Source of the DNA: Arthrobacter sp. SDTb3-6
Lineage (GTDB): Bacteria; Actinomycetota; Actinomycetes; Actinomycetales; Micrococcaceae
NCBI RefSeq assembly: GCF_013376095.1
Contig: NZ_JAAMFN010000002.1
Location: 1-64,000 of the forward strand
DNA length: 64,000 nt
Reading direction: 5' to 3'
The notes below the pieces were generated by a model. That model ran no database searches. It was given only the letters and a program-made list of their open reading frames with translations, and was not told the DNA's origin. Below, piece after piece: positions 1-64,000 of this stretch (position 1 is its first letter; every line of letters starts with the position of its first letter). Position numbers and translations under genes: made by a program.

Positions 1-945
1 CATGATGGTGTCCGCCGCCTGCACCGCGGCGTCGGCGGCCAGGTCCCGGGCAATGTCCTCCGGGTCGCCCATGTAGCTCTTGCCGAAGCGGGAGAGCAGC
101 CCGTCAATCATGCCCACCTGGTCCTTGTTTTGGGCCTGCGAGCGCAGCCCGAAGTACATCCGGTCCACGTCGTCCACCACGGGGATGACGCTGCGGCTGA
201 CCGAGACACGCGGCGTGAAACCGTGCCCGTGCTCGGCCCATTCGTCGCGGAACACCTGGATCTGTTCGGCCTGGAGCTGGTCGAACGGCACCCCGGTATC
301 CTCCGTCAGCAACGTGGAACTCATCAGGTTCATGCCCTGCCGGGCCGCCCAGACCGCCGTGGCACGCGTGCCGGCACCCCACCAGACGCGCTGGGAAAGT
401 CCTGGCGAGTGCGGTTCGATGCGCAGCAGCCGTTCGCCGCCCATGTAGGCGTGTTCACCCGGCTCGGCCACCCCCGCACCGGAAATCGCATGGCGGAACG
501 CTGCCGTGTGGCGCCGGGCCATGTCGGCAGCCGTCTCGCCGTCCTCCGGGTGGTAGCCAAAGTCGGCCGCACCGTTCGCGGCCGGTTCGGGTGACCCGCG
601 GCTCACGCCGAGCTGCAGCCGGCCGTCGCTGATCAGGTCCGTGGCCGCCGCCTCCTCGGCCATGTAAAGGGGATTTTCGTAGCGCATGTCGATGACGCCG
701 GTGCCGATTTCAATCCGGCTGGTGCGTGCGGCAATGGCGGCCATGAGCGGGAAGGGCGACGCCTGCTGCCGGGCAAAGTGGTGGACGCGGAAAAACGCGC
801 CGTCGATGCCGAGCTCCTCCGCCGCAACGGCCAGGTCAATCCCCTGGTGCAGCGCATCCCGGGCGGAGGCCGTCTGCGAGCCGCGGCCGGTGCCATAGTG
901 GCCGAAGGAGAGAAAGCCTATGCGTTTGGTGCCAATGGTTTCCAT
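1..945 (-). CDS. LLM-class flavin-dependent oxidoreductase (C-terminus off window)
   Basis: Partial gene: 315 codons are open from the ATG at 945 to the window edge, with no stop. The product starts METIGTKRIGFLSFGHYG and continues with a TIM-barrel pattern typical of bacterial-luciferase-like monooxygenases, including 'AAEELGIDGAFFRVHHFA', 'IEIGTGVIDMRYENPLYMAEE' as strand-helix units and 'LQLGVSRGSPEP'. Members of the family use FMNH2 or F420 to oxidise small organic molecules in the cytoplasm; the substrate cannot be read from the sequence. There is no clear Shine-Dalgarno before the ATG, so the start rests on the family's usual N-terminus. The nearest gene on the same strand is a small basic protein upstream, about 100 bp away, so co-transcription is possible but unproven. 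Confidence 0.8.
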   Translation of the reverse strand, partial: METIGTKRIGFLSFGHYGTGRGSQTASARDALHQGIDLAVAAEELGIDGAFFRVHHFARQQASPFPLMAAIAARTSRIEIGTGVIDMRYENPLYMAEEAAATDLISDGRLQLGVSRGSPEPAANGAADFGYHPEDGETAADMARRHTAAFRHAISGAGVAEPGEHAYMGGERLLRIEPHSPGLSQRVWWGAGTRATAVWAARQGMNLMSSTLLTEDTGVPFDQLQAEQIQVFRDEWAEHGHGFTPRVSVSRSVIPVVDDVDRMYFGLRSQAQNKDQVGMIDGLLSRFGKSYMGDPEDIARDLAADAAVQAADTIM

Positions 946-1044
946 AGTCGTCACAACACGGCCCCGCCACGGGCTATTCCATGCGAATGCATGAAAGCCC
1001 CCGCGGCGGGGCGTGGCCGGTCAGGCCGGCAGGCTGCACGCAGT

Positions 1045-1185
1045 TCAGCGCTTCTTCAGGTGGGATACCGGGTCGGCATTTTCGATCGAGGAGCCGCGGG
1101 CCTTCTTCTCGGCACGCTTGGCCTTGATGGCGTGTCCCTTGTCCATCTTCTTGTGCTCGTGGTGGTGTGGCTGTTTGTCAGGCAT
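1045..1185 (-). CDS. Small basic lysine/histidine-rich protein, 46 aa
   Basis: The ATG at 1185 follows a clear AAGGAG ribosome site 5 bases upstream, which decides the start; a longer reading frame to 1443 runs into the 3' end of the ABC gene and the repeat and has no support. The 46-residue product begins MPDKQPHHHEHKKMDKGH and ends SHLKKR. It has a histidine cluster at residues 7-12, is strongly basic in the middle (KAKRAEKKAR) and has no membrane segment. I do not recognise a named family. A short charged, probably unstructured protein that binds nucleic acid or metal is possible, but that is a guess. It lies downstream of the ABC exporter pair on the same strand, separated by the repeat at 1309-1413. 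Confidence 0.6.
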   Translation of the reverse strand: MPDKQPHHHEHKKMDKGHAIKAKRAEKKARGSSIENADPVSHLKKR

Positions 1186-1308
1186 GGTCAGCTCCTTGGT
1201 CATCATCTGGCTAGCTACGCACAAGGCCGAGCGGTCCAATGCGCCCCTCATTTGAACGTTACGCCTGTTTGCCCGACACCAAAAGGGGCGGTTCCCGGCA
1301 GGCGTCCC

Positions 1309-1413
1309 GGGTCTCGACAGGCTCGACCGGCGGGCAAGGTCCGGGTCTCGACAGGCGGGGTCTCGACGCGCTCGCAGGGCTCGCTGCTCGACCACCGGCA
1401 GGCTCGACCGGCG
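1309..1413. repeat. Actinobacterial GGTCTCGAC-type intergenic repeat cluster
   Basis: Three direct copies of the core GGTCTCGAC begin near 1310, 1344 and 1359. The partner half CAGGCTCGACCGG occurs near 1318 and 1399. The pattern matches the GGTCTCGACAGGCTCGACC repeats that I know to be scattered between genes in Arthrobacter-type genomes. It occupies the space directly after the ABC gene ending at 1416. No protein-coding signal is visible inside. It may act as a transcript end structure or simply be a dispersed element. Confidence 0.6.
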
Positions 1414-1415
1414 TC

Positions 1416-3164
1416 TCAGGACTCCTGGCGCCAGGAGTTCCACAGCGCGGCGTAGGATCCGCCGCGTTCGAGCAGTTCGTCGTGCGAGCCCAGCTCCGTG
1501 ATGCGGCCCTGGTCCACAACGGCGACCCGGTCGGCGTCGTGCGCGGTGTGCAGGCGGTGCGCAATCGCCACCACGGTGCGCCCCTGCAGCACGGCGCTGA
1601 GCGAGAACTCCAGGTGGCGGGCGGCGGCCGGGTCAATCAGCGAGGTCGCCTCGTCCAGCACCAAGGTGTGGGGATCGGCCAGCACCAGCCGGGCCAGCGC
1701 CAGTTCCTGCGCCTGCCCGGGCGTCAGGGTGTGGGCGCCGGAGCCCACCTCGGTTTCCAGCCCGTCGGGGAGGGCACGCGCCCAGCCCAGGGCGCCGACG
1801 TCGGCCAGGGCCTGTTCCAGCTCGTCATCCGTTGCGCCGGACTTGCCCAGGCGCAGGTTGTCCGCCAGGGTGCCCACGAACACGTGGTGTTCCTGCGTCA
1901 CCAGCGCCACCTCGCCGTGCAGCTCGTCCAGGGGGCGGTCCACCAGGGGCACGCCGCCCACCGTCACCGTGCCGCCCGTGGGCGGGTGGATGCCGGCGAT
2001 CAGGCGCCCCAGCGTGGACTTGCCCGCGCCGGAGGGCCCCACCATGGCCAGCCGCTCCCCCGGCCGCAGCACCAGGTCGATCCCGTGCAGCACGTCGTGG
2101 CCCGGGCGGTAGGCATAACGGGCACGGTCCACCACCAGTGAGTCGTCGGCGGGGACGGCGTCCGTGGCGATCCTGTCCCCCTGCACGTCGCGGATGCCCA
2201 CGATGCGGGCCAGCGACGACGCGCCCACCTGGATCTCGTCAATCCACATGATCAGCAGGTCCACGGGGTCAATGAGCTGCAGTGCGTACAGTGCCACGGT
2301 GGCCACCATGCCGGCCGTGACGGCACCCTGCGAGGCCAGCCATCCGCCCCACAGCAGCACGCCGGCCACGGGGAGCCAGAAGGAAAATTCGGCCACCGGG
2401 AACATCACCGTGCGCAGCCCCAGCGTGTATTTCTCCCGCTCAAAGCAGCCGCGCAGGGCCGCGTCGATGCGGCCGCGCCGGTGTGCACCCAGGCCCAGCG
2501 CGTCCACCGTGCGGGCACCCTCAATGGTTTCGGTGATGGCGCCGTTGAGCACGGCATAGCTTTCCCGCTCCGCCAGGTACCCGGCCGTGGCGCGCCGGAG
2601 GTACCAGCGGGTCACCGGGACCAGCAGCGGCGCACCCACCAGCAGGGCAACCGCCAGCACGGGGCTGGTAAACACGGCCGCGGCCACCGTCAGCACTATC
2701 GTCGCCAGCGACACCAGCACCTGCGGCACGCCAAAGCGCACGGTGTGCGAGACGGCGTCGACGTCGTTCGTGGTGCGCGAGACGAGGTCGCCGGTGCCGG
2801 CCTTTTCCACCGTGGAGAGCGGCAGCGAGGTCACCTGCTCCATGAACTCCTCGCGGAGCTGGGCAAAGACCTTCTCCCCCAGCACCATGCCGGTGCGCTG
2901 CGCCCACCGGGACAGCAGCGACTGGACCAGCACAAAGCCGGCGAGCGCCAGCGCCACGGCCGCGACAAACCCGGGCGTGGTGCCGCGGGCGACGGCGTCA
3001 ACGAGGCGCCCCAGCAGGAACGGCCCCGCCAGCCCGGCCACGGCGGCGAGCACGTACAGCCCCACCACAAAGGCGAGCGGCCGGCGGTGCTGGCCCATCA
3101 GGCGCAGGCCTTCCGCCCGCACCGTGGCGGAGTCCGCCACGGGCAGCTTGGAACCGCCCATCAC
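1416..3164 (-). CDS. ABC exporter half-transporter with intact Walker motifs
   Basis: About 582 residues: an N-terminal six-helix transmembrane domain (roughly residues 30-320) followed by a nucleotide-binding domain. The ATP-binding half has a normal Walker A (GPSGAGKST), Walker B (TLVLDEATS) and switch histidine (IAHRL). The signature motif is altered to LTPGQAQELALAR in place of LSGGQ. The partner gene upstream (3161-4981) shows the reverse pattern, so the two should form a heterodimer with one working ATP site. Translation is coupled: GTG at 3164 overlaps the partner's TGA by 4 bases, and an ATG at 3161 is an alternative start. The product acts in the cytoplasmic membrane, exporting an unknown substrate (drug, lipid or peptide). 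Confidence 0.88.
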   Translation of the reverse strand: MMGGSKLPVADSATVRAEGLRLMGQHRRPLAFVVGLYVLAAVAGLAGPFLLGRLVDAVARGTTPGFVAAVALALAGFVLVQSLLSRWAQRTGMVLGEKVFAQLREEFMEQVTSLPLSTVEKAGTGDLVSRTTNDVDAVSHTVRFGVPQVLVSLATIVLTVAAAVFTSPVLAVALLVGAPLLVPVTRWYLRRATAGYLAERESYAVLNGAITETIEGARTVDALGLGAHRRGRIDAALRGCFEREKYTLGLRTVMFPVAEFSFWLPVAGVLLWGGWLASQGAVTAGMVATVALYALQLIDPVDLLIMWIDEIQVGASSLARIVGIRDVQGDRIATDAVPADDSLVVDRARYAYRPGHDVLHGIDLVLRPGERLAMVGPSGAGKSTLGRLIAGIHPPTGGTVTVGGVPLVDRPLDELHGEVALVTQEHHVFVGTLADNLRLGKSGATDDELEQALADVGALGWARALPDGLETEVGSGAHTLTPGQAQELALARLVLADPHTLVLDEATSLIDPAAARHLEFSLSAVLQGRTVVAIAHRLHTAHDADRVAVVDQGRITELGSHDELLERGGSYAALWNSWRQES

Positions 3165-4981
3165 TGCACGCCCTTTCCGACCGGTTCGTGGTTGTCCCCG
3201 GTATGTTCGACGCCGGTGCCTGAGTTTTCGTTGTTGCCCGCCGGGGTGCCGCCGTCCATCCCCTCCCCGCGGATCACCACCTTGCGGTAGGCCGGGACCG
3301 TGTCCAGCAGCTCGCGGTGGGTGCCCCGGGCGCGGATGGTCCCGTGCTCCAGGAACGTCACCGTGTCCATGGCGCCCAGCAGCAGCGGGCTGGCGGTCAC
3401 CACCACCGTGGTGTTTTCCGCCGTGCTGCGCTTGCGGCGCAGCGCCGCGGCAATGCGCTGTTCGGTGTGGGCGTCCACGGCGCTGGTCGGTTCAATGAGC
3501 ACGAGCACCTCCGCATCGGTCAGTACGGCACGGGCCAGGGTGAGGCGCTGGCGCTGGCCGCCGGAAAAGCCTCGGCCCTTCTCCGTCACCTCGTCGTCGA
3601 GCCCGTTTCCCAGCCCGTCAAAGACGTCGGCGGCGCTGGCCACGTCAAGGGCGGCCATGATCTCTGCGTCGCTGTGGCGCCCGGCCGGGTCCAGTTCCTC
3701 GCGCAGCGTGCCGGTGAACAGCTGGGGTTCGGCGTCGGAGACCACAATGCGGGAGCGGACCTCGCGCAACGGCACCAGGTGCAGGGCGGCACCGCCCCAG
3801 CGGACCTGCGCCTCCCGCAGCACGGCGTCCTCGAAGCGTCCCAGCCGCCGCGCCAGCTCCGCCGACTCAGCGGGGTCCGCGGACACCACGGCGCTGAGCG
3901 TGCCGGGGACGGCCACCACGCCGGTGGCCGTGTCCACCAGGGCGCTCGGCGAGGAGGGCCCCGGGACGGTTGTGCCGGCGTCGTGCACGGCGGACGGGGT
4001 GGCCAGGACGTCGATGATGCGCCGGGCACCGACGTGGGCGCGGATGAAGCGGGACACGGCGTCGGCGGCGGTGCGGATGGGCGAGACGAGGAACACGGCG
4101 TAGCCATACAGGGCCACGAGCTGGCCCGGCGCGATCTGCCCGGACACGGCCTGCAGCGCGCCGATCCAGGTGAAGGCCACACTGAAGGCGCCGACCACCA
4201 GGACCTGCACGGCGTCGAGGTCGGCCAGCGAATAGGCCACCTTGTTTCCGGCCAGCTGCGTGTCCCGCGAGCGCTCCCGGTAGCGCTGGACGAAGATGTG
4301 CTCGCCGCCGATCCCGCGCAGCACGCGCAGCCCGGCCACTGTGTCGGCACCCAGCGCCGTCATCTTTCCGGCGGCCTCGCGCTGTTCCTTTTGGCGGCGT
4401 TGCAAGGGACGGATGACGAACAGCAGCATGGCGCCGCAGAGCGGGACGCCGAGCAGGACCACCAGGCCCAGCTGCCAGGAGGAGCGGAACACCAGATACG
4501 TCACGAGCAGGTAGCCGACAACGGAGCCGGCCAGGCGGGCGCAGACGTCGAAGATCTCGCCAATGCGCATGGCATCCGACGCCGAGGTGGAGACCACCTC
4601 GCCGGTGGAGAACTTTTGCGGCAGGGCATCCCCGCTGCGCGTGACCTTGTGCCCCACCAGCTGCGCGGAACGGTACGCGGCCTGCATCCAGCTGCTCACG
4701 GCCGTGCGGTGGCGCAGCGTGGCCGCCCCGGACTGGAGCAGCGTCAGGGCCACCAGCAGCGCCACCCACAGGCCCAGGCGCCGGAAGTTGCCACCCACGA
4801 TCCCCTGGTCCACCGCCAGGCCCAGGACAAACGGGGTCAGCGCCTGGCAGGCGGTCCAGACGGAGCCGTACACCACGCCCGCCAGGAGCGTGGCACCTTC
4901 CGCGCGGGCCAGCCACCACAGGAAACGGGCGGGCGAGCGCAGGTCCGGGGAACCGGCGTCGGGATAGGGAAATGCACGCAC
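3161..4981 (-). CDS. ABC exporter half-transporter with degenerate ATP site
   Basis: About 606 residues: a six-helix membrane domain (about residues 20-320) and a C-terminal ATPase domain. The signature FSGGQRQRLTLARA is intact. The Walker A position reads SADPAESAEL (about residues 367-376) and lacks the glycines and the lysine. Walker B reads LVLIEPTSAVD, with Ile in place of Asp but the Glu (about 497) kept. The switch loop reads TASPLLLG with no histidine. The protein should therefore donate only its signature motif to the composite ATP site formed with the product of 1416-3164. It is the first gene of a two-gene operon, divergent from the SorC regulator at 5264. Substrate unknown. Confidence 0.88.
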   Translation of the reverse strand: MRAFPYPDAGSPDLRSPARFLWWLARAEGATLLAGVVYGSVWTACQALTPFVLGLAVDQGIVGGNFRRLGLWVALLVALTLLQSGAATLRHRTAVSSWMQAAYRSAQLVGHKVTRSGDALPQKFSTGEVVSTSASDAMRIGEIFDVCARLAGSVVGYLLVTYLVFRSSWQLGLVVLLGVPLCGAMLLFVIRPLQRRQKEQREAAGKMTALGADTVAGLRVLRGIGGEHIFVQRYRERSRDTQLAGNKVAYSLADLDAVQVLVVGAFSVAFTWIGALQAVSGQIAPGQLVALYGYAVFLVSPIRTAADAVSRFIRAHVGARRIIDVLATPSAVHDAGTTVPGPSSPSALVDTATGVVAVPGTLSAVVSADPAESAELARRLGRFEDAVLREAQVRWGGAALHLVPLREVRSRIVVSDAEPQLFTGTLREELDPAGRHSDAEIMAALDVASAADVFDGLGNGLDDEVTEKGRGFSGGQRQRLTLARAVLTDAEVLVLIEPTSAVDAHTEQRIAAALRRKRSTAENTTVVVTASPLLLGAMDTVTFLEHGTIRARGTHRELLDTVPAYRKVVIRGEGMDGGTPAGNNENSGTGVEHTGDNHEPVGKGVQ

Positions 4982-5263
4982 AATGGCCTTCTAAAAAGTG
5001 GGGGGAGGCAGGCAGGACGCGATCCAGCGGTCCGCAGGCGGCGGCGCGATCAGCGTGTGGTGGGTTGGCTGCTGTTCTCTATCTCACAATTACCCACCCT
5101 AACGCAAAATATCCGCCAGACGGAAGGGGTTTTGCCGGACCATCCTGGCGGTGCCCCTGCCGGTCCGGCCCTTCCCGGGCGCGCAACCGCGGGGACCATC
5201 TCCTAGAATCGTCTGTAGGCTACTGCGCGAACACCGCCGGCCAGACAGGAAAGGGGTGCGGCC

Positions 5264-6226
5264 TTGGCCACAGACCACGCCTTGCGGCACGACCAGCTGG
5301 TGCAAAAAGTGGCACACCTGTACTACATGTCCGGCGCCACCCAACTGGAAATCGCCTCCGCGGAAAACCTCTCCCGCGCCACCGTGTCGCGGCTGCTGGC
5401 CGAGGCCAAGCGGCGCGGCGTGGTGCAGATCCGGATCGGCCCGCCGGTGGACAGGATGCCCGAACTGGAGGCCAGGCTGCGGTCCACGTTCAAGCTTGCC
5501 GACTGTGTCATCTCCATGGACCGTCCGCGGTCCCTGTATGAGAAGAACAACCGCCTGGGCTACGTGGCCGCCCGTTACCTGGAAACCCACCTCGACGGCG
5601 TGCGGCAGCTGGGCGTGGCCGCCAGCCGGACGCTGTCCTCCGTGGCCAAGTCGCTCAGCCCCGGGGTGCGCAGCGAACTGACAGTGATTGACCTGCTCGC
5701 CTGCCCGTCACGGCTGGACCGTTCCGGCGACGAACGCATCCACGTCGGCGAACACATCTGCCAGCAGCTGGGCGGGAACTTTGTCCCTGTCCCGGCCAAC
5801 TTCCTTTACCGTGACCCCGCCGCCCGGCTGAAAGCGCTGGAATCCCCCGAGGTGGCCTACGGGCTGGAGCTGGGGACGCGCAGCGACCTGGCCCTCATCG
5901 GGCTCGGCTCCATGCAGCGCTTTGACGGCACCGGCACCTACAGCCCGGTGTCCCCCACCGCCCTGGCAGACCTGGCGGCAGCCGGTGCGGCCGCCCACCT
6001 GTGCGGCCATTTCTTTGACCACCAGGGCCGCGAGGTGGTTTCGGAGGTCACGGACCAGCTGGTCGGCATCACCCTCGATGACCTGCTGAAGATCCCGCGC
6101 CGCATGATGGTCACCGCCGGGCCGGCCAAGGTGGTGCCGCTGGCGGCGGCCATCCGCGGCGGCTACGTCAACGAACTCGTCACGGACGAATCCACGGCGC
6201 GGGAACTGCTCGCCACCTTCCGTTGA
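5264..6226 (+). CDS. SorC/DeoR-family sugar-binding transcriptional regulator
   Basis: 320 residues. An N-terminal helix-turn-helix (about residues 17-50, 'GATQLEIASAENLSRATVSR') is followed by the sugar-phosphate-binding domain typical of SorC/DeoR-like regulators (about residues 60-315, with DLALIGLGSM and the C-terminal 'GGYVNELVTDESTARELL'). The start is TTG at 5264, preceded by AGGAAAGGGG at a suitable distance; no ATG fits as well. Family members bind phosphorylated sugars and control nearby catabolic genes. Here the divergent neighbour is an ABC exporter, not a sugar operon, so its target is uncertain. The 282 bp between the two genes must hold both promoters, but no convincing operator was found there. 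Confidence 0.85.
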   Translation: MATDHALRHDQLVQKVAHLYYMSGATQLEIASAENLSRATVSRLLAEAKRRGVVQIRIGPPVDRMPELEARLRSTFKLADCVISMDRPRSLYEKNNRLGYVAARYLETHLDGVRQLGVAASRTLSSVAKSLSPGVRSELTVIDLLACPSRLDRSGDERIHVGEHICQQLGGNFVPVPANFLYRDPAARLKALESPEVAYGLELGTRSDLALIGLGSMQRFDGTGTYSPVSPTALADLAAAGAAAHLCGHFFDHQGREVVSEVTDQLVGITLDDLLKIPRRMMVTAGPAKVVPLAAAIRGGYVNELVTDESTARELLATFR

Positions 6227-6292
6227 GGCCGCCTTCCGTCACGGGTCCGGTATCGCGCGGCGGGCCGTCCGCGGCGCCGGGCCGCGGCGGGA

Positions 6293-6326
6293 GGACGACG
6301 GCGCAACGCACGTGCCGCCGTCGTCC
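6293..6326. terminator. GC-rich hairpin between convergent genes
   Basis: Inverted repeat with perfect 11-bp arms (GGACGACGGCG at 6293-6303 and its complement at 6316-6326) and a 12-base loop. It lies between the ends of the SorC regulator (6226) and the ACC deaminase (6337), which converge. There is no T-run on either side, so it resembles the T-less stems common in high-GC actinobacteria. Confidence 0.5.
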
Positions 6327-6336
6327 GCCGGGCGGG

Positions 6337-7344
6337 CTAGCGGAACAGCCCGCTGTAGGCGCTCAGGGCCGGCTGCCCGCCAAGGTGCGCGTACAGGACG
6401 TTGCTGGAGGCCGGGATGTCCCGGGACCGCACCAAATCGATCAGCCCGGCCATGGACTTGCCCTCGTAGACGGGGTCCACGATCATCCCTTCAAGTGAGC
6501 CGGTGAGGCGGATGGCGTCCAGCGTGGATTCGACCGGGATGCCGTAAAAGTCGCCCGCCCAGCCTTCCAGCACGGTGATTTCCTCCTCGCGCAGTTCGCG
6601 CCCCAGCCCGATCAGTTCCGCGGTGTGGCGGGCGATCCGGCCCACCTGCGCACGGGTTTTCTCGATCGTGGCGGACGCGTCAATGCCAATGACGCGGCGC
6701 GGGCGATCCTGGCCGGCAAAGCCGGCGATCATGCCGGCATGGGTGGAGCCGGTGACAGTGCAAACCACGATGGTGTCGAAGAAGATGCCCAGTTCGGCCT
6801 CCTGCTGCTGGAACTCGTAGGCCCAGTTGGCGAAGCCCAGGCCGCCGAGGCGGTGCTCGGAGGCGCCGGCGGGGATGGGGTACGGCTTGCCGCCGGCGTC
6901 CTCGACGTCCTTGATGGCCGCCTCCCAGCTGCTGCGGATGCCGATGTCGAAGCCGGCCGCGTCGAGGCGGACGTCGGCGCCCATGATGCGGGAGAGCTGG
7001 ATGTTGCCCACGCGGTCGGACAGCGGGTCCGGCCAGTCCACCCAGTTTTCCTGCACCAGGCGGGCCTTCATGCCCAGCTTGGCGGCGACGGCGGCCACCT
7101 GGCGGGTGTGGTTGGACTGGTAGCCGCCAATGGAGACCAGGGTATCTGCTCCCTGGGCGATGGCGTCCGGGACGATGTACTCCAGCTTGCGGGTCTTGTT
7201 CCCGCCAAAGGCCAGGCCGGAATTGACGTCCTCGCGCTTGGCCCAGATCCTGGCCCCGCCCAGATGCGCGGACAGGCGGGGCAGCTCATGGACCGGGCTG
7301 GGTCCAAACGTCAGCGGGTAGCGTTCAAAGTCTGATAGTGCCAC
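6337..7344 (-). CDS. acdS: 1-aminocyclopropane-1-carboxylate (ACC) deaminase
   Basis: 335 residues, the usual length for the PLP enzyme that cleaves the plant ethylene precursor ACC to 2-oxobutyrate and ammonia in the cytoplasm. The PLP lysine lies in [10 protein letters not shown] (Lys50) and the nucleophilic serine in [10 protein letters not shown]. The two residues that separate ACC deaminase from D-cysteine desulfhydrase are both of the deaminase type: Tyr-Glu in DPVYEGKS and Leu in [10 protein letters not shown]. The start is GTG at 7344 after GAGGACC. It is divergent from a GntR regulator, with a perfect 16-bp palindrome in between, so substrate-controlled expression is likely. The trait is common in root-associated actinobacteria. 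Confidence 0.93.
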
Positions 7345-7392
7345 GGCAGGTCCTCAGGGTTTGGGAGTGGCGCAGGTCACGCCGTTCTGGTT

Positions 7393-7408
7393 ATGCAATA
7401 TATTGCAT
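7393..7408. promoter_or_regulatory. Perfect 16-bp palindrome, probable GntR operator
   Basis: ATGCAATATATTGCAT reads the same on both strands. It is AT-rich in a GC-rich setting, lies 49 bp before acdS and 54 bp before the preferred GntR start, and is the right size for a FadR-type GntR dimer. It also argues against the earlier in-frame ATG at 7393 being the regulator's start, because that codon lies inside the site. Confidence 0.7.
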
Positions 7409-7461
7409 GTTGCGTACAGGGTGTGTCAAGGGTGCCTGGACAGCCCCGGACGCGGGATAGC

Positions 7462-8124
7462 ATGGGCACCATGCCCACCCCCGCGCCCCACGGCATCCAC
7501 AAGCGCCCCTTGCTCCGCGACGACGTCTACAACTCCATCCGCGACGCCATTGTTGACGGCACCTTTGGCCCCGGCGAACGGCTCAAGGACCCCGAGCTGG
7601 AACAGTGGCTGGGCGTCAGCCGCACGCCCATCCGCGAGGCGCTGTTGCGGCTGGAACGTGCGGGGCTGGTCAAGGCGACACCCGGCCGGGCCACCATCGT
7701 GGCGCCGCTGGATCCCGCTTCGACCGTCAGCGCCCAGCAGGTGGTGGCGGCCATGCACGAGCTCGCCGTCCGCCTCGCGGTGCCCCTCCTTGGCCGGGAG
7801 CAGCTGGCCGCCCTGACCGAGGCGAACGGCCGCTTCGCCCACGCCCTGGAGCACGACGACGCAGACCTCGCCCTGGCTGGCGACGACGCCTTTCACGCCG
7901 TGTTTGTCCGTGCGTGCGGGAATGACATGGTGCCGGCCGTCCTGGACCAGGCCCTGCCGCTGCTGCGGCGCGTTGAACGCCGGCGCTTCAGCTCGCACGC
8001 GGCGCGCCATTCGGTCACGGCCCACGCCGAGATCATCCGGCTGGCCGGCCTGGGCGACGCCGAGGGCGCGGCCCTGGCCACGCGCAACAACTGGCTCTCG
8101 CTGGGGGCCGGGGAGCAGGGCTGA
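7462..8124 (+). CDS. GntR-family (FadR/FCD-type) transcriptional regulator of acdS
   Basis: About 220 residues. A winged helix-turn-helix at roughly residues 15-75 (DDVYNSIRDAIVDGTFGPGE, then 'WLGVSRTPIREALLRLERAG') is followed by an all-helical FCD ligand domain. That domain carries the metal-site pattern of a histidine in DDAFHAVF and a late histidine in SVTAHAEII. The frame is open from 7393, but the ATG at 7462 (or 7471) is preferred because the upstream part overlaps the operator palindrome. It is divergent from acdS, so it probably represses or activates the deaminase in response to ACC or a related amino acid. This inference rests on position and the shared palindrome. Confidence 0.85.
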   Translation: MGTMPTPAPHGIHKRPLLRDDVYNSIRDAIVDGTFGPGERLKDPELEQWLGVSRTPIREALLRLERAGLVKATPGRATIVAPLDPASTVSAQQVVAAMHELAVRLAVPLLGREQLAALTEANGRFAHALEHDDADLALAGDDAFHAVFVRACGNDMVPAVLDQALPLLRRVERRRFSSHAARHSVTAHAEIIRLAGLGDAEGAALATRNNWLSLGAGEQG

Positions 8125-8273
8125 GCGCAGGTCCTGGCCGCGCCTGGCGGCACCCGCCGCTGGTGCGGCCCGGACAAAGCCGGCCGGACTTCCTGCCGGC
8201 AACCGTCAAGGTCGAATAGGCGGGCCAGATCCGCGCCCACCAGGATCAAGCGAAATATTGTGCGGGCACAACC

Positions 8274-9314
8274 CTAGGGGCCCGGCGGAACCGCAGTAGA
8301 GTCGCGGACGACCAGTTCGGTGGCCAGCTCCACGTGCAGGGAATCCAGGGTCTCCCCCTTGGCCAGCCTCAATACCGAGCGCAGCGCCGCCCGCCCCATT
8401 TCCTTCAGCGGCTGCGCCACCGAGGTCAGCCGGGGCAGGGTCTGCTCCGCCAGGGCCGTGCCATCAAAGCCCACCAGGCTGATGTCCTCGGGGACCCGCA
8501 CATTTTGGCGCCGGGCTTCATCCAGGACCCCCAGGGCAATGTCATCACTGCCGGCAAAGATGGCGGTCGGCGGTTCCGGCAGGGCGAGAAGGTTCGCGGC
8601 GCCCGAGGCGCCAAAAGCCTGGTTGAAACCCCCAGCCAGGGCGTACCCGGGCCTGGCCGGAATCCCGTGGCCCATCAGGGCCGCCAGATAGCCGTGCAGC
8701 CGGGCCACGCTGCACTCGGCGGCCTCCGGACCGCCCAGATAGGCTATGCGCTCATGCCCCAGCGCAATGAGGTGCTCCGTGGCCGCCTTCCCGCCGGCCC
8801 AGTTGGTGGCGCCGACGCTGACAAAGCCGCTGTGGGGCGGGTTGAGCGGATCAATCACCACCACGGGGATACTGCGGCGCTTGAAGGAATCAAGCTGCTT
8901 TCCGGTCACCTCCGACGTGACCAGGACCAGCCCCTTGCGCCCGGATTCCACCATGCGCTGGGCCCACTCTTCATGGTTTGCATTGTGCAGCTTCCGTGGG
9001 GTGACGCTGCTCAGCACAATTTCAACCCCCTCGGCGGAGGCGTAGTCGAGGATGCCCGTGAGCACTTCAAGGGAGTACTGGGTGTTGATGCCGTCGAACA
9101 CCAACTCCACCATGGCCGGCCCCGCGGACCGTGACCGCCGCTGCACGGGCGATTCGTAGCCGAGACGCTCCAGCGCCTCCTGGACGCGGGCGCGGGTGCC
9201 GGCGGCGACGTCGTCCCTGCCATTGATCACCTTGGACACCGTGGGCGCCGAAACACCCGCCAGCGCCGCCACGGTGGCCAGCACCGGCTTGGACCGCTGT
9301 GATTTCTCGCTCAT
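8274..9314 (-). CDS. LacI-family transcriptional repressor of the adjacent sugar operon
   Basis: About 346 residues. The helix-turn-helix is at residues 10-35 (VLATVAALAGVSAPTVSKVI), followed by the hinge and a periplasmic-binding-protein-like sugar domain (TAIFAGSDDIALGVL, 'EDISLVGFDGTALAEQTLPRLTSV'). The ATG at 9314 follows AGGGGTAG and places the DNA-binding domain at the usual distance; the frame is open 15 codons further but without a ribosome site. It is divergent from a sugar ABC transporter and catabolic operon. CGAAA-N2-TTTC operators lie on both sides of the intergenic space, so autoregulation and repression of the operon until its sugar is present are expected. Confidence 0.9.
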   Translation of the reverse strand: MSEKSQRSKPVLATVAALAGVSAPTVSKVINGRDDVAAGTRARVQEALERLGYESPVQRRSRSAGPAMVELVFDGINTQYSLEVLTGILDYASAEGVEIVLSSVTPRKLHNANHEEWAQRMVESGRKGLVLVTSEVTGKQLDSFKRRSIPVVVIDPLNPPHSGFVSVGATNWAGGKAATEHLIALGHERIAYLGGPEAAECSVARLHGYLAALMGHGIPARPGYALAGGFNQAFGASGAANLLALPEPPTAIFAGSDDIALGVLDEARRQNVRVPEDISLVGFDGTALAEQTLPRLTSVAQPLKEMGRAALRSVLRLAKGETLDSLHVELATELVVRDSTAVPPGP

Positions 9315-9330
9315 CACTACCCCTGGATTT

Positions 9331-9342
9331 CGAAAAGTTTCT
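9331..9342. promoter_or_regulatory. LacI-type operator, repressor-proximal
   Basis: CGAAAAGTTTCT: arms CGAAA and TTTC(t) around a 2-bp centre, one mismatch from the perfect site at 9451. It lies 17 bp before the LacI gene start, fitting autorepression. Confidence 0.55.
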
Positions 9343-9397
9343 TCCCCTGAAGTGTGCATTCTTCCAGTTACTCACGTCAAATTCGCCATTATTTTTC

Positions 9398-9427
9398 TTG
9401 ACATGTGATGCGTGACACCGCTACCTT
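9398..9427 (+). promoter_or_regulatory. Promoter of the sugar ABC operon
   Basis: A consensus -35 TTGACA at 9398-9403 is followed after 18 bp by TACCTT (9422-9427), a TAnnnT-type -10. The operator at 9451 would sit about 18 bases after transcription start, where a bound repressor would block elongation. Confidence 0.55.
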
Positions 9428-9450
9428 CTACTCAATCGCAGAATTAATTG

Positions 9451-9462
9451 CGAAATCTTTCG
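9451..9462. promoter_or_regulatory. LacI-type operator, operon-proximal
   Basis: CGAAATCTTTCG: perfect 5-bp arms around a 2-bp centre, the typical shape of LacI/GalR-family sites in actinobacterial sugar operons. It is 34 bp before the binding-protein start. Confidence 0.65.
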
Positions 9463-9496
9463 AAACCACGATGACGACCTTTTCAATGGAGACAAG

Positions 9497-10822
9497 ATGG
9501 AACAAAATATCGCTTCCCGCCGGTCCTTCCTATCCCTTGCGGTGGTGGCCCCCCTGGCTGCCTGGGGCCTGAGTGCCTGCGGCACCTCGGGGCCCGGAGG
9601 TGCGGCCGGCAGCGGCGCCACCATGTGGTCGCTCACCGGCCAGCCGAACGAAGGCATCCGCAAGAACACCATTGACGCCTTCAACAAGGCCAACCCGGAC
9701 GAAACAATCAAACTGACGTTCTTCCAGAACGATGCCTACAAGACCAAGATCAAGACCGCAATCGGCGCCGGGCAGGCACCCACCATCATCTATGGCTGGG
9801 GCGGCGGCACGCTGAAATCGTACGCGGAAGCGGGACAGGTGGAGGACCTCACCAGCTGGTTTGAGGCCAACCCGGACGTAAAGGCGCGGCTTTTCCCATC
9901 CGCCTTCGGCGCCGCCACGGTTGACGGCAAGATCTACGCCATCCCCACGCAGACCGTCGCGCCCATCATCTTCTTCTACAACAAGGAACTCTTCGCCAAG
10001 GCCAATGTCCAGCCGCCGAAGACCTGGGCCGACCTCATGTCCCTGGTCAAGACCTTCAACGGGATGGGGATCGCCCCGATCTCCCTGGGCGGCCAGTCCC
10101 GCTGGACGTCCATGATGTGGCTCGAGTTCATGTTCGACCGCGTGGGCGGCCCCGAAGTCTTCAACGACATCTTCGCCGGCAAGGCCAACGCCTGGTCCAA
10201 CCCCGCCGCTCTGGAGGCCCTGACCAAGATCCAGGAGCTGGTCTCCGCCAACGGCTTCATCAAGGGCTTCTCCTCCATCACCGCAGACAGCAACGCCGAC
10301 CAGGCCCTTCTCTACACCGGCAAGGCCGCCATGATGCTCCATGGCGCCTGGACCTACGGGGGCATGAAGAACGACGGCGGCGGGTTTGTCCAGGCGGGAA
10401 AGCTCGGTTGGGTGGACTTCCCCACCGTGGAAGGCGGCAAAGGCGACCCCAAGGACACGGTGGGAAACCCTGCCAACTACCAGTCGATCTCCGCCAAGGC
10501 CAGCGCCGCCGAGAAGGAAACGGCCAAGAAGTTCTTCAAGGACGGGTTGTTCACCCCGGCCGAGATTGCCGCCTACATCAGCAACGGCGGCGTCCCGATT
10601 GTCACCGGGATCGAGGGCAAGCTGGCGGCCACCGACGACAAGGACTTCCTGACGTACGTCTACACGCAAAGCAAGGACGCCCCCAATTTCCAGCAGTCCT
10701 GGGACCAGGCCCTGAGCCCCACTGCCGCCGAGGCGCTGCTGAACAACATCGACCAGCTGTTCGTCAAGTCGATCACGCCGGAACAATTCGCCAGCAACAT
10801 GAACGCGACACTGGGCAAATGA
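9497..10822 (+). CDS. Sugar ABC transporter substrate-binding lipoprotein (CUT1 type)
   Basis: 441 residues. The N-terminus carries a twin-arginine motif (SRRSFLSLAVV) and a lipobox (LSAC, Cys about residue 27), so it is probably a Tat-exported lipoprotein on the outer face of the membrane. The mature part is a family-1 solute-binding protein (IIFFYNKELFAKANVQPPKT, ending NMNATLGK). It captures an unidentified carbohydrate, probably an oligosaccharide or glycoside, and hands it to the two permeases that follow. The gene is first in the LacI-controlled operon, with GGAGA before ATG. It overlaps the next gene by ATGA. No ATPase is encoded nearby, so a shared MsiK-type ATPase elsewhere is expected. 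Confidence 0.9.
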   Translation: MEQNIASRRSFLSLAVVAPLAAWGLSACGTSGPGGAAGSGATMWSLTGQPNEGIRKNTIDAFNKANPDETIKLTFFQNDAYKTKIKTAIGAGQAPTIIYGWGGGTLKSYAEAGQVEDLTSWFEANPDVKARLFPSAFGAATVDGKIYAIPTQTVAPIIFFYNKELFAKANVQPPKTWADLMSLVKTFNGMGIAPISLGGQSRWTSMMWLEFMFDRVGGPEVFNDIFAGKANAWSNPAALEALTKIQELVSANGFIKGFSSITADSNADQALLYTGKAAMMLHGAWTYGGMKNDGGGFVQAGKLGWVDFPTVEGGKGDPKDTVGNPANYQSISAKASAAEKETAKKFFKDGLFTPAEIAAYISNGGVPIVTGIEGKLAATDDKDFLTYVYTQSKDAPNFQQSWDQALSPTAAEALLNNIDQLFVKSITPEQFASNMNATLGK

Positions 10823-11796
10823 GCGCCCGGCCCATGGCTGCAGTGGCAACCGCCCCGCCGGCGCGCCGCGGCGCCACCAAGGCCGGCCGCACCCCGCAGG
10901 CCGGCCCTTCCCCGCAGGCGGGCAAAGGGAAGAACGGGGCCCTGGCCTGGCTGGTCATTCCGGCGCTGGTCTTCTTCGTGGGCTTCGCCGTGCTCCCGCT
11001 CATCGGCGTGCTGGTGCTCAGCTTCACCAACTGGGACGGGATCGGCGCCATCTCGCCGGCAGGACTGGCCAACTGGTTCAGCATCTTCTCCGACCCGCTC
11101 ATGTACAACGCCCTCTGGCTGACGTTCGTCATCATGGTGGTGTCCTGGCTGGTCCAAACCCCCATCAGCCTGCTGCTGGGCACCTTCACGGCGGGAAGCC
11201 AGAAATACCGGGCCGTGCTCGCCGTGCTGTACTTTCTGCCGCTCCTGCTCTCCTCCGCGGCGATCGCCATTGCCTACAAGGCGCTCCTGGACCCGAACTT
11301 CGGACTGGCTGAAGGCCTGCGCCTGCCGTTCCTGGCCCAGGACTGGCTGGGGCTGCCCGAGCTGGCCCTGGGCGTGGTGATCTTCGTGATTGCCTGGCAG
11401 TTCGTCCCGTTCCACACGCTCATTTACCAGGGGGGTGTCCGGCAAATCCCCAAATCCCTCTACGAAGCAGCCGAAATTGATGGCGCCGGGAGGGTCAAGC
11501 AGTTCTTTTTCATCACGGTCCCCCAACTGAAATACACCATCATCACCTCCTCCACCCTCATGGTGGTGGGTTCGCTCACGTACTTTGACCTGGTCTTCGT
11601 CCTCACCGGAGGCGGGCCCGGCAACTCCACCCGCATCCTGGCCCTGGACATGTACCTGAAGGGCTTCAAGGCCAACCTCATGGGTCCGGCGAGCGCCGTC
11701 GCCGTCATCCTGGTGGCGATCGGCCTGGCCCTGGCCTTGCTGTTGCAGCGGATCGGCGGCAAGGACAACTCCGGCAGCCAATTGGAAGGACTGTAA
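10819..11796 (+). CDS. Sugar ABC transporter permease (MalF-like)
   Basis: 325 residues with six predicted membrane helices after a basic, alanine-rich N-terminus (residues 1-38). The EAA loop that contacts the ATPase is visible as EAAEIDGAGRVKQFFFITVP. The start at 10819 overlaps the binding-protein stop by 4 bases, whereas the longer open frame upstream runs antiphase through the binding-protein gene. It pairs with the permease beginning 2 bases after its stop to form the membrane channel for the operon's sugar. Confidence 0.9.
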   Translation: MSARPMAAVATAPPARRGATKAGRTPQAGPSPQAGKGKNGALAWLVIPALVFFVGFAVLPLIGVLVLSFTNWDGIGAISPAGLANWFSIFSDPLMYNALWLTFVIMVVSWLVQTPISLLLGTFTAGSQKYRAVLAVLYFLPLLLSSAAIAIAYKALLDPNFGLAEGLRLPFLAQDWLGLPELALGVVIFVIAWQFVPFHTLIYQGGVRQIPKSLYEAAEIDGAGRVKQFFFITVPQLKYTIITSSTLMVVGSLTYFDLVFVLTGGGPGNSTRILALDMYLKGFKANLMGPASAVAVILVAIGLALALLLQRIGGKDNSGSQLEGL

Positions 11797-11797
11797 C

Positions 11798-12691
11798 ATG
11801 GCCAGTGTCTTGTCCAAGGCGGCCACGGCTGAACCGGCCCGCACCAGGCGGACGCCCCGCCGGGCCGGCTTGCGCCTTCGCCGGTTCAACGTCCCCGCGG
11901 GAGTGGCCGGCTGGCTGTGGCTGGCCGTCATCATCATCCCCATCTACTACGTCGTCATCACGAGCCTGAAAACCCAGGCAGGCTATTTCGGCCAGAACCC
12001 GCTGGCCGTGCCGGCCTCGCCCACCCTGGAAAACTACAAGATGGTGCTGGCAGCGGACTTCGCCAGGTACTTTGTCAACAGCGCGCTCATCACCGTCGGC
12101 ACCGTGGTCCCGTCCCTGGCGTTCTCCTTCATGGCCTCCTTTGCCATCGTCCGGGGGAGCGGCCGGTTCCTCAAAAGCGTCAATGCGCTGTTCCTGATGG
12201 GCCTTGCCATCCCGTTGCAGGCGGTGATCATCCCCATCTACCTGATGATCATCAAGATGCACCTTTACGACAGCCTGCTGGCGATCATCCTGCCGTCCAT
12301 CGCCTTCGCCATCCCCCTCAGTGTGCTGATCATGGCCAACTTCATCCGCGACGTACCCAATGAACTTTTCGAATCCATGCGGCTGGACGGCTGCAGCGAA
12401 TGGCAGACGCTGTGGCGCCTGGCCCTCCCCCTGGCCAAGCCGGCCATCGTCACGGTGGCCATCTACAACGGCCTGGGCGTGTGGAACGGCTTCCTGCTCC
12501 CGCTGATCCTGACCCAAAGCCCGGAACTGCGCGTCCTGCCACTGGCGTTGTGGACATTCCAAGGTGAATACAGCGTCAACATCCCGGCCGTGCTGGCCTC
12601 CGTGGTGCTCACCACCCTGCCCATCCTGGTGCTCTACATTGTGGGCCGGCGCCAGCTGCTCTCCGGCCTGACCGCCGGCTTCAGCAAATAG
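11798..12691 (+). CDS. Sugar ABC transporter permease (MalG-like)
   Basis: 297 residues, six membrane helices. The EAA-type loop reads ESMRLDGCSEWQTLWRLALP, and the C-terminus VGRRQLLSGLTAGFSK is the usual ending of MalG-type permeases. The ATG comes one base after the previous gene's stop. It forms the second half of the CUT1 importer. The next gene, a dehydrogenase, follows after 39 bp with AAGGAAC as ribosome site. Confidence 0.9.
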   Translation: MASVLSKAATAEPARTRRTPRRAGLRLRRFNVPAGVAGWLWLAVIIIPIYYVVITSLKTQAGYFGQNPLAVPASPTLENYKMVLAADFARYFVNSALITVGTVVPSLAFSFMASFAIVRGSGRFLKSVNALFLMGLAIPLQAVIIPIYLMIIKMHLYDSLLAIILPSIAFAIPLSVLIMANFIRDVPNELFESMRLDGCSEWQTLWRLALPLAKPAIVTVAIYNGLGVWNGFLLPLILTQSPELRVLPLALWTFQGEYSVNIPAVLASVVLTTLPILVLYIVGRRQLLSGLTAGFSK

Positions 12692-12730
12692 CCGCCCCAC
12701 CGGGCACCCCAACCCGAAGGAACCATTCCC

Positions 12731-13951
12731 ATGGAAAAGCACTCTCCGCCCGCGCTGCGGGTGGGCATGGTGGGCTACGCCTTTATGGGCGCCGCCCACT
12801 CCCACGCCTGGCGCACGGCACACCGCTTTTTTGACCTGCCCATGACCCCGGAACTGGCGGCCGTCGCCGGCCGGAACAGGGACGCCGTTGAACACGCCGC
12901 GGAACGCATGGGCTGGGCGTCCGTTGAAACGGATTGGCGGGCGCTCATTGCACGCGACGACATCGACCTCATCGACATCTGCACCCCCGGCAACACGCAC
13001 GCGGAAATCGCCATCGCCGCCCTCGAGGCAGGCAAGCACGTATTGTGCGAAAAGCCGCTGGCCAACAGCGTCGCAGAGGCGGAGGAGATGGCCGCCGTCG
13101 CGGACGCGGCGGCCCGGAACGGCGTGTTTGCCATGTGCGGCTATTCATACCGGCGCACGCCGGCGGTGGCCCAGATGAAGCGCATGGTCGACGACGGCCG
13201 GATCGGCACCGTCCGCCAGGTGCGCGCCCAGTACCTGCAGGACTGGCTGGCCGATCCCCACGCGCCCCTGACCTGGCGCCTGGAGAAGGACAAGTCCGGC
13301 TCCGGCGCCCTCGGCGACATCGGTGCACACAGCATCGATGCGGCCCGGTTCGTCACGGGCCTGAACATCACCGGCGTCTCGGCGCTCTTGGAAACGTTTA
13401 CCAAAGAGCGGCCCGTGGGCGGCGAATTTGTGGGCCTCGGCGGCCACGGCGACGTCACCGCGGACACGCCCCGCGGCCCGGTCACCGTCGACGACGCCGC
13501 ACTTTTCACGGCCAGGTTCGACGGCGGCGCGATCGGCGTGTTTGAAGCGACCCGCACCGCCCTGGGAAGGAAAAACGCCATGCGGCTGGAGGTCAACGGC
13601 ACCCTCGGGTCCGTTGCGTTCGACTTTGAGGACATGAACTTCCTGCAGTTTTACGACGGCACCGATGCCGCAGACGCCCGCGGCTTCCACCGGATCATGG
13701 TCACCGAACCCGTCCACCCCTATGCGGGCAACTGGTGGCCCACGGGCCACGGACTCGGCTACGAACACGGCTTCACCCACCAGGTGGCAGACCTCGTGAC
13801 AGCACTGGGCACGGGGACCACGCCCACGCCGTCGTTCTCCGACGCCCTCCAGGTCCAGCGCGTGCTGGCGGCCGTGGAGGAAAGTGCCGCGAACAACAGC
13901 ACGTGGACAGCCACCCGACAGCACGCCATCACCCTGGAGGACGCACAATGA
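12731..13951 (+). CDS. Gfo/Idh/MocA-family NAD(P)-dependent sugar dehydrogenase (first)
   Basis: 406 residues. An N-terminal Rossmann domain ([19 protein letters not shown], residues 10-28) carries the family EKP motif (CEKPLANS), then the catalytic-domain region with [16 protein letters not shown] and [18 protein letters not shown], containing the candidate catalytic Asp and His. From memory the layout resembles levoglucosan dehydrogenase-type enzymes that oxidise the C3 hydroxyl of glycosides; this was not checked by alignment. It is probably cytoplasmic and oxidises the imported sugar to its 3-keto form. It overlaps the isomerase gene by ATGA, showing tight coupling. Confidence 0.87.
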
Positions 13952-14952
13952 CCCGGCCCATCACCTTGTTCACCGGCCAGTGGGCCGACCTCCCCTTTGA
14001 GGAAGTGGCCAGGCTGGCCGGCCAATGGGGCTACGACGGTCTCGAAATTGCCTGCTGGGGCGACCACCTGGACCCGTGGCGTGCCGTGGAGGACGATTCC
14101 TACCTGCGGGACAAACTGGACATCCTGGCCCGCAACAACCTGGCCGTCCATGCCATCTCCAACCATCTCAACGGCCAAGCCGTGTGCGACGATCCCATCG
14201 ACGAGCGCCACGAGGGCATTGTGTCCGCCCGGGTGTGGGGCGACGGCAGTCCCGAAGGCGTGCGCCGGCGCGCCGCGGAGGAGCTGAAGATGACCGCACG
14301 GGCCGCGGCCCGGCTTGGCGCCGGGACCGTCACCGGCTTCACCGGCTCGGCCATCTGGAAATGCGTGGCCATGTTCCCGCCCGCCTCCGAAGCCATGATC
14401 GAGCGCGGCTACCAGGACTTCGCGGACCGGTGGAACCCCATCATCGACGTCTTTGACGAGGTGGGCGTGAAGTTTGCCCTGGAGGTCCACCCCTCGGAAA
14501 TCGCCTACGACTACTGGACCGCCCAGCGCACCCTGGAGGCCATTGGCCACCGGGAAGGCTTCGGCCTGAACTTCGACCCGTCCCATTTCATCTGGCAGGA
14601 CCTTGACCCTGCCGCGTTCCTGTACGACTTTGCCGACCGGATCTACCACGTCCATGTCAAGGAATCCGTCCGGCAGCTGGACGGGCGCAACGGCCGGCTC
14701 GGCTCCCACCTGCCGTGGGGCGATCCGCGCCGCGGCTGGGACTTCGTCACGGCAGGCCACGGGGACGTGCCCTGGGAACGGATCTTCCGCATGCTCAACC
14801 ACATCAACTACACCGGCCCCACCAGTATCGAATGGGAGGACGCCGGCATGGACCGTCGGGTGGGCGGCCCGCAGGGCCTGGCCCTGGTCCGCTCCCTGGC
14901 CGGGATCATCCCGCCGGCAGCAGCATTCGACGCCGCATTCGCCACCCGCTGA
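13948..14952 (+). CDS. Sugar phosphate isomerase/epimerase-family TIM barrel (AP endonuclease family 2 fold)
   Basis: 334 residues. Metal-ligand positions of the xylose-isomerase-like TIM barrel are visible: Glu in [11 protein letters not shown], Asp-His in [12 protein letters not shown], His in YHVHVKES and Glu in TSIEWEDAG. The family covers isomerases, epimerases and, in 3-keto-sugar pathways, beta-eliminases or hydratases (LgdB-type). Given two flanking Gfo/Idh dehydrogenases and a ThuA protein, elimination or isomerisation of a 3-keto-glycoside is the most plausible role. It starts inside the stop of the preceding gene, and the ThuA gene follows after 23 bp. Confidence 0.85.
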
Positions 14953-14975
14953 CACCAAGCAAAGGACATCCACCC

Positions 14976-15674
14976 ATGACAAGCACCAAAACCTCACTCG
15001 TGGTGCGCGGCGGCTGGGACGGCCACCAGCCGGTTGAGGCCACCGAACTTTTCATTCCGCACCTGGAAGCCAACGGGTACACGGTCCGGGTGGCGGAGGG
15101 CCCGGCCGTCTATGCCGACTCCGACTACATGAAAACCGTGGACCTCATCGTCCAGTGCAACACCATGAGCACCATTGAAAAGGAGGAATTTGAGGGCCTG
15201 CGTGCGGCCGTCGAGGCGGGCACCGGCCTGGCCGGCTGGCATGGCGGCATTGCCGATTCCTACCGCAACAACTCCGACTACCTGCACCTGATCGGCGGCC
15301 AGTTCGCCTGCCACCCGGGCAGGCACCCCGACGAGCGGACAGGGGAACAGCCGGACAACTACGTGCCGTACCGCGTGGACATGCTCCCGGCGGCGGCAGG
15401 CCATCCCATCACCGAAGGGATCGGCAGCTTTGAGCTCGTCACCGAGCAGTACTGGGTGCTTGCGGACAGCTACATCGACGTCCTCGCCACCACCACCCAA
15501 AAGGTGCGCGAGTGGGACCCGTGGCACCGCGAAGTCACCTCCCCCGCCATCTGGACGCGCGAATGGGGGCAGGGGCGCATCTTCGTCGCCACCCCCGGAC
15601 ACCACGTGGACATCCTGGAAAACCCGAACGTCAAGACCATCATCGAAAGAGGCATGCTGTGGGCCAGCCGCTAA
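14976..15674 (+). CDS. ThuA-domain protein (trehalose-utilisation type)
   Basis: 232 residues covering a whole ThuA domain (glutamine-amidotransferase-like fold): LVVRGGWDGHQPVE at the N-terminus, LAGWHGGIADSY and FACHPGRHPDE in the middle, and GRIFVATPGHHVDIL near the end, with the conserved histidines in place. ThuA proteins accompany Gfo/Idh dehydrogenases (ThuB) in disaccharide use in rhizobia, where the pair handles 3-keto sugars. The precise reaction of this protein is unknown. It overlaps the next dehydrogenase by 16 bases. Confidence 0.85.
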   Translation: MTSTKTSLVVRGGWDGHQPVEATELFIPHLEANGYTVRVAEGPAVYADSDYMKTVDLIVQCNTMSTIEKEEFEGLRAAVEAGTGLAGWHGGIADSYRNNSDYLHLIGGQFACHPGRHPDERTGEQPDNYVPYRVDMLPAAAGHPITEGIGSFELVTEQYWVLADSYIDVLATTTQKVREWDPWHREVTSPAIWTREWGQGRIFVATPGHHVDILENPNVKTIIERGMLWASR

Positions 15675-16771
15675 ACACCCCCCTGAACATCGGAATCGTC
15701 GGCTGCGGCAACATCATTGTCCAGTACCTGGCCACGCTCCCCTCGCTGGACGCCCTCCGGCTGGTGGCCCTGGCCGACCTTGACCCCGCACGGGCGCAGG
15801 CAGTGGCGGACGGGCTGCCCGGCGTGCGCGCCCTGGGTGTGCAGGAGCTGATTGCCGACCCCGGGGTGGAGCTGGTCCTGAACCTCACCATCCCCGCCGC
15901 CCACGCCGAGGTGGCGCTGGCCGCGATTGCCGCGGGCAAGCACGTGTACGGGGAGAAGCCGCTGGCAGCCACCACGGAGGAGGCCCGGGCAGTGCTGGCG
16001 GCCGCGGCCGCCGCCGGCGTCACGGTTGGCAGCGCCCCGGACACGGTGTTGGGCACCGGAACGCAAACCGCGCGCCGGGCCATCGACGACGGCCTGATCG
16101 GCAGGCCGATTTCCGCCACGGCCACCATGGTCACCCCGGGCCACGAGCGCTGGCACCCGAACCCCGACTTTTACTACGTTCCCGGCGGCGGCCCGCTGCT
16201 GGACATGGGCCCGTACTATGTTTCCGCCCTGGTCACGCTGCTGGGCCCGGTGAAATCGGTGATTGGTGCCGCCAGCCACACCCGAAACTCCCGCGTCATC
16301 GGCTCCGGCCCACGCGCCGGCGAGAGCGTCCCGGTCTCCACGGACACCCACGTCACAGGTGTCCTGGTCCATGAGTCCGGGGTGCTGTCCACGCTCGTCA
16401 TGAGCTTTGACGCCGTCGCCACGCAGGCGGCGAACATTGAGGTCCACGGCGAAACGGGCTCGCTGGTGGTCCCCGATCCGAACCAATTTTCCGGCGCCGT
16501 CAAAATTCGCACCCTGGGATCCGAGGACTGGGAGGTCCTCCCCATCTCCGCCGGCTATGCGCAGTCCGCCCGCGGCATCGGCCTGCAGGACCTGGCCCTG
16601 ACGCCGGACGGCGGGCAGCCGCGGGCCAGCGGGACGCTCGCCTTCCACGCCTTGGACATCATGGAGTCTGTGCTGCGCTCCGCCCGCTCGGGACGGGCCG
16701 TGGACGTTGGCAGCCGCTGCGGGCGTCCGGACCCCGTCCCGCTCACGCAACCGGCCGCCGCCGTCGGGTAG
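15659..16771 (+). CDS. Gfo/Idh/MocA-family oxidoreductase (second)
   Basis: About 370 residues from GTG at 15659, which has GAAAGAGG six bases upstream inside the end of the ThuA gene; the longer frame upstream is only a shadow. The Rossmann motif is LNIGIVGCGNIIVQYL, the family EKP motif is YGEKPLAATT, and the catalytic helix region is GGGPLLDMGPYYVSALVTLL. Here Asp is kept but the usual His position is Tyr-Tyr, so its chemistry may differ from the first dehydrogenase. A likely role is reduction of a 3-keto-hexose back to the free sugar, or a second oxidation. Last gene of the operon, followed by a strong hairpin. Confidence 0.85.
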   Translation: MGQPLNTPLNIGIVGCGNIIVQYLATLPSLDALRLVALADLDPARAQAVADGLPGVRALGVQELIADPGVELVLNLTIPAAHAEVALAAIAAGKHVYGEKPLAATTEEARAVLAAAAAAGVTVGSAPDTVLGTGTQTARRAIDDGLIGRPISATATMVTPGHERWHPNPDFYYVPGGGPLLDMGPYYVSALVTLLGPVKSVIGAASHTRNSRVIGSGPRAGESVPVSTDTHVTGVLVHESGVLSTLVMSFDAVATQAANIEVHGETGSLVVPDPNQFSGAVKIRTLGSEDWEVLPISAGYAQSARGIGLQDLALTPDGGQPRASGTLAFHALDIMESVLRSARSGRAVDVGSRCGRPDPVPLTQPAAAVG

Positions 16772-16780
16772 CGCACCCTG

Positions 16781-16824
16781 CGCCGCGTAGCCGGGGAGGA
16801 ATCCCGGTCCCCGGCTACGCGGCG
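16781..16824. terminator. Bidirectional terminator with 17-bp perfect stem
   Basis: Arms at 16781-16797 and 16808-16824 are perfectly complementary (starting CGCCGCGTAGCCGGGGA) with a 10-base loop. The right arm contains the TAG stop of the ROK gene (16815-16817). It ends both the sugar operon (plus) and the ROK gene (minus). Confidence 0.75.
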
Positions 16825-18011
16825 GAGGGGTCGGCCAAAAGTGGGGCGAAGGCAAGTTCGGCCGCACCCACCATCATGAGGTCGGCCCCGAGGGCCGCCG
16901 GGCGGATGGCCACCTGCGCGGCGGGCTCCTCCAGTGCCTGCGCGGCAACGCCCGCCGCCAGTTCGCCCGGCGCCGCTGCATCAAGCGCGGCGAGGAACCC
17001 GTCAAGGACAATGGCCTCCGGATTGAAAACATTGACCACGGTGCGCAGGGCAATCGCCAGAAAGCCGAGCTGCCTGCGCACTTCGGCGGCAACCAGGGGG
17101 TCCGTGCTGGCGCCCAGGGCGCGGGCCAGCTCGCCTGGCTCACCGGCGTCGAGCCCCAAGAGGTCCAGCAGCGGCGCGCGGCGCACCTCGGTCTGCAGGC
17201 ACCCGAGGGCGCCGCAGTGGCACCTGGCCCCGTTGCTGCGCACCAGGGTGTGGCCAAACTCCCCCGCGAATCCGGACGCGCCGGCCAGCAGCCGGCCTTC
17301 GCTGATGATGCCGCCGCCAATGCCGCTGGCCCCGCCATTGAGGTAGACCGCGTTCCGGGACCCGGCCGCGGCACCGAAGACCAGTTCCGCTTCGGCGGCC
17401 AGTGAAGCGTCGTTCGAAACGGCAGTGGGGTAGCCGCACGCGTCCGCGAGCAGTTCCGCCACGGGCTCGCCGTGCCAGCCCAGGTGGGGTGCGTGGCGGA
17501 CCATGCCGTCGGCCGCGGTGACAAGGCCCGGGACGGCGACGCCGATCCCCACCACCCTGTAATCGGAGTCAAGCTCCCCGCGCATGCCCGCAATGACGGC
17601 CGCGGCAATGTTGACGGCCTCGGCGGCGGTGGGAATGCGTCCGGTGTTGTAGCGGATCTTCTTGATGACCCGTCCGCCCAGGCCCACCAGGCCGATCGTG
17701 ACGGCGTCAACCTCCGGGTTCACCGCCAGCGCGGCCACGCCGGGGTTGGGCCGGACCTCGGGGCTGGGCCGGCCCACCTGCGTCCCGCCCGCCGGCGCGG
17801 ACTCGAACACCAGCCCGTCGGCCACCAGCTGGCCTATCAGCACACCCACGGTGGAGCGGTTCAGCCCCGTCAGCCTGGTCAGCTGCGCGCGGCTGAGCAT
17901 GCCGTGCTGGTGCACCAGCGTCAGCAGCCGCGACAGGCTGGTGGTCCGTTGATCCCCGGCGGGCGCGGCGATGCCCTCGGGCTCAATTGTCATGCCCCTA
18001 TTTTGTCGCAT
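16815..18011 (-). CDS. ROK-family transcriptional regulator (XylR/NagC type)
   Basis: About 398 residues from ATG 18011; an ATG at 17993 is an alternative and neither has a strong ribosome site. The winged helix-turn-helix is near residues 28-60 (LSRAQLTRLTGLNRSTVGVL). A ROK sugar-kinase-like domain follows, with a zinc-binding CHCGALGC motif and the glycine-rich GGASGIGGGIISEGRL. It lies 9 bp after the alditol oxidase gene, so the two form one operon divergent from xylA-xylB. The likely job is repression of both arms until xylose or another pentose is present. Assignment as a xylose-responsive regulator is from position only. Confidence 0.87.
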   Translation of the reverse strand: MRQNRGMTIEPEGIAAPAGDQRTTSLSRLLTLVHQHGMLSRAQLTRLTGLNRSTVGVLIGQLVADGLVFESAPAGGTQVGRPSPEVRPNPGVAALAVNPEVDAVTIGLVGLGGRVIKKIRYNTGRIPTAAEAVNIAAAVIAGMRGELDSDYRVVGIGVAVPGLVTAADGMVRHAPHLGWHGEPVAELLADACGYPTAVSNDASLAAEAELVFGAAAGSRNAVYLNGGASGIGGGIISEGRLLAGASGFAGEFGHTLVRSNGARCHCGALGCLQTEVRRAPLLDLLGLDAGEPGELARALGASTDPLVAAEVRRQLGFLAIALRTVVNVFNPEAIVLDGFLAALDAAAPGELAAGVAAQALEEPAAQVAIRPAALGADLMMVGAAELAFAPLLADPSAA

Positions 18012-18020
18012 GATCCGAGC

Positions 18021-19295
18021 TCACCCGGCAAAGACCGCCCGGTCCAGGAAACCGTTACGGAATTTCCCGGTCGGGTCCAGCCGTGCAGCGAGCACCTGAA
18101 AGTCTCCAAAACGGGGGTAGAGCGGTGCCAGCTCGGCAGCACGGGCATTGAAGGCCTTCCCCCAGTGCGGCCGGGCGGCAAACGGCGCCAGCGTTTCCTC
18201 CACCACGGCAACGGCCTTGTCCACGGCGGACTGGTCCTTGACCCATGTGAAGTGCAGGGCCACACTGTCGCGTTGGTAGGAGGCGCTCAGCCAGAGGTCG
18301 TCGGCGGCAACGGAGCGGATCTCCGTCACCTGGAGCACGGGGGAAATCTCCCCGGCCCGGGCGCGCAGGGCGTTGATGGCCGCCGCGGCGTCTTCCCGGG
18401 CCACCAGCCACTCGGACTGGATCTCGGCGCCGCTGCTGGGCAGGTAGTCCGCGCGAAAATGGGCCAGGCGGTCTTGCCACGGTCCGGCGGCCCCCAGCTG
18501 GGCGGTGCAGTTCACGGCCGCCATGCCGGGGACCGGATGGATGTTCGCCGTGGCTGCCTTGCCGCCGAGGAGCTGCGCGGGGAACTCCGTGGTGCGCCCG
18601 TCCCCCAGCCGCTGCTTGAACCACAGCTGGCCGACCTTCTCGCCGTGCCAGTCCGTGAACAGGCTCACCGAGTATGCCCGGCCGGTGACGGCGTCGTAGT
18701 CGGCAAGCACCTGGTCCCAGGCCACGTCAAGGTATACGTGTTGGGCAACCTCGAACGCCGGCTCGATCCCCACGGTCACTTCCGTGACAATGCCCAGCGC
18801 CCCGAGACCCACCACGTACCCGGCAAAGTCCGCCGTTTCCAGGCGGCCCACCGTGCGGACGTCCCCTGCGGCGTCGATGAAGCGAAGGCCGGCGACGGCG
18901 GACGCCAGGTTTCCGTTGCCGTCACCGGAGCCGTGGGTTCCCGTGGCGATGGCGCCGGCGACTGAAATGTGGGGCAGCGAGGCGAGGTTGTGGAGTGCAA
19001 AGCCGTGCCTGGCCAGTTCACTGGCCAGGATGCCGTACCGTGTCCCGCCGCTGACGGTTGCGGTCATCGCTGCAGCGTCGATGGTGATGTTGGGTGCCAG
19101 AGCGTCCAGGCACACCAGCTCCTCCGCATCGGCAAGGGCATTGAAGGAGTGGCGGGTTCCCAATGCACGCACGGACCCGGCCCCGGCCACCAGCGTCCGT
19201 AATTCGTCCTCACAACGCGGATGGTGCACCGCGGCGGCCCCGTACCGGTAGTTTCCCGCCCAATTCATTTCGGTGCTCTTCTGTCCCACGGGCAT
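18021..19295 (-). CDS. aldO: Alditol (xylitol) oxidase, covalent-FAD oxidase
   Basis: 424 residues from ATG 19295, chosen for AAAGGAAA six bases upstream; frames to 19391 lack one. The protein follows Streptomyces alditol oxidase closely over its length (about 418 aa). It has the FAD-attachment histidine in RALGTRHSFN (His49), the PCMH motif SVAGAIATGTHGSG, AYSVSLFTDWHGEKVGQLW, the catalytic Glu and Arg in VTEIRSVAADDLW, and the Lys in RPHWGKAFNA. The family oxidises the C1 hydroxyl of xylitol, sorbitol and other polyols with O2, giving the aldose and H2O2. Next to xylose isomerase and xylulokinase this makes a short oxygen-dependent xylitol route. First gene of an operon with the ROK regulator. 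Confidence 0.9.
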   Translation of the reverse strand: MPVGQKSTEMNWAGNYRYGAAAVHHPRCEDELRTLVAGAGSVRALGTRHSFNALADAEELVCLDALAPNITIDAAAMTATVSGGTRYGILASELARHGFALHNLASLPHISVAGAIATGTHGSGDGNGNLASAVAGLRFIDAAGDVRTVGRLETADFAGYVVGLGALGIVTEVTVGIEPAFEVAQHVYLDVAWDQVLADYDAVTGRAYSVSLFTDWHGEKVGQLWFKQRLGDGRTTEFPAQLLGGKAATANIHPVPGMAAVNCTAQLGAAGPWQDRLAHFRADYLPSSGAEIQSEWLVAREDAAAAINALRARAGEISPVLQVTEIRSVAADDLWLSASYQRDSVALHFTWVKDQSAVDKAVAVVEETLAPFAARPHWGKAFNARAAELAPLYPRFGDFQVLAARLDPTGKFRNGFLDRAVFAG

Positions 19296-19409
19296 GTCAG
19301 TTTCCTTTGAAGTCTCATCATTTGCTGTTGAAGACAACATAACAGCCGCTAGGTATAAAAACCAGGGATCATTGGTCGCGCATCTCCACATTTCGCAAAC
19401 AAAAAATGG

Positions 19410-19437
19410 TTGACAAGGTCAAAGAATGACATAAGTA
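19410..19437 (+). promoter_or_regulatory. Probable xylA promoter
   Basis: TTGACA at 19410-19415 and TAAGTA at 19432-19437 with a 16-bp spacer, 51 bp before the xylA start, in an AT-rich stretch that stands out from the surrounding GC-rich DNA. Confidence 0.5.
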
Positions 19438-19453
19438 TGGTTACACAACTTAT
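19431..19453. promoter_or_regulatory. Inverted repeat overlapping the xylA -10, possible ROK operator
   Basis: ATAAGT (19431-19436) and ACTTAT (19448-19453) form 6-bp arms separated by 11 bp, covering the -10 and likely start of transcription. The arms are short; the assignment to the ROK regulator is an inference from position. Confidence 0.35.
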
Positions 19454-19487
19454 TATTTCGTGAACCCCACCACACCTGGAGGCAACC

Positions 19488-20678
19488 ATGGCCCTTGAAC
19501 CGACACGCGACGACAAATTTTCCTTCGGCCTGTGGACCGTGGGCTGGGAGGCCCAGGACCAGTTCGGTTCTGCAACACGGCCCCGGCTGGACACCGTGGA
19601 GGCTGTCAACCGGCTCAACGACCTGGGGGCCTACGGCCTGACATTCCACGACAACGACCTGTTCCCGTTTGACGCCACCGCCGCCGAACGCCGGCACGAG
19701 ATCGACCGCCTCAAGAATGCACTGGATTCCACCGGCATGATCGTGCCGATGGTGACCACCAACCTCTTCAGCCACCCGGTTTTCAAGGACGGCGGCTTCA
19801 CCTCGAATGACCGCGGCGTGCGCCGCTTTGCCCTGCGCAAGGTGATGGACAACCTGGACCTTGCCGCCGAACTCGGTGCGGGCACCTTCGTCATGTGGGG
19901 CGGGCGCGAAGGCAGCGAATACGATGCAGCCAAGGACATCCGCGGCGCCCTGGAACGCTACCGCGAGGCCGTGAACCTGCTCGGCGACTACGTCACCGAC
20001 AAGGGCTACAACATCCGCTTCGCCATCGAGCCCAAGCCGAACGAACCCCGCGGCGACATCCTCCTGCCCACGCTCGGCCATGCCCTGGCCTTCATTGAGA
20101 CGCTCGAGCGCCCTGAACTTGTGGGCATCAACCCCGAGACCGGCCACGAGCAGATGGCCGGACTGAACTTCACCCACGGAATTGCCCAGGCCCTGTACCA
20201 GGGCAAGCTGTTCCACATTGACCTGAACGGCCAGCGCAGCATCAAGTTCGACCAGGACCTGGTGTTCGGCCACGGCGACCTGCAAAACGCCTTTTCCCTC
20301 GTGGACCTGTTGGAAAACGGGGGCCCCGGCGGCGGACCTTCCTACACCGGCCCGCGCCACTTCGACTACAAGCCGTCCCGCACCGAAGACATCAACGGCG
20401 TCTGGGACTCGGCTGCCGCCAACATGCGCACCTACCTGCTGCTCAAGGAGCGCGCCGCCGCCTTCCGCGCCGACCCCGAGGTCCAGGCCGCCCTGGCCGC
20501 ATCCCGCGTGGCTGAAATCAATGAACCCACCCTGGAACCGGGCGAAACGTGGGAGGCCCTGCGTGGGGACAGGTCCGCTTATGAGGACTTTGATGCCGAT
20601 GCCTACTTTGGCGGCAAGGGCTTCGGCTTCGTCAAGCTCCAGCAGCTGTTCATCGAGCACCTGCTCGGGGCACGGTAG
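19488..20678 (+). CDS. xylA: Xylose isomerase
   Basis: 396 residues, class I (actinobacterial) xylose isomerase, converting D-xylose to D-xylulose with two divalent metals. Numbering matches the well-studied Arthrobacter/Streptomyces enzymes: Trp16 in GLWTVGW, His54 and Asp57 in TFHDNDLF. Further ligands are Glu and Lys in [12 protein letters not shown], Glu and His in [11 protein letters not shown], and the aspartates of [15 protein letters not shown]. Clear GGAGG ribosome site. xylB follows 2 bases after its stop, so the two are co-translated. Also isomerises glucose to fructose in vitro in this family. Confidence 0.96.
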
Positions 20679-20680
20679 CC

Positions 20681-22165
20681 ATGGCGCTCGTTGCCGGGGT
20701 CGACTCCTCGACCCAAAGCTGCAAGGTCCTCATCGTCGACTCCGGCACCGGACGCACCATCCGTACAGGCCGCGCGCCCCATCCGCACGGAACGGAAGTC
20801 CATCCGTCCTTCTGGTGGGATGCCTTGCTTTCCGCCATCTCCGACGCCGGCGGGCTGGCTGATGTTTCCGCCATCTCCATCGCGGGGCAGCAGCACGGCA
20901 TGGTCCTGCTGGATGCCGACGGCGTTGTCATCCGCGACGCACTGCTGTGGAACGACACCCGCTCCGCCGGGTCGGCCGACGCACTCGTGGCCGAACTGGG
21001 CGCGGCCGGGCTGGCCGACCGCAGCGGCTCCGTGCCCGTGGCGTCGTTCACCATCACCAAGCTCCGGTGGGTCCGGGACAATGAACCCGCCAACGCCGCG
21101 CGGGTGGCCGCCGTGGCCCTCCCCCACGACTGGTTGTCATGGCGGCTGCGTGGATATGGACCTACCGGGGGAAGCCCGCTCGGCCCTGATTTGGAACAGC
21201 TGGCCACTGACCGCTCTGATGCCAGCGGCACCGGTTACTGGTCGCCGCGCGGGGAAGCATACGACCTGGACTTGTTTGCAGCCGCCTTCGGCCGGCAGGC
21301 CCGCGAAGCCGGCTCGCCCGGTCTTGGCGCCGGGGCCGGCGGCCCGGCCGGCAGGCACGTGGTCCTGCCCAGGGTGGCAGCGCCGTCGGACATCATTGGC
21401 ACTGTCCACGCAGGCCAGGCGGGTGGCCGGAAAGTGGTCGTTGGCGCCGGTGCCGGCGACAATGCAGCCGGTGCACTGGGACTCGGCGCCACGGACGGGG
21501 ACATGGTCATTTCCCTGGGCACCAGCGGGACCGTGTTTGCCTCAACTCCGGCAGCCGCCAACGATCCTTCGGGGACGGTGGCCGGCTTCGCCGACGCCGG
21601 CGGCCGGTTCCTGCCCATCGCCGTGACCCTGAATGCAGCCCGTGTCCTCAGCTCCGTGGCCGGCCTGCTGGGCACCACCCTGGACGGGTTGGCGGAGCTT
21701 GCCCTGGCCGCTCAGCCCGGCAGCGGCGGCGTCGTGCTGGTGCCGTATTTTGAGGGCGAGCGCACGCCGAACCTGCCCCTTGCCACGGCGAGCTTCCACG
21801 GACTGTCCATTGCCTCGACCACGCGGGAAAACATTGCCCGTGCCGCCATCGAGGGGATGCTGTGCGGGCTGGCGGACGGGCTCGACGCCGTTGCCGGGAC
21901 CGGCGCGGCGGTGCAACGGCTGCTGCTCATTGGTGGTGCGGCACAAAGCGCGGCGGTGCAGGCGGTGGCGGGGCAGGTTTTCAGCACCCCTGTCACGGTG
22001 CCGGAACCCGGCGAATACGTGGCGCGCGGGGCGGCCGTCCAGGCGGCCTGGGCGTTGTCCGGAACGCGTCCCGGGTGGGATCTTGGAACGTTTGCGGCGC
22101 CCGTTACGGACCACAGGCCGGAGATTCGCGAGCAGTACGGCCGCGTTGCGGTTCGGTGCCGTTGA
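20681..22165 (+). CDS. xylB: Xylulokinase
   Basis: 494 residues, FGGY-family kinase phosphorylating D-xylulose to xylulose 5-phosphate for the pentose phosphate pathway. The N-terminal phosphate-binding motif is [17 protein letters not shown], the xylulokinase-type substrate motif is [11 protein letters not shown] with WNDTRS, and the second domain has [15 protein letters not shown] and [11 protein letters not shown]. It starts immediately after xylA. No pentose transporter is linked, so uptake is encoded elsewhere or xylose arises inside the cell from xylitol through the oxidase encoded across the divergent promoter region. Confidence 0.94.
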
Positions 22166-22216
22166 CGCTGCAGCCTGCCGGGCACTCACGGCCGAAGCGG
22201 CCCTTCGGGAGGGGCC

Positions 22217-22735
22217 CTACGCCCCGTCCTTCTTGAGCATCTGCTCCACCGCTTCACACGCGCCGAGTCCGTGGGCCGGGGTTTCGGGCGCCTGGCAGGC
22301 CACGCGCCGCAGCAGGGTGCGGAACAGCTTGCGCTCGTCATCCTCCAGCGCCGCCAGGACCACGTCCTCTACCTGTCCCATGCTGCGCTGCAGTTCGGCA
22401 AGCACTTCCGCGCCCCGGGCGGTGGCCACCACGAGGCGGGCGCGGCGGTCGGCGGGGTTGAGCCGGCGCTCCACCAGCCCGGCCTTCACGAAGTCGTCAA
22501 TCAGGTAGGTCATGACGGTGCGGTCGATCCCCAGGTGTTGGGCCAACGCCAGCTGGTTGGGCAGTTCGCCGCCCACCACGGCTACCAGGACCTGGTAGCC
22601 GCGGGCACCGTGCGGGAATCCGCCCATGACGGCGGCGGAGGAATTTTGGTAGTTGCGCACCAGCACGCCCAGCGTCCAGCCAAAGTCCTCCCGGGCACCT
22701 GGCGTCACTTCATGAAGGGCGGAACTGTTACTCAT
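22217..22735 (-). CDS. MarR-family transcriptional regulator
   Basis: About 172 residues. The MarR winged helix is seen in GARGYQVLVAVVGGELPNQLALAQHLGIDRTVMTYLIDDF (helix and recognition helix) and the wing in GLVERRLNPADRRARLVVAT. The start at 22735 is preferred (GGGTGG upstream) over ATGs at 22744/22747. It is divergent from an NAD(P)-binding reductase gene, with a promoter and a near-palindrome in the 88-bp gap. That arrangement is typical of MarR proteins sensing oxidants, quinones or phenolics and controlling a neighbouring detoxification gene. Confidence 0.88.
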   Translation of the reverse strand: MSNSSALHEVTPGAREDFGWTLGVLVRNYQNSSAAVMGGFPHGARGYQVLVAVVGGELPNQLALAQHLGIDRTVMTYLIDDFVKAGLVERRLNPADRRARLVVATARGAEVLAELQRSMGQVEDVVLAALEDDERKLFRTLLRRVACQAPETPAHGLGACEAVEQMLKKDGA

Positions 22736-22762
22736 ACCACCCATCATAAGGCACTACTGCGC

Positions 22763-22791
22763 TTTACAAAAGATCATATTAGAGTAAGATC
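22763..22791 (+). promoter_or_regulatory. Promoter with overlapping MarR-type near-palindrome
   Basis: TTTACA (22763-22768) and TAAGAT (22785-22790), 16-bp spacer, 33 bp before the reductase start. An imperfect palindrome bounded by GATC on both ends (22772-22791, 7 of 10 positions paired per half) covers the spacer and -10, the expected place for a MarR operator. Confidence 0.45.
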
Positions 22792-22823
22792 GTCTGTATT
22801 ACAACGTATATGGACGGAGCACA

Positions 22824-23495
22824 ATGACCACCCAGCCACAGACCATCGGCATCCTCGGCGCCGGAAAGGTGGGCACCGGCGTCGCACGCCAGGCCCTGCT
22901 GGCCGGCTACCAGGTGTTGATCGCAGGCTCCGGCGACCCCAAGGAAATAGAACTGATCATCTCGGTCATGGCCCCCGGCGCCGTCGCAGTCTCCGCCGCC
23001 CAACTCATGGAACAGGCCGATCTCGTGGTGCTCTCCGTGCCGCTGCACAAGTTCCGCACCCTGGATCCGGCAGGGCTGGCCGGCAAGCATGTCATCGACA
23101 CCATGAACTACTGGCGCGACACGAACGGTGACATGCCGGAGCTGGCGAATGCGCCGTCGAGCTCGGAAATGGTGCTCTCCCACCTCCCCGCAGCCCGCCT
23201 GGCCAAGGCCCTGAACCACATCGGCTACCACGAGCTGGAGCTGGATGCCCGCCCGGCCGGTGCACCCGACCGGCGCGCGCTGGCCGTCGCCACGGATGAC
23301 GACGGCACCCGGGCCCTGGTGCTCGACTTCATCGAGCGGCTGGGCTTTGACGCCGTGGACGCCGGCCCGCTGGCCAACGGCACCGCATTGGAAACCGACA
23401 CCCCGATCTTCACCGGCTCCTATGACCGGGCCGGCCTGGAAGCCCAGTTGGCCGCGCACCTGGCGGGCGCCCCGGAGTTCGCCCCGGTGGGCTGA
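22824..23495 (+). CDS. NADPH-dependent F420 reductase-like dinucleotide-binding protein
   Basis: 223 residues with an N-terminal Rossmann motif (TIGILGAGKVGTGVARQ), a second-strand motif (VLIAGSGDP), then ADLVVLSVPLHKF and VIDTMNYWRDTNG, the layout of the NADP oxidoreductase, coenzyme F420-dependent family (F420H2:NADP oxidoreductase-like). It would move hydride between NADPH and F420 or a related carrier in the cytoplasm; the true substrate may differ, since many family members are uncharacterised. It is divergent from and probably controlled by the MarR regulator. It ends 5 bp from the convergent OsmC gene. Confidence 0.8.
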   Translation: MTTQPQTIGILGAGKVGTGVARQALLAGYQVLIAGSGDPKEIELIISVMAPGAVAVSAAQLMEQADLVVLSVPLHKFRTLDPAGLAGKHVIDTMNYWRDTNGDMPELANAPSSSEMVLSHLPAARLAKALNHIGYHELELDARPAGAPDRRALAVATDDDGTRALVLDFIERLGFDAVDAGPLANGTALETDTPIFTGSYDRAGLEAQLAAHLAGAPEFAPVG

Positions 23496-23500
23496 GGACC

Positions 23501-24043
23501 CTAGACCTTCGCCACCACGGCACTGACGGGCGTTTGGTTCGCGAACAGGTCCAGGACCGGGCAGCGGTCCGCGACCACGCGGGCCAGCTCCTCGTAGCGT
23601 TCCTGCGTTTCAGGGCCGGAGATATTCACCTTGAGGCGGATGGCGGTGAATCCGGGACGCACGGATTCGTCAATGCCGAACAGTCCGCGGACGTCCAGGT
23701 CACCCTCGGCGTCGATCGTGAGTTCGTCAATCGCCAGGCCCAGCTGGTGGGCGTACAGCCTGTACACCACCACCTGGCAGGAAATGAGCGCGCCCAGCGC
23801 GTACTCCACGGGGCTGGCGGCTGCATCGTCCCCGGCCAGGCCGGCCGGTTCGTCGACGGTGAACTGGTGATTTCCGGCGCTGATCCGGGTGGCCACCGAA
23901 CCCACTGCCACGCCCGCCGCCTTGTAGGTCAGCTTGGCATTACCGGCATCCTTCGCGATCCGCCCGGTCCAAAATTCACCGGCTTCGGAAAGCCTGCCGG
24001 CGCGGATCGAGTCAAGGTCGGTTGCGATGGTGGTTTCCGGCAT
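23501..24043 (-). CDS. OsmC/Ohr-family protein (first of two)
   Basis: 180 residues from ATG 24043 after AAGGGAAC. It has the OsmC fold pattern: SPVEYALGALISCQVVVY with the second redox cysteine, and VVADRCPVLDLFANQTPV with a cysteine near the C-terminal helix. The peroxidatic pair is therefore present only in part, since the first motif has Ala-Leu where Ohr has Cys-rich sequence. Family members reduce organic hydroperoxides or act as envelope stress proteins. It converges with the F420-type reductase gene. Upstream lies the gene-free palindrome-repeat region. Confidence 0.8.
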   Translation of the reverse strand: MPETTIATDLDSIRAGRLSEAGEFWTGRIAKDAGNAKLTYKAAGVAVGSVATRISAGNHQFTVDEPAGLAGDDAAASPVEYALGALISCQVVVYRLYAHQLGLAIDELTIDAEGDLDVRGLFGIDESVRPGFTAIRLKVNISGPETQERYEELARVVADRCPVLDLFANQTPVSAVVAKV

Positions 24044-24241
24044 GGAGTTCCCTTCGGAATGGCGGCGCGGCGCGCGTCGTGGACAGTGGCGCCCGGCCGT
24101 TCCCGCATGGCCGGGCCTTGTTGGGCTCAAGTCTGGCTGCCGCCTCCCGGCCGCCCCAAGGCTTTTGTCATCTCCCGCAACAATGACCGGGCGGGCCGGC
24201 GGCAGCGCCCGGTCCCGCACGCCGTTGCGGGCGCCCGTTCC

Positions 24242-24437
24242 TTATGCGCCGAATTCGCCTGCCGGTTTTGCGCATATGGCCATTCGGCTTCGCTTATGCG
24301 CCGAACCCGGACCGGGTTTGGCGCAGCTTGTCCACTGGCGCCAAACCCGCGGCCGGTTGTGCGCATAACAAAAGCGGCCCCAGCTTATGCGCCAAACCCG
24401 CCGCGGGTCTGGCGCATAATTGTTGCCGATGCCGGCG
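24242..24437. repeat. Palindrome cluster, copy 1 (four units)
   Basis: Four imperfect palindromes at 24242-24276, 24294-24325, 24336-24368 and 24385-24419, each about 32-35 bp. They share the arms TTATGCGCC(A/G)AA..CCG and their complement ending GGCGCATAA. The last is the best: 16-bp arms with one mismatch. Block and flanks recur 287 bp downstream. Confidence 0.85.
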
Positions 24438-24528
24438 CAGGGCCGGGCCGTGCGCACGGTTGCCGGCGCTGCGGCCGCCCAAGAAAAGCAGCGCCGAGGT
24501 GGCCGTACGAACCGCCCGCGCCCGTCCC

Positions 24529-24724
24529 TTATGCGCCGAATTCGCCTGCCGGTTTTGCGCATATGGCCATCCGGCTTCCCTTATGCGCCGAACCCGGACC
24601 GGGTTTGGCGCAGCTTGTCCACTGGCGCCAAACCCGCGGCCGGTTGTGCGCATAACAAAAGCGGCCCCGGCTTATTCGCCAAACCCGCCGCGGGTCTTGC
24701 GCATAATTGTTGCCGACGCTGGCA
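24529..24724. repeat. Palindrome cluster, copy 2 (four units)
   Basis: Second copy of the block at exactly +287 bp: units at 24529-24563, 24581-24612, 24623-24655 and 24672-24706. It is nearly identical to copy 1, with scattered single changes such as TTATTCGCC for TTATGCGCC in unit four. Similarity fades after about 24720. Confidence 0.85.
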
Positions 24725-24784
24725 CATGGCCGGCCCCGGCCGTACGCGGAAATCATCGCACCCCATTCAAAATAGGATTGACCC

Positions 24785-26419
24785 ATGACAGCAACACTCG
24801 TGGCCAAGGACCTTTCCGGCGGCCACGCCCACCGCACCCTGTTCAGCAACCTCAGTTTCACCGTCGCCCCGGGGGACGTCGTCGGCGTCGTCGGAGCCAA
24901 CGGGGCCGGCAAGTCAACGCTCCTGCGGCTGCTGGCCGGCGCGGACAAGCCCCAGGCCGGCACCGTCAGCACGGCACCGCAGGACGCATTCATTGGCTGG
25001 CTTCCGCAGGAACACGAGCGCATTGCGGGGGAAACCGTTGCCGGCTACATCGGCCGCCGCACGGGCGCCACCGCAGCCACCGTGGAGATGGAAGGATCGG
25101 CCGAGGCTCTGGGCTCGGGCAGCGCCGCCGACGACCGCTACGCCACAGCCCTGGACCACTGGCTGGCCTGCGGCGCCGCCGACCTCGATGAACGCATCCC
25201 CGCCACGCTTGCCGAGCTGGGCCTGGACGTGGGACCGGATTCCCTGATGACGGGCCTGTCCGGCGGGCAGGCGGCCCGCGTGGCCCTGGCCGCGCTCCTG
25301 CTGAGCCGCTTCGACGTCGTGCTTCTGGACGAACCCACCAACGACCTCGACCTCGCCGGCCTCGCGCGCCTGGAGGAGTTCGTGAAAGGGCTCCGGGGCG
25401 GCGTGGTGCTGGTGTCCCACGACCGCGAGTTCCTTTCCCGCTGCGTCACCACGGTGGTGGAGCTGGACCTGGCCCAAAACAAGGTGGCCGTGTACGACGG
25501 CGGCTACGACGCGTTCCTTGAGGAGCGCGCCATCGCCCGGCGCCATGCCCGCGAGGCATACGACGAGTTTGCGGACAAGAAGGCGGACTTGGTGTCGCGC
25601 GCGCGGACGCAGCGGGAGTGGAGCTCCCAGGGCGTGCGCAATGCCATGAAGAAAAGCCCCGACAATGACAAGATCCGCCGCCGGGCCAGCATGGAATCGT
25701 CCGAGAAGCAGGCGCAGAAGGTGCGGCAGATGGAGTCGCGCATTGCCCGGCTGGACGAGGTGGAGGAACCGCGCAAGGAGTGGGCCCTGCAGTTCAGCAT
25801 CGGAGCGGCGCCGCGATCCAGCTCGGTGGTGGCCACCCTGAACGCCGCGACCGTCCGCCAGGGCCCGTTCACACTGGGCCCGGTGTCGGCGCAGGTCACC
25901 GCCGGGGAACGCATCGGCATCACCGGCCCCAACGGCGCCGGGAAGTCCACACTGCTGCGGCTCCTGCTCGGCCGCACCGCCCCGGACGACGGCGGCGCCT
26001 CCCTGGGTGCCAGCGTCGCCATCGGTGAAATCGACCAGGCCCGCAGCCAGTTCCCCGAGTCCGAGCCGCTGGGGGCGGCGTTTGAAGCGCTGGTGCCTGA
26101 GCTGAACCAGGGCGAGGTGCGCACCCTGCTGGCCAAGTTTGGCCTGAAGGCGGACCAGGTGACCAGCAATGTGGGCGCCCTCTCCCCCGGCGAGCGGACC
26201 CGCGCGTCGCTGGCCCTGCTGCAGGCGCGCGGGGTGAACGTGCTGGTGCTGGACGAGCCGACAAACCACCTTGACCTGCCCGCGATCGAGCAGCTGGAGG
26301 AAGCCCTGGACAGCTATGACGGCACGCTCCTGCTCGTCTCGCACGACCGCCGGCTGCTGGAAAACGTCCGGCTGGATGCCCGCTGGGACGTCAACAACGG
26401 GACCGTCACCCAGCTCTGA
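24785..26419 (+). CDS. ABC-F family ATPase (ribosome-associated or resistance type)
   Basis: 544 residues with two ABC ATPase domains and no membrane segment. Domain 1 (about 1-240) has GANGAGKSTLLRLL, LSGGQAARVALAA and VVLLDEPTNDLDL. Domain 2 (about 350-544) has GPNGAGKSTLLRLL, LSPGERTRASLALL and VLVLDEPTNHLDL. The linker (about 245-330) is highly charged and helical, as in ABC-F proteins that reach into the ribosome. Such proteins act as translation factors or protect ribosomes from antibiotics; which applies here is undetermined. Ribosome site AGGATTG. The gene stands alone behind the palindrome-repeat region. Confidence 0.9.
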   Translation: MTATLVAKDLSGGHAHRTLFSNLSFTVAPGDVVGVVGANGAGKSTLLRLLAGADKPQAGTVSTAPQDAFIGWLPQEHERIAGETVAGYIGRRTGATAATVEMEGSAEALGSGSAADDRYATALDHWLACGAADLDERIPATLAELGLDVGPDSLMTGLSGGQAARVALAALLLSRFDVVLLDEPTNDLDLAGLARLEEFVKGLRGGVVLVSHDREFLSRCVTTVVELDLAQNKVAVYDGGYDAFLEERAIARRHAREAYDEFADKKADLVSRARTQREWSSQGVRNAMKKSPDNDKIRRRASMESSEKQAQKVRQMESRIARLDEVEEPRKEWALQFSIGAAPRSSSVVATLNAATVRQGPFTLGPVSAQVTAGERIGITGPNGAGKSTLLRLLLGRTAPDDGGASLGASVAIGEIDQARSQFPESEPLGAAFEALVPELNQGEVRTLLAKFGLKADQVTSNVGALSPGERTRASLALLQARGVNVLVLDEPTNHLDLPAIEQLEEALDSYDGTLLLVSHDRRLLENVRLDARWDVNNGTVTQL

Positions 26420-26429
26420 CCGTGGGCCA

Positions 26430-26481
26430 TTGACATGCGGCGGATTCGGGCGCATTCTAAAAACATAAGTTCTGTTTTTAG
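26430..26481 (+). promoter_or_regulatory. Promoter with 9-bp-arm operator before the DoxX-like gene
   Basis: TTGACA at 26430-26435 is followed after 17 bp by CATTCT. Over and beyond the -10 lies a perfect inverted repeat: CTAAAAACA (26457-26465), 7-bp spacer, TGTTTTTAG (26473-26481). It ends 11 bp before the start codon of the next gene. A repressor bound here would block transcription; the regulator is not encoded next door. Confidence 0.6.
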
Positions 26482-26492
26482 ATGGAGGAGTC

Positions 26493-26954
26493 ATGGCAAC
26501 GCATTCAATCCCCGCCCCCTCAACCGGATGGACCTCCCACGCATTGCAGCGTGCCAAGGCCGAGCCCGCCTACGGGGCATTCCTGATGCTGTGGATCGGC
26601 TTCATTGCCATCCCGCTGATCATGGGCCTGGACAAGTTCTTCAACGTCCTGACCAACTGGGAAAGCTACCTGGCCCCGTGGATCGAGAACCTGTCCCCGT
26701 TCACCGCCCACGGCACCATGATGGTCATTGGGGTCATCGAGATCATCGCGGCCATCGCCGTCTTCCTGCGGCCCCGGTACGCGGCCTTTGTGGTCAGCAT
26801 CTGGCTTGCCGGCATCATCGTCAACCTGCTCACCTACTCCGGTTTCTACGACGTCGCGCTGCGCGACTTCGGCCTGCTGGTGGCGGCGCTTGCCCTGGCC
26901 GTCCTGGCCCGGACCTATACCAAGCCCGGCATTCGGCACGGCGGCATGAAGTAG
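26493..26954 (+). CDS. DoxX-like four-helix membrane protein
   Basis: 153 residues with four hydrophobic segments (about residues 28-45, 72-92, 98-117 and 122-140). It has the short loop KFFNVLTNWESYLAPWI and the FLRPRYAAFVVSIWLAGII helix typical of DoxX-like or DUF4267-like small membrane proteins. GGAGG ribosome site directly before ATG. The family is often linked to redox or thiol stress, but no function is certain. It is transcribed alone, behind a strong palindromic operator, so it is probably induced by a specific signal. Confidence 0.75.
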   Translation: MATHSIPAPSTGWTSHALQRAKAEPAYGAFLMLWIGFIAIPLIMGLDKFFNVLTNWESYLAPWIENLSPFTAHGTMMVIGVIEIIAAIAVFLRPRYAAFVVSIWLAGIIVNLLTYSGFYDVALRDFGLLVAALALAVLARTYTKPGIRHGGMK

Positions 26955-26972
26955 GCGGCATGTTGTAGGCCG

Positions 26973-27016
26973 GCGGCTGCCCCCGCCGCGCCACCCGGCG
27001 CCGCGGGGGCTGCCGC
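26973..27016. terminator. Probable terminator hairpin after the DoxX-like gene
   Basis: Arms GCGGCTGCCCCCGC (26973-26986) and GCGGGGGCTGCCGC (27003-27016) pair with one mismatch around a 16-base loop; a short TGCTTT follows. Confidence 0.5.
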
Positions 27017-27020
27017 TGCT

Positions 27021-27069
27021 TTCAGGGGCCGCCGCTTCCAGGGAGGCGCCGGTTCCAGGGGCGCGCCGC
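27021..27069. repeat. Three tandem TTCCAGGGG-type units
   Basis: Units of 15-17 bp beginning at 27021, 27036 and 27053 share TTC(C)AGGGR...GCCG. Short imperfect tandem repeat in the intergenic space before the UPF0158 gene. Confidence 0.45.
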
Positions 27070-27153
27070 CCTATTGCCTGTCAGGCCACGGCGCGCAATG
27101 ATGGGAAGTGGGCAGCAGGTGCCTGCCTACAATTTTCGGCCGGAGGCGTTCCC

Positions 27154-27621
27154 ATGCTCCCCTTGAATGTCATTGATCTGGACACGCTTGTCACTGCCCT
27201 GGAAAACCAGTTCATGGACTACGACACATTTTTTTGGCTTGACCCCGCCACGGGCCGGATCGCACTGTGGGGCGAGGAGACCGCCGATGAGGCCGAGGCC
27301 GAGGGCTGGGACGTGGATGACCGCGGCGGCATCCGGATCGACACCGTCGATTCCTCCGAAGGCTTCCGGGACATGGAGGACTTCATTGCCCGCGTGAAGG
27401 AGCCGCAGTGCCGCGCCCGCCTGCAGCGGGCCATCGCCCACAGCAGCCCGTTCCGGCACTTCAAGGACGCCCTCTACAGCTTCCCGAAGCAGCAGACCGC
27501 CTGGTATGAATTCCATGACTGGATCATGAAGCAGCGTGCCATCCGGTGGCTGGCCTCCGTGGGCGTGGTGGACACCGGGGAGGCGGACGCCGCCATCGCC
27601 CGCCTTCGCGAAGCGACCTGA
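27154..27621 (+). CDS. UPF0158-family protein
   Basis: 155 residues matching the uncharacterised UPF0158 family pattern: a strand-rich N-terminal part (TFFWLDPATGRIALWGEE), then DSSEGFRDMEDFIARVKEPQ, HSSPFRHFKDALYSFP, WYEFHDWIMKQRAIRWLASVG. It is acidic and soluble, with no known activity. The usual anchors (RDMEDFI, FRHFKDAL, WYEFHD) are all present, so the gene is intact. It converges on RNase J and ends 16 bp before a perfect 48-bp inverted repeat. Confidence 0.75.
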   Translation: MLPLNVIDLDTLVTALENQFMDYDTFFWLDPATGRIALWGEETADEAEAEGWDVDDRGGIRIDTVDSSEGFRDMEDFIARVKEPQCRARLQRAIAHSSPFRHFKDALYSFPKQQTAWYEFHDWIMKQRAIRWLASVGVVDTGEADAAIARLREAT

Positions 27622-27636
27622 ACCGGCGCCTCTACA

Positions 27637-27684
27637 GCAAAACGCGTAAGGGCACACCGGCCGGTGTGCCCTTACGCGTTTTGC
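27637..27684. terminator. Bidirectional terminator, perfect 24-bp-arm inverted repeat
   Basis: Arms 27637-27660 and 27661-27684 are exactly complementary with no spacer (left arm begins GCAAAACGCGTAAGGGCACA). On each strand the stem ends in a short T-run (CGTTTTGC). It separates the convergent UPF0158 and RNase J genes and should stop both transcripts. Confidence 0.85.
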
Positions 27685-27710
27685 CTGCCCCGTCCAGGGC
27701 TTGAAGCAGC

Positions 27711-29384
27711 CTAGGCTTCGACGATGATGACCGTGCAGACCGGCTTGCGTCGCAGCGAGCGGTCCGACCAGCGCAGCAGCGCCTCGGAGATCGCCTTTTC
27801 GGCGGCCGGGCCCGTCTTGTCCCCGCGCAGCCCGGCAATGGTCTTCTCGACAATTCCGGTGGCCTTGGCCAGTTCCTTTTCGGTGGGGTTGAAGCCCACC
27901 GGGAAGTACTCCGGGTCCTCTTCGATGCTGCCCGTGTCCGGGTTGACGATCAGCAGGACGGTAATGGCGCCGTCCTCGGCCAGCCGGAGGCGGTCCTGCA
28001 GGGACTCCTCCGTGGCGGCACCGGGGATCATGTTCTCCACGTAGACGTAGGCGGCCGGCACGCTGCCGCTGACCCGTGCCACGCCGTCCTTGAGGTCGAT
28101 CGTGGTGCCGTCCTCCACAATCAGGGCGCGATTGGGGTCAACGCCGGTGCGCACGGCCAGCTCGGCGTTGGCCTTCAGGTGGCGGTATTCGCCGTGCACC
28201 GGCATGACGTTGCGCGGGCGCACCAGGTTGTAGCAGTACACGAGTTCGCCGGCGCTGGCGTGGCCGGAGACGTGCACCTTGGCGTTGCCCTTGTGGATGA
28301 CGTTGGCGCCCTGCTTGGTGAGGTCGTTGATCAGGCGGTAGATCGAGGATTCGTTGCCGGGCACCAGCGAGCTGGCCAGCAGGACGGTGTCGCCCTCAGT
28401 CAGGTTGATCTGGTGGTCGCCGTTGGCCATGCGGGCCAGCGCGGCCATGGGCTCGCCCTGCGAACCGGTGCAGATGAGCACGGCCTTGGTGGGCGGCATC
28501 TTCTCAAGTTCCTTGGCGTCGACGAGCATGCCGCGCGGGATCTTCAGGTAGCCGAGTTCGCGCGCCGTGGTCATGTTGCGGACCATGGAGCGGCCCACGA
28601 AGGCGATCTTGCGGTTGTACTTGTGCGCGGAGTCGATGATCTGCTGGATGCGGTGGACGTGGCTGGCGAAGCTGGAGACCACCACGCGGCGCGGGGCCGT
28701 GCGCATGACGTTGTCGATGGCCGGGGCCAGGTCCGCCTCGGCGGCCAGGAAGCCCGGGACCTCGGCGTTGGTGGAGTCGGGCATGAACAGGTCCACGCCC
28801 TCCTCGCCCAGGCGGGCGAAGCCGGCCAGGTCGGTGATGCGCTTGTCCAGCGGGAACTGGTCCATCTTGAAGTCGCCGGTTTCCAGCACCAGGCCGGCGG
28901 GCGTGCGGATCGCGACGGCCAGGCCGTCCGGGATGGAGTGGTTCACGGCCAGGAATTCAATGTCGAAGGGACCGTAGGTGCGGCGGTCGCCTTCCTTGAC
29001 CTGGACCAGCTTGGCCTTGATCCGGTGCTCTTCCAGCTTGGTCTTCAGGAACGCCAGCGTCAGCTTGGCGGAGATGACGGGGATGTCCCCGCGCTGCTTG
29101 AGCAGGTACGGCACGCCGCCAATGTGGTCTTCGTGGCCGTGCGTGAGCACCAGGCCCACCACGTCCTGCCAGCGGCCCTTGAGGTAGGAGAAATCGGGCA
29201 GGATGACGTCCACGCCCGGGTGGTTTTCTTCGGGAAAGAGCACGCCGCAGTCAACGATCAGCAGCTTGCCCCCGTATTCGAAGACGGTCATGTTGCGGCC
29301 GATCTCCCCCAGTCCGCCAAGGGCGACGATGCGCATGGCACCGTTGGCGAGGGCGGGCGGGGTCTGGCGGGCGGTTCTTCTCAT
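27711..29384 (-). CDS. rnj: Ribonuclease J
   Basis: 557 residues, beta-CASP metallo-beta-lactamase nuclease that processes and degrades RNA with both 5'-exo and endo activity. The metal site is HGHEDHIGG (residues 82-90), followed by IPDGLAVAIRTPAGLVLETGDFK, the beta-CASP domain (PRRVVVSSFASHVHR, LICTGSQGEP), HVSGHASAGEL with later metal histidines, and PVHGEYRHLKANAEL. ATG 29384 has ACGGAAC upstream. In many actinobacteria dapA lies directly upstream; here it is replaced by the response regulator, with 190 bp between. It ends at the shared terminator. Confidence 0.94.
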   Translation of the reverse strand: MRRTARQTPPALANGAMRIVALGGLGEIGRNMTVFEYGGKLLIVDCGVLFPEENHPGVDVILPDFSYLKGRWQDVVGLVLTHGHEDHIGGVPYLLKQRGDIPVISAKLTLAFLKTKLEEHRIKAKLVQVKEGDRRTYGPFDIEFLAVNHSIPDGLAVAIRTPAGLVLETGDFKMDQFPLDKRITDLAGFARLGEEGVDLFMPDSTNAEVPGFLAAEADLAPAIDNVMRTAPRRVVVSSFASHVHRIQQIIDSAHKYNRKIAFVGRSMVRNMTTARELGYLKIPRGMLVDAKELEKMPPTKAVLICTGSQGEPMAALARMANGDHQINLTEGDTVLLASSLVPGNESSIYRLINDLTKQGANVIHKGNAKVHVSGHASAGELVYCYNLVRPRNVMPVHGEYRHLKANAELAVRTGVDPNRALIVEDGTTIDLKDGVARVSGSVPAAYVYVENMIPGAATEESLQDRLRLAEDGAITVLLIVNPDTGSIEEDPEYFPVGFNPTEKELAKATGIVEKTIAGLRGDKTGPAAEKAISEALLRWSDRSLRRKPVCTVIIVEA

Positions 29385-29574
29385 GGGTTCCGTTCTCTGT
29401 CATGCGGGTCAACGGCAGACCGCACCGGTCGGTGCCGATGTGCTGCCTCTAAAGGTGCGACGGCGTGCGGCCTGGGCCTGCGCGGAGTCGCGAAAAAGTC
29501 TGGGGGACCGTGGTCCAGCCTTGATTTTACCACCGCGGCCGCAGATGGACGGGCCCGCGAGTCGGGCGCCGCCG

Positions 29575-30258
29575 CTAGGACCCGCTGCGGTAGCGGTTTT
29601 CGGGGCGGCCGGCGCCGTAGCGCGGCGTCAGGGTGGCCCGGCCGACGTCGACCAGGTGTTCGAGGTAGCGGCGGACGCCGACGCGGGACATGCCCACCCG
29701 CCCGGCCAGTTCGGCGGCGGAGACGTCGGTGCCGGCGGCCTGCAGCGCCAGGTGGACCCGCTGCAGCGTGGCCTCCGAGAGGCCCTTGGGCGGCGGCGCG
29801 TACCGCCCGGGCGTGCCGGCGATGAGGGCGTCGACGCTGCGCTGGTCCAGCAGTTTGCCCCGGGAGGTCCGCCGCACGGTGTCGAACTGCCGGGCCACCT
29901 CGTCCAGGCGCTCAAACAGGGCAGACGCCATGAACGGCTTGACCAGGTAGTGGCGCACGCCCCGGGCCCGCGCCTGCCGCACGCTTTCCACGTCCCGCGC
30001 CGCCGTGACGGCAATGATTTCAAGGCTGCCGCGGAACGGCCCCAGCCGGTCCAGCACCTCCAGGCCGGGGAAGTCCGGCAGGTAAAAGTCAAGAAGCACG
30101 ACGTCGGGCTTCAGTTCCGCAATGAGGCCCACCGCCTGCGCGCCCGAGTGGGCCTCCCCGACCACCGTGAAGCCCGCGTGCGCGGTGACAAATTCCCGGT
30201 TGATGAGTGCCACGCCGGGGTCGTCCTCCACGATGACCACCCGCAACTGGGCGCTCAC
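29575..30258 (-). CDS. CitB/DcuR-type response regulator
   Basis: 227 residues. The receiver domain (about 1-122) has the acidic pair in VVIVEDDPG, the phosphoacceptor Asp in VVLLDFYLPD and Lys in HYLVKPF. The C-terminal DNA-binding part (about 150-225) contains LSEATLQRVHLAL and VSAAELAGRVGMSRVGVRRYLEHL. It starts at GTG 30258, overlapping the kinase stop by 4 bases (GTGA); the longer frame upstream is the antiphase end of the kinase gene. With the kinase it forms the two-component system that closes the six-gene block, and probably controls the transporters encoded before it. Confidence 0.9.
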   Translation of the reverse strand: MSAQLRVVIVEDDPGVALINREFVTAHAGFTVVGEAHSGAQAVGLIAELKPDVVLLDFYLPDFPGLEVLDRLGPFRGSLEIIAVTAARDVESVRQARARGVRHYLVKPFMASALFERLDEVARQFDTVRRTSRGKLLDQRSVDALIAGTPGRYAPPPKGLSEATLQRVHLALQAAGTDVSAAELAGRVGMSRVGVRRYLEHLVDVGRATLTPRYGAGRPENRYRSGS

Positions 30259-31952
30259 GGGGTTCCTCCCGCGGAGGCCCCGGCCAGCCCGGCCGGTGCA
30301 ATGTCCCCGCAGCCGGCGGGCAGGGTGACGGTGAACCTGGCGCCGCACGCTTCCCCTTTCGGCCCCGGGGTGCCGGCGGCCGGCAGGCCCCCGCCAATTT
30401 CCACGGTGCCGCCGTGCCGCGTGGCAATGCGCTTCACCAGCGTCAGGCCGATGCCGCGGCCGGTGGACACCGGGCCCGGCCGTGCGGCCTTGGACGTGTA
30501 GCCCGGGGTGAAGACCCGTTCCCGCAACGCCTGCGGGATGCCCTCACCGGAGTCGGCCACCGAGACGACAAACGTTCCGGCGCCGTTGGCGGCGGTGCGT
30601 TCATTGACGGAGATGGAGATCCGCCCGCCGGCCCCCGTGGCTTCGGCGGCATTGTCGAGCAGGTTGCCGATGATCGTGATCAGGTCCGCGCGCAGGATTT
30701 CCGCCGACGGCCGCGACGCGAGCACCGGCAGGGTGGAGTCCGGTTCGATGGTGGTGGTGATGCCGCGTTCCTCCGCACGGGCCTGCTTCATCAGGAGCAG
30801 GGCCGCGACTTCCAGTTCCTGGATGCCCGTGCGCCCCGTCACCCCGGACAGTGTTCCGCCGCTGCGTTCGTGCGCGATGAAGGAGACGGCCTGTTCCACG
30901 CGTCCGAGTTCAAGCAGGCCGGAAATCACGTGCAGCTTGTTGGCAAAACCGTGGGCCTGGGCGCGCAGCCCGTCGGCAACGCCCTGCACGCCGTCGAGGT
31001 CGCGAAGGAGGGTGTGCAGTTCCGTGTTGTCCCGCAGGATGAGGATGGAGCCGATGGCGCGGCCGCTGATCCGGGCGATGTCGCGGCGCACCAGCAGCAC
31101 CCGTTCCCCGGCGAGCACCAGGGACTGTTCCGCATCGCCGGAATCCAGGAGCCGCACCAGGTCCGCGTCGAGTGAGTCCAGGGCATGCGTCCCCACCAGC
31201 TCCCGGCCGTTGGGCAGGGACAGCAGGCGCACGGCGGCATCGTTGATGAGCGCGATGCGGCCGCGGTCGTCCACGGCGACAACGCCTTCGCGCACGCCGT
31301 GCAGGATGGCCTCCCTTTCTTCGAGCAGGCCGGCAATCTGTTCAGGTTCCAGGCCAAAGATGCGCTTCCGGATCACCAGCGTCACCCACGCGGCCCCAAT
31401 GACGCCGAGCACCGCGGCAATCCCGATGGTGAGGAACAGCCAGCCGGAATTTGCCAGGTACTGGGCGCGCAGGTCCGATTCCAGCACGCCCACCGAAACC
31501 GCGCCGATGACGGCGTGTCGGGCGTCGAAGATGGGCACCTTGACACGCCAGGACCGCCCCAGCGTGCCGGTCTGCGTGCCCACATACACATCGCCCGAAA
31601 GCACCCCGCCGGGGTCGGTGGAGACGTGTCCGCCAATTTTCCCGGGGTCGGGGTGCGAGTAGCGGATGCCGTCCTTGTTCATCACCACGGCGTAGGCAAT
31701 CCCGGAGGATTTGCTGACCAGTTCGGCAACGGGCTGGATGGTTGCGCTGGGATCGGCGTCGTCGAACGCATCAATGACCACCGGCATGGTCGACACCGAC
31801 TGGGCGACGCCGATCATCCGGTCGCGGTAGTTGTCCCTGAGCTGGTGTTCCTGCAAAAAACTGGCGACGGCGCCGGTCCCGACCACGGTGACGAGCACAA
31901 TCACGACCTGCAGCATCAGGAGCTGGGCCCGCAGGGTCATCCGTCGTCGCAT
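30255..31952 (-). CDS. CitA/DcuS-type sensor histidine kinase
   Basis: About 565 residues. N-terminal membrane helix (about 12-34), an extracytoplasmic PAS-like sensor (about 40-180, with GIAYAVVMNKDGIRYSHPDP as in CitA/DcuS), a second helix (about 185-207), a cytoplasmic PAS (VAVDDRGRIALINDAA), then the kinase core. The phosphoacceptor is His334 in LRAQAHGFANKLH, followed by Gly instead of the usual Glu/Asp. ATP-binding motifs include GNLLDNAAEAT, VADSGEGIP and STGRGIGLTLVKR. CitA/DcuS kinases sense citrate, C4-dicarboxylates or related acids. The frame stays open to 32840 only as a shadow of the MFS gene; ATG 31952 fits the family start. Confidence 0.9.
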   Translation of the reverse strand: MRRRMTLRAQLLMLQVVIVLVTVVGTGAVASFLQEHQLRDNYRDRMIGVAQSVSTMPVVIDAFDDADPSATIQPVAELVSKSSGIAYAVVMNKDGIRYSHPDPGKIGGHVSTDPGGVLSGDVYVGTQTGTLGRSWRVKVPIFDARHAVIGAVSVGVLESDLRAQYLANSGWLFLTIGIAAVLGVIGAAWVTLVIRKRIFGLEPEQIAGLLEEREAILHGVREGVVAVDDRGRIALINDAAVRLLSLPNGRELVGTHALDSLDADLVRLLDSGDAEQSLVLAGERVLLVRRDIARISGRAIGSILILRDNTELHTLLRDLDGVQGVADGLRAQAHGFANKLHVISGLLELGRVEQAVSFIAHERSGGTLSGVTGRTGIQELEVAALLLMKQARAEERGITTTIEPDSTLPVLASRPSAEILRADLITIIGNLLDNAAEATGAGGRISISVNERTAANGAGTFVVSVADSGEGIPQALRERVFTPGYTSKAARPGPVSTGRGIGLTLVKRIATRHGGTVEIGGGLPAAGTPGPKGEACGARFTVTLPAGCGDIAPAGLAGASAGGTP

Positions 31953-31986
31953 GCCCTTATTTTGCCAGAGGCGCCCGGGCGCGCGT

Positions 31987-33204
31987 TCAGGCGCGCGCCG
32001 GTTCATCGTCCCCGTCCTCCTCCGCGCTTTGGGCATGCCCGACGGCGGCCCCGGACCAGGCTCCCCCGGCCAGCATGATGCCGGTCGCCACAAAGACGCC
32101 GGCTGCCCCGGTGGCGGCCGAGAGCGCGCCCAGCAGGGAGGGCAGGACCGTCTGGCCCAGCCGGTTGCTGGCCAGGCGCAGCGACATCGCCAGCCCGCGC
32201 GTGCCCGGCGTTGCCAGTTCGGCAATCCAGGACATGGTGATGGGCTGGCAGGTGCCGATGGCGAACCCGTACACGGCCGCGAGCGCCAGCAGCACGGCGA
32301 TGTGCAGCGGCAGCGCAAACAGGAGCAGCGCAGCAGCGGAGACCCCGATGGTCCACACCATGAGCCGGCGCCGACCCAGCAGCCGGACCATGGGACCCAG
32401 GAACAGCCGGGAGAACATGGAGAACATGGACCTGGCCACCAGCATGGCGCTGACCACGACGGCGGCGATCCCGCGCTGGTGCCCCAGGGCCGGCAGGTAG
32501 GCCAGGAACAGGTCCACCGAGGCCAGCACCAGGCTGCCCGCCACGAGGGCCCGGACCAGGCCCGGCGTGCGGAGCAGGCCTGCGGCGGCGGGAAGCATGC
32601 GCACCCGCTCCCCCGCGGCGGCAGCGTGCCGCACCGAACCGGGGACGAGGAAGGAGATGCCCAGCAGAACGGCGCCCAATGCCCCGCACACCACGAAGAT
32701 GACGGCCACAGGTGGTGTCTCGGGCGTGCCGCCCGGCAGCGCCAGCAGGAGCGGGCCGATGGTTTGGCCCAGCGCCGAGGCAAAGGTGAAGTGCCCGAAC
32801 TTGGAGTCGTACTGCCCCCGGCTGGTGGTGTTGGCGACAATGGCCTGTTCGCCGATCACCGAGAGCAGGTGGCCGATGCCCAGGAACATGGTGGCCAGCA
32901 GCAGCACGCCCACCGAGCCGCCGCCGAAGATCGCCAGGAGTGCCGCCATGACCAGGGCGGCCGCACCGGCGAGCAGGGAGGCGCGTTCGCCGGTGCGGTC
33001 GATGACGTGGCCTGCCGGCAGGGCAAGGATCAGCGCCGGCACGGCAAACGCGGCAACCACCACGCCCAAAAGGGCCTGGGAGCCGCCCACGTCCAACACT
33101 GCGTAGGACACGGTCGGACGCATGGCGAAGGTGATGGCCTGGAGGACCACGGCGTGCGCCAGCAAATACATGGCTGCGTGCGGGCGTCCCGTCGCCTTCC
33201 CCAT
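31987..33204 (-). CDS. MFS transporter
   Basis: About 405 residues with twelve predicted membrane helices and the MFS A-like motif GHVIDRTGERASLL between helices 2 and 3. ATG 33204 is chosen for AGGGGA six bases upstream; GTG/ATG codons at 33219 and 33210 fit less well. The acidic and Arg-rich tail (AQSAEEDGDDEPARA) is cytoplasmic. It sits inside the minus-strand block, 25 bp after the ABC ATPase gene and 34 bp before the sensor kinase, so it may import or export the same ligand. Substrate unknown. Confidence 0.85.
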   Translation of the reverse strand: MGKATGRPHAAMYLLAHAVVLQAITFAMRPTVSYAVLDVGGSQALLGVVVAAFAVPALILALPAGHVIDRTGERASLLAGAAALVMAALLAIFGGGSVGVLLLATMFLGIGHLLSVIGEQAIVANTTSRGQYDSKFGHFTFASALGQTIGPLLLALPGGTPETPPVAVIFVVCGALGAVLLGISFLVPGSVRHAAAAGERVRMLPAAAGLLRTPGLVRALVAGSLVLASVDLFLAYLPALGHQRGIAAVVVSAMLVARSMFSMFSRLFLGPMVRLLGRRRLMVWTIGVSAAALLLFALPLHIAVLLALAAVYGFAIGTCQPITMSWIAELATPGTRGLAMSLRLASNRLGQTVLPSLLGALSAATGAAGVFVATGIMLAGGAWSGAAVGHAQSAEEDGDDEPARA

Positions 33205-33229
33205 CGTCATTCCCCTCACGCCCGGCAGC

Positions 33230-34357
33230 TCACGAGGCGACCGTCATCAGTTCCTGCGCCTCGGCCGAGGGAACGCTGGCGCCGGCGTAGAGGAGCGCGT
33301 CGGCGGCGTCGAACACGAGCCGCACCTCGCCGTCGAGGTTGCCGGCGGGCGAGATCACCTGGACCACGTTGGTGCCCAGCTTCAGGCCGTACTCGTAGCG
33401 GGAGCCCACATAGGAACGGGTGAGCACCGTGGTGTCGAGCACGTTCGAGCCGCCGGCGGTGTCCGTGGCCGTCGTGACGGCCAGGCGTTCGGGCCGGATG
33501 GCCACCGTCACGGGTTCGCCCGGGTTCAGGGCCAGGGTGCTGGCCACCTTGACAACATGTCCGGTGTTTTCCAGGCGGACGTGGGCGATCCCGCCGCGCG
33601 TTTCCTCCAGTGTTCCGGTGAAGAAGTTGCAGCTGCCCACGAAGGCGGCGACGGCGGCGGTGGCCGGTTTTTCGTAAATCTCCGCCGGCGTGCCGATCTG
33701 GGTCATGTTGCCCTCAAACATGACCGCGATCCGGTCGCTGAGGGACAGCGCCTCGTCCTGGTCGTGCGTGACGTAGACGGTGGTGATGCCCAGCTCCACC
33801 TGCAGGCGCTTGAGCCACGCCCGGGACTGTTCGCGCAGCTTGGCGTCCAGGTTGGACAGCGGCTCGTCCAGCAGCAGGACCGACGGCGAGTAGACGAGTG
33901 CGCGGGCCAGCGCCACGCGCTGCTGCTGGCCGCCGGAGAGCTGGTGGGGGTAGCGGTCCTTGAGGTGGGCCAGGCCCACCGTGTCCAGCGCCTCGTGGAT
34001 GCGGGCCGCCTTTTCCTCCCTGGAGGCCTTGCGGATGGCCAGCGGCATCACCAGGTTGGCCTCCACCGTCATGTGCGGCCAGAGGGCGTAGGACTGGAAG
34101 ACCATTCCGAGGTTGCGTTCCTCGGTGGGCACGTGGAGCCTGGCGGCCGAGTCGACAAACGGCACGCCGCCGACGGTGATGGCGCCGGAGGTGGGCGACT
34201 CGAGCCCGGCAACGCAGTTGAGGGTGGTGGACTTCCCGCAGCCGCTGGGGCCCAGGAGCGTGAAGAACTCACCCTCCCTGATGGTGAAATTGATGTCGTT
34301 CAGGACGGTGACGTCGCCAAACCTTTTGTGCAGACCTGAGACGTGTACTTCAGGCAT
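33230..34357 (-). CDS. ABC transporter ATPase (Fe3+/2-aminoethylphosphonate/spermidine type, with TOBE domain)
   Basis: 375 residues. ATPase domain (about 1-235): Walker A GPSGCGKSTT, Q-loop MVFQSYALWPH, signature LSGGQQQRVALARAL, Walker B LLLDEPLSNLD, switch VTHDQDEAL. The C-terminal TOBE-type domain (about 240-360) contains VAIRPERLAV and RSYVGSRYEYGL. This is the FbpC/PotA class that powers double-domain permeases. It starts 8 bases inside the end of the permease gene (shared ATGCCTGA), so translation is coupled. Confidence 0.9.
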   Translation of the reverse strand: MPEVHVSGLHKRFGDVTVLNDINFTIREGEFFTLLGPSGCGKSTTLNCVAGLESPTSGAITVGGVPFVDSAARLHVPTEERNLGMVFQSYALWPHMTVEANLVMPLAIRKASREEKAARIHEALDTVGLAHLKDRYPHQLSGGQQQRVALARALVYSPSVLLLDEPLSNLDAKLREQSRAWLKRLQVELGITTVYVTHDQDEALSLSDRIAVMFEGNMTQIGTPAEIYEKPATAAVAAFVGSCNFFTGTLEETRGGIAHVRLENTGHVVKVASTLALNPGEPVTVAIRPERLAVTTATDTAGGSNVLDTTVLTRSYVGSRYEYGLKLGTNVVQVISPAGNLDGEVRLVFDAADALLYAGASVPSAEAQELMTVAS

Positions 34358-36113
34358 CGGTGTGTCCCTTCATGAACAGGTTCGCCACGGCGACGAACAC
34401 GGCGGTGATGGCAATTTGGATGGTGGCCAGAGCGGCAACGGAGCCGGTGTTGCCCTGGACCCAGAGGTCGAGCATGGTGGTGCCGATGACGCCGGTGTTG
34501 GCGGAGGACAGGAACAGCGCGGCGGAGTATTCCTTCATCATGGTCACGAACACCAGGATCAGCGCCCCCACGAAGGCGGGCCGCAGCAGGGTGCGCAGGA
34601 TGCGGAAGAACGCGCCGAACCAGTCCGCGCCCGAGGTGCGGGCCGCGTCGTCGAGCTCGCGGCCGATCTGCATGATGGCCGGGGCGATGGACCCGAAGGC
34701 CGTGGGCAGCGCACGCAGGCCGAAGGCGATGATGACGGCCATCAGCGTCCCCTGGATCCAGCCCCCGCCGGGCGTGAGGGCAAAGGCCCAGAAGAAGCCG
34801 ATGCCGACGATGATGCCCGGCATGGCCTGGGGGGCGAGCGCCAGGTATTCAACACTGCGGGCAAACCTGAACGGCGAGCGCCGGGCAACCAGGACCCCCA
34901 GCAGTGCCAGGACGCTGACCAGCACCGCGCCCACGGCCGCCACGGTGACGCTGTTGGTGATGGACTGGACGTAGACCGGGAAGGTAAAGACGCGCCGGTA
35001 GTTCGACAGCGTCAACGTGTCCAGGGGGTTTTGCAGCGGGGTGAAGATCATGGTGAAGGACCGGAAGACCAGGCCCAGGATGGGCAGCAGGGCGCCAAAG
35101 ATGATGTAGATGACGATGGCAACGGCGGCAATCCAGCGGACCCAGCCCAGGTCAAGGAGGCGCGGGCGGGTGGCCTTGCCGCGGACGGAAATGAACCGCT
35201 GGGCGTTCTTGAGCACCTTCGCCTGGATGGCCACGGTGCCGATGGTCACGGCCAGGATCAGCGTCGAGGCCGCCCCCAGGATGCCATAGTCCGGCTGGAT
35301 GGACTGCAGCCCGTTGGTGTACAGGAAGGTCGAGAACACCTCGATGCGCACCGGCGTGCCGTAAAGCAGGGGCACGCTGAGCGTTTCCAGCGACATGCTG
35401 AAGATGAGGATGGAGCTGTAGACGATGGGCGGGCGCAGCATGGGCACCACCACCTGGAAAAGGATGCGGACCGGGCCGGCCCCGCAGACGCGGGCGGCGC
35501 TCTCCAGCGAGGCATCGGACTGCCGCAGCGCGTTGGCGCAGAAAACGTAGGCGATGGGGGCCAGCCCCACGGCCTCGGTGACGGCCATGCCGCCCAGCGA
35601 ATACAGGTTCCACGGCACAAATCCGAGGAGCTCGCGCAGCTGGACGCTGATGAAGCCGGCCGGGCCGTACAGGGTGATCCAGCCGAACCCGAGGATGAGC
35701 GAGGAGATGAAGAAGGGCCACTGCATCGACAGGCCCAGGATCCGCCCGAACGGCAGGCGGGTGCGGACCACCAGCACCGCCATCGGAATGGCGATCACCA
35801 GCGTCAGCACCGTGGTTCCGATGGCGAAGATGGCGGTGTTGACGACCACTTGGCCGAAGCCGGCGTCCGTGAACAGCTTGACGTAGTTGCCGGCTGTCAG
35901 GATCCCGCCGGCCTCGTACAGCGGGCGGTCGCGGAAGGACTGGCAGAAAATCGGGACGATCGGGGCGACCACAAAGATGGCCAAGAGGATGAAGATGCCG
36001 TACTGCACGATCTGCCCCCGGCCGACGCCGAAGACCCGGGGGTACTTCGGCGCCGGCAGGGCGGACCGGCCGGCCGGCGCGTGGACTGCACGTTCCGTGC
36101 GGGTGGTGGTCAT
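34350..36113 (-). CDS. ABC transporter double-domain permease (FbpB type)
   Basis: About 587 residues from ATG 36113. The longer open frame to 36206 would overlap the binding-protein gene and is not favoured. There are about twelve membrane helices in two homologous halves, each with an EAA loop: ESAARVCGAGPVRILFQVVV in the first and DDAARTSGADWFGAFFRILR in the second. Fused permeases of this kind serve Fe3+, phosphonate or similar binding-protein systems. Middle gene of the ABC set, 40 bp after the binding protein and overlapping the ATPase. Confidence 0.88.
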   Translation of the reverse strand: MTTTRTERAVHAPAGRSALPAPKYPRVFGVGRGQIVQYGIFILLAIFVVAPIVPIFCQSFRDRPLYEAGGILTAGNYVKLFTDAGFGQVVVNTAIFAIGTTVLTLVIAIPMAVLVVRTRLPFGRILGLSMQWPFFISSLILGFGWITLYGPAGFISVQLRELLGFVPWNLYSLGGMAVTEAVGLAPIAYVFCANALRQSDASLESAARVCGAGPVRILFQVVVPMLRPPIVYSSILIFSMSLETLSVPLLYGTPVRIEVFSTFLYTNGLQSIQPDYGILGAASTLILAVTIGTVAIQAKVLKNAQRFISVRGKATRPRLLDLGWVRWIAAVAIVIYIIFGALLPILGLVFRSFTMIFTPLQNPLDTLTLSNYRRVFTFPVYVQSITNSVTVAAVGAVLVSVLALLGVLVARRSPFRFARSVEYLALAPQAMPGIIVGIGFFWAFALTPGGGWIQGTLMAVIIAFGLRALPTAFGSIAPAIMQIGRELDDAARTSGADWFGAFFRILRTLLRPAFVGALILVFVTMMKEYSAALFLSSANTGVIGTTMLDLWVQGNTGSVAALATIQIAITAVFVAVANLFMKGHTDA

Positions 36114-36153
36114 TGCTAAGCCTGCCTGCTGACTGTCGATAAGGGAACGGATG

Positions 36154-37314
36154 CTATGCGCCGAGCCGGGCATTCCACTTGGACACAAAGGCCGTGACGT
36201 CGGCATCCGGGACCACCTTGTAGGGCACGCGGATGATCCCGTCCTTGCCGGCCAGCTTCTCCACCTCCTGGTAGGTGTGGAGGCCTTCGGTGAGCTTCAC
36301 GTTTTCCCGGTAGGAGCTCAGTCCGCCCTCGGCGACGGCGTTCTGGCCGGTCTCGGAGAGCACGAAGTCAAGGAACAGCTTTGCCGTGGCCGGGTGCGGC
36401 GCCTTGGGGGTGATGCCGATGCCGCGGCCCAGGACCACGGTGCCGTCCTTGGGCAGGACAAACTTGATGAGGCCGCCGCTGGCCTTCTCGGCCGGGTAGC
36501 CCACGGCGGAGCTGATGAAGAACCCGGCCAGGTACTCCCCGGACAGGATCTTTTCCTTCTGCGTGCCGGAGGAGGTTTCCGGGCGGGCCAGCGGCAAGAC
36601 CTTGTCAAGGCCGGGCCACGCAGCGGGGTTTCCCTCGGTGAAGGCGTGGGAGACGGTGAAGCCCCAGGCCCCCTTGACGTCGCGGGTGGTGATTTTGTTC
36701 TTGTATTTTCCGGAGTCCGCGCCGGCCATCGCGGCCAGGTCGGCGATGCCCGTCGGGGCTTCCTTCATGAGCGCGGAGTTGTAGGCGATGCCCACGGGGT
36801 CCAGGGACATGGCCCAGACGTTGGGCATGAGCTGGGCGAACTCCGGCAGCTGCTTCGTTTCCGGTGAATCGTAGGCCAGGAGGGTGCCCGGCTTGGATGC
36901 GTAGTCCGCCCAGGCCTGCACCGCGTTGGAGACCAGCATGTCCGCCGGGGCCTTGCCGGTGGCCGACTCGCTGAGCTGGCGCTGGAACACCTCGTCGCTG
37001 TCCAGGTTGGCCGCGGACACCTTGGTCCAGGGGTACCGGGCGCTGAAGTCGCGCAGGATCGGCGCCCAGTTTTCCTGGTCGGTGTTGGAGTAGATGGTGA
37101 GCGCGCCGCCCTCGGCCTTTGACGCGTCAATGAGCTTGGAGTAGTCGGCCGGGTAGTAGCTGGGCTTCCCGGAACCGGCCGCCGCCGGCTTGTCCCCTCC
37201 GCTGCCGCCGCAGCCCGCCAGCGTTGCCGCCAGGGTGGCCGCACCCAGGGCGCCCAGGCCCATGACGCCGCGCCGGCTCAGTGAAGCGGAAGAAAAAGAT
37301 GATGTGCCAAACAT
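36154..37314 (-). CDS. ABC transporter substrate-binding lipoprotein (Fe3+/phosphonate-type family)
   Basis: 386 residues. The signal sequence has a twin-arginine-like start (LSRRGVMGLGA) and lipobox LAGC (Cys about 35), so it is anchored on the outer face of the membrane. The mature domain has ALTIYSNTDQENWAPILRDF and the ATAKLFLDFVLSETGQNA segment typical of AfuA/FbpA-like and 2-aminoethylphosphonate-type binding proteins. The iron-binding tyrosine pair is not obvious, so iron is only one option; an organic acid or phosphonate fits the linked CitA-type sensor equally well. First gene of a minus-strand block of six. AGGGAGTG ribosome site. Confidence 0.87.
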   Translation of the reverse strand: MFGTSSFSSASLSRRGVMGLGALGAATLAATLAGCGGSGGDKPAAAGSGKPSYYPADYSKLIDASKAEGGALTIYSNTDQENWAPILRDFSARYPWTKVSAANLDSDEVFQRQLSESATGKAPADMLVSNAVQAWADYASKPGTLLAYDSPETKQLPEFAQLMPNVWAMSLDPVGIAYNSALMKEAPTGIADLAAMAGADSGKYKNKITTRDVKGAWGFTVSHAFTEGNPAAWPGLDKVLPLARPETSSGTQKEKILSGEYLAGFFISSAVGYPAEKASGGLIKFVLPKDGTVVLGRGIGITPKAPHPATAKLFLDFVLSETGQNAVAEGGLSSYRENVKLTEGLHTYQEVEKLAGKDGIIRVPYKVVPDADVTAFVSKWNARLGA

Positions 37315-37415
37315 GGTTCACTCCCTTGTGATGTGGAACACGGATTGTTCTCTTGTTCATGTTCCGGGGAGCTGCCGGGCACATCAATCTTTTGGTCGTA
37401 TTGGTACAAAGCGGC

Positions 37416-37441
37416 CGGCGCCTGGCCTAGGCCCGGCGCCG
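37416..37441. terminator. Hairpin at the end of the heptad-repeat gene
   Basis: CGGCGCC (37416-37422) and its complement GGCGCCG (37435-37441) with a 12-base loop; it includes the gene's TAG stop. No T-run. Confidence 0.35.
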
Positions 37442-39121
37442 CCCGCTGCGGCGCAGGAGCAGCAGCACCACGAAGAACCCGACCACCAGGGCCCCCAGAA
37501 GGGCCAGGGCGGGCGCCGTCGCGGGAGACGAGACGGCCCCGGCCGGCGTGACGGCGGAGACCCCCGAGTAGAGGTCCGCGGTTCCGTTGGCCACCTTGCC
37601 GTTGCCGCTGGCCAGCTGGGCCGCGCCGTCGGACAGCGCCTTGCTGCCGGCAAGCAGTCCGGAGCCGGGCTGGCCGGGCGTTCCGGCCACGCCCTGCTCA
37701 AGCTGCCCGGTGCCGTCGGAGAGCTTCGCAGAGCCGTCCTGCAGGTGTTTCGTGGCATAAAGCAGGCCGGGGTGTTCGGGGTCGCCGGGGACGCCGTTCA
37801 TGCCCGTCACCAGCTTTGAGGTGCCGTCGGAGAGCTTTTGCGATCCGGTGGACAGTGCCGCGGTGCCGGCAGCCAGGGCCTTGGCGCCGTTCAGCAGGCC
37901 GGGATTGGCCGGATCGCCCGCGGCCCCGAAAATGCCTGCGGCCAGTTTTTGCGTTCCGTCGTGGAGTGCGGTGGAGCCGTCGGCGAGCTGCTGCGTGCCG
38001 GCGGCCAGCTTCGTGGCACCGGCGGCAAGCTGCCGGGTGCCGCCCACCAGGCTTGGCCTGGAAGGATCGTTCGGGTTGCCGTTCAGGCCGTCGGCAATCT
38101 GCTGGGTGCCGGCGGCCAGCTGCCCGGATCCGGCCGCCAGTTGCTGCGTGCCGAGGACCACGCCGGGGTTGGCGGGGTCCGTGCTGTTCAGCTTCTGGTC
38201 CAGCACGCCAAAGCCGGCGGCGAGGGCATGCCCTCCGGCGTTCAGCTGCCGGGTCCCGTCCGACAACTGCTGGCTGCCATCCGCGAGCTGCTGGAGCTGG
38301 GCCAGCATCAGGCCGACGGGAACCAGCGGGTTGGCCTTGGCGTAGGCCAGCAGCTGGTGGGTGCCGTCGTTGACCTTGCCGGCGCCGTCGGCCACCTTCG
38401 TGGTCCCTGCGGCCAGCTGGTTGGCCCCGTCCGCCAGGTTCTGCGGATCCGTCCCCGAGGACGACGGCGTGAGCGCCGCCGAAAGCTGTGCGGCCCCTGC
38501 CGCCAGGCCCTGTGCGCCGGCAGCAACCTGGTGCGCGCCGGCATTGGCTGCCGTTGCGCCGGCACCGAGCTTCGCCGCTCCGGCCGCCGCCGTGGCCAGG
38601 CCTGCATCCAATTGGTGGGCTCCGGCGTTGACCTGGCCGGCACCGTCGGCCAGCGCGGACGCGCCGTTGTCCAGGGCCGTGGCGCCGGGGGCCAGCTGCG
38701 ACTCAATGCCGCCTGCGAGCTGGGCGGCGCCCGCATTCAGGGCTGCCCCGCCATTCGCCACCTGGTTGGCGCCGTCCGACACGGCGAAGACGCCCGGGGC
38801 AAGTTTGCCGTGCACGTCCGTGGAGGTCTTGGCCGCGCCCTGGGCCAGCGCCTGCGCACCCGCGTTGGCGGCCTTCATGCCGGGCGCCAGCTTGTCCTTG
38901 ACGCCGTCGTGAAGCTCGGTTGCCCCCGCGGACAGCTTGGCGGCCCCGGCGGAGGTGAGCTTGGTGCCGTCCTGCAGCTGCGAGGCCCCGTTGGCGATCT
39001 TCGTGGTGACCAGCGCAAAGAAGACGATGAGCGCCAGCACCACGAGGATCAGGACAACGTGGGCGAAGTAGTGGTGCTTGACGGATTTTGGCACCAGGGC
39101 GCCGGGAGTGCTTGAAGACAT
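37427..39121 (-). CDS. YhgE-like X3-Leu-X2-Gly heptad-repeat membrane protein
   Basis: About 564 residues from ATG 39121 (GAGGAAC upstream). One N-terminal membrane helix (about residues 18-42) and one C-terminal helix (about 533-555, ALALLGALVVGFFVVLLLL), then the basic tail RRSGRRRA. The whole space between is a long run of seven-residue repeats of the type LxxGxxQ/LADGAGQ/LAAGTQQ, about 60 units, broken by proline/asparagine segments such as DPANPGLLNG that themselves recur five times. This is the heptad architecture seen in YhgE/Pip-like membrane proteins. It should form a long extracellular rod. Role unknown; relatives lie next to efflux pumps or secretion loci. Confidence 0.8.
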   Translation of the reverse strand: MSSSTPGALVPKSVKHHYFAHVVLILVVLALIVFFALVTTKIANGASQLQDGTKLTSAGAAKLSAGATELHDGVKDKLAPGMKAANAGAQALAQGAAKTSTDVHGKLAPGVFAVSDGANQVANGGAALNAGAAQLAGGIESQLAPGATALDNGASALADGAGQVNAGAHQLDAGLATAAAGAAKLGAGATAANAGAHQVAAGAQGLAAGAAQLSAALTPSSSGTDPQNLADGANQLAAGTTKVADGAGKVNDGTHQLLAYAKANPLVPVGLMLAQLQQLADGSQQLSDGTRQLNAGGHALAAGFGVLDQKLNSTDPANPGVVLGTQQLAAGSGQLAAGTQQIADGLNGNPNDPSRPSLVGGTRQLAAGATKLAAGTQQLADGSTALHDGTQKLAAGIFGAAGDPANPGLLNGAKALAAGTAALSTGSQKLSDGTSKLVTGMNGVPGDPEHPGLLYATKHLQDGSAKLSDGTGQLEQGVAGTPGQPGSGLLAGSKALSDGAAQLASGNGKVANGTADLYSGVSAVTPAGAVSSPATAPALALLGALVVGFFVVLLLLRRSGRRRA

Positions 39122-39172
39122 GGGCGGTTCCTCACGGATGGACGGTTGTGTGATGTGCATAACACTTAAAGC

Positions 39173-39184
39173 TACTGACGAGTA
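39173..39184. promoter_or_regulatory. Palindrome TACT-GACG-AGTA, possible TetR operator
   Basis: Perfect 4-bp arms, extended to G(C/T)TACT on both sides, 52 bp before the heptad-repeat gene start. The shape matches TTACT-N4-AGTAA sites used by TetR-family repressors, but no TetR gene is adjacent. Confidence 0.35.
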
Positions 39185-39232
39185 ACTTACCGTACCGGCA
39201 ACCGCCCGCGTCAACCTGTCTGTGAAAATCAG

Positions 39233-39280
39233 CCAAAAAAGAAGCCGTTGGCGGCCGCCCCCAACGCGTCAGCCAACGGC
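39233..39280 (-). terminator. Intrinsic terminator of phoX
   Basis: On the minus strand GCCGTTGGC (from 39280) pairs with GCCAACGGC (to 39244), followed by TTCTTTTTT. 9-bp stem plus T-tract, 16 bp after the PhoX stop; one of the few classical intrinsic terminators here. Confidence 0.8.
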
Positions 39281-39295
39281 ACTTTGGCGGCTGTG

Positions 39296-41365
39296 TCAGC
39301 TGCCCGCGGCACCCATGGGGAAGATCTGGACCACCGACGGGCGCGGGGCGCGCACCTGGCCCGGGGCCGGCGTCGCACCGGCCGGGACGTAGTCGGGGAA
39401 GAGGGAGGCCTGCGCCGTGTACGTCCCCTCCTCGCCCGGGTGCTGGACGGCCACGAAGGCCATGGATTCGTCGTCGTGGATGACGGGCCCGCAGGTTTCG
39501 GCGTTGCGCGGCATGGAGGCAAATTGCTGCACGTTGCCGCGGTTCCGGCCCTCCAGGCCCACCTTGAACAGGCCGTCGTTGTAGCCGATGGCCGACGGCG
39601 CCCCGTCGGTGGAGATCCACAGGTTCCCCTGGGTGTCGAAGGCCAGGTTGTCCGGGCAGGAGATGGGGCTGACCCGGGCGGCCGGGAAGCCGCTGAAATA
39701 GGTCCCGGTGTTGGTGGCCGGGTCGCCGCAGAGCATCAGCAGCGTCCAGTTGAACGTGGTGGCGGTGGTGTCGCCGCGGTTCTCGGTGATTTCGACGATG
39801 TGGCCGTCACGGTTTCCGGTGCGCGGGTTGGCCTCGTCCGCCGCGGCCTGGCCGGGAAGCCCGCGCTTGCTGTTGTTGGTGCAGGCGACGTACACCTTTC
39901 CGGTGCGCAGGTTCGGCTGGACGTCCTCGCAGCGGTCCATCTTGGTGGCGCCGGCAAGGTCGGCGGCCAGGCGGGTGTACGCGAGGACCTCCTCGACCCC
40001 CATGCCCGCGACGGCGCTCCTGCCGTTGACCACCAGCGGCAGCCACGTGCCGGAGCCGTCGAAGGCGCTGTCGGCGGGGACCGTGCCGGAGCCGTCGATT
40101 TCACCGGCTGAATTGCCGGCGAACTGTGCCACGTAGAGGTCGCCCTCGGCCAGCAGGGTCATGTTGTGGGCCTTGTTGTTCTTCTTGTACTTGTTCTTCG
40201 AGACGAACTTGTACAGGTAGTCGAAGCGTTCGTCGTCGCCCGAGTACGCCACCACCTTGCCGTTCCCGGCGACGATGACGTTGGCACCCTCGTGCTTGAA
40301 GCGGCCCAGGCTGGTGTGCTTTTTGGGGACCGAGTTGGGGTCTTCCGGATCGATTTCCACGATGTAGCCGAAGCGGTTGGGCTCGTTGCGGAAGTCTTCA
40401 CCGCGGGCGTCAAAGCGGGGGTCGTCCAGCTCCCAGCCCATGGCCGTGGCCTTGTCGGCCAGGCCATAGCGGCGGTCCTGCGCGGAGGTGCCGCCGGCAC
40501 GGAAGAAGCCGTTGAAGTTCTCCTCGCCGGAAAGGATGGTGCCCCACGGGGTGGTGCCGCCGGAGCAGTTGCCGAGCGTGCCGCGCACAAACCGGCCGGC
40601 GGGGTCGGCCGCGGTCTTGACGAGGCCGGAGCCGGCGAGCGGGCCGGTCAGTTCAAAGGTGGTTTCGGCGGTGATGCGGCGGTTGGGCCGGCCGCCGCGG
40701 ACGTACGTCCAGGGTTGGCCCCTGTGGGCGCGTTCGAGTTCCACCACACTCATGCCCACGGCGTTGCGGAAGATCGCGCGGCGCTGCGCTTCCTCCGCCG
40801 CGGAGGCGGGGGCGGCCGGGAACATGATCTGCGGGTTCACGTATTCGTGGTTGCAGACCAGCAGGCCCTTTTTGCCGTTGGGCCGGCGCAGGATCTCGGT
40901 GTAGTCGTTGTTGTAGCCGAACTGGCCGGCCTGTGACTCCGGCACCTGCCCGGCGAAGTCAAAGTCCGGCGCGCCGGAAAACAGCGGGTCGCCCCAGCGG
41001 ATGACCGGCGCCCAGCTGTAGCCGTCCGGGACGTTGAAGGCGTCCACGGCCGCGTCGACCGGCTTGATCGGCGCAAAGGCGAGCTTGCCGCCCTGGTGGG
41101 TGCCGGCGTCGTACGTGCCCTGCCGGCCCCGCGCTGCGGGTGGGCCCTGGAGCACGACGGCGGCACTCAGTGCCCCCGCCAGGCCCAGTCCCAGCGCGGA
41201 ACGTCGGGAGAACTCGGCCGAGGCGATGTCGCGGAAGTAGCTGTTGGCGGAGGTGTTGCAGACGGCCTTGGCGCAGGCGTTGTCGCATTTCAGGTTGCAG
41301 GTGACGGCGCTGCGCTTGCCACGGGTGTGGCCGAGCATGGGCAGGAGCTTCTTCAGGTCATTCAT
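39296..41365 (-). CDS. phoX: PhoX-family alkaline phosphatase, Tat-exported
   Basis: 689 residues. A twin-arginine signal lies unusually far in (SRRSALGLGLAGAL at about residues 54-67), preceded by a cysteine-rich leader (CNLKCDNACAKAVCNTS), which is common in actinobacterial PhoX. The catalytic core shows the PhoX metal-site motif GNCSGGTTPWGTILSGEENF with its conserved Cys, later KHEGANVIVAG, DNLAFDTQGNLWISTDG and HDDESMAFVAVQHPGE. PhoX hydrolyses phosphate monoesters outside the cell using Ca2+ and Fe3+, freeing phosphate under starvation. A possible PHO-box-like pair lies 76-92 bp upstream. Confidence 0.92.
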   Translation of the reverse strand: MNDLKKLLPMLGHTRGKRSAVTCNLKCDNACAKAVCNTSANSYFRDIASAEFSRRSALGLGLAGALSAAVVLQGPPAARGRQGTYDAGTHQGGKLAFAPIKPVDAAVDAFNVPDGYSWAPVIRWGDPLFSGAPDFDFAGQVPESQAGQFGYNNDYTEILRRPNGKKGLLVCNHEYVNPQIMFPAAPASAAEEAQRRAIFRNAVGMSVVELERAHRGQPWTYVRGGRPNRRITAETTFELTGPLAGSGLVKTAADPAGRFVRGTLGNCSGGTTPWGTILSGEENFNGFFRAGGTSAQDRRYGLADKATAMGWELDDPRFDARGEDFRNEPNRFGYIVEIDPEDPNSVPKKHTSLGRFKHEGANVIVAGNGKVVAYSGDDERFDYLYKFVSKNKYKKNNKAHNMTLLAEGDLYVAQFAGNSAGEIDGSGTVPADSAFDGSGTWLPLVVNGRSAVAGMGVEEVLAYTRLAADLAGATKMDRCEDVQPNLRTGKVYVACTNNSKRGLPGQAAADEANPRTGNRDGHIVEITENRGDTTATTFNWTLLMLCGDPATNTGTYFSGFPAARVSPISCPDNLAFDTQGNLWISTDGAPSAIGYNDGLFKVGLEGRNRGNVQQFASMPRNAETCGPVIHDDESMAFVAVQHPGEEGTYTAQASLFPDYVPAGATPAPGQVRAPRPSVVQIFPMGAAGS

Positions 41366-41440
41366 GGCGTGCCTTCTTCCGGATGCGGGTGCGGTGCCTG
41401 CAACGGTGCCAAGGCGAAGGTAAGTGCCGGTGCCCCCACG

Positions 41441-41457
41441 CTGAACGGAACATTAAC
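41441..41457 (-). promoter_or_regulatory. PHO-box-like direct repeat upstream of phoX
   Basis: On the minus strand GTTAATG and GTTCAGC are spaced 11 bases start to start, 76-92 bp before the phoX ATG. PhoP sites in actinobacteria are direct repeats of GTTCACC with 11-base period. Match is partial. Confidence 0.3.
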
Positions 41458-41662
41458 GGGCCGCGAAGCCTGCATGGGGAACGCCCGGCGCCGGGCTGGA
41501 ACAATGGATTAGCACAGCTTACGAATACTGCTTAAGAGAAGTCACTTTTCATAATCGATCACGGACGGCAAAATGGGGTGGCAGTTGTTTACATCACGTG
41601 ACGGCATGGCCGGGGCCACATTCCACCAGCCCGATGCCGCCGTCCACTAAGGAGACCCACGC

Positions 41663-43129
41663 ATGGCCACACCCGCAAACCCGCAGTCAGTATGGCGGCG
41701 CAAACCCATTGCCCAGATGGAATCCGAAAGTGCCAAGAGTGGATTGCTCAAGTCCCTGGGGCTGTGGCAGCTGACGGCGATCGGCGTCGGCGGCATCATC
41801 GGCGTCGGCATCTTCTCACTCGCAGGGCTGGTGGCCCACGGCGACCCGAACAACCCCGGCGTGGGGCCGGCCGTGCTGATCTCCTTCCTCATTGCCGGCC
41901 TGGCCTCCGCCGCCGCAGCCCTGTCCTACGCGGAATTCGCCGGCATGATCCCGCGGGCCGGGTCTGCCTACACCTACGGTTACGTGGCACTCGGGGAGTT
42001 GACCGGCTGGTTCATCGGCTGGGACCTGCTGCTGGAGTACATTGCCATCGTTGCCGTCGTCGCCATTGGCATCTCCGGCTACATCAATGCCTTCCTCGGC
42101 GGCTTCGGCATGCACCTGCCGCATCTCATTTCCGCCACTGCGGAGGACGGCGGCATGATCAACCTGCCGGCCATCCTGGTCTGCCTGCTGGTCACCTGGA
42201 TCCTCAGCCGTGGCACGAAGGCACTGGGGCGCTTCGAGCTGGCGGCCGTGGCCATCAAGATTGTGCTGATCCTGTTCATCGTCGGCCTGGGCATGTTCTA
42301 CGTCAACGCCCACAACTACAACCCGTTCATGCCCAGCGGCTTCGGGCCCGTGGTCACCGGCGCGGCCACGGTGTTCTTCGCCGTGTTCGGCTACGACGCC
42401 ATGAGCACGGCTGCAGAGGAGGCCGTGGACGGCAAAAAGCACATGCCCAAGGCCATCATCCTGTCCCTGGTGATTGCCATGCTGCTCTACGTTGCCGCCA
42501 CCCTGGTGCTGACCGGCATGCAGAACTACAAGGACATCGACCCCACGGCCGGGTTTGCCTCCGCCTTCACCGGCGTGGGGCTGCCCGTGATTGCCAGCAT
42601 CATCTCCGTGTTTGCCGTGCTGTCCATCCTGACCGTGATGCTGACGTTCCTGCTCGGGGTCAGCCGCGTCTGGTTCTCCATGAGCCGCGACGGCCTGCTG
42701 CCCAAGTGGTTCTCCAAGGTGGACAACCGCGGCACGCCCAAGCGCGTGACGTGGATTGCCGGGCTGGGTTCGGCCTTCCTGGCCGGCATCTTCCCCATCC
42801 GCCTGGTGGCCGACCTGACCAACATCGGCATCCTGGCCGCATTTGTGGTGGTTTGCATTTCGGTGATCGTGTTCCGCTACACCAAGCCGGACGCGCCCCG
42901 CACCTTCCGGCTGCCGTTCATGCCCGTGGTCCCGGCGGTGGGCGTGTTGTTCTCGCTGTTCCTGATCTGGCAGCTGTCCTGGGAAACCAAGCTGCGCTTT
43001 GTGGTGTGGCTGGCGGTGGGCCTGGTCATCTACTTCACCTACAGCCGCAAGCACTCGCTGATGAACCCGGGCAGCCCGCGGCACGCCGAACTTGACGCCG
43101 TCCCGAGTGGGGAGGCTGCGGCCAAGTAA
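41663..43129 (+). CDS. APC-family amino acid permease (cationic amino acid transporter type)
   Basis: 488 residues with about twelve membrane helices. The first helix carries the APC motif GVGGIIGVGIFSLAG, and later segments include AFFVVFGYDAMSTAAEEA-type sequence (read as FFAVFGYDAMSTAAEEAVDG), where CAT/YfnA-like proteins bind the amino acid. The start ATG 41663 follows AAGGAGA. It is a single gene behind a 297-bp gap shared with the divergent phoX. It probably imports a basic or neutral amino acid by proton symport. The C-terminal tail is cytoplasmic. Confidence 0.9.
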   Translation: MATPANPQSVWRRKPIAQMESESAKSGLLKSLGLWQLTAIGVGGIIGVGIFSLAGLVAHGDPNNPGVGPAVLISFLIAGLASAAAALSYAEFAGMIPRAGSAYTYGYVALGELTGWFIGWDLLLEYIAIVAVVAIGISGYINAFLGGFGMHLPHLISATAEDGGMINLPAILVCLLVTWILSRGTKALGRFELAAVAIKIVLILFIVGLGMFYVNAHNYNPFMPSGFGPVVTGAATVFFAVFGYDAMSTAAEEAVDGKKHMPKAIILSLVIAMLLYVAATLVLTGMQNYKDIDPTAGFASAFTGVGLPVIASIISVFAVLSILTVMLTFLLGVSRVWFSMSRDGLLPKWFSKVDNRGTPKRVTWIAGLGSAFLAGIFPIRLVADLTNIGILAAFVVVCISVIVFRYTKPDAPRTFRLPFMPVVPAVGVLFSLFLIWQLSWETKLRFVVWLAVGLVIYFTYSRKHSLMNPGSPRHAELDAVPSGEAAAK

Positions 43130-43497
43130 CCGGCGGAACGCGCCAAAGCCAGGACAGCCTGCCTGCCTGCCTGGTCAGGGCAGCAGGACGGGTCGGGCGC
43201 CACGGGCACCAGGTGTTGCAGGCAGCCGGGCAACGCCGCCACGGTCAGTGGACGTGCTTGTGGTGCCCCCCGTAAATGGCGATGATGCTCATGATTACCG
43301 TGACGACAATCATGCCAAGGCCTATGTATCCGAGTGTCAATGTGTCCATGACCCATCAAATCCTTAGTCCACGCCGGCCATCCAGCCGGCTGGCGGACGG
43401 TTCCCTGGATTGTCCCGCTGATGCCCGCCTACCTCCATCATGCACCCGCCGGGCCAATGTCTCCAGCGCTGGGACGGAACGGGGAGGCCCCGGTGGC
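43130..43497. other. 368-bp gap holding one small minus-strand gene
   Basis: Apart from the 34-codon gene at 43245-43349, I see a GCCTGCCTGCCTGCCTGG micro-repeat near 43160 and no strong hairpin. The ribosome site GGGAGG of the FUSC gene is at its right end. Confidence 0.5.
43245..43349 (-). CDS. Small single-pass membrane protein, 34 aa
   Basis: ATG 43349 to TGA 43245 encodes 34 residues. A hydrophobic helix (YIGLGMIVVTVIMSIIAIYG) is followed by a histidine-rich tail GGHHKHVH. The composition (clean transmembrane helix, polar N-terminus MDTLTL, charged end) is not what random GC-rich DNA gives. AAGGA lies about 12 bases before ATG, slightly far. It recalls in size the small subunits of amino-acid importers (MetS-like) and other membrane microproteins, but no family is recognised. 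It lies between an amino-acid permease and a FUSC exporter, on the opposite strand to both. Confidence 0.6.
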   Translation of the reverse strand: MDTLTLGYIGLGMIVVTVIMSIIAIYGGHHKHVH

Positions 43498-45420
43498 ATG
43501 ATGGGATTCATGAACCAGCCCTCCGGCGTGGCCGACGCGAACCCGGCGCCTCCCCCTCCCCCGCACGGCCTGCGCGCGCTGTTCAGCATCAAGGAGGCCC
43601 CGAGCCGCTGGTCGGTGGCGGTGCGGGCGGCGATCTGCGCCGGGGCGCCCCTGGTGGCCGGCTGGCTGACCGGGCTGACGGCCTTCGGCCTGATGGCCAG
43701 CCTCGGGGCATTCACCTCCCTCTACGGCAGCGGCCGGCCCTACTTGAACCGAGCCCGGTACCTGGCGCTGGTGGCACTGTCCTTCGCGGCTGCCGTGGCA
43801 TTGGGCCTGACGGTGGAAACCATTCCGTGGCTCGTGATCCCGACCGTGGTGGTGATCGCCATGGTGTCCACCTACATCTGCAGCGCCCTGCGTGTGGGCG
43901 GCCCCGGGGCCTACATGTTCACCCTGACATGCGCTGCCGGGACCGCGCTGCCCGCCGCCGGGATGGCCCCGTGGCAGGCCGGCCTGTTGGTCCTCTCCGG
44001 GGGCGCCTTCGCCTGGGTGGTGCACATGGTGCCGGCGCTGTTCCTGCCGCGCGGACCTGAAAAACGCGCCGTTGCCGCCGCCGGCCGGGCCGTCGCCGCC
44101 TACGCGCGGGCTGCGGGCACGCCACGCCAGCGCGGCGCCCGGCACCGTGCCGCCCTGGCGTTGAGCGCGGCCTGGGCTGCGCTGGTGACCTACCAGCCAA
44201 CACACATGTGGCAGGGGGCCACCCTGAACCGGCTGCAACGGATCAACCAGCAGCTCCACCGGCTGTTCGCCAAGACCGTGCGGGACACTGCGGGCGGGGA
44301 AGCGCCAGGGCCGGAGGTGGCCGACCAGGCGGTGCGCCTGGGCTTCGCCGCCGCCAAGGCCCCCACCGCACACTGGCACGGCGGTTCGATCCCCCTGGGC
44401 GCCCCCGGCCCCTGGGAGGCCCTGCGCGACGGCCTGCGGCGCGGATCCGTTTCGCAGCTGGTGGTCCTGCGCGTGGGCGTGGCCGCGCTGGTGGCGGGTG
44501 TCGCGGCCGGACTGCTGGACCTTGAACGCGCCTACTGGGCCGTGGCCGCCTCCGTGTTGATCCTGCACGCCGGCATGGACTGGACGCGCACCCTCCAGCG
44601 CGGCGCCGAACGGCTCCTGGGCACCTGGGCCGGGCTCCTGCTGGCCGGCCTGGTGCTGCTGGTGCGCCCCCAGGGCCCCTGGCTGGCCCTGGTGGTCATG
44701 GCCGTACAGTTCACCATCGAGTCAACCGTGATGCGCAATTACGCGCTGGCAGCCGTGTTCATCACCACCGCCGCCATCACCATCGCCTCCGGCGGGCGGC
44801 AGGTCGCTGACATTCCGGGGCTGCTGCTGGCCCGCGGCGTGGACACGACCATCGGCTGCGTCATCGCCTTGCTGGTGTTCGTCGCCCTGACCCCGCGCGC
44901 CACGCTGACCCGGATCCCGGCGGCCATGGCCGCCATATTGGCTGCCGCCGGACCGGTGGTCGACTTCCTGGCCGCCGACCAGGCCGCGAGCCGGCCCGCA
45001 CACCATGCCCGCCGCAAGCTGCAGGCCGCAGTCTTTGCCATGGACGAGAGCTATGCCACGGCCGTGGGCGGATCCGCGGTCCAGCGCCGTGCGGCCGAAC
45101 GCTGCTGGGCCGCCGTGTCCGCCGCGCAGGGCCTGGCCTATTCCCTCCTGGCAGCCTGCTGGATGCTCGAACAGCACGACGGCGGCGCCGCCGGGGAGCT
45201 TGCCGCCGAACTTTCCGCCGAGCTCGGGCCGGGCACCGGCGGCGCCGAAACCATCCGCGGGGCGTTCACCACGCTGGCAACGGCCATCCACACCGGCAAG
45301 GCACCCGGCCCGCTGCGCGAGCTGCCGCGGTTCCTGCGTAAGGAAACAACCGCCCTGGCCGAGTCCCTGCCGCTGTCCCCCGCTGAAGGTGCCGCGGCAT
45401 CCGGCCAAGCCGCGGGCTGA
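43498..45420 (+). CDS. FUSC-family (aromatic acid exporter-like) membrane protein
   Basis: About 640 residues from ATG 43498 (GGGAGG upstream; ATG 43510 is possible). Two blocks of five to six membrane helices (about residues 35-180 and 320-480) and cytoplasmic segments after each form the FUSC/AaeB-like layout. The second block has the FUSC pattern ERAYWAVAASVLILHAGMDW followed by RTLQRGAERLLGTWAGLLLA. Family members export aromatic acids such as p-hydroxybenzoate. The long C-terminus (480-640) is helical and cytoplasmic. It converges on an MFS gene. Confidence 0.85.
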   Translation: MMGFMNQPSGVADANPAPPPPPHGLRALFSIKEAPSRWSVAVRAAICAGAPLVAGWLTGLTAFGLMASLGAFTSLYGSGRPYLNRARYLALVALSFAAAVALGLTVETIPWLVIPTVVVIAMVSTYICSALRVGGPGAYMFTLTCAAGTALPAAGMAPWQAGLLVLSGGAFAWVVHMVPALFLPRGPEKRAVAAAGRAVAAYARAAGTPRQRGARHRAALALSAAWAALVTYQPTHMWQGATLNRLQRINQQLHRLFAKTVRDTAGGEAPGPEVADQAVRLGFAAAKAPTAHWHGGSIPLGAPGPWEALRDGLRRGSVSQLVVLRVGVAALVAGVAAGLLDLERAYWAVAASVLILHAGMDWTRTLQRGAERLLGTWAGLLLAGLVLLVRPQGPWLALVVMAVQFTIESTVMRNYALAAVFITTAAITIASGGRQVADIPGLLLARGVDTTIGCVIALLVFVALTPRATLTRIPAAMAAILAAAGPVVDFLAADQAASRPAHHARRKLQAAVFAMDESYATAVGGSAVQRRAAERCWAAVSAAQGLAYSLLAACWMLEQHDGGAAGELAAELSAELGPGTGGAETIRGAFTTLATAIHTGKAPGPLRELPRFLRKETTALAESLPLSPAEGAAASGQAAG

Positions 45421-45498
45421 CAGGACAGGCACGGCCAGAGCGCCCAGCCGGACCGGCGGCCGGGCCCGCCGGGCCGCCGTCGAGGTTCCGCCTGTCAG
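45417..45498. terminator. Nested inverted repeats between convergent genes
   Basis: Outer arms CTGACAGG (45417-45424) and CCTGTCAG (45491-45498) each contain the TGA stop of one of the two convergent genes. An inner GC hairpin (CGGCGGCC 45454-45461 with GGCCGCCG 45472-45479) forms the core. Confidence 0.45.
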
Positions 45499-47027
45499 TT
45501 GCCGAAGGCCGCCGGGGCCACCTCGCCGGGACGGGCCTGCTCCTCATGCCCGGGCCGCTTGGACGGGACGGCGACAATGATGGAGGCAATGGCCACCACC
45601 ACCATGAACACGTTGAACAGCAGGCCCACCGCGCCGCCGAAGCGCAGTGCCACGTTGTCCTGGCGTCCAATGAACAGCCCCCAGGACTCGATCAGCTTGG
45701 GGTCCACGGCCTGGGCGGCCACGTACAGGGCCGCGGAGATGGCCACGCCGATGGCACTGCCCAGCGAGGAGGCCATCTTGTAGATGCCGGACGCCGCCCC
45801 CACCTGCGCGTCCGGGACATTGGAAAGCGCGGCGTCCGTGGACGGCGTGGCATAAAACCCCAGCCCGATCCCGAACAGGGTGAACCCGATGACGGTCAGC
45901 ACAATGTACTGCCCGATCAGCAGGAATGTCATGGAGCACATCAGGATCCCCACGCCGGTGATGATGCTGCCCCACAGCATGGGCTTCTTGGGGCCAAAGC
46001 GCTGCAACAGCTTCTCCCCGACCCGGATGGTGGCCAGGATGGCGATCAGGTAGCCCAGGGTCAGCAGCCCGGACTGCAGCGAGGACATGCCGGCCGCCAC
46101 CTGGACCAGGCCCAGGGAAACGATGAGCGTGCCGGCCGCGCCGTTGAGCAGGAAGTTGGACAAGGTGGCGCCGGTGAAGGTGCCGTTCTTGAACAGTTTC
46201 AGGTCCACAAACGCCGTGGACCGGCTCATCTCGATCTGCAGGAATGCCAGGGCGAACACCACGAAGACGGCCACCAGAGTGATCCCGACCCAGCTGAGCC
46301 AGCCGATGTTGGGGCCCTGGGAGATGTAGATGTTGATGGCCACCAGCATGATGACGAAGCACACCAGCCCACCCCAGTCGAAACGCCGGGCCGGCGCCCC
46401 CGGCTGCACGGCGGCCCGGGACTCCGGCGTGCCGCGGACCAGCAGCAGGGCCACGATGGAGAGCACAATCGAGATCCAGAAGATGGCGCGCCAGCCGAGG
46501 AAGGACGACGCCATGAGCCCGCCGAAGAGCGAGCAGAAGCCGGATCCGCCCCAGGACCCGATGGACCAGAAGGACAGCGCCCGCTGCAGGTCCTTGCCCT
46601 GGTAGTAACTCTTGACCAGCGCCATGGTGGAGGGCATGATGCACGCGGCGGACAGGCCCTGGACAATGCGGCCGCCCAGCAGCAGGCCGGAGGTGAGTAC
46701 CCCGGCATTGGCGGGTGTGAGGGCGATCATGAGCGAGCCGATGATGCTCAGCACGATGCCGGCATTCATGATCTTCACCCGGCCGATGCGGTCGGCCAGC
46801 CCACCGGCGACGACGATGAAGATGCCGGAGAACAAGGACGTGATGGACACGGCCAGGTTGCCCACAGTCCGCTCAATGCCCAGCCCGCCCTGGATCCCCG
46901 GGATGACGTTAAGCAGCGTCTGGGCGAACAGCCAGAAGTTGATGACGGCCAGGACAATGCCCAACAGCCACTTGTCGGTGGGTTTCCAGTCCGTGTGGAC
47001 GGCGGCCGACGGCGATGCAGCGGTCAT
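45495..47027 (-). CDS. MFS transporter, DHA2 (14-helix) type
   Basis: About 510 residues with fourteen predicted membrane helices. MFS motif A is seen as GGLADRIGRVKIMNAG after helix 2, and motif C-like glycine/proline sequence in helix 5. ATG 47027 has GGGGGAG eight bases upstream; GTG 47036 would overlap the previous stop by 4 bases. It is the second gene of an operon with an M20 amidohydrolase, so it may carry the amidohydrolase's substrate or product (an N-acyl or aromatic amino acid), though DHA2 proteins are usually drug exporters. Confidence 0.87.
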   Translation of the reverse strand: MTAASPSAAVHTDWKPTDKWLLGIVLAVINFWLFAQTLLNVIPGIQGGLGIERTVGNLAVSITSLFSGIFIVVAGGLADRIGRVKIMNAGIVLSIIGSLMIALTPANAGVLTSGLLLGGRIVQGLSAACIMPSTMALVKSYYQGKDLQRALSFWSIGSWGGSGFCSLFGGLMASSFLGWRAIFWISIVLSIVALLLVRGTPESRAAVQPGAPARRFDWGGLVCFVIMLVAINIYISQGPNIGWLSWVGITLVAVFVVFALAFLQIEMSRSTAFVDLKLFKNGTFTGATLSNFLLNGAAGTLIVSLGLVQVAAGMSSLQSGLLTLGYLIAILATIRVGEKLLQRFGPKKPMLWGSIITGVGILMCSMTFLLIGQYIVLTVIGFTLFGIGLGFYATPSTDAALSNVPDAQVGAASGIYKMASSLGSAIGVAISAALYVAAQAVDPKLIESWGLFIGRQDNVALRFGGAVGLLFNVFMVVVAIASIIVAVPSKRPGHEEQARPGEVAPAAFGN

Positions 47028-47032
47028 GGCAT

Positions 47033-48292
47033 TCACTCCCCCTTGGCGAGGAAGGCAAGCGCCGCCACGACCTGGGCCTTGGTGGCCGCCCCGATCGTGG
47101 GGTCGATGGCGGGGGCAAAGTACGGTGAGTGGTTTGCCGGGATGTCCTGCGCCACCGTCCCTTTTGCCACGGCCGCACGGTAGGTGTCCGAGGGCACGGA
47201 CCCCACAGTCCAGTACACATAGGGCACCCCGAAGGCGTCCGGCAGCCGGCTGAAGTCCTCCGACGCCGTCGCCGGGGCCGTGTGGTAGACCGTGCCTTCC
47301 TTGAAACTGGCGTTGAAGGCGTCCGTGACCTTGGCGTTCGCGCCGGCGTCGTTGGTGGTCAGCGGGTACTGGTCGTAGTACTCAAACTCGGGTTCCTTCG
47401 GCGAACCGGACGCAGCGCATTCGCCGCGCACAATCCGCTCGATCGAGGCGATGATGCGGCCGCGCAGCGCGGTGTCGTAGGTGCGGATGTTCAGCAGCAG
47501 CACGGCGCGGTCGGCGATGATGTTGGACTTGGTCCCGGCGTTGGAGGCGCCCACCGTGACCACGGCAAACTGGCCGGGCATGGTCTCGCGCGAAACGATG
47601 GTCTGCAGCTTCAGCACGATCGAGGCGGCGAGCACCACGGGGTCCACGGAGTTGTGCGGCATGGAGCCGTGCGCGCCGCGGCCGTGGACGGTGATCTTGA
47701 CCGAGTCCCCGGCGGAAAGGATGGGCCCGGCCGTGGTGCCGATGGTCCCGGCCTCGGTCGCCATCACGTGCTGGGCCAGCGCGACGTCGGGCCGGGGCAC
47801 CTTGGCGACCAGTCCGTCGTCGATCATGGCACGGGCGCCGGCGGCGACTTCCTCGGCCGGCTGGAACAGTGCAATGTACGTCCCGGACCAGGCGTCGCGC
47901 CGGTCCGCGAGCAGCTTGGCGGCGCCCAGGAGGGCGGTGATGTGCATGTCGTGGCCGCAGGCGTGCATGACGCCCACGGAGGTGCCGTCGCTGTCGGTGG
48001 CAGTGGCCGTGGAGGCGTAGTCCAGGCCGGTGGCCTCCGTGACGGGCAGGGCGTCGATGTCGGCGCGGGCCAGCACGGACGTGCCCGGTCCGTTCTCCAT
48101 GACGCCGACGACGCCGGTGCCCCCGATGCGCTGGACCGCGTACCCCCAGCCGGTGAGCTTTTCCTCAATGACCTTGGCCGTGGCAAATTCCTGCAGGCTC
48201 AGTTCGGGCTGGCGGTGGAAATCCTTGTACATGTCCCGGAGCCAGGGGAGTTCCTTCTCCAGCGCTGCGAGTGCTTCATTGACGTCCGGCAT
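47033..48292 (-). CDS. M20-family amidohydrolase (hippurate/N-acyl-amino-acid hydrolase type)
   Basis: 419 residues, cytoplasmic metallo-hydrolase. Metal and catalytic residues: Asp in LARADIDALPV, Cys and His in HACGHDMH, Glu pair in LFQPAEE, His in LAQHVMATEAG and near the end EDFSRLPDAFGVP. The dimerisation domain lies about residues 190-300 (VKITVHGRGAHGSMPHN). The family removes acyl groups from amino acids (hippurate, N-acetyl-amino acids) or conjugates such as IAA-amino acids. GAGGTGG ribosome site. It is followed by the DHA2 transporter within a few bases, suggesting an uptake-and-hydrolysis or detoxification unit. Confidence 0.9.
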   Translation of the reverse strand: MPDVNEALAALEKELPWLRDMYKDFHRQPELSLQEFATAKVIEEKLTGWGYAVQRIGGTGVVGVMENGPGTSVLARADIDALPVTEATGLDYASTATATDSDGTSVGVMHACGHDMHITALLGAAKLLADRRDAWSGTYIALFQPAEEVAAGARAMIDDGLVAKVPRPDVALAQHVMATEAGTIGTTAGPILSAGDSVKITVHGRGAHGSMPHNSVDPVVLAASIVLKLQTIVSRETMPGQFAVVTVGASNAGTKSNIIADRAVLLLNIRTYDTALRGRIIASIERIVRGECAASGSPKEPEFEYYDQYPLTTNDAGANAKVTDAFNASFKEGTVYHTAPATASEDFSRLPDAFGVPYVYWTVGSVPSDTYRAAVAKGTVAQDIPANHSPYFAPAIDPTIGAATKAQVVAALAFLAKGE

Positions 48293-48535
48293 GCTTCCAC
48301 CTCACTGCTTGGCCGGCACCTTGCGGCACTCCGGCGACGACGTTTCGTGGGCGTTCAGCCCATGTTGCGAGCTCAAAACGGCGGAACCTGTCCCCGATTG
48401 CTACGTTATTGCGTGCCGTGGACCGTGTCCAGCGTGGGGCGGGACCGGCGCGGCCCGGCCGAATTGGCGGTTCCGGTGGCACAGGGAACCGCCTGCGAAG
48501 GGTGTCGCGGCCGCCGCGCCGGCGACGGGCGGCGC

Positions 48536-48988
48536 TCAGCCCTCCGCTTCCCCGACCGTGACGTTGACCTCGTGCGAGACGGCCGTGCCGTGTTCCACCG
48601 TCCGTGACACCGTGCAGTATTTGTCATGCGAGAGCTCAACGAGCCGGTCCACCATGCCTGCGGCCTTTCGCCCTTCCTCGGTGTCGGGAAAGGCCACATT
48701 GAAGGACAGGTGCAGCCCGTCGACACGGTTGGCACCGTCCTCGACCACCTTGTGGCCGCTCGCCCCGACCCGGAACGCCGTGGGCTCGGCGCTGCGTGCC
48801 GTCACCGTGTCGACGTCGATCGACGAGCAGCCCGCGATGGCGGCCAGCAGCAGTTCGACGGGGCTGAGCAGCCCTTCGCCGTGCCCAAACTCAATTTCCG
48901 CGCCCGCGGCGTTGCGCGCCACATAGCGCGCGGTGTCGGTGCGGACCAGCTCGACGGATCGGAGGGTGGGGTCGTCTTTTTCACTCAT
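48536..48988 (-). CDS. OsmC-family protein (second of two)
   Basis: 150 residues from ATG 48988 (GATGGG upstream). OsmC fold: LSPVELLLAAIAGCSSIDVD contains the first conserved cysteine and DKYCTVSRTVEHGTAV the second, so both redox cysteines of OsmC/YhfA-type thiol peroxidases are in place, unlike the homologue at 23501. It probably reduces organic hydroperoxides with a thiol partner. It lies alone between the M20 gene (243-bp gap) and a divergent amino-acid permease. Confidence 0.85.
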   Translation of the reverse strand: MSEKDDPTLRSVELVRTDTARYVARNAAGAEIEFGHGEGLLSPVELLLAAIAGCSSIDVDTVTARSAEPTAFRVGASGHKVVEDGANRVDGLHLSFNVAFPDTEEGRKAAGMVDRLVELSHDKYCTVSRTVEHGTAVSHEVNVTVGEAEG

Positions 48989-49050
48989 GTGCCCATCATG
49001 CCACCAGCGGCGGGGCGGCCGTACCGGCAACGGGCCGGGCATGCGGCAGA

Positions 49051-50472
49051 ATGTTTTCCATGGACGTTAAGGCTTCCGCCCCGACCGGCGGATCGTTGCG
49101 GCGCAGCATCTCGCTGGGGCAGCTCATCTTTTTCGGGCTCGTTTTCATCGGGCCCGCCGCTGCGGTGGGGATCTTCGGCACCCTGGATGCGAAGTCCTCG
49201 GGAGCGGTGGCCACCGTCTATGTGGTCGCCACCCTCGTCATGGCCTTCACGGCCGCCAGCTACATGCGCATGTCGCGGGAAGTGCCGCGGGCCGGTTCGG
49301 TCTTTGCCTACGCGGGGACGGGCATCGGCCCGCGGGCCGGATACGTCTCCGGCTGGATGATCCTGCTCGACTACCTGCTCATCCCCTCCGTGGCCTACAT
49401 GTTTACCGGGATCGCCCTGAACTCACTGTTTCCGGCCGTGCCCATCTGGGCGTTTGTGGCCGTGGCGGTTGTCGCCACCACGGCCCTCAACCTGGCCGGG
49501 GTGACTGTCGCATCCACGGTGATCACCGCCGTCGTGCTCCTGGAAGTGGCGGTGCTTCTGGTGGTGCTGGCCTGCGGCACCTGGGTCCTGTCGGTGCACG
49601 GGCCCACGCGCCCCTGGCTGAGCCCATTCACCGGCGTGGGCGGCTTCTCGGTCACCGCCGTGATGGCTGCCGTGTCCGTTGCCGTCCTTTCCTTCCTGGG
49701 CTTCGATGCGCTGGCCACCTTCGCCGAGGAGGCCAAGGGCAGTGTCCGGCTGGTGGGCAGGGCCACCATGCTGTGCCTGGTCATCGCCGGCGTCCTGTTC
49801 GTCGCACAAAGCTACGTCGGCGCGCTGCTCTCCCCCACCACGCCTGCGCAGCTGGCCGCCCATCCGGGGCTCGAGGGTGCCGCCTACTACACCGCCGTCG
49901 GGAACAGCATCGGCCCCTGGCTGCATTGGCTGCTGGCCCTGTCCAAGGCCGCCGGCGCCGCCTTCGCCGCCATGGTGGGCCAGGGGGCCGGCAGCCGCAT
50001 CATCATGGACATGGCCCGCGAACGCCGTGTTCCGCGCGCGCTGGCGAAAGTATCCGTGCGCACAGGGGTGCCCGTGCGCAGCATCCTGGTCACCGCCGCC
50101 GGGAACATTGTGGTGGCCCTGTGGGCGGCCACCCGCGGCGACGGCCTGGACATCCTCAGCTCGGCAGTGAACGTCGGGGCCCTGACGGCGTTCATCCTGC
50201 TCCATGTGTCGGTGATCGGCTACTTCCTCGTCAAGAAACTGGCCCCCGGGAACTGGTTCCTCCACGGCGCCGTCCCCGCCGTCGGGGCGGTCCTGCTGGT
50301 CCTGGTCCTGGCCTCCGCCACCCCCCTGGCCCTGGAGGTGGGGCTGGGCTGGTTTGTGCTGGGGCTGGTGGTGGCAGCCATCATGTACCGGCGGCGGGCG
50401 GCCTCCGGGCGCGCAGCGTCCGGGCAGGCGGAGTCCGGGCAGGCACCACCCGGGGCGGACGTCCCCTCCTGA
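49051..50472 (+). CDS. APC-family amino acid permease (second)
   Basis: 473 residues, twelve membrane helices. The N-terminal motif is LGQLIFFGLVFIGPAAAVGIFG and the mid-protein motif is VLSFLGFDALATFAEEAKG. The start may be ATG 49051 or 49060; no ribosome site is clear for either. The C-terminal tail is low complexity (repeats of SG(R/Q)A, from about residue 450), probably disordered. It probably imports an amino acid or amine by proton symport. It precedes the FAD oxidase gene by 81 bp, so the permease may supply the oxidase's substrate. Confidence 0.87.
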   Translation: MFSMDVKASAPTGGSLRRSISLGQLIFFGLVFIGPAAAVGIFGTLDAKSSGAVATVYVVATLVMAFTAASYMRMSREVPRAGSVFAYAGTGIGPRAGYVSGWMILLDYLLIPSVAYMFTGIALNSLFPAVPIWAFVAVAVVATTALNLAGVTVASTVITAVVLLEVAVLLVVLACGTWVLSVHGPTRPWLSPFTGVGGFSVTAVMAAVSVAVLSFLGFDALATFAEEAKGSVRLVGRATMLCLVIAGVLFVAQSYVGALLSPTTPAQLAAHPGLEGAAYYTAVGNSIGPWLHWLLALSKAAGAAFAAMVGQGAGSRIIMDMARERRVPRALAKVSVRTGVPVRSILVTAAGNIVVALWAATRGDGLDILSSAVNVGALTAFILLHVSVIGYFLVKKLAPGNWFLHGAVPAVGAVLLVLVLASATPLALEVGLGWFVLGLVVAAIMYRRRAASGRAASGQAESGQAPPGADVPS

Positions 50473-50553
50473 CAGGCTGTGCCGGACGGCCCGGGCGGGC
50501 ACGGCCGGCCGGAAGCCTTGCGGTCCGCGCCCGCATGGGCAAAGGTGGTTTCC

Positions 50554-51924
50554 ATGGCTACCCTCCCAAGCGGCGGCGGCGCCCAGGCCCTGCTGTCCGC
50601 GTGCCGAAACGCCTCGACCGACCCGGATGCACGGGCCCGTGCCAGCACGGACCGGTCCGGTTACGTGCCCGGCAGCGTTCCTGACGGCGTCGTCTACGCG
50701 GAAACGGTGGACGACGTCGTCGAGGCACTGCGGCTGGCCACCCGTTTCCGCGTGCCCATTGTGCCGCGCGGGGCAGGCACCGGCCTGGCCGGCGGGTCCT
50801 CGGCCACGGCGGGGAGCGTTGTGCTCGATGTCAGCCGGATGAACCGGATCCTCTCGATTGACCCGGAAGAGCAGCAGGCCGTGGTCCAGCCGGGCGTGCT
50901 CAATGCCGAGGTGAACGCCGCCACGGCCCGGTACGGGCTTTTCTATGCCCCCGACCCGGCCAGCACGGCCATCTGCTCCATCGGCGGCAACGTGGCCACG
51001 AACGCCGGCGGGATGTGGTGCGCCAAGTACGGGGTGACCCGCGAGTCCGTGCTCTCACTGCAGGTGGTGCTGGCGGACGGGCGGATCCTGAAAACCGGCC
51101 GGAACACCATCAAGGGGGTTAGCGGCTACGACCTGAACGCTCTGCTCATCGGCTCGGAGGGGACCCTCGGCGTGGTGGTTGAGGCCACCCTGCGGCTGCT
51201 CGCCAAGCCGCTGCACACCGCCACCGTGGCGGCTTACTTCGCGGACGCCCAGGCCGCCGCCCGGGCCGCCTCCGCCATCATCGCGGCCCGGATCCAGCCG
51301 GCCATCCTGGAGTTCATCGACGGCGGCACCCTCGCCGCCGTCGATGCGATGATGGGCACTGACCACAGCAGCCGGGGCAACGCCTTTTTGCTCGCCCAGG
51401 TCGACGGCCACGGCGCCCTGCTCGAACAGCAGGTGCTGGTCGAGGCGGTCACCCCGTTCGCGACGTCCGTGGAACAGACCGACGACGACGTCCGGGCCGC
51501 CGATCTGGTCGCCGCCCGGCGCAACGCCATCCCCGCCCTGCAGCAGCTGGGCCGGGTCTCGATCGGGGACATCGGAGTCCCCCGCAAACGCCTGGCCGAG
51601 GCGGTTGCGGGACTGGCCGGCATCGCGGAGCGGACCGGAGTGAAGATCTTCGTGATTGCCCACGCCGCGGACGGCAACCTGCACCCCATGGTGGTGGTGG
51701 GCCCCGACGAATCCATCACCGAGGGCCCGGCCAAGGCCGCCCTGGGCGAGATGTTCCACCTGGCCAGGCGGCTCGGCGGCACCCTGACCGGCGAACACGG
51801 CATCGGCCTGCTCAAACAGGACTGGCTGGAGGAGGAAGTCGGCAGCCTCTCCCTGGAACTGCAGCACAAGATCAAGGCCGCCTTTGACCCGCTGGGCATC
51901 CTGAACCCCGGCAAGGGCATATAG
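50554..51924 (+). CDS. FAD-linked oxidase, GlcD/D-lactate dehydrogenase type
   Basis: 456 residues from ATG 50554 (AAAGGTGG five bases upstream; the frame is open to 50479). PCMH FAD domain (about 40-215): PRGAGTGLAGGSSA, CSIGGNVATNAGG, TIKGVSGYDLNALLIGSEGTLG. The C-terminal cap domain has AHAADGNLHPM and GGTLTGEHGIG, ending LNPGKGI. Members oxidise glycolate, D-lactate or other 2-hydroxy acids, passing electrons to quinone or an iron-sulfur partner. No GlcE/GlcF partner is linked. It follows the amino-acid permease, possibly one transcript. Confidence 0.88.
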   Translation: MATLPSGGGAQALLSACRNASTDPDARARASTDRSGYVPGSVPDGVVYAETVDDVVEALRLATRFRVPIVPRGAGTGLAGGSSATAGSVVLDVSRMNRILSIDPEEQQAVVQPGVLNAEVNAATARYGLFYAPDPASTAICSIGGNVATNAGGMWCAKYGVTRESVLSLQVVLADGRILKTGRNTIKGVSGYDLNALLIGSEGTLGVVVEATLRLLAKPLHTATVAAYFADAQAAARAASAIIAARIQPAILEFIDGGTLAAVDAMMGTDHSSRGNAFLLAQVDGHGALLEQQVLVEAVTPFATSVEQTDDDVRAADLVAARRNAIPALQQLGRVSIGDIGVPRKRLAEAVAGLAGIAERTGVKIFVIAHAADGNLHPMVVVGPDESITEGPAKAALGEMFHLARRLGGTLTGEHGIGLLKQDWLEEEVGSLSLELQHKIKAAFDPLGILNPGKGI

Positions 51925-52041
51925 GGGTCCGGGCTTCCAGGCACCCTGGCGGGGTGTCCGCCGTCGTACGCCGTTGAAGGTTTGTCAGCCCCTGCACCTA
52001 CGATTGATCATGGAAGGCTGCAAGGACTATGGAGCGGTGCC

Positions 52042-53484
52042 ATGGACTATTTTTCGATCAACTCCCTGCGTGAGACGCACGCGGGATGGTCGCTGCTGCG
52101 CGCCCAAAACGCCCCCCTGGCGCTCACGTTCTTCATGGCCGCCTTCACCGGCCCCAACCAGCGCAACCTGGGCCGGCAGGATCTGGTCGACGTCCTGGAC
52201 GACGTCCTGTTCAGCCTGCGGGACCCGCTGGGAGCGGACCGCTTCCCACGTTCCGCCGCCGAGTACCTCGACGACTGGGCGGAACCGGAAAAGGCCTGGC
52301 TGCGCAAGTTCTACACGGACAACCGCGACGAGCCCGTCTATGACCTCACGCCCGCCACCGAGGATGTGATCCGGTGGGTTGAAGCGTTGCGGGGACGGGA
52401 TTTTGTGCCGACACAGTCGCGCCTCTCCAGCATCTTCAACCTGCTCAAGGCCCTGGTCCACGGTTCCGAAACGGACCCCGCCGCGCGGCTGGCGGAACTC
52501 CAGCGCCAGCGCGATGACATCGACGCCCAGATGGAGCGGATCCGTTCCGGCGAGATCCCCGTCATGAGCGGTCCCGAGGCGGTGGACCACTTCCACCAGC
52601 TCACCACCCAGGCCAAGGACCTCCTGGCCGATTTCCGTGAAGTGGAGGCGAACTTCCGCAAACTGGACCGGAGCCTGCGCGAGCAAATTTCCCTGTGGGA
52701 AGGCAGCCAGGGCGATCTTCTGGAGTCCATCTTTTCCTCGCAGCAGGACATCAGCGGTTCCCTGCAGGGCCGCACCTTCCAGGGATTCTGGGACTACCTG
52801 ATGTCCCCGGGCCTGCGCACCGAACTCCACGAACTCCTGGAACGGGCCACCGGCATCAAGGCCCTCGCCCAACAGGACGGCCTGCACTCGATCGTGTCCA
52901 TGCAGAACGACTGGCTGCCCGCCGTCGAACAAACCCAGGCCACCGTCCGCCAGCTTTCCGCCCAAATCCGCCGCCTGCTGGATGACAAGGTCTTCCTGGA
53001 AAACAAGCGCATCATGGCCTTGATCCGCAACATCGAGTCCAACGCCGTCACGGTCCGGGCCAATCCGCCTTCGGGGCCCTTTGCGGAGCTGTCCGGCCAC
53101 GACGTCCCCGTCGTGCTCCCCTTCGAGCGTCCCCTCTACGAACCGAGCCGGCAGGTGGCCATCCGGGACGGCGTCGACGTTGCCGAGGACCTGGACGTGG
53201 ACGCCAACGCGCTCTTCACCCAATTCCATGTGGACCCGCACCGCCTGGAGTCCAACATCGACCAGGTGCTGGCCGGCGCAGAACAGGCCACGCTGGCGGA
53301 CGTCACTGATGCCTTCCCCCTCAGCCAGGGCCTGGCCGAACTGGTCAGCTACTTCCAACTGGCCACCGAATCCACGTGGGCCACCATCGACTCCGACCGC
53401 TCCCAAACCTTGTCCTGGACCCTGCCGGACGGCAGCCTGCGCGAGGCCACCGTCGACCAAATCATCTTTGTGAGGCCATCATGA
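52042..53484 (+). CDS. jetA: Wadjet system protein JetA (DUF3375, kleisin-like)
   Basis: 480 residues from ATG 52042 (GGAG eight bases upstream; an in-frame start at 51982 has no ribosome site). The sequence runs as DUF3375: 'DYFSINSLRETHAGWSLLRA' at the start, a long helical middle (about 140-260, QRQRDDIDAQMERIRSG), then 'GRTFQGFWDYLMSPG' and a C-terminal winged-helix-like part. In Wadjet complexes JetA is the kleisin that bridges the SMC-like JetC heads and binds JetB. First gene of a four-gene operon whose members overlap by 4 to 11 bases. No regulator is adjacent. Confidence 0.9.
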   Translation: MDYFSINSLRETHAGWSLLRAQNAPLALTFFMAAFTGPNQRNLGRQDLVDVLDDVLFSLRDPLGADRFPRSAAEYLDDWAEPEKAWLRKFYTDNRDEPVYDLTPATEDVIRWVEALRGRDFVPTQSRLSSIFNLLKALVHGSETDPAARLAELQRQRDDIDAQMERIRSGEIPVMSGPEAVDHFHQLTTQAKDLLADFREVEANFRKLDRSLREQISLWEGSQGDLLESIFSSQQDISGSLQGRTFQGFWDYLMSPGLRTELHELLERATGIKALAQQDGLHSIVSMQNDWLPAVEQTQATVRQLSAQIRRLLDDKVFLENKRIMALIRNIESNAVTVRANPPSGPFAELSGHDVPVVLPFERPLYEPSRQVAIRDGVDVAEDLDVDANALFTQFHVDPHRLESNIDQVLAGAEQATLADVTDAFPLSQGLAELVSYFQLATESTWATIDSDRSQTLSWTLPDGSLREATVDQIIFVRPS

Positions 53485-54125
53485 CCACAGTTCCCGCCGA
53501 CGCCGGCATGGATTCCGCAGACGCACCGGACACCGGCACGACGCCTGACGGCCTGCCCCTGGCCGTCACCCGGCTGTTCAAGGGCGTGGTCTACCGCGAC
53601 GCCGACGAAAAACTGTGGCAGCGGCTCATGGAACTCTCCGCCCAGGCCCGGGACTACGTGGCCGTGCTGGGCCTGGAACTGGTCCTCGACGACACCGAGG
53701 GCTACGCCTTCCTGCGCTCCAGCCCCGACGCCGACCCCGAGCTGCCCCGCCTCATCCCCCGCCGCCAGCTGACCTTCAACGTCAGCCTGCTGCTGGCCCT
53801 GCTGCGTGCCCGGCTGGCCGAATTTGACGCGCAAAACAGCGAAACGCGGCTCATCATGACGGCCGAACAGATCGGGGACATGGTCTCCGTCTTCCTGCCC
53901 GAATCCAGCAACGAGGCCCGCATCCAGGACCAGCTGGCCGGCAACATCAAAAAAGTCACCGAGCTGGGCTTCCTGCGCAAACTCCGCGGGCAGGATGCCA
54001 CCTACGAGGTGGCGCGCATCCTCAAGGCCTTTGTGGACGCCCAGTGGCTGGAAGAATTCGACGCCCGCCTTGCCGATTACCGTTCCGCCCTGACCGGGGC
54101 CCAGCCTGAAAGGGCCACCGCATGA
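53481..54125 (+). CDS. jetB: Wadjet system protein JetB (DUF4194, KITE-like)
   Basis: 214 residues; a start ATGA-overlaps the jetA stop. DUF4194 pattern: LAVTRLFKGVVYRDADEKLW, YVAVLGLELVLDDTEGYAFL, then two winged-helix units including RLIMTAEQIGDMVSVFLPES, QDQLAGNIKKVTELGFLRKL and YEVARILKAFVDA. JetB is the small KITE-like subunit (MukE equivalent) that links the kleisin to DNA in the loop-extruding complex. The acidic first 25 residues (DADEAPDTGT-like) look disordered. It overlaps jetC by ATGA. Confidence 0.9.
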   Translation: MTTVPADAGMDSADAPDTGTTPDGLPLAVTRLFKGVVYRDADEKLWQRLMELSAQARDYVAVLGLELVLDDTEGYAFLRSSPDADPELPRLIPRRQLTFNVSLLLALLRARLAEFDAQNSETRLIMTAEQIGDMVSVFLPESSNEARIQDQLAGNIKKVTELGFLRKLRGQDATYEVARILKAFVDAQWLEEFDARLADYRSALTGAQPERATA

Positions 54126-57100
54126 GCACCCAAGCAGGGCTTTTCAGCCTCGACGACCTGACCGAGGACGACGCCGGAACCCGCCCGGGCTTCCGGCTGC
54201 ACCGTTTGGAGCTGCTGAACTGGGGCACCTTTAACAAGAGCGTGCGCACCTTCCGGCTCGACGGAGAGAACAGCCTGCTCACCGGCGACATCGGCTCGGG
54301 CAAGTCCACCGTTGTGGACGCCATCACCACGCTGTTGCTCCCGGCCAACAAGATTGAATACAACAAGGCCGCCGGGGCGCAAAAGAAGGAACGCAGCCTC
54401 ATGTCCTATGTGCGCGGCTTCCACAAAAGCGCCCGCAGCGGCATTGGCGACACCTCCCGCCCGGTTGCCCTCCGCGGCCCGGGCAGCTTCTCCGTGGTGC
54501 TGGGCGTGTTCCACAACGCGGCACTCGAGAAAACCGTCACGCTGGCCATCACACTGTGGGCCACGCAGGAAGCCGGCCAGCCCACGCGCTTCTATTCCAT
54601 CGCCGAGGGCGAACAGTCCATCAAGAGCGGCTTCTCCGACTTTGGCACCGACATGGCCAAGCTCAAGCGGCGGCTGCGCAACGACGGCGTGGCGGTCTTC
54701 GATGTCTTCGAAAAGTATGCCGCGGCGTTCAAGCGCCACTTCGGCATCGGCTCGGCCCAGGCCATGGACCTGTTCCACCGCACGGTGTCCATGAAGCAGG
54801 TGGAAAACATCACCCACTTTGTGCGCACCAACATGCTCGAAGAGGACGATGTTGACACCCGCATCAAGAACCTGCTGCACCACTTTGACGACCTGAAGAA
54901 GGCCCACGACGCCGTGCTGCGGGCCAAGGACCAGATCCGAATGCTGGAGCCCGTCCGCGACAACGCCGCCCGGCACCAGGCCCTGACCACGGACTACAAG
55001 CACGCCCACGTGCAGCGGGAGCAGCTTTCGCCCTGGTTCACCACCAAAAAGCTGGAGCTCAGCGAGGCGCACCTGCAGGAGCTGGAACGGGCCGCCGTCA
55101 GGGTGGCGGCGGAACAAAACGCTCTGACCGCAGAGGTGGGCGGGCTCACCCGGGAGCTGGCGGATCTTCGCGACGACATCCGCAACAGCGGCGGCGGCCG
55201 GATCGCCGCCATCGACGGCGAACTTGCCCGGCTGGCCATCGAGTCCGGTGCCCAGCGCGAACGCTACAAGTCCTACTCCGAGGCGGCGACGGTCCTGGGG
55301 CTGTTTGAGCCGGAAGACCAGGTGGTCTTTGATGCGAACGCGGCCGCCCTGCCCGGGGTGGAAAAGCATCTGGGAGAGGCCAACACTCAGCTGCAGGGGC
55401 AGCGCACCGCACTGGACCGGCTCCGCTCCGAGGCCTCGGAGCAGGCGGGGGACCACAAATCCGAACTGAAGAGCCTGCTGAACAGGCAAAACCTGCTGCC
55501 CGGCTGGCTGGTCGCACTGCGCCAAAAACTGTGCGCCGGCACGGGCATTGCCGAATCCGAGCTGCCGTTTGCCGGCGAACTGCTGCGCGTGCGCGAATCC
55601 GAGGCGGCCTGGGAAGGCGCAGCGGAGCGCACCCTGCACGGCTTCGCGCTGTCCCTGCTGGTCACCGACGTACACTACCCGGCCGTGAGTGACTGGGTGG
55701 ACAGCCACAACCTGCGGGCCCGGCTGGTCTACCTGAAGGTGGGCGCGAACCCCACGCCCCGCCACGCCGCCGCGAACACGCTGGCCGGAAAGATCGGCAT
55801 CAAGCCCGGCACCTCCTTCCGGGAGTTCCTGCTCGACGAACTGGGCCGCCGCTTTGACCACCAGTGCTGCGAAACCATGGCAGACTTCCGCCGCTACCCA
55901 AAGGCCCTGACCATCAACGGCCAGCTCAAGGGCGGCGGCCGCCACGAAAAGGACGACCGCAAGGAACTCACCGACCGCTCCAGCTACGTCCTGGGCTGGG
56001 ACAACCACGACAAAATTGCCCGCCTCCGTTCGGCCCTCGAGGAGGCCGAGGGCCGTCTGCGCACCGCCACGGACGGGCTGGGCCGCATCGACTCCCAACT
56101 GGGCAACCTGGGACGCCAGCAGCGGCTCATCGGCACCGTGACCGCCGTCGCCAGTTTTGCCAGCCTCGACTGGCACGCCACGGCACGGACCATGGCGGAC
56201 CTGGCCCAGGAAAAGACCGCGCTGGAATCCTCCAGCGACATCCTGCGCGAGCTCACCGAACGCGAAACCGCCACCAACACCCGCCTGGCCAAGGCCAACG
56301 ACAAACTCAGCGCCCTGGAGAGGCGCATCGGCTCCCACGAGGCCGAGAGCAAGGCCCTGGCCGAACAGATCGCGGACTGCCGGGACTTGCTGGCGCAGGC
56401 ACCCCTGACGGACGACGCCGGCCTGCTGGCCGGGTTGGGCACGCTGGCCCGGGCGGCACTCGAGTCGGAGGAGTTGACGTACAAGAACACCGCCAAGATT
56501 GAAAGCAAGGTCCGGGAGAAACTGCAGGCCGCCCTCGACGCCCTGCAACTGCGGGCGGGCCGCGCGGCAGAGACAACCATCAGGTTCATGACCGACTTCC
56601 GCAACAAATACCCCGCCGAGAGCACCGAACTGGACGCGACATTGGAAGCCGCCGGGGAGTTCAACACCATCCTGCAGCAGCTGGTCGACAACGATCTCCC
56701 GCGCTTCGCCGCAAAGTTCAAGGAGTCGCTGACCCAAAACACGATCCACGAGATTGTGGCGTTCAACGCGTTCCTGGATTCCCGGCGCCAGGACATCGTC
56801 TCGCGCATCGGCGAAATCAACGAGTCCCTGGCCCGGATTGAATACAACCCGGGAAGGCACATCCAGCTGGAACCGCAGGCCACGTCCGACGCCGAGGTGC
56901 GCGAGTTCGGCAGCGAACTGCGGGCGTGTTCGGAAGGCACCATCGGCGCTGCGGAACAGTATTCGGAGCAAAAGTTCCTGCAGGTGGAGGCCCTCGTGGA
57001 GCGCTTCCGCGGGCGGCCGGGCCTGACGAACCTCGACGAACGCTGGACCGCCAAGGTCACCGACGTGCGCAACTGGTTCACGTTCTCGGCGTCGGAAAAG

Positions 57101-57493
57101 TGGACGGAGACGGGCGAGGAACACGAGCATTTCACCGATTCCGGGGGCAAGTCCGGCGGGCAGAAGGAAAAGCTGGCGTACACCATCCTGGCCGCCGCCC
57201 TGGCGTTCCAGTTCGGCATCGCGGCCGGCCCGGCCAACCAGCGTTCCTTCCGTTTTGTGGTGATCGACGAGGCATTTGGCCGCGGTTCCGACGAGTCCGC
57301 CAAGTACGGGCTGGAACTGTTCAAGCGGCTCAAGCTCCAGCTCCTGATTGTCACGCCGCTGCAAAAGATCCATGTCATTGAACCGTTTGTGGCCAATGTG
57401 GGCTTCGTGGCCAACGAGTCCGGCGATGACTCCCAGCTGCGCAACATGACCATCCATGAATACCGGGCCGAACGGGACAGGCGTGGCAGCTAA
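54122..57493 (+). CDS. jetC: Wadjet system SMC-like ATPase JetC
   Basis: 1123 residues. N-terminal ATPase half: LHRLELLNWGTFNKS and Walker A GDIGSGKST (residues 55-63, Lys61). Long coiled coils (about 240-420 and 590-780) flank a hinge-like centre (about 450-560). The C-terminal half has signature GGKSGGQKEKLAY (SGGQ at 1011-1014), Walker B FRFVVIDEAFGRG (Asp1049, Glu1050) and the switch region LQLLIVTPLQK. JetC dimers bind ATP and extrude loops of circular plasmid DNA, presenting it for cutting by JetD. All motifs are intact. A 1188-codon frame on the opposite strand is a codon-bias shadow. Confidence 0.95.
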   Translation: MSTQAGLFSLDDLTEDDAGTRPGFRLHRLELLNWGTFNKSVRTFRLDGENSLLTGDIGSGKSTVVDAITTLLLPANKIEYNKAAGAQKKERSLMSYVRGFHKSARSGIGDTSRPVALRGPGSFSVVLGVFHNAALEKTVTLAITLWATQEAGQPTRFYSIAEGEQSIKSGFSDFGTDMAKLKRRLRNDGVAVFDVFEKYAAAFKRHFGIGSAQAMDLFHRTVSMKQVENITHFVRTNMLEEDDVDTRIKNLLHHFDDLKKAHDAVLRAKDQIRMLEPVRDNAARHQALTTDYKHAHVQREQLSPWFTTKKLELSEAHLQELERAAVRVAAEQNALTAEVGGLTRELADLRDDIRNSGGGRIAAIDGELARLAIESGAQRERYKSYSEAATVLGLFEPEDQVVFDANAAALPGVEKHLGEANTQLQGQRTALDRLRSEASEQAGDHKSELKSLLNRQNLLPGWLVALRQKLCAGTGIAESELPFAGELLRVRESEAAWEGAAERTLHGFALSLLVTDVHYPAVSDWVDSHNLRARLVYLKVGANPTPRHAAANTLAGKIGIKPGTSFREFLLDELGRRFDHQCCETMADFRRYPKALTINGQLKGGGRHEKDDRKELTDRSSYVLGWDNHDKIARLRSALEEAEGRLRTATDGLGRIDSQLGNLGRQQRLIGTVTAVASFASLDWHATARTMADLAQEKTALESSSDILRELTERETATNTRLAKANDKLSALERRIGSHEAESKALAEQIADCRDLLAQAPLTDDAGLLAGLGTLARAALESEELTYKNTAKIESKVREKLQAALDALQLRAGRAAETTIRFMTDFRNKYPAESTELDATLEAAGEFNTILQQLVDNDLPRFAAKFKESLTQNTIHEIVAFNAFLDSRRQDIVSRIGEINESLARIEYNPGRHIQLEPQATSDAEVREFGSELRACSEGTIGAAEQYSEQKFLQVEALVERFRGRPGLTNLDERWTAKVTDVRNWFTFSASEKWTETGEEHEHFTDSGGKSGGQKEKLAYTILAAALAFQFGIAAGPANQRSFRFVVIDEAFGRGSDESAKYGLELFKRLKLQLLIVTPLQKIHVIEPFVANVGFVANESGDDSQLRNMTIHEYRAERDRRGS

Positions 57494-58646
57494 GCCGCTG
57501 GCCTGGACGTCACCGGCGGAACTGCATGCGGCAGCGCTGCGGTCCTGGAACAGCGGTGAGCTGCTCCGTGAGGCGGCGGCGCCGTCGGGCCTCCACCCGC
57601 GGCGGCGGGCCATCAGGCACCCGAACGCCACGCAGCTGCGCACCCATTACACGGAGGCCGCAGCCTGGGCGTCCGGGTGGGAGCCGGCACCCCGGGGCTG
57701 CACGCTGGAGCACGTTTCCGTCGGTGCCAGCACCATCGGGGCAAACGTGCTGCCGGCGGCCGCAGTGTTTGCCAGCGCGGCCGGTGAGATCGAGTTTCTG
57801 GGCCGGAGCCGCGAGGCGGCACGCCACGCGGAGCTTGCCCGCCGTTTGGCGGAGCTCGACGCCCGGCTGGCGGCATGGGCGCTGCGCCGGCCCCTGGAAC
57901 TGCTCAAGCAGGGCGATGACGCGCTCACTGCCGCGCGCGTGGCCCTCTGGCTGGCCGCCAACCCGAGACCGGGGATCTACCTGCGGCAGTTGTCGCTTCC
58001 GGGCGTGCACACCAAGTTCGTGGAGACGCACCGCCGGCTCATCGACGAGCTGCTGTCCACACTGGAGCCGGGGCGGGTCCTTGGCGGGAAGAATTACGCC
58101 CGGCGGCACGGTTTCCTGGCAGCGCCGGACCGGGTCCGTGTGCGGTTCCTGGATCCCGCCCACGCGCCGGCGCCCGGCATGGCGGACGTCGAGGTCACGG
58201 CCGCCTGCTTCGCTGCGCTGGACCTGGACGTGGACCGGATCATCGCCACCGAGAACCTGGTCAACTTCCTGGCCCTGCCGGATGCGCCGCGGACATTGGC
58301 TGTCTTTGGCGGCGGCTACGGCTTCGAAGGGCTGGGCGACGCCGCCTGGCTGCGCGGCACCGAGGTGCTCTATTGGGGCGACATCGACACCCACGGCTTC
58401 CATATCCTGGACCAGTTGCGCGCCCGCCACCCGCACGTGCGCAGCATCCTGATGGATGAGGAAACGCTGATGGCCCACCGCGCCTTTTGGGGCCGCGAGG
58501 ACACGCCGACACATGCGGCCCTGACGCGCCTGACCGCTGAAGAGTCTGCACTGTACGCGGCCCTGCAGGCCGGCACGTTCGCGCCGCTGTTGCGCCTGGA
58601 ACAGGAACTGCTGCGCTGGGACCATGTGCTGGAGCGCCTGCCCTAG
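57483..58646 (+). CDS. jetD: Wadjet system nuclease JetD (DUF3322 + DUF2220, TOPRIM)
   Basis: About 387 residues from GTG 57483, which has GGGACAGG upstream inside the jetC end; an ATG at 57456 would add 9 residues. N-terminal DUF3322 part (about 1-190) and C-terminal DUF2220/TOPRIM part (about 195-387). Candidate metal ligands are Glu257 in IIATENLVNFL and Asp300/Asp302 in YWGDIDTHGFHIL, the Topo VI-A-like E...DxD arrangement. JetD cleaves plasmid DNA held by the JetABC motor. Last gene of the operon; a short CCGGG-GTG-CCCGG hairpin follows at 58656-58668. Confidence 0.92.
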   Translation: MAAKPLAWTSPAELHAAALRSWNSGELLREAAAPSGLHPRRRAIRHPNATQLRTHYTEAAAWASGWEPAPRGCTLEHVSVGASTIGANVLPAAAVFASAAGEIEFLGRSREAARHAELARRLAELDARLAAWALRRPLELLKQGDDALTAARVALWLAANPRPGIYLRQLSLPGVHTKFVETHRRLIDELLSTLEPGRVLGGKNYARRHGFLAAPDRVRVRFLDPAHAPAPGMADVEVTAACFAALDLDVDRIIATENLVNFLALPDAPRTLAVFGGGYGFEGLGDAAWLRGTEVLYWGDIDTHGFHILDQLRARHPHVRSILMDEETLMAHRAFWGREDTPTHAALTRLTAEESALYAALQAGTFAPLLRLEQELLRWDHVLERLP

Positions 58647-58677
58647 GCCGTTGGGCCGGGGTGCCCGGTTCCGGCAG

Positions 58678-59013
58678 TTACCCGGGGTCCCCGGCCGCCG
58701 CGGCAATGGCCTGGCGAAGTGCGGCAAACCTGGCACTTTCCTTCCCGATGCTGGCCACCTCCCGGGGCACATACCCGGCAGCCTCAAAGTCACCGTCCAG
58801 TGCCGCACAGGCCTGCCGGAAGCGCCCAATCGCGGCGTAGAACGCCTGCCGCCGGGGTGACCGTTCCGCCGCGGACTGTTCCGTGGACCCGCAAAAATAA
58901 GAGATGTACTGCTTGGCCTGCATGGGTACGGGCACGTCCTCGCACAGTTCCCGCAGCTCCCCCGCGGCTTCCTCGAGTTCCTCACGGCGTGCTTCCGGGT
59001 CAAGTCCAGTCAT
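58678..59013 (-). CDS. Orphan small protein resembling a C-terminal helical segment of type I restriction HsdR
   Basis: 111 residues from ATG 59013 (GTG 59028 is possible). The sequence reads like the helical segment near the end of HsdR: LEEAAGELRELCEDVPVP, then YISYFCGSTEQSAAERSPRR, FYAAIGRFRQACAAL, FEAAGYVPREVASIGKE, with the HsdR landmarks 'YI.YFCG', 'RR..FY', 'EAGY....' and a final helix 'R..I..A.GD'. There is no helicase or nuclease motif and no flanking HsdR remnant, so it is either a stand-alone domain or the relic of a lost gene. It lies 18 bp after benE on the same strand and converges on jetD. The homology call is from memory of the family. Confidence 0.6.
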   Translation of the reverse strand: MTGLDPEARREELEEAAGELRELCEDVPVPMQAKQYISYFCGSTEQSAAERSPRRQAFYAAIGRFRQACAALDGDFEAAGYVPREVASIGKESARFAALRQAIAAAAGDPG

Positions 59014-59031
59014 GCTTCCATCATGCACCAG

Positions 59032-60357
59032 CTACGGCCCCACGTTCGCCGATGCCGGCTGCACCGGTTCCCGCGCCGGTTCCTGCGCAGCTTGCTGAGC
59101 CGCTTCCCGCGCGGCGGCGGCATTCGCGCGGGCGCGTCCCCGGGCCGCCCCCAGCACCAGGTACACCACCGCTCCGGTCAACACGCCCCAAAACGGTGCC
59201 ACGACGCCAAAGGGCGCAATGCCCGAAGCGGTGACGATCAGGGTGGCAAAGGCGGCCTCGACGGCGGCCGGTCCCTTGCGCTCCGTCTTGAGCATGTCCA
59301 GCATGGACGACTGCAGGGCCCCCAGCAGGGCCACCCCTGCCATGGCCGTGATGAGCTCGCGGGGAACCGCCGCAAACAGGTCAAGGATGGTGGAACTGAA
59401 CAAGCCAAAGCCGATGAAGAACACGCCGCCGGCGGCCCCGGCAACATAACGTTTCGCGGGATCCTCGTGGGCCTCGCGGCCACAACAGATTCCAGCCGTA
59501 ATCGCCGCCAGGTTGATCGCATGGGAACCGAACGGCGCAAAAAGCACACTGGCCACGGAACTTCCGCCGAGCAGCAGCCTGTCATTGGGCTCGTAGCCAC
59601 TGGTCCGCATCATGACCAGGCCCGGCCCGTTCTGGCCGGCCATGGTCACAATGAGCAGGGGAATGGAAATGCCCATGACGGCCTGGATTGAAAACGTGGG
59701 AAGCGTGAACACCGGCTGGGTCAGTGCAAGCGTCAGCTCGGGGCTGTGTGCCTGCCCCACCGCCACGGACAAGAAAACGCCCGCTCCCAGCGCCACCGGC
59801 ACTGCGTACTTCGGGCACAGGCGGCGGGCCACAAAATACGCCGCCACGAGTCCGCCGGCAACCACCGGGGAGGCCAGCACGGCACCGGTGGCATTGAGCA
59901 CGAACGGCAGCAGCACCCCGGCCAGGACCGCGGCCAGGATCGGCCGGGGAACCGCGGCCAGCAGACGGCCAAACAATCCGGTCAGGCTGAGCACCAGTCC
60001 CAGCAGGCCGGCCACAATGTAGGCGCCAACGGCATCGGAAAAGCTGTAGTTTCCCAGCACCGTCAGCAGCAGCGCCGAGCCGGGAACCGACCAGGCCACC
60101 ACGACGGGCTGCCGGGTGAACAGGCTGAGCACCAGGCCCACGATCCCGCTGCCCACCGAGACTGCCCAGACCCATGAAGCGGTCTGTGGCTGGCTCAGGC
60201 CGGCCCTTTGGGCGGCCTGCAGGATGACCAGCATCGGACCGGCATAGGAAACCGCCACCGCGATGAGTCCGGCACAGACGGCACTGAGCGAAAGATCGCC
60301 CAGCAGCCCGGGGGCCCTGCCTCGGACGGCGGCTCCCGCCTTTTTGCGTTCCGGCAC
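59032..60357 (-). CDS. benE: Benzoate/H+ symporter, BenE family
   Basis: About 441 residues from GTG 60357 (AAAGGCGG upstream); a TTG at 60486 lacks a site. Eleven to twelve membrane helices. BenE motifs: SVPGSALLLTVLGNYSFSDA, VPRPILAAVLAGVLLPFVL, TMAGQNGPGLVMMRTSGYEP and LFAPFGSHAINLAAITAGIC, the conserved unwound-helix regions of this nucleobase-symporter-like fold. The C-terminal 40 residues are Ala/Arg-rich and cytoplasmic. It imports benzoate for the dioxygenase encoded divergently. The gap to benA is 302 bp. Confidence 0.9.
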   Translation of the reverse strand: MPERKKAGAAVRGRAPGLLGDLSLSAVCAGLIAVAVSYAGPMLVILQAAQRAGLSQPQTASWVWAVSVGSGIVGLVLSLFTRQPVVVAWSVPGSALLLTVLGNYSFSDAVGAYIVAGLLGLVLSLTGLFGRLLAAVPRPILAAVLAGVLLPFVLNATGAVLASPVVAGGLVAAYFVARRLCPKYAVPVALGAGVFLSVAVGQAHSPELTLALTQPVFTLPTFSIQAVMGISIPLLIVTMAGQNGPGLVMMRTSGYEPNDRLLLGGSSVASVLFAPFGSHAINLAAITAGICCGREAHEDPAKRYVAGAAGGVFFIGFGLFSSTILDLFAAVPRELITAMAGVALLGALQSSMLDMLKTERKGPAAVEAAFATLIVTASGIAPFGVVAPFWGVLTGAVVYLVLGAARGRARANAAAAREAAQQAAQEPAREPVQPASANVGP

Positions 60358-60659
60358 GATGTGGCCGCCTTTCCGATGGTGGGAAACCGGTCGCAGCTGC
60401 GCCCCGGGCGGCGCGTGGCCGGACAGAAGTTGCGGGGCACGGACCGTGTCCGGCCCAACGTTACGGTGCCGGGGAAACACAGACAAATACCAAAAAAGTC
60501 ATGATTCATACCTGAAACACACTATTGAGGAACCCCTGGCCAAGCCTAGGCATATGTCCAGTGTGAGGTGCCCCACATGATGTCAAGGTGGACTCCATGG
60601 TCTTTCCACCCATCGGGTGGACCAGGGCGTCAGCGCCACTACGAAGGATGGAGCATACC
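60358..60659. other. 302-bp divergent benE-benA control region
   Basis: Gene-free apart from unsupported upstream start codons. It holds an AT-rich stretch near 60480-60520, a CRP/GlxR-like 16-mer at 60562-60577 and the ribosome site AAGGATGGAG of benA. No BenR-type regulator gene is in the window. Confidence 0.5.
60562..60577. promoter_or_regulatory. CRP/GlxR-like binding site upstream of benA
   Basis: TGTGA-N6-CCACA differs by one base from the actinobacterial GlxR/CRP consensus TGTGA-N6-TCACA. It lies 83 bp before the benA start. Confidence 0.45.
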
Positions 60660-62021
60660 ATGACTGAAACTTTAGACACCGTCTCGGCCCTGCTGGACGA
60701 CGCACTCGTCGACAGCCCGGAGACCGGCAAATTCCGCGCCAACCGAAGCATCTTCACCGACGAGGAAATCTTCGAGCTTGAGATGAAGCACATTTGGGAA
60801 GGCAACTGGGTGTACCTGGCCCACGAATCCCAGATCCCCAACGTCGGTGACTACCTCACCACCAACATCGGCCGTCAGCCGATTGTCATTTCGCGCAACA
60901 AGGAGGGCGTGCTCAACGCCATCATCAATGCCTGCAGCCACCGCGGGGCGATGCTTTGCCGCCGGAAGACCGACAACCGCACCACCTTCACGTGCCCGTT
61001 CCATGGCTGGACCTTCAACAACTCCGGCAAGCTGCTCAAGGTCAAGGACTCCCGCGGCGCCGGCTACCCCGAGGGGTTCAACAAGGAAGGCTCGCACGAC
61101 CTGACCAAGGTGGCGCGCTTCGAATCCTACCGCGGCTTCCTCTTTGGTTCACTGCGCGAGGACGTCAAGCCCCTGGAAGAACACCTGGGCGAATCCACCA
61201 AGATCATCGACATGATCGTGGACCAGTCCCCGGAAGGCCTTGAAGTCCTGCGTGGTTCCTCCACCTACACCTACGACGGCAACTGGAAGCTCCAGGCTGA
61301 AAACGGCGCCGACGGCTACCACGTCTCGGCCACCCACTGGAACTACGCGGCCACGCAGGCGCGCCGCGCGTCCGGCGAGTCCAGCAACGAGACCAAGACC
61401 ATGGACGCCGGCGGCTGGGACAAGCAGGAAGGCGGCTACTACTCCTTCGAGAACGGCCACCTGCTGCTGTGGACCCAATGGCTGGATCCTGCCAACCGCC
61501 CCCTGGCCGAGAAGCGCGACGAACTGGTTGCAGCCCACGGCGAGGCGAAGGCCGACTGGATGATCGGCATCTCCCGCAACCTCTGCCTCTACCCGAACGT
61601 GTACCTGATGGACCAGTTCTCCTCGCAGATCCGCCAGTTCCGCCCGGTCGCCGTGGACAAGACCGAGGTCACCATCTACTGCATCGCCCCCAAGGGCGAG
61701 TCCGACGAAGCCCGCGCCAACCGCATTCGCCAGTATGAGGACTTCTTCAATGCCTCCGGCATGGCCACCCCGGACGACCTGGAGGAATTCCGCTCCTGCC
61801 AGAAGACCTACATGGCCACCGCCGCCAAGTGGAACGACCTCTCCCGCGGCCAGGCCCACCAGATCACCGGCGCTGACGAGAACGCCAGGAAGATCGGCCT
61901 CGAGCCAATCTCCAGCGGGGCGCGCACCGAGGACGAGGGCCTGTACCCGATCCAGCACGGCTACTGGCTCAAGACCATGCGCAATGCCGTTGCCACCGAA
62001 CAAGCCGCCGCAGCGAACTAG
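60660..62021 (+). CDS. benA: Benzoate 1,2-dioxygenase, large (alpha) subunit
   Basis: 453 residues from ATG 60660 (AAGGATGGAG). Rieske domain (about 45-150) with ligands Cys92/His94 (ACSHRGAML) and Cys112/His115 (TCPFHGW). The catalytic domain has the mononuclear iron ligands His221 and His226 and the bridging Asp218 in [15 protein letters not shown]. With benB it forms the oxygenase that turns benzoate and O2 into cis-1,2-dihydroxybenzoate-1-carboxylate. The benzoate assignment, rather than anthranilate or toluate, is supported by the linked benE and a three-gene oxygenase/reductase set. Toluate activity cannot be excluded. Confidence 0.92.
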
Positions 62022-62038
62022 ACGTAAGGAAGCACACC

Positions 62039-62569
62039 ATGACCGCCATAGCCACCACCGAGTTCCAGGCCAGCACCGGAACGGTGACACTTCAGGACGT
62101 CAAGCAGTTCCTCTACCAGGAGTCCCGTTTCCTGGACGACCGCGACTTCGACCGATGGATCGACTGCTACCACCCCGAGGCCACTTTCTGGATGCCCGCC
62201 TGGGCCGACGACGATGCGCTCACCGAGGACCCCCAGCGGGAGATCTCGCTGATCTACTACGCCAACCGCGGCGGCCTGGAAGACCGCGTTTTCCGCATCA
62301 AGACCGACCGCTCCTCGGCCACCAGCCTGCCCGAGCCCCGCACCGGGCACAACGTGACCAACGTGGAAATCGTTGCCAGTGACGGCGACAGGGTCGATGT
62401 ACGTTTCAACTGGTTCACCCTGTACTACCGCTACCAGAATGTCGACACCTACTTTGGCACCTCGTTCTACACCATCGACTATTCCGGCACCCAGCCGGTG
62501 ATCATGGCCAAGAAGGTTGTGTTGAAAAACGACTTCATCCACCACGTCGTGGACATTTACCACATCTAA
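62039..62569 (+). CDS. benB: Benzoate 1,2-dioxygenase, small (beta) subunit
   Basis: 176 residues with the cystatin/NTF2-like fold of ring-hydroxylating beta subunits: VKQFLYQESRFLDDRDFDRW, CYHPEATFWMPAW, then the anti-parallel strands ending DFIHHVVDIYHI. It has no catalytic residues and stabilises the alpha3-beta3 hexamer. It starts 17 bp after benA with TAAGGAAG as ribosome site. The stop is directly followed by two hairpins before benC. Confidence 0.92.
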   Translation: MTAIATTEFQASTGTVTLQDVKQFLYQESRFLDDRDFDRWIDCYHPEATFWMPAWADDDALTEDPQREISLIYYANRGGLEDRVFRIKTDRSSATSLPEPRTGHNVTNVEIVASDGDRVDVRFNWFTLYYRYQNVDTYFGTSFYTIDYSGTQPVIMAKKVVLKNDFIHHVVDIYHI

Positions 62570-62628
62570 CCAGTCCCCGTCCCGTGAAGGGGCCCGGACT
62601 GGTTGCGGGGGCGGCGACGCCCCCGCAA
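62570..62628. other. Two consecutive stem-loops between benB and benC
   Basis: First: CCAGTCC (62570-62576) with GGACTGG (62596-62602). Second: perfect 11-bp stem TTGCGGGGGCG (62603-62613) with its complement (62618-62628) and a GCGA tetraloop. No T-run follows. The first stem begins at the base after the benB stop codon. Confidence 0.7.
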
Positions 62629-62684
62629 CATTTCCAGGTACCAACGGCCGTACCACCTGCACTATTTTGAAAAGAGCCCCCCTC

Positions 62685-64000
62685 ATGACCTATCAGGTTG
62701 CCCTCGCCTTCGAGGACGGCATTACCCGGTTCATTAAAGTTGGACCGCGCGAAACCGTTGCCGACGCCTCCTACAAGGCCCGCATCAATATTCCGCTGGA
62801 CTGCCGCGACGGCGCCTGCGGCACCTGCAAGTCCTTCTGCGAGTCCGGAAAATTCGACGGCGGGGACTACATCGACGAAGCCCTCACCGAAGACGAGGCC
62901 GAAGCCGGCTACTGCCTGCCGTGCCAGATGGTCCCCGAGTCCGACCTCGTGCTGCAGATCCCCACCACGTCCGACGTCGCGAAGACCGCCGCAACCACCT
63001 ACTCCTCGACGTTGACCGAGATCCGCCGCATCTCCGAAACCACCTACGCCTTCAGCCTTCACGTCGAAAACCGGGGGGACCTGAATTTCCTGCCCGGCCA
63101 GTACGTGAACATTGAGGTTCCGGGCTCGGGCGGGCAGACCCGCTCCTACTCCTTCAGCTCCGGCCCGGAAGTGGAGACGGTCTCCTTCCTGATCCGCATC
63201 ACCGACGGCGGATTGATGTCCACCTACATGCGCGACGTGGCCCAGGTCGGGGACGCCATCAATTTCACCGGCCCGATGGGCAGCTTCTTCCTTCGCGAGC
63301 CCAAGCGCACCTCCCTGCTGCTGGCCGGCGGCACCGGCCTGGCCCCGCTGCTGGCCATCCTGGAGAAACTTTCCGGCATGTCGAACCCGCACCCGGTCCA
63401 CCTCATCTACGGGGTCAACACCGACACCGACCTGGTCGAAATCGACGTCCTCGAGGACTACCGGGCGCGCATCGAAGGCTTCACCTTCGATACCGTCGTC
63501 GGCGACCCGGCCAGCAGCGCGGAAAAGAAGGGCTACGTCACCAACCACTTCCAGCCGCACCACCTGGCCGACGGGGACGTGGACATCTACCTCTGTGGCC
63601 CGCCGCCCATGGTCGAGGGTGTCCGCCGCCATCTGGAGGGGGAGGGCATCAAGCCGCAGAACTTCTACTTCGAGAAGTTCGCCCTGGCGGTTGTCCCCGA
63701 TGCCGCCCCCGCACCGCAGGCGCCGGCTGCCGCAGCTCCGGCAGCGGAAGCAGCAGAGCCGCCGTCCACCCTGCCCGCCTATGAAATCGGCGAGGAGCAC
63801 GCAACATTCCAGGCGCAATTCGACGCCCGCATGGCCTTGGAACTGGCCATCGTTGAACTGACCATGGGCAAGCTGACGCCCGAGCAACTGGTCGAGTTCA
63901 AGGTCCTGGCCCAATTGGCCGGCAAGACCCTGGACGGCGAGAAGTTCGTGAACGCCGAGGAATTCACCGTCACCAACGAGGCATTCCACCAGTTCCTGTT
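62685..64000 (+). CDS. benC: Benzoate 1,2-dioxygenase reductase (C-terminus off window)
   Basis: 438 codons are open from ATG 62685 to the window end, with no stop. Domains: plant-type [2Fe-2S] ferredoxin (1-100, Cys40, Cys45, Cys48 and probably Cys80; CRDGACGTC), FAD-binding barrel (about 105-205, GQTRSYSFSSGP), NAD-binding domain (about 210-335, LLLAGGTGLAPLLAIL, YLCGPPPMVEGV). Proteobacterial BenC ends near residue 340. Here a 20-residue Ala/Pro linker (about 345-365) leads to an extra helical region (ELAIVELTMGKLTPEQL) that runs past residue 438. The reductase passes electrons from NADH to BenAB. Confidence 0.93.
   Translation, partial: MTYQVALAFEDGITRFIKVGPRETVADASYKARINIPLDCRDGACGTCKSFCESGKFDGGDYIDEALTEDEAEAGYCLPCQMVPESDLVLQIPTTSDVAKTAATTYSSTLTEIRRISETTYAFSLHVENRGDLNFLPGQYVNIEVPGSGGQTRSYSFSSGPEVETVSFLIRITDGGLMSTYMRDVAQVGDAINFTGPMGSFFLREPKRTSLLLAGGTGLAPLLAILEKLSGMSNPHPVHLIYGVNTDTDLVEIDVLEDYRARIEGFTFDTVVGDPASSAEKKGYVTNHFQPHHLADGDVDIYLCGPPPMVEGVRRHLEGEGIKPQNFYFEKFALAVVPDAAPAPQAPAAAAPAAEAAEPPSTLPAYEIGEEHATFQAQFDARMALELAIVELTMGKLTPEQLVEFKVLAQLAGKTLDGEKFVNAEEFTVTNEAFHQFL

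Follow-up and report, generated by a model that had tools for sequence, protein, structure and literature searches.

Four co-directional, overlapping genes lie at 52042-58646 of a 64,000-nucleotide stretch of the Arthrobacter sp. SDTb3-6 genome ("the window"), and they raise the question of whether this operon restricts plasmids or serves some other purpose. Our answer is that it is very probably a complete and working type I Wadjet plasmid-restriction system (JetABCD, equivalent to MksFEBG), where the activity is inferred.

The coordinates bear out the original prediction of four overlapping genes in the order jetA-jetB-jetC-jetD (Table 1). We placed the jetA start at the ATG at 52042. A longer open frame from a TTG at 51982 also exists; in the congeners L161 and L164 the jetA open frame starts at the codon matching the ATG and comprises 480 codons. 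The jetB start (ATG 53481) forms an ATGA overlap with the jetA stop, the jetC start (54122) forms an ATGA overlap with jetB, and jetD begins at 57456, 38 bp within jetC. For jetB, the PADLOC and Pfam searches used a frame from 53478, one codon 5' of the ATG. Promoter-like matches near jetA were about as frequent as in shuffled sequences (one found, against a mean of 0.5).

Table 1. Features of the jetABCD region, in window coordinates.
Feature	Coordinates	Strand	Details
Left edge of operon region	51920..51924		blastn of L170 against the window ends at 51920
jetA (kleisin, DUF3375)	52042..53484	+	480 aa; PADLOC JetA1 626 bits; PF11855 428 bits vs cut-off 28.6
jetB (KITE, DUF4194)	53481..54125	+	214 aa; PADLOC JetB1 302 bits; PF13835 149 bits; MksE PF21980 72 bits
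jetC (SMC-like ATPase)	54122..57493	+	1123 aa; PADLOC JetC1 1407 bits; AAA_29 and SbcC_Walker_B (Pfam)
JetC Walker A GDIGSGKST, residues 55-63	54284..54310	+	
JetC ABC signature SGGQ, residues 1011-1014	57152..57163	+	
JetC Walker B VVIDE, residues 1046-1050	57257..57271	+	
jetD (DUF3322 and TOPRIM nuclease)	57456..58646	+	396 aa; PADLOC JetD1 430 bits; JetD_C 173 bits; DUF3322 137 bits
JetD E266, TOPRIM glutamate	58251..58253	+	aligned with region of the residue changed in solved JetD(E248A) 8q72
JetD D309-I-D311, TOPRIM DxD	58380..58388	+	
Small convergent gene similar to a portion of a type I restriction HsdR subunit	58678..59028	-	PADLOC REase_I E 3e-14

As proposed originally, the best PADLOC model was the type I model for each of the four proteins, and Pfam was in agreement. 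The best PADLOC scores, from 302 to 1407 bits, exclude a gene set arisen by chance, and the sole other-numbered Jet model among the matches listed was JetC2, with 15.6 bits compared to 1407 for JetC1. In sequence searches against solved chains, JetA matched JetA chains (E 4e-23 to 9e-23) and JetC matched JetC 8dk2 (E 2e-59). The solved chain nearest to JetD was MksG 8b7f (E 1.3e-27), followed by JetD 7til and 8q72, at modest scores of 100, 59, and 46 bits; for JetB, a single-sequence search of solved chains gave no match at E<=0.001. When 66 named related loci were searched by tblastn, JetA, JetB, and JetC were found in all 66, although some of the best segments were partial; JetD was found in 65, all except L058, which ends at a contig boundary.

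The three predicted JetC motifs are all present. So are the predicted catalytic residues of JetD, but their original numbering (Glu257, Asp300, Asp302) was nine too low, as the ATG start gives E266, D309, and D311. These residues are invariant in 76/76 aligned JetD sequences and align with those of solved JetD. The operon has a DUF3375 JetA, a DUF4194 JetB, a motif-bearing SMC/MukB-like JetC, and a JetD with the acidic triad, in A-B-C-D order, and all sequence criteria tested support it as a complete type I Wadjet. It is an ordinary copy of an already known four-gene system.

Motor action, sensing of DNA size and shape, and cleavage are features that we infer from other type I systems, as described in PMC10586767, PMC10123090, and PMC12287153. 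JetA, JetB, and JetC would build a loop-extruding motor that works as a dimer. Given a small DNA circle, the two motors would extrude all of it and run into each other, and this encounter would activate the JetD nuclease to cut the circle; neither linear DNA nor the chromosome would be cut. A predicted consequence is poor uptake of small plasmids by this strain and its relatives. Wadjet is reported in 42% of actinobacterial genomes according to PMC10482375, and the window operon is a further example.

One alternative is that the operon encodes a chromosome-organizing condensin, similar to MksBEF or MukBEF, and is not a plasmid defense. JetB does also match the Pfam MksE model, and relatives without JetD exist, one of them within the same genome; however, JetD is present here, in frame, with its three acidic residues all kept. 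High-scoring, window-type JetA has 38 copies in the family genomes, and 36 of them adjoin JetD, the exceptions being G150, which has no JetD, and G121, where JetD is on another contig. Absence of the operon from 10 of the 23 genus genomes would be odd for a core chromosome function, ScpA is found in all 23, and the C. glutamicum homologue is reported, where PMC7083940 describes it, without a role in chromosome organization. We consider the condensin reading of this operon very unlikely. The original prediction had set profile hits to MksBEFG against hits to JetABCD as a refuting contrast. This contrast was false: C. glutamicum MksBEFG is itself termed a Wadjet type I system in PMC10123090, and a match to MksBEFG profiles therefore cannot refute Wadjet.

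It is slightly less probable still that the operon is silent or undergoing decay: although the congener G014 retains JetD fragments only, near the same FAD-oxidase gene, the window operon has four intact overlapping frames, every motif tested is intact, and jetC dN/dS is 0.10-0.14 (four pairs with the window copy). Purifying selection acts on jetC.

The plasmid-restriction system was originally suggested to be resident in the chromosome rather than a recent island, and this claim is partly supported. The reported lack of mobility genes held up: there is no tRNA within the 64-kb window, and a Pfam scan of ten flanking frames revealed no integrase or transposase. The window JetC also groups with close relatives in a quick JetC tree, which carried long-branch and composition warnings and in which rows L027 and L120 were entered with over-long frames. 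On the other hand, comparison of the flanks in related genomes showed that the operon is accessory, occurring in 13/23 genus genomes (own genome counted), that one congener has an empty site (33-41 bp there compared to 7.4-8.0 kb with the operon), and that G014 has only the JetD fragments. The match between the window and the empty-site congener runs to where the FAD-oxidase gene ends, and the two sequences diverge after that point. The window contig, of 200 kb, may be chromosomal; the matching empty site of G012 is on a 754-kb contig, and in G006 and G021 jetABCD is on 4.4 Mb contigs.

Boundary repeats were rejected as a sign of mobility, as only 8-bp words were shared near the junctions in three congeners. 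A candidate inverted pair (23 nt, 83% complementary, 51872-51894 and 59239-59261) brackets the operon, and its arms are both coding, for the FAD oxidase and BenE. In the small HsdR-like gene the match spans positions 726-828 of the 1034 in the REase_I profile, and the Pfam scan gave no match. This gene adjoins jetD in three congeners (L158, L160, and L161; 64-68% identical), and dN/dS of these copies against the window copy is 0.20-0.44.

The genome has a second locus, L003 on contig C134, which was absent from the original prediction. Its jetABC (mksFEB) genes are co-directional, with intact ATPase motifs, and JetD/MksG is absent: a malic-enzyme-like frame starts 242 bp after jetC, and the JetD_C match in the window is the sole one in the genome. 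Low-scoring, L003-like JetA occurs in 23/23 genus genomes and 64/149 family genomes, and in the latter JetD is beside it in 0/64. At least two of these 64 copies (G083 and G032) belong to another JetD-less branch, outside the main Micrococcaceae clade. In the phylum sample, the JetC-bearing locus L143 (G381) is JetD-less and the same genome has a JetD_C match on another contig, while L142 has JetD although it falls inside a JetD-less group. The JetD-less JetABC lies near rpsF-ssb-rplI in 12 of the 23 genus genomes, and in the JetC tree its JetC branches apart from the window JetC.

Several explanations of L003 were rejected. It is not a Wadjet truncated where the contig stops, as another gene lies directly 3' of jetC; JetD was likewise not found at any of the 20 further genus loci that were fetched at first. 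A pseudogene does not fit ATPase motifs intact in 40/40 fetched JetD-less copies and a lineage dN/dS of 0.13-0.20 (ten pairs, five sequences), nor does replacement of Smc-ScpAB fit the ubiquity of ScpA in the genus. A RecB-like nuclease/helicase, considered as a stand-in for JetD, lies within ~2.2 kb in 9/23 genus loci; since every one of the 23 genomes has it at some position, it is apparently a core gene independent of jetABC.

We read L003 as a chromosome-type MksBEF-like condensin. JetD-less complexes of the Wadjet group are already published. It could equally well be right or wrong that labor in this genome is divided between two Wadjet-group machines, with JetABCD cutting plasmids and the old JetABC acting as a second chromosome condensin, or non-cutting compactor, beside Smc-ScpAB in the Micrococcaceae; the JetABC lineage may have taken on this role or may always have had it. 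If true, the JetD-less JetABC would correspond, in actinobacteria, to P. aeruginosa MksBEF and would offer a ready-made test of Wadjet motor action without the nuclease. As one genome holds both a nuclease-armed accessory system and a nuclease-free motor found in each of the 23 genus genomes searched, Wadjet-type action on chromosomes would be directly testable in a single organism, and the pair of loci is weightier than the window operon alone.

Among known systems, C. glutamicum MksBEFG comprises the same four families as the window operon and provides the nearest solved JetD relative; among 14 control genomes, PF11855 and JetD_C were matched in C. glutamicum alone. What sets the C. glutamicum system apart is that polar localization and effects on plasmid copy number are shown for it (PMC10123090 and PMC7083940). 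JetA, JetC, and JetD also match by sequence the solved type I JetABCD of E. coli GF4-3 and P. aeruginosa PA14 (strains as given in PMC10586767), and the acidic residues of the solved JetD align with those of the window JetD, but the JetA and JetD scores are modest and JetB is unrecognized by single-sequence search. MksBEF/MukBEF-like complexes without MksG have the motor core in common with the window operon, which is not of their kind because JetD is present; L003, with the same three-gene make-up, is.

The jetABCD operon of the original prediction was borne out by gene coordinates, common strand and overlaps between neighbors (see table). The jetA reading frame could be extended upstream to TTG 51982, but in two congeners (L161 and L164) it starts at the counterpart of ATG 52042. 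In the proposed profile check, type I was the top PADLOC model for each protein (JetA1 626, JetB1 302, JetC1 1407 and JetD1 430 bits). Pfam assigned DUF3375 to JetA, DUF4194 and a weaker MksE to JetB, AAA_29 with SbcC_Walker_B to JetC, and DUF3322 with JetD_C to JetD; in NCBIfam none of the four exceeded a model's cut-off. Sequence search recovered solved chains for JetA, JetC and JetD/MksG and none for JetB.

Features of the window operon, its neighbors and the second jetABC locus (L003, on another contig of the same genome)
Feature	Sequence	Coordinates	Strand	Remark
amino-acid permease	window	49051-50472		upstream of operon
FAD oxidase	window	50479-51924		upstream of operon
jetA	window	52042-53484	+	480 aa
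jetB	window	53481-54125	+	214 aa
jetC	window	54122-57493	+	1123 aa
jetD	window	57456-58646	+	396 aa
small HsdR-like gene	window	58678-59028	-	downstream, convergent to jetD
BenE transporter	window	59032-60486	-	downstream of HsdR-like gene
jetC	L003	666-3968	-	
jetB	L003	3965-4684	-	
jetA	L003	4681-6138	-	

The ATPase motifs claimed for JetC were present in its translation (Walker A GDIGSGKST 55-63, SGGQ 1011-1014, Walker B VVIDE 1046-1050). The acidic JetD residues given as Glu257, Asp300 and Asp302 had been numbered nine too low and are E266 and D309-I-D311. E266 falls in the region to which the solved JetD(E248A) (8q72) aligns, and all three positions were invariant across 76 aligned JetD sequences (the window, 65 of 66 related loci, eight other actinobacterial loci and two plasmid copies), truncated frames L056 and L065 included.

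These 66 loci, mainly from Arthrobacter, Pseudarthrobacter, Paenarthrobacter and Sinomonas, came from a JetC scan of genome contigs. By tblastn, JetA, JetB and JetC were recovered in all 66, the best segments being partial in some, and JetD in 65, the exception (L058) ending inside jetC. With a single frame taken per locus, Walker A was found in 63 JetC sequences, one of which lacked the other two motifs. The window JetC is 86-89% identical to the copies of A. silviterrae (L007), A. wenxiniae (L012), L008 and L013, with jetC dN/dS of 0.10-0.14 against these four. The operon is a further member of type I Wadjet; its identification was correct, and the finding is ordinary. By analogy with other type I systems (PMC10586767; PMC12287153), JetABC would sense small circles through loop extrusion and would switch on JetD once extrusion is complete. 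In C. glutamicum, MksBEFG is itself classed as a type I Wadjet; it reduces the copy number of plasmids, and MksG is bound by the kleisin of the system, MksF (PMC10123090, PMC7083940).

Window-type JetA with intact JetD occurs in 13 of the 23 genus genomes, our own included; seven of the 23 carry an ortholog of the FAD oxidase at >=82%. Beside this oxidase, jetABCD and the HsdR-like gene stand in our genome, G022, G009 and G006; in G021 jetABCD follows a PhoX gene, G014 has jetD fragments only, and G012 has no jet gene at the site. At the empty site of G012 (L170) the aligned flanks are 33-41 bp apart (compared with L161, L158 and L160), and the same flanks, the right-hand one a GntR-type regulator gene, enclose 7351 (G009), 7503 (G022) and 7986 bp (G006) of jetABCD and HsdR-like gene. 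The window shares the left flank with the empty-site congener up to 51920 and differs on the right. The remaining eight window-type loci had no such FAD oxidase in a 17.4-kb stretch. The contigs carrying the site measure 200 kb (window), 754 kb (G012) and 4.4 Mb (G006 and G021). Because of this presence pattern, the FAD-oxidase site and the empty site, we regard the operon as accessory, with one site favored in some members of the genus. As originally stated, no tRNA flanks it; none occurs in the whole window.

The G014 locus is a decayed Wadjet, with no jetABC in the 18-kb stretch that holds the jetD fragments, and shows that loss of the operon happens. Its jetD pieces lie in three frames near the FAD oxidase (L152 5331-5788 / L171 9331-9788).

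The HsdR-like gene, which adjoins jetD in three congeners, has 116 codons, resembles a portion of the HsdR subunit of type I restriction systems and is under purifying selection. Past BenE lie genes for Rieske ring-hydroxylating dioxygenase subunits (- strand); BenE and the Rieske genes (59032-62569) had no match in 12 congeneric jetABCD stretches.

The part worth following is the second locus, which gives a natural armed/JetD-less pair. Its JetA was detected with PF11855, and its JetA, JetB and JetC match other type I PADLOC models. No jetD follows jetC; the next frame, which we take to be malic enzyme, begins 242 bp past it, and a search of this genome found no JetD besides the window's. Identity to the window proteins is 26% for JetC and 23% for JetA, while the JetB likeness was not recognizable by BLAST.

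A low-scoring JetA like this one occurs in all 23 genus genomes, nine of which have no JetD_C match whatsoever. The 149 family (Micrococcaceae) genomes gave 102 full JetA matches, a 27-bit fragment being dropped; a split chosen after seeing the table separated 38 copies at >=376 bits from 64 at <=364 bits. A co-directional JetD_C match lay no more than 9 kb from 36 of the 38 high-scoring copies versus none of the 64 low-scoring ones. In the two exceptions JetD is on another contig (G121) or absent (G150). Each low-scoring copy is the only one of its kind in its genome, and in 42 of these 64 genomes JetD had no match at all. Seventeen of the 19 fetched outside the genus group with the genus copies; those of G083 and G032 group elsewhere, so the 64 need not be one lineage. 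In the phylum sample, 19 of 298 genomes had a JetA match. In Arthrobacter sp. ERGS1:01 the JetD-less set is on a circular 754-kb record that carries a plasmid annotation. Another such set is on Mycolicibacterium fortuitum plasmid CP089609.1 (L156; 220 kb, circular), its DUF3375 gene annotated as two pieces.

A quick, unrooted JetC tree with long branches, built on 68 sequences selected from those fetched, placed 20 window-type and 26 JetD-less Micrococcaceae JetC in separate groups (SH-aLRT 100 each). Six JetD-less JetC of another family of the class formed a third group; G227, a genome of that family, holds a JetD-bearing set (L135) as well as a JetD-less one (L144). Three changes of the JetD label are required on the tree, against a mean of 22.6 for shuffles. 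This topology shows old separate lineages and does not give the direction of change.

The JetD-less jetABC is neither wreck nor passenger. All 40 copies fetched (23 genus, 17 family; L129, L131 and L132, of another branch, left out) keep intact ATPase motifs, and dN/dS is 0.13-0.20 in ten pairs. Twelve of the 23 genus copies, including L073, L075 and L079, have rpsF-ssb-rplI close by on the other strand, and 11 have dnaB nearby as well; nine have a RecB-like nuclease/helicase gene within ~2.2 kb, and two are near neither. The RecB-like gene is present in all 23 genomes wherever jetABC sits. ScpA, too, is in all 23.

A literature search of mainly open-access papers, in their main texts, returned no paper with the JetD-less lineage as its subject, which is weak evidence of absence. 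The second locus is a JetD-less Wadjet-group complex of a known kind, and the pair in one genome is unusually clean. MksG/JetD is described as missing from several Wadjet-group members (PMC7617805), and MukFEB cases are reported by PADLOC under Wadjet "other" (PMC9252829). For Paenarthrobacter lasiusi, a JetA-JetB-JetC set is recorded together with a complete type I set, the same pairing as in our genome (PMC11719660).
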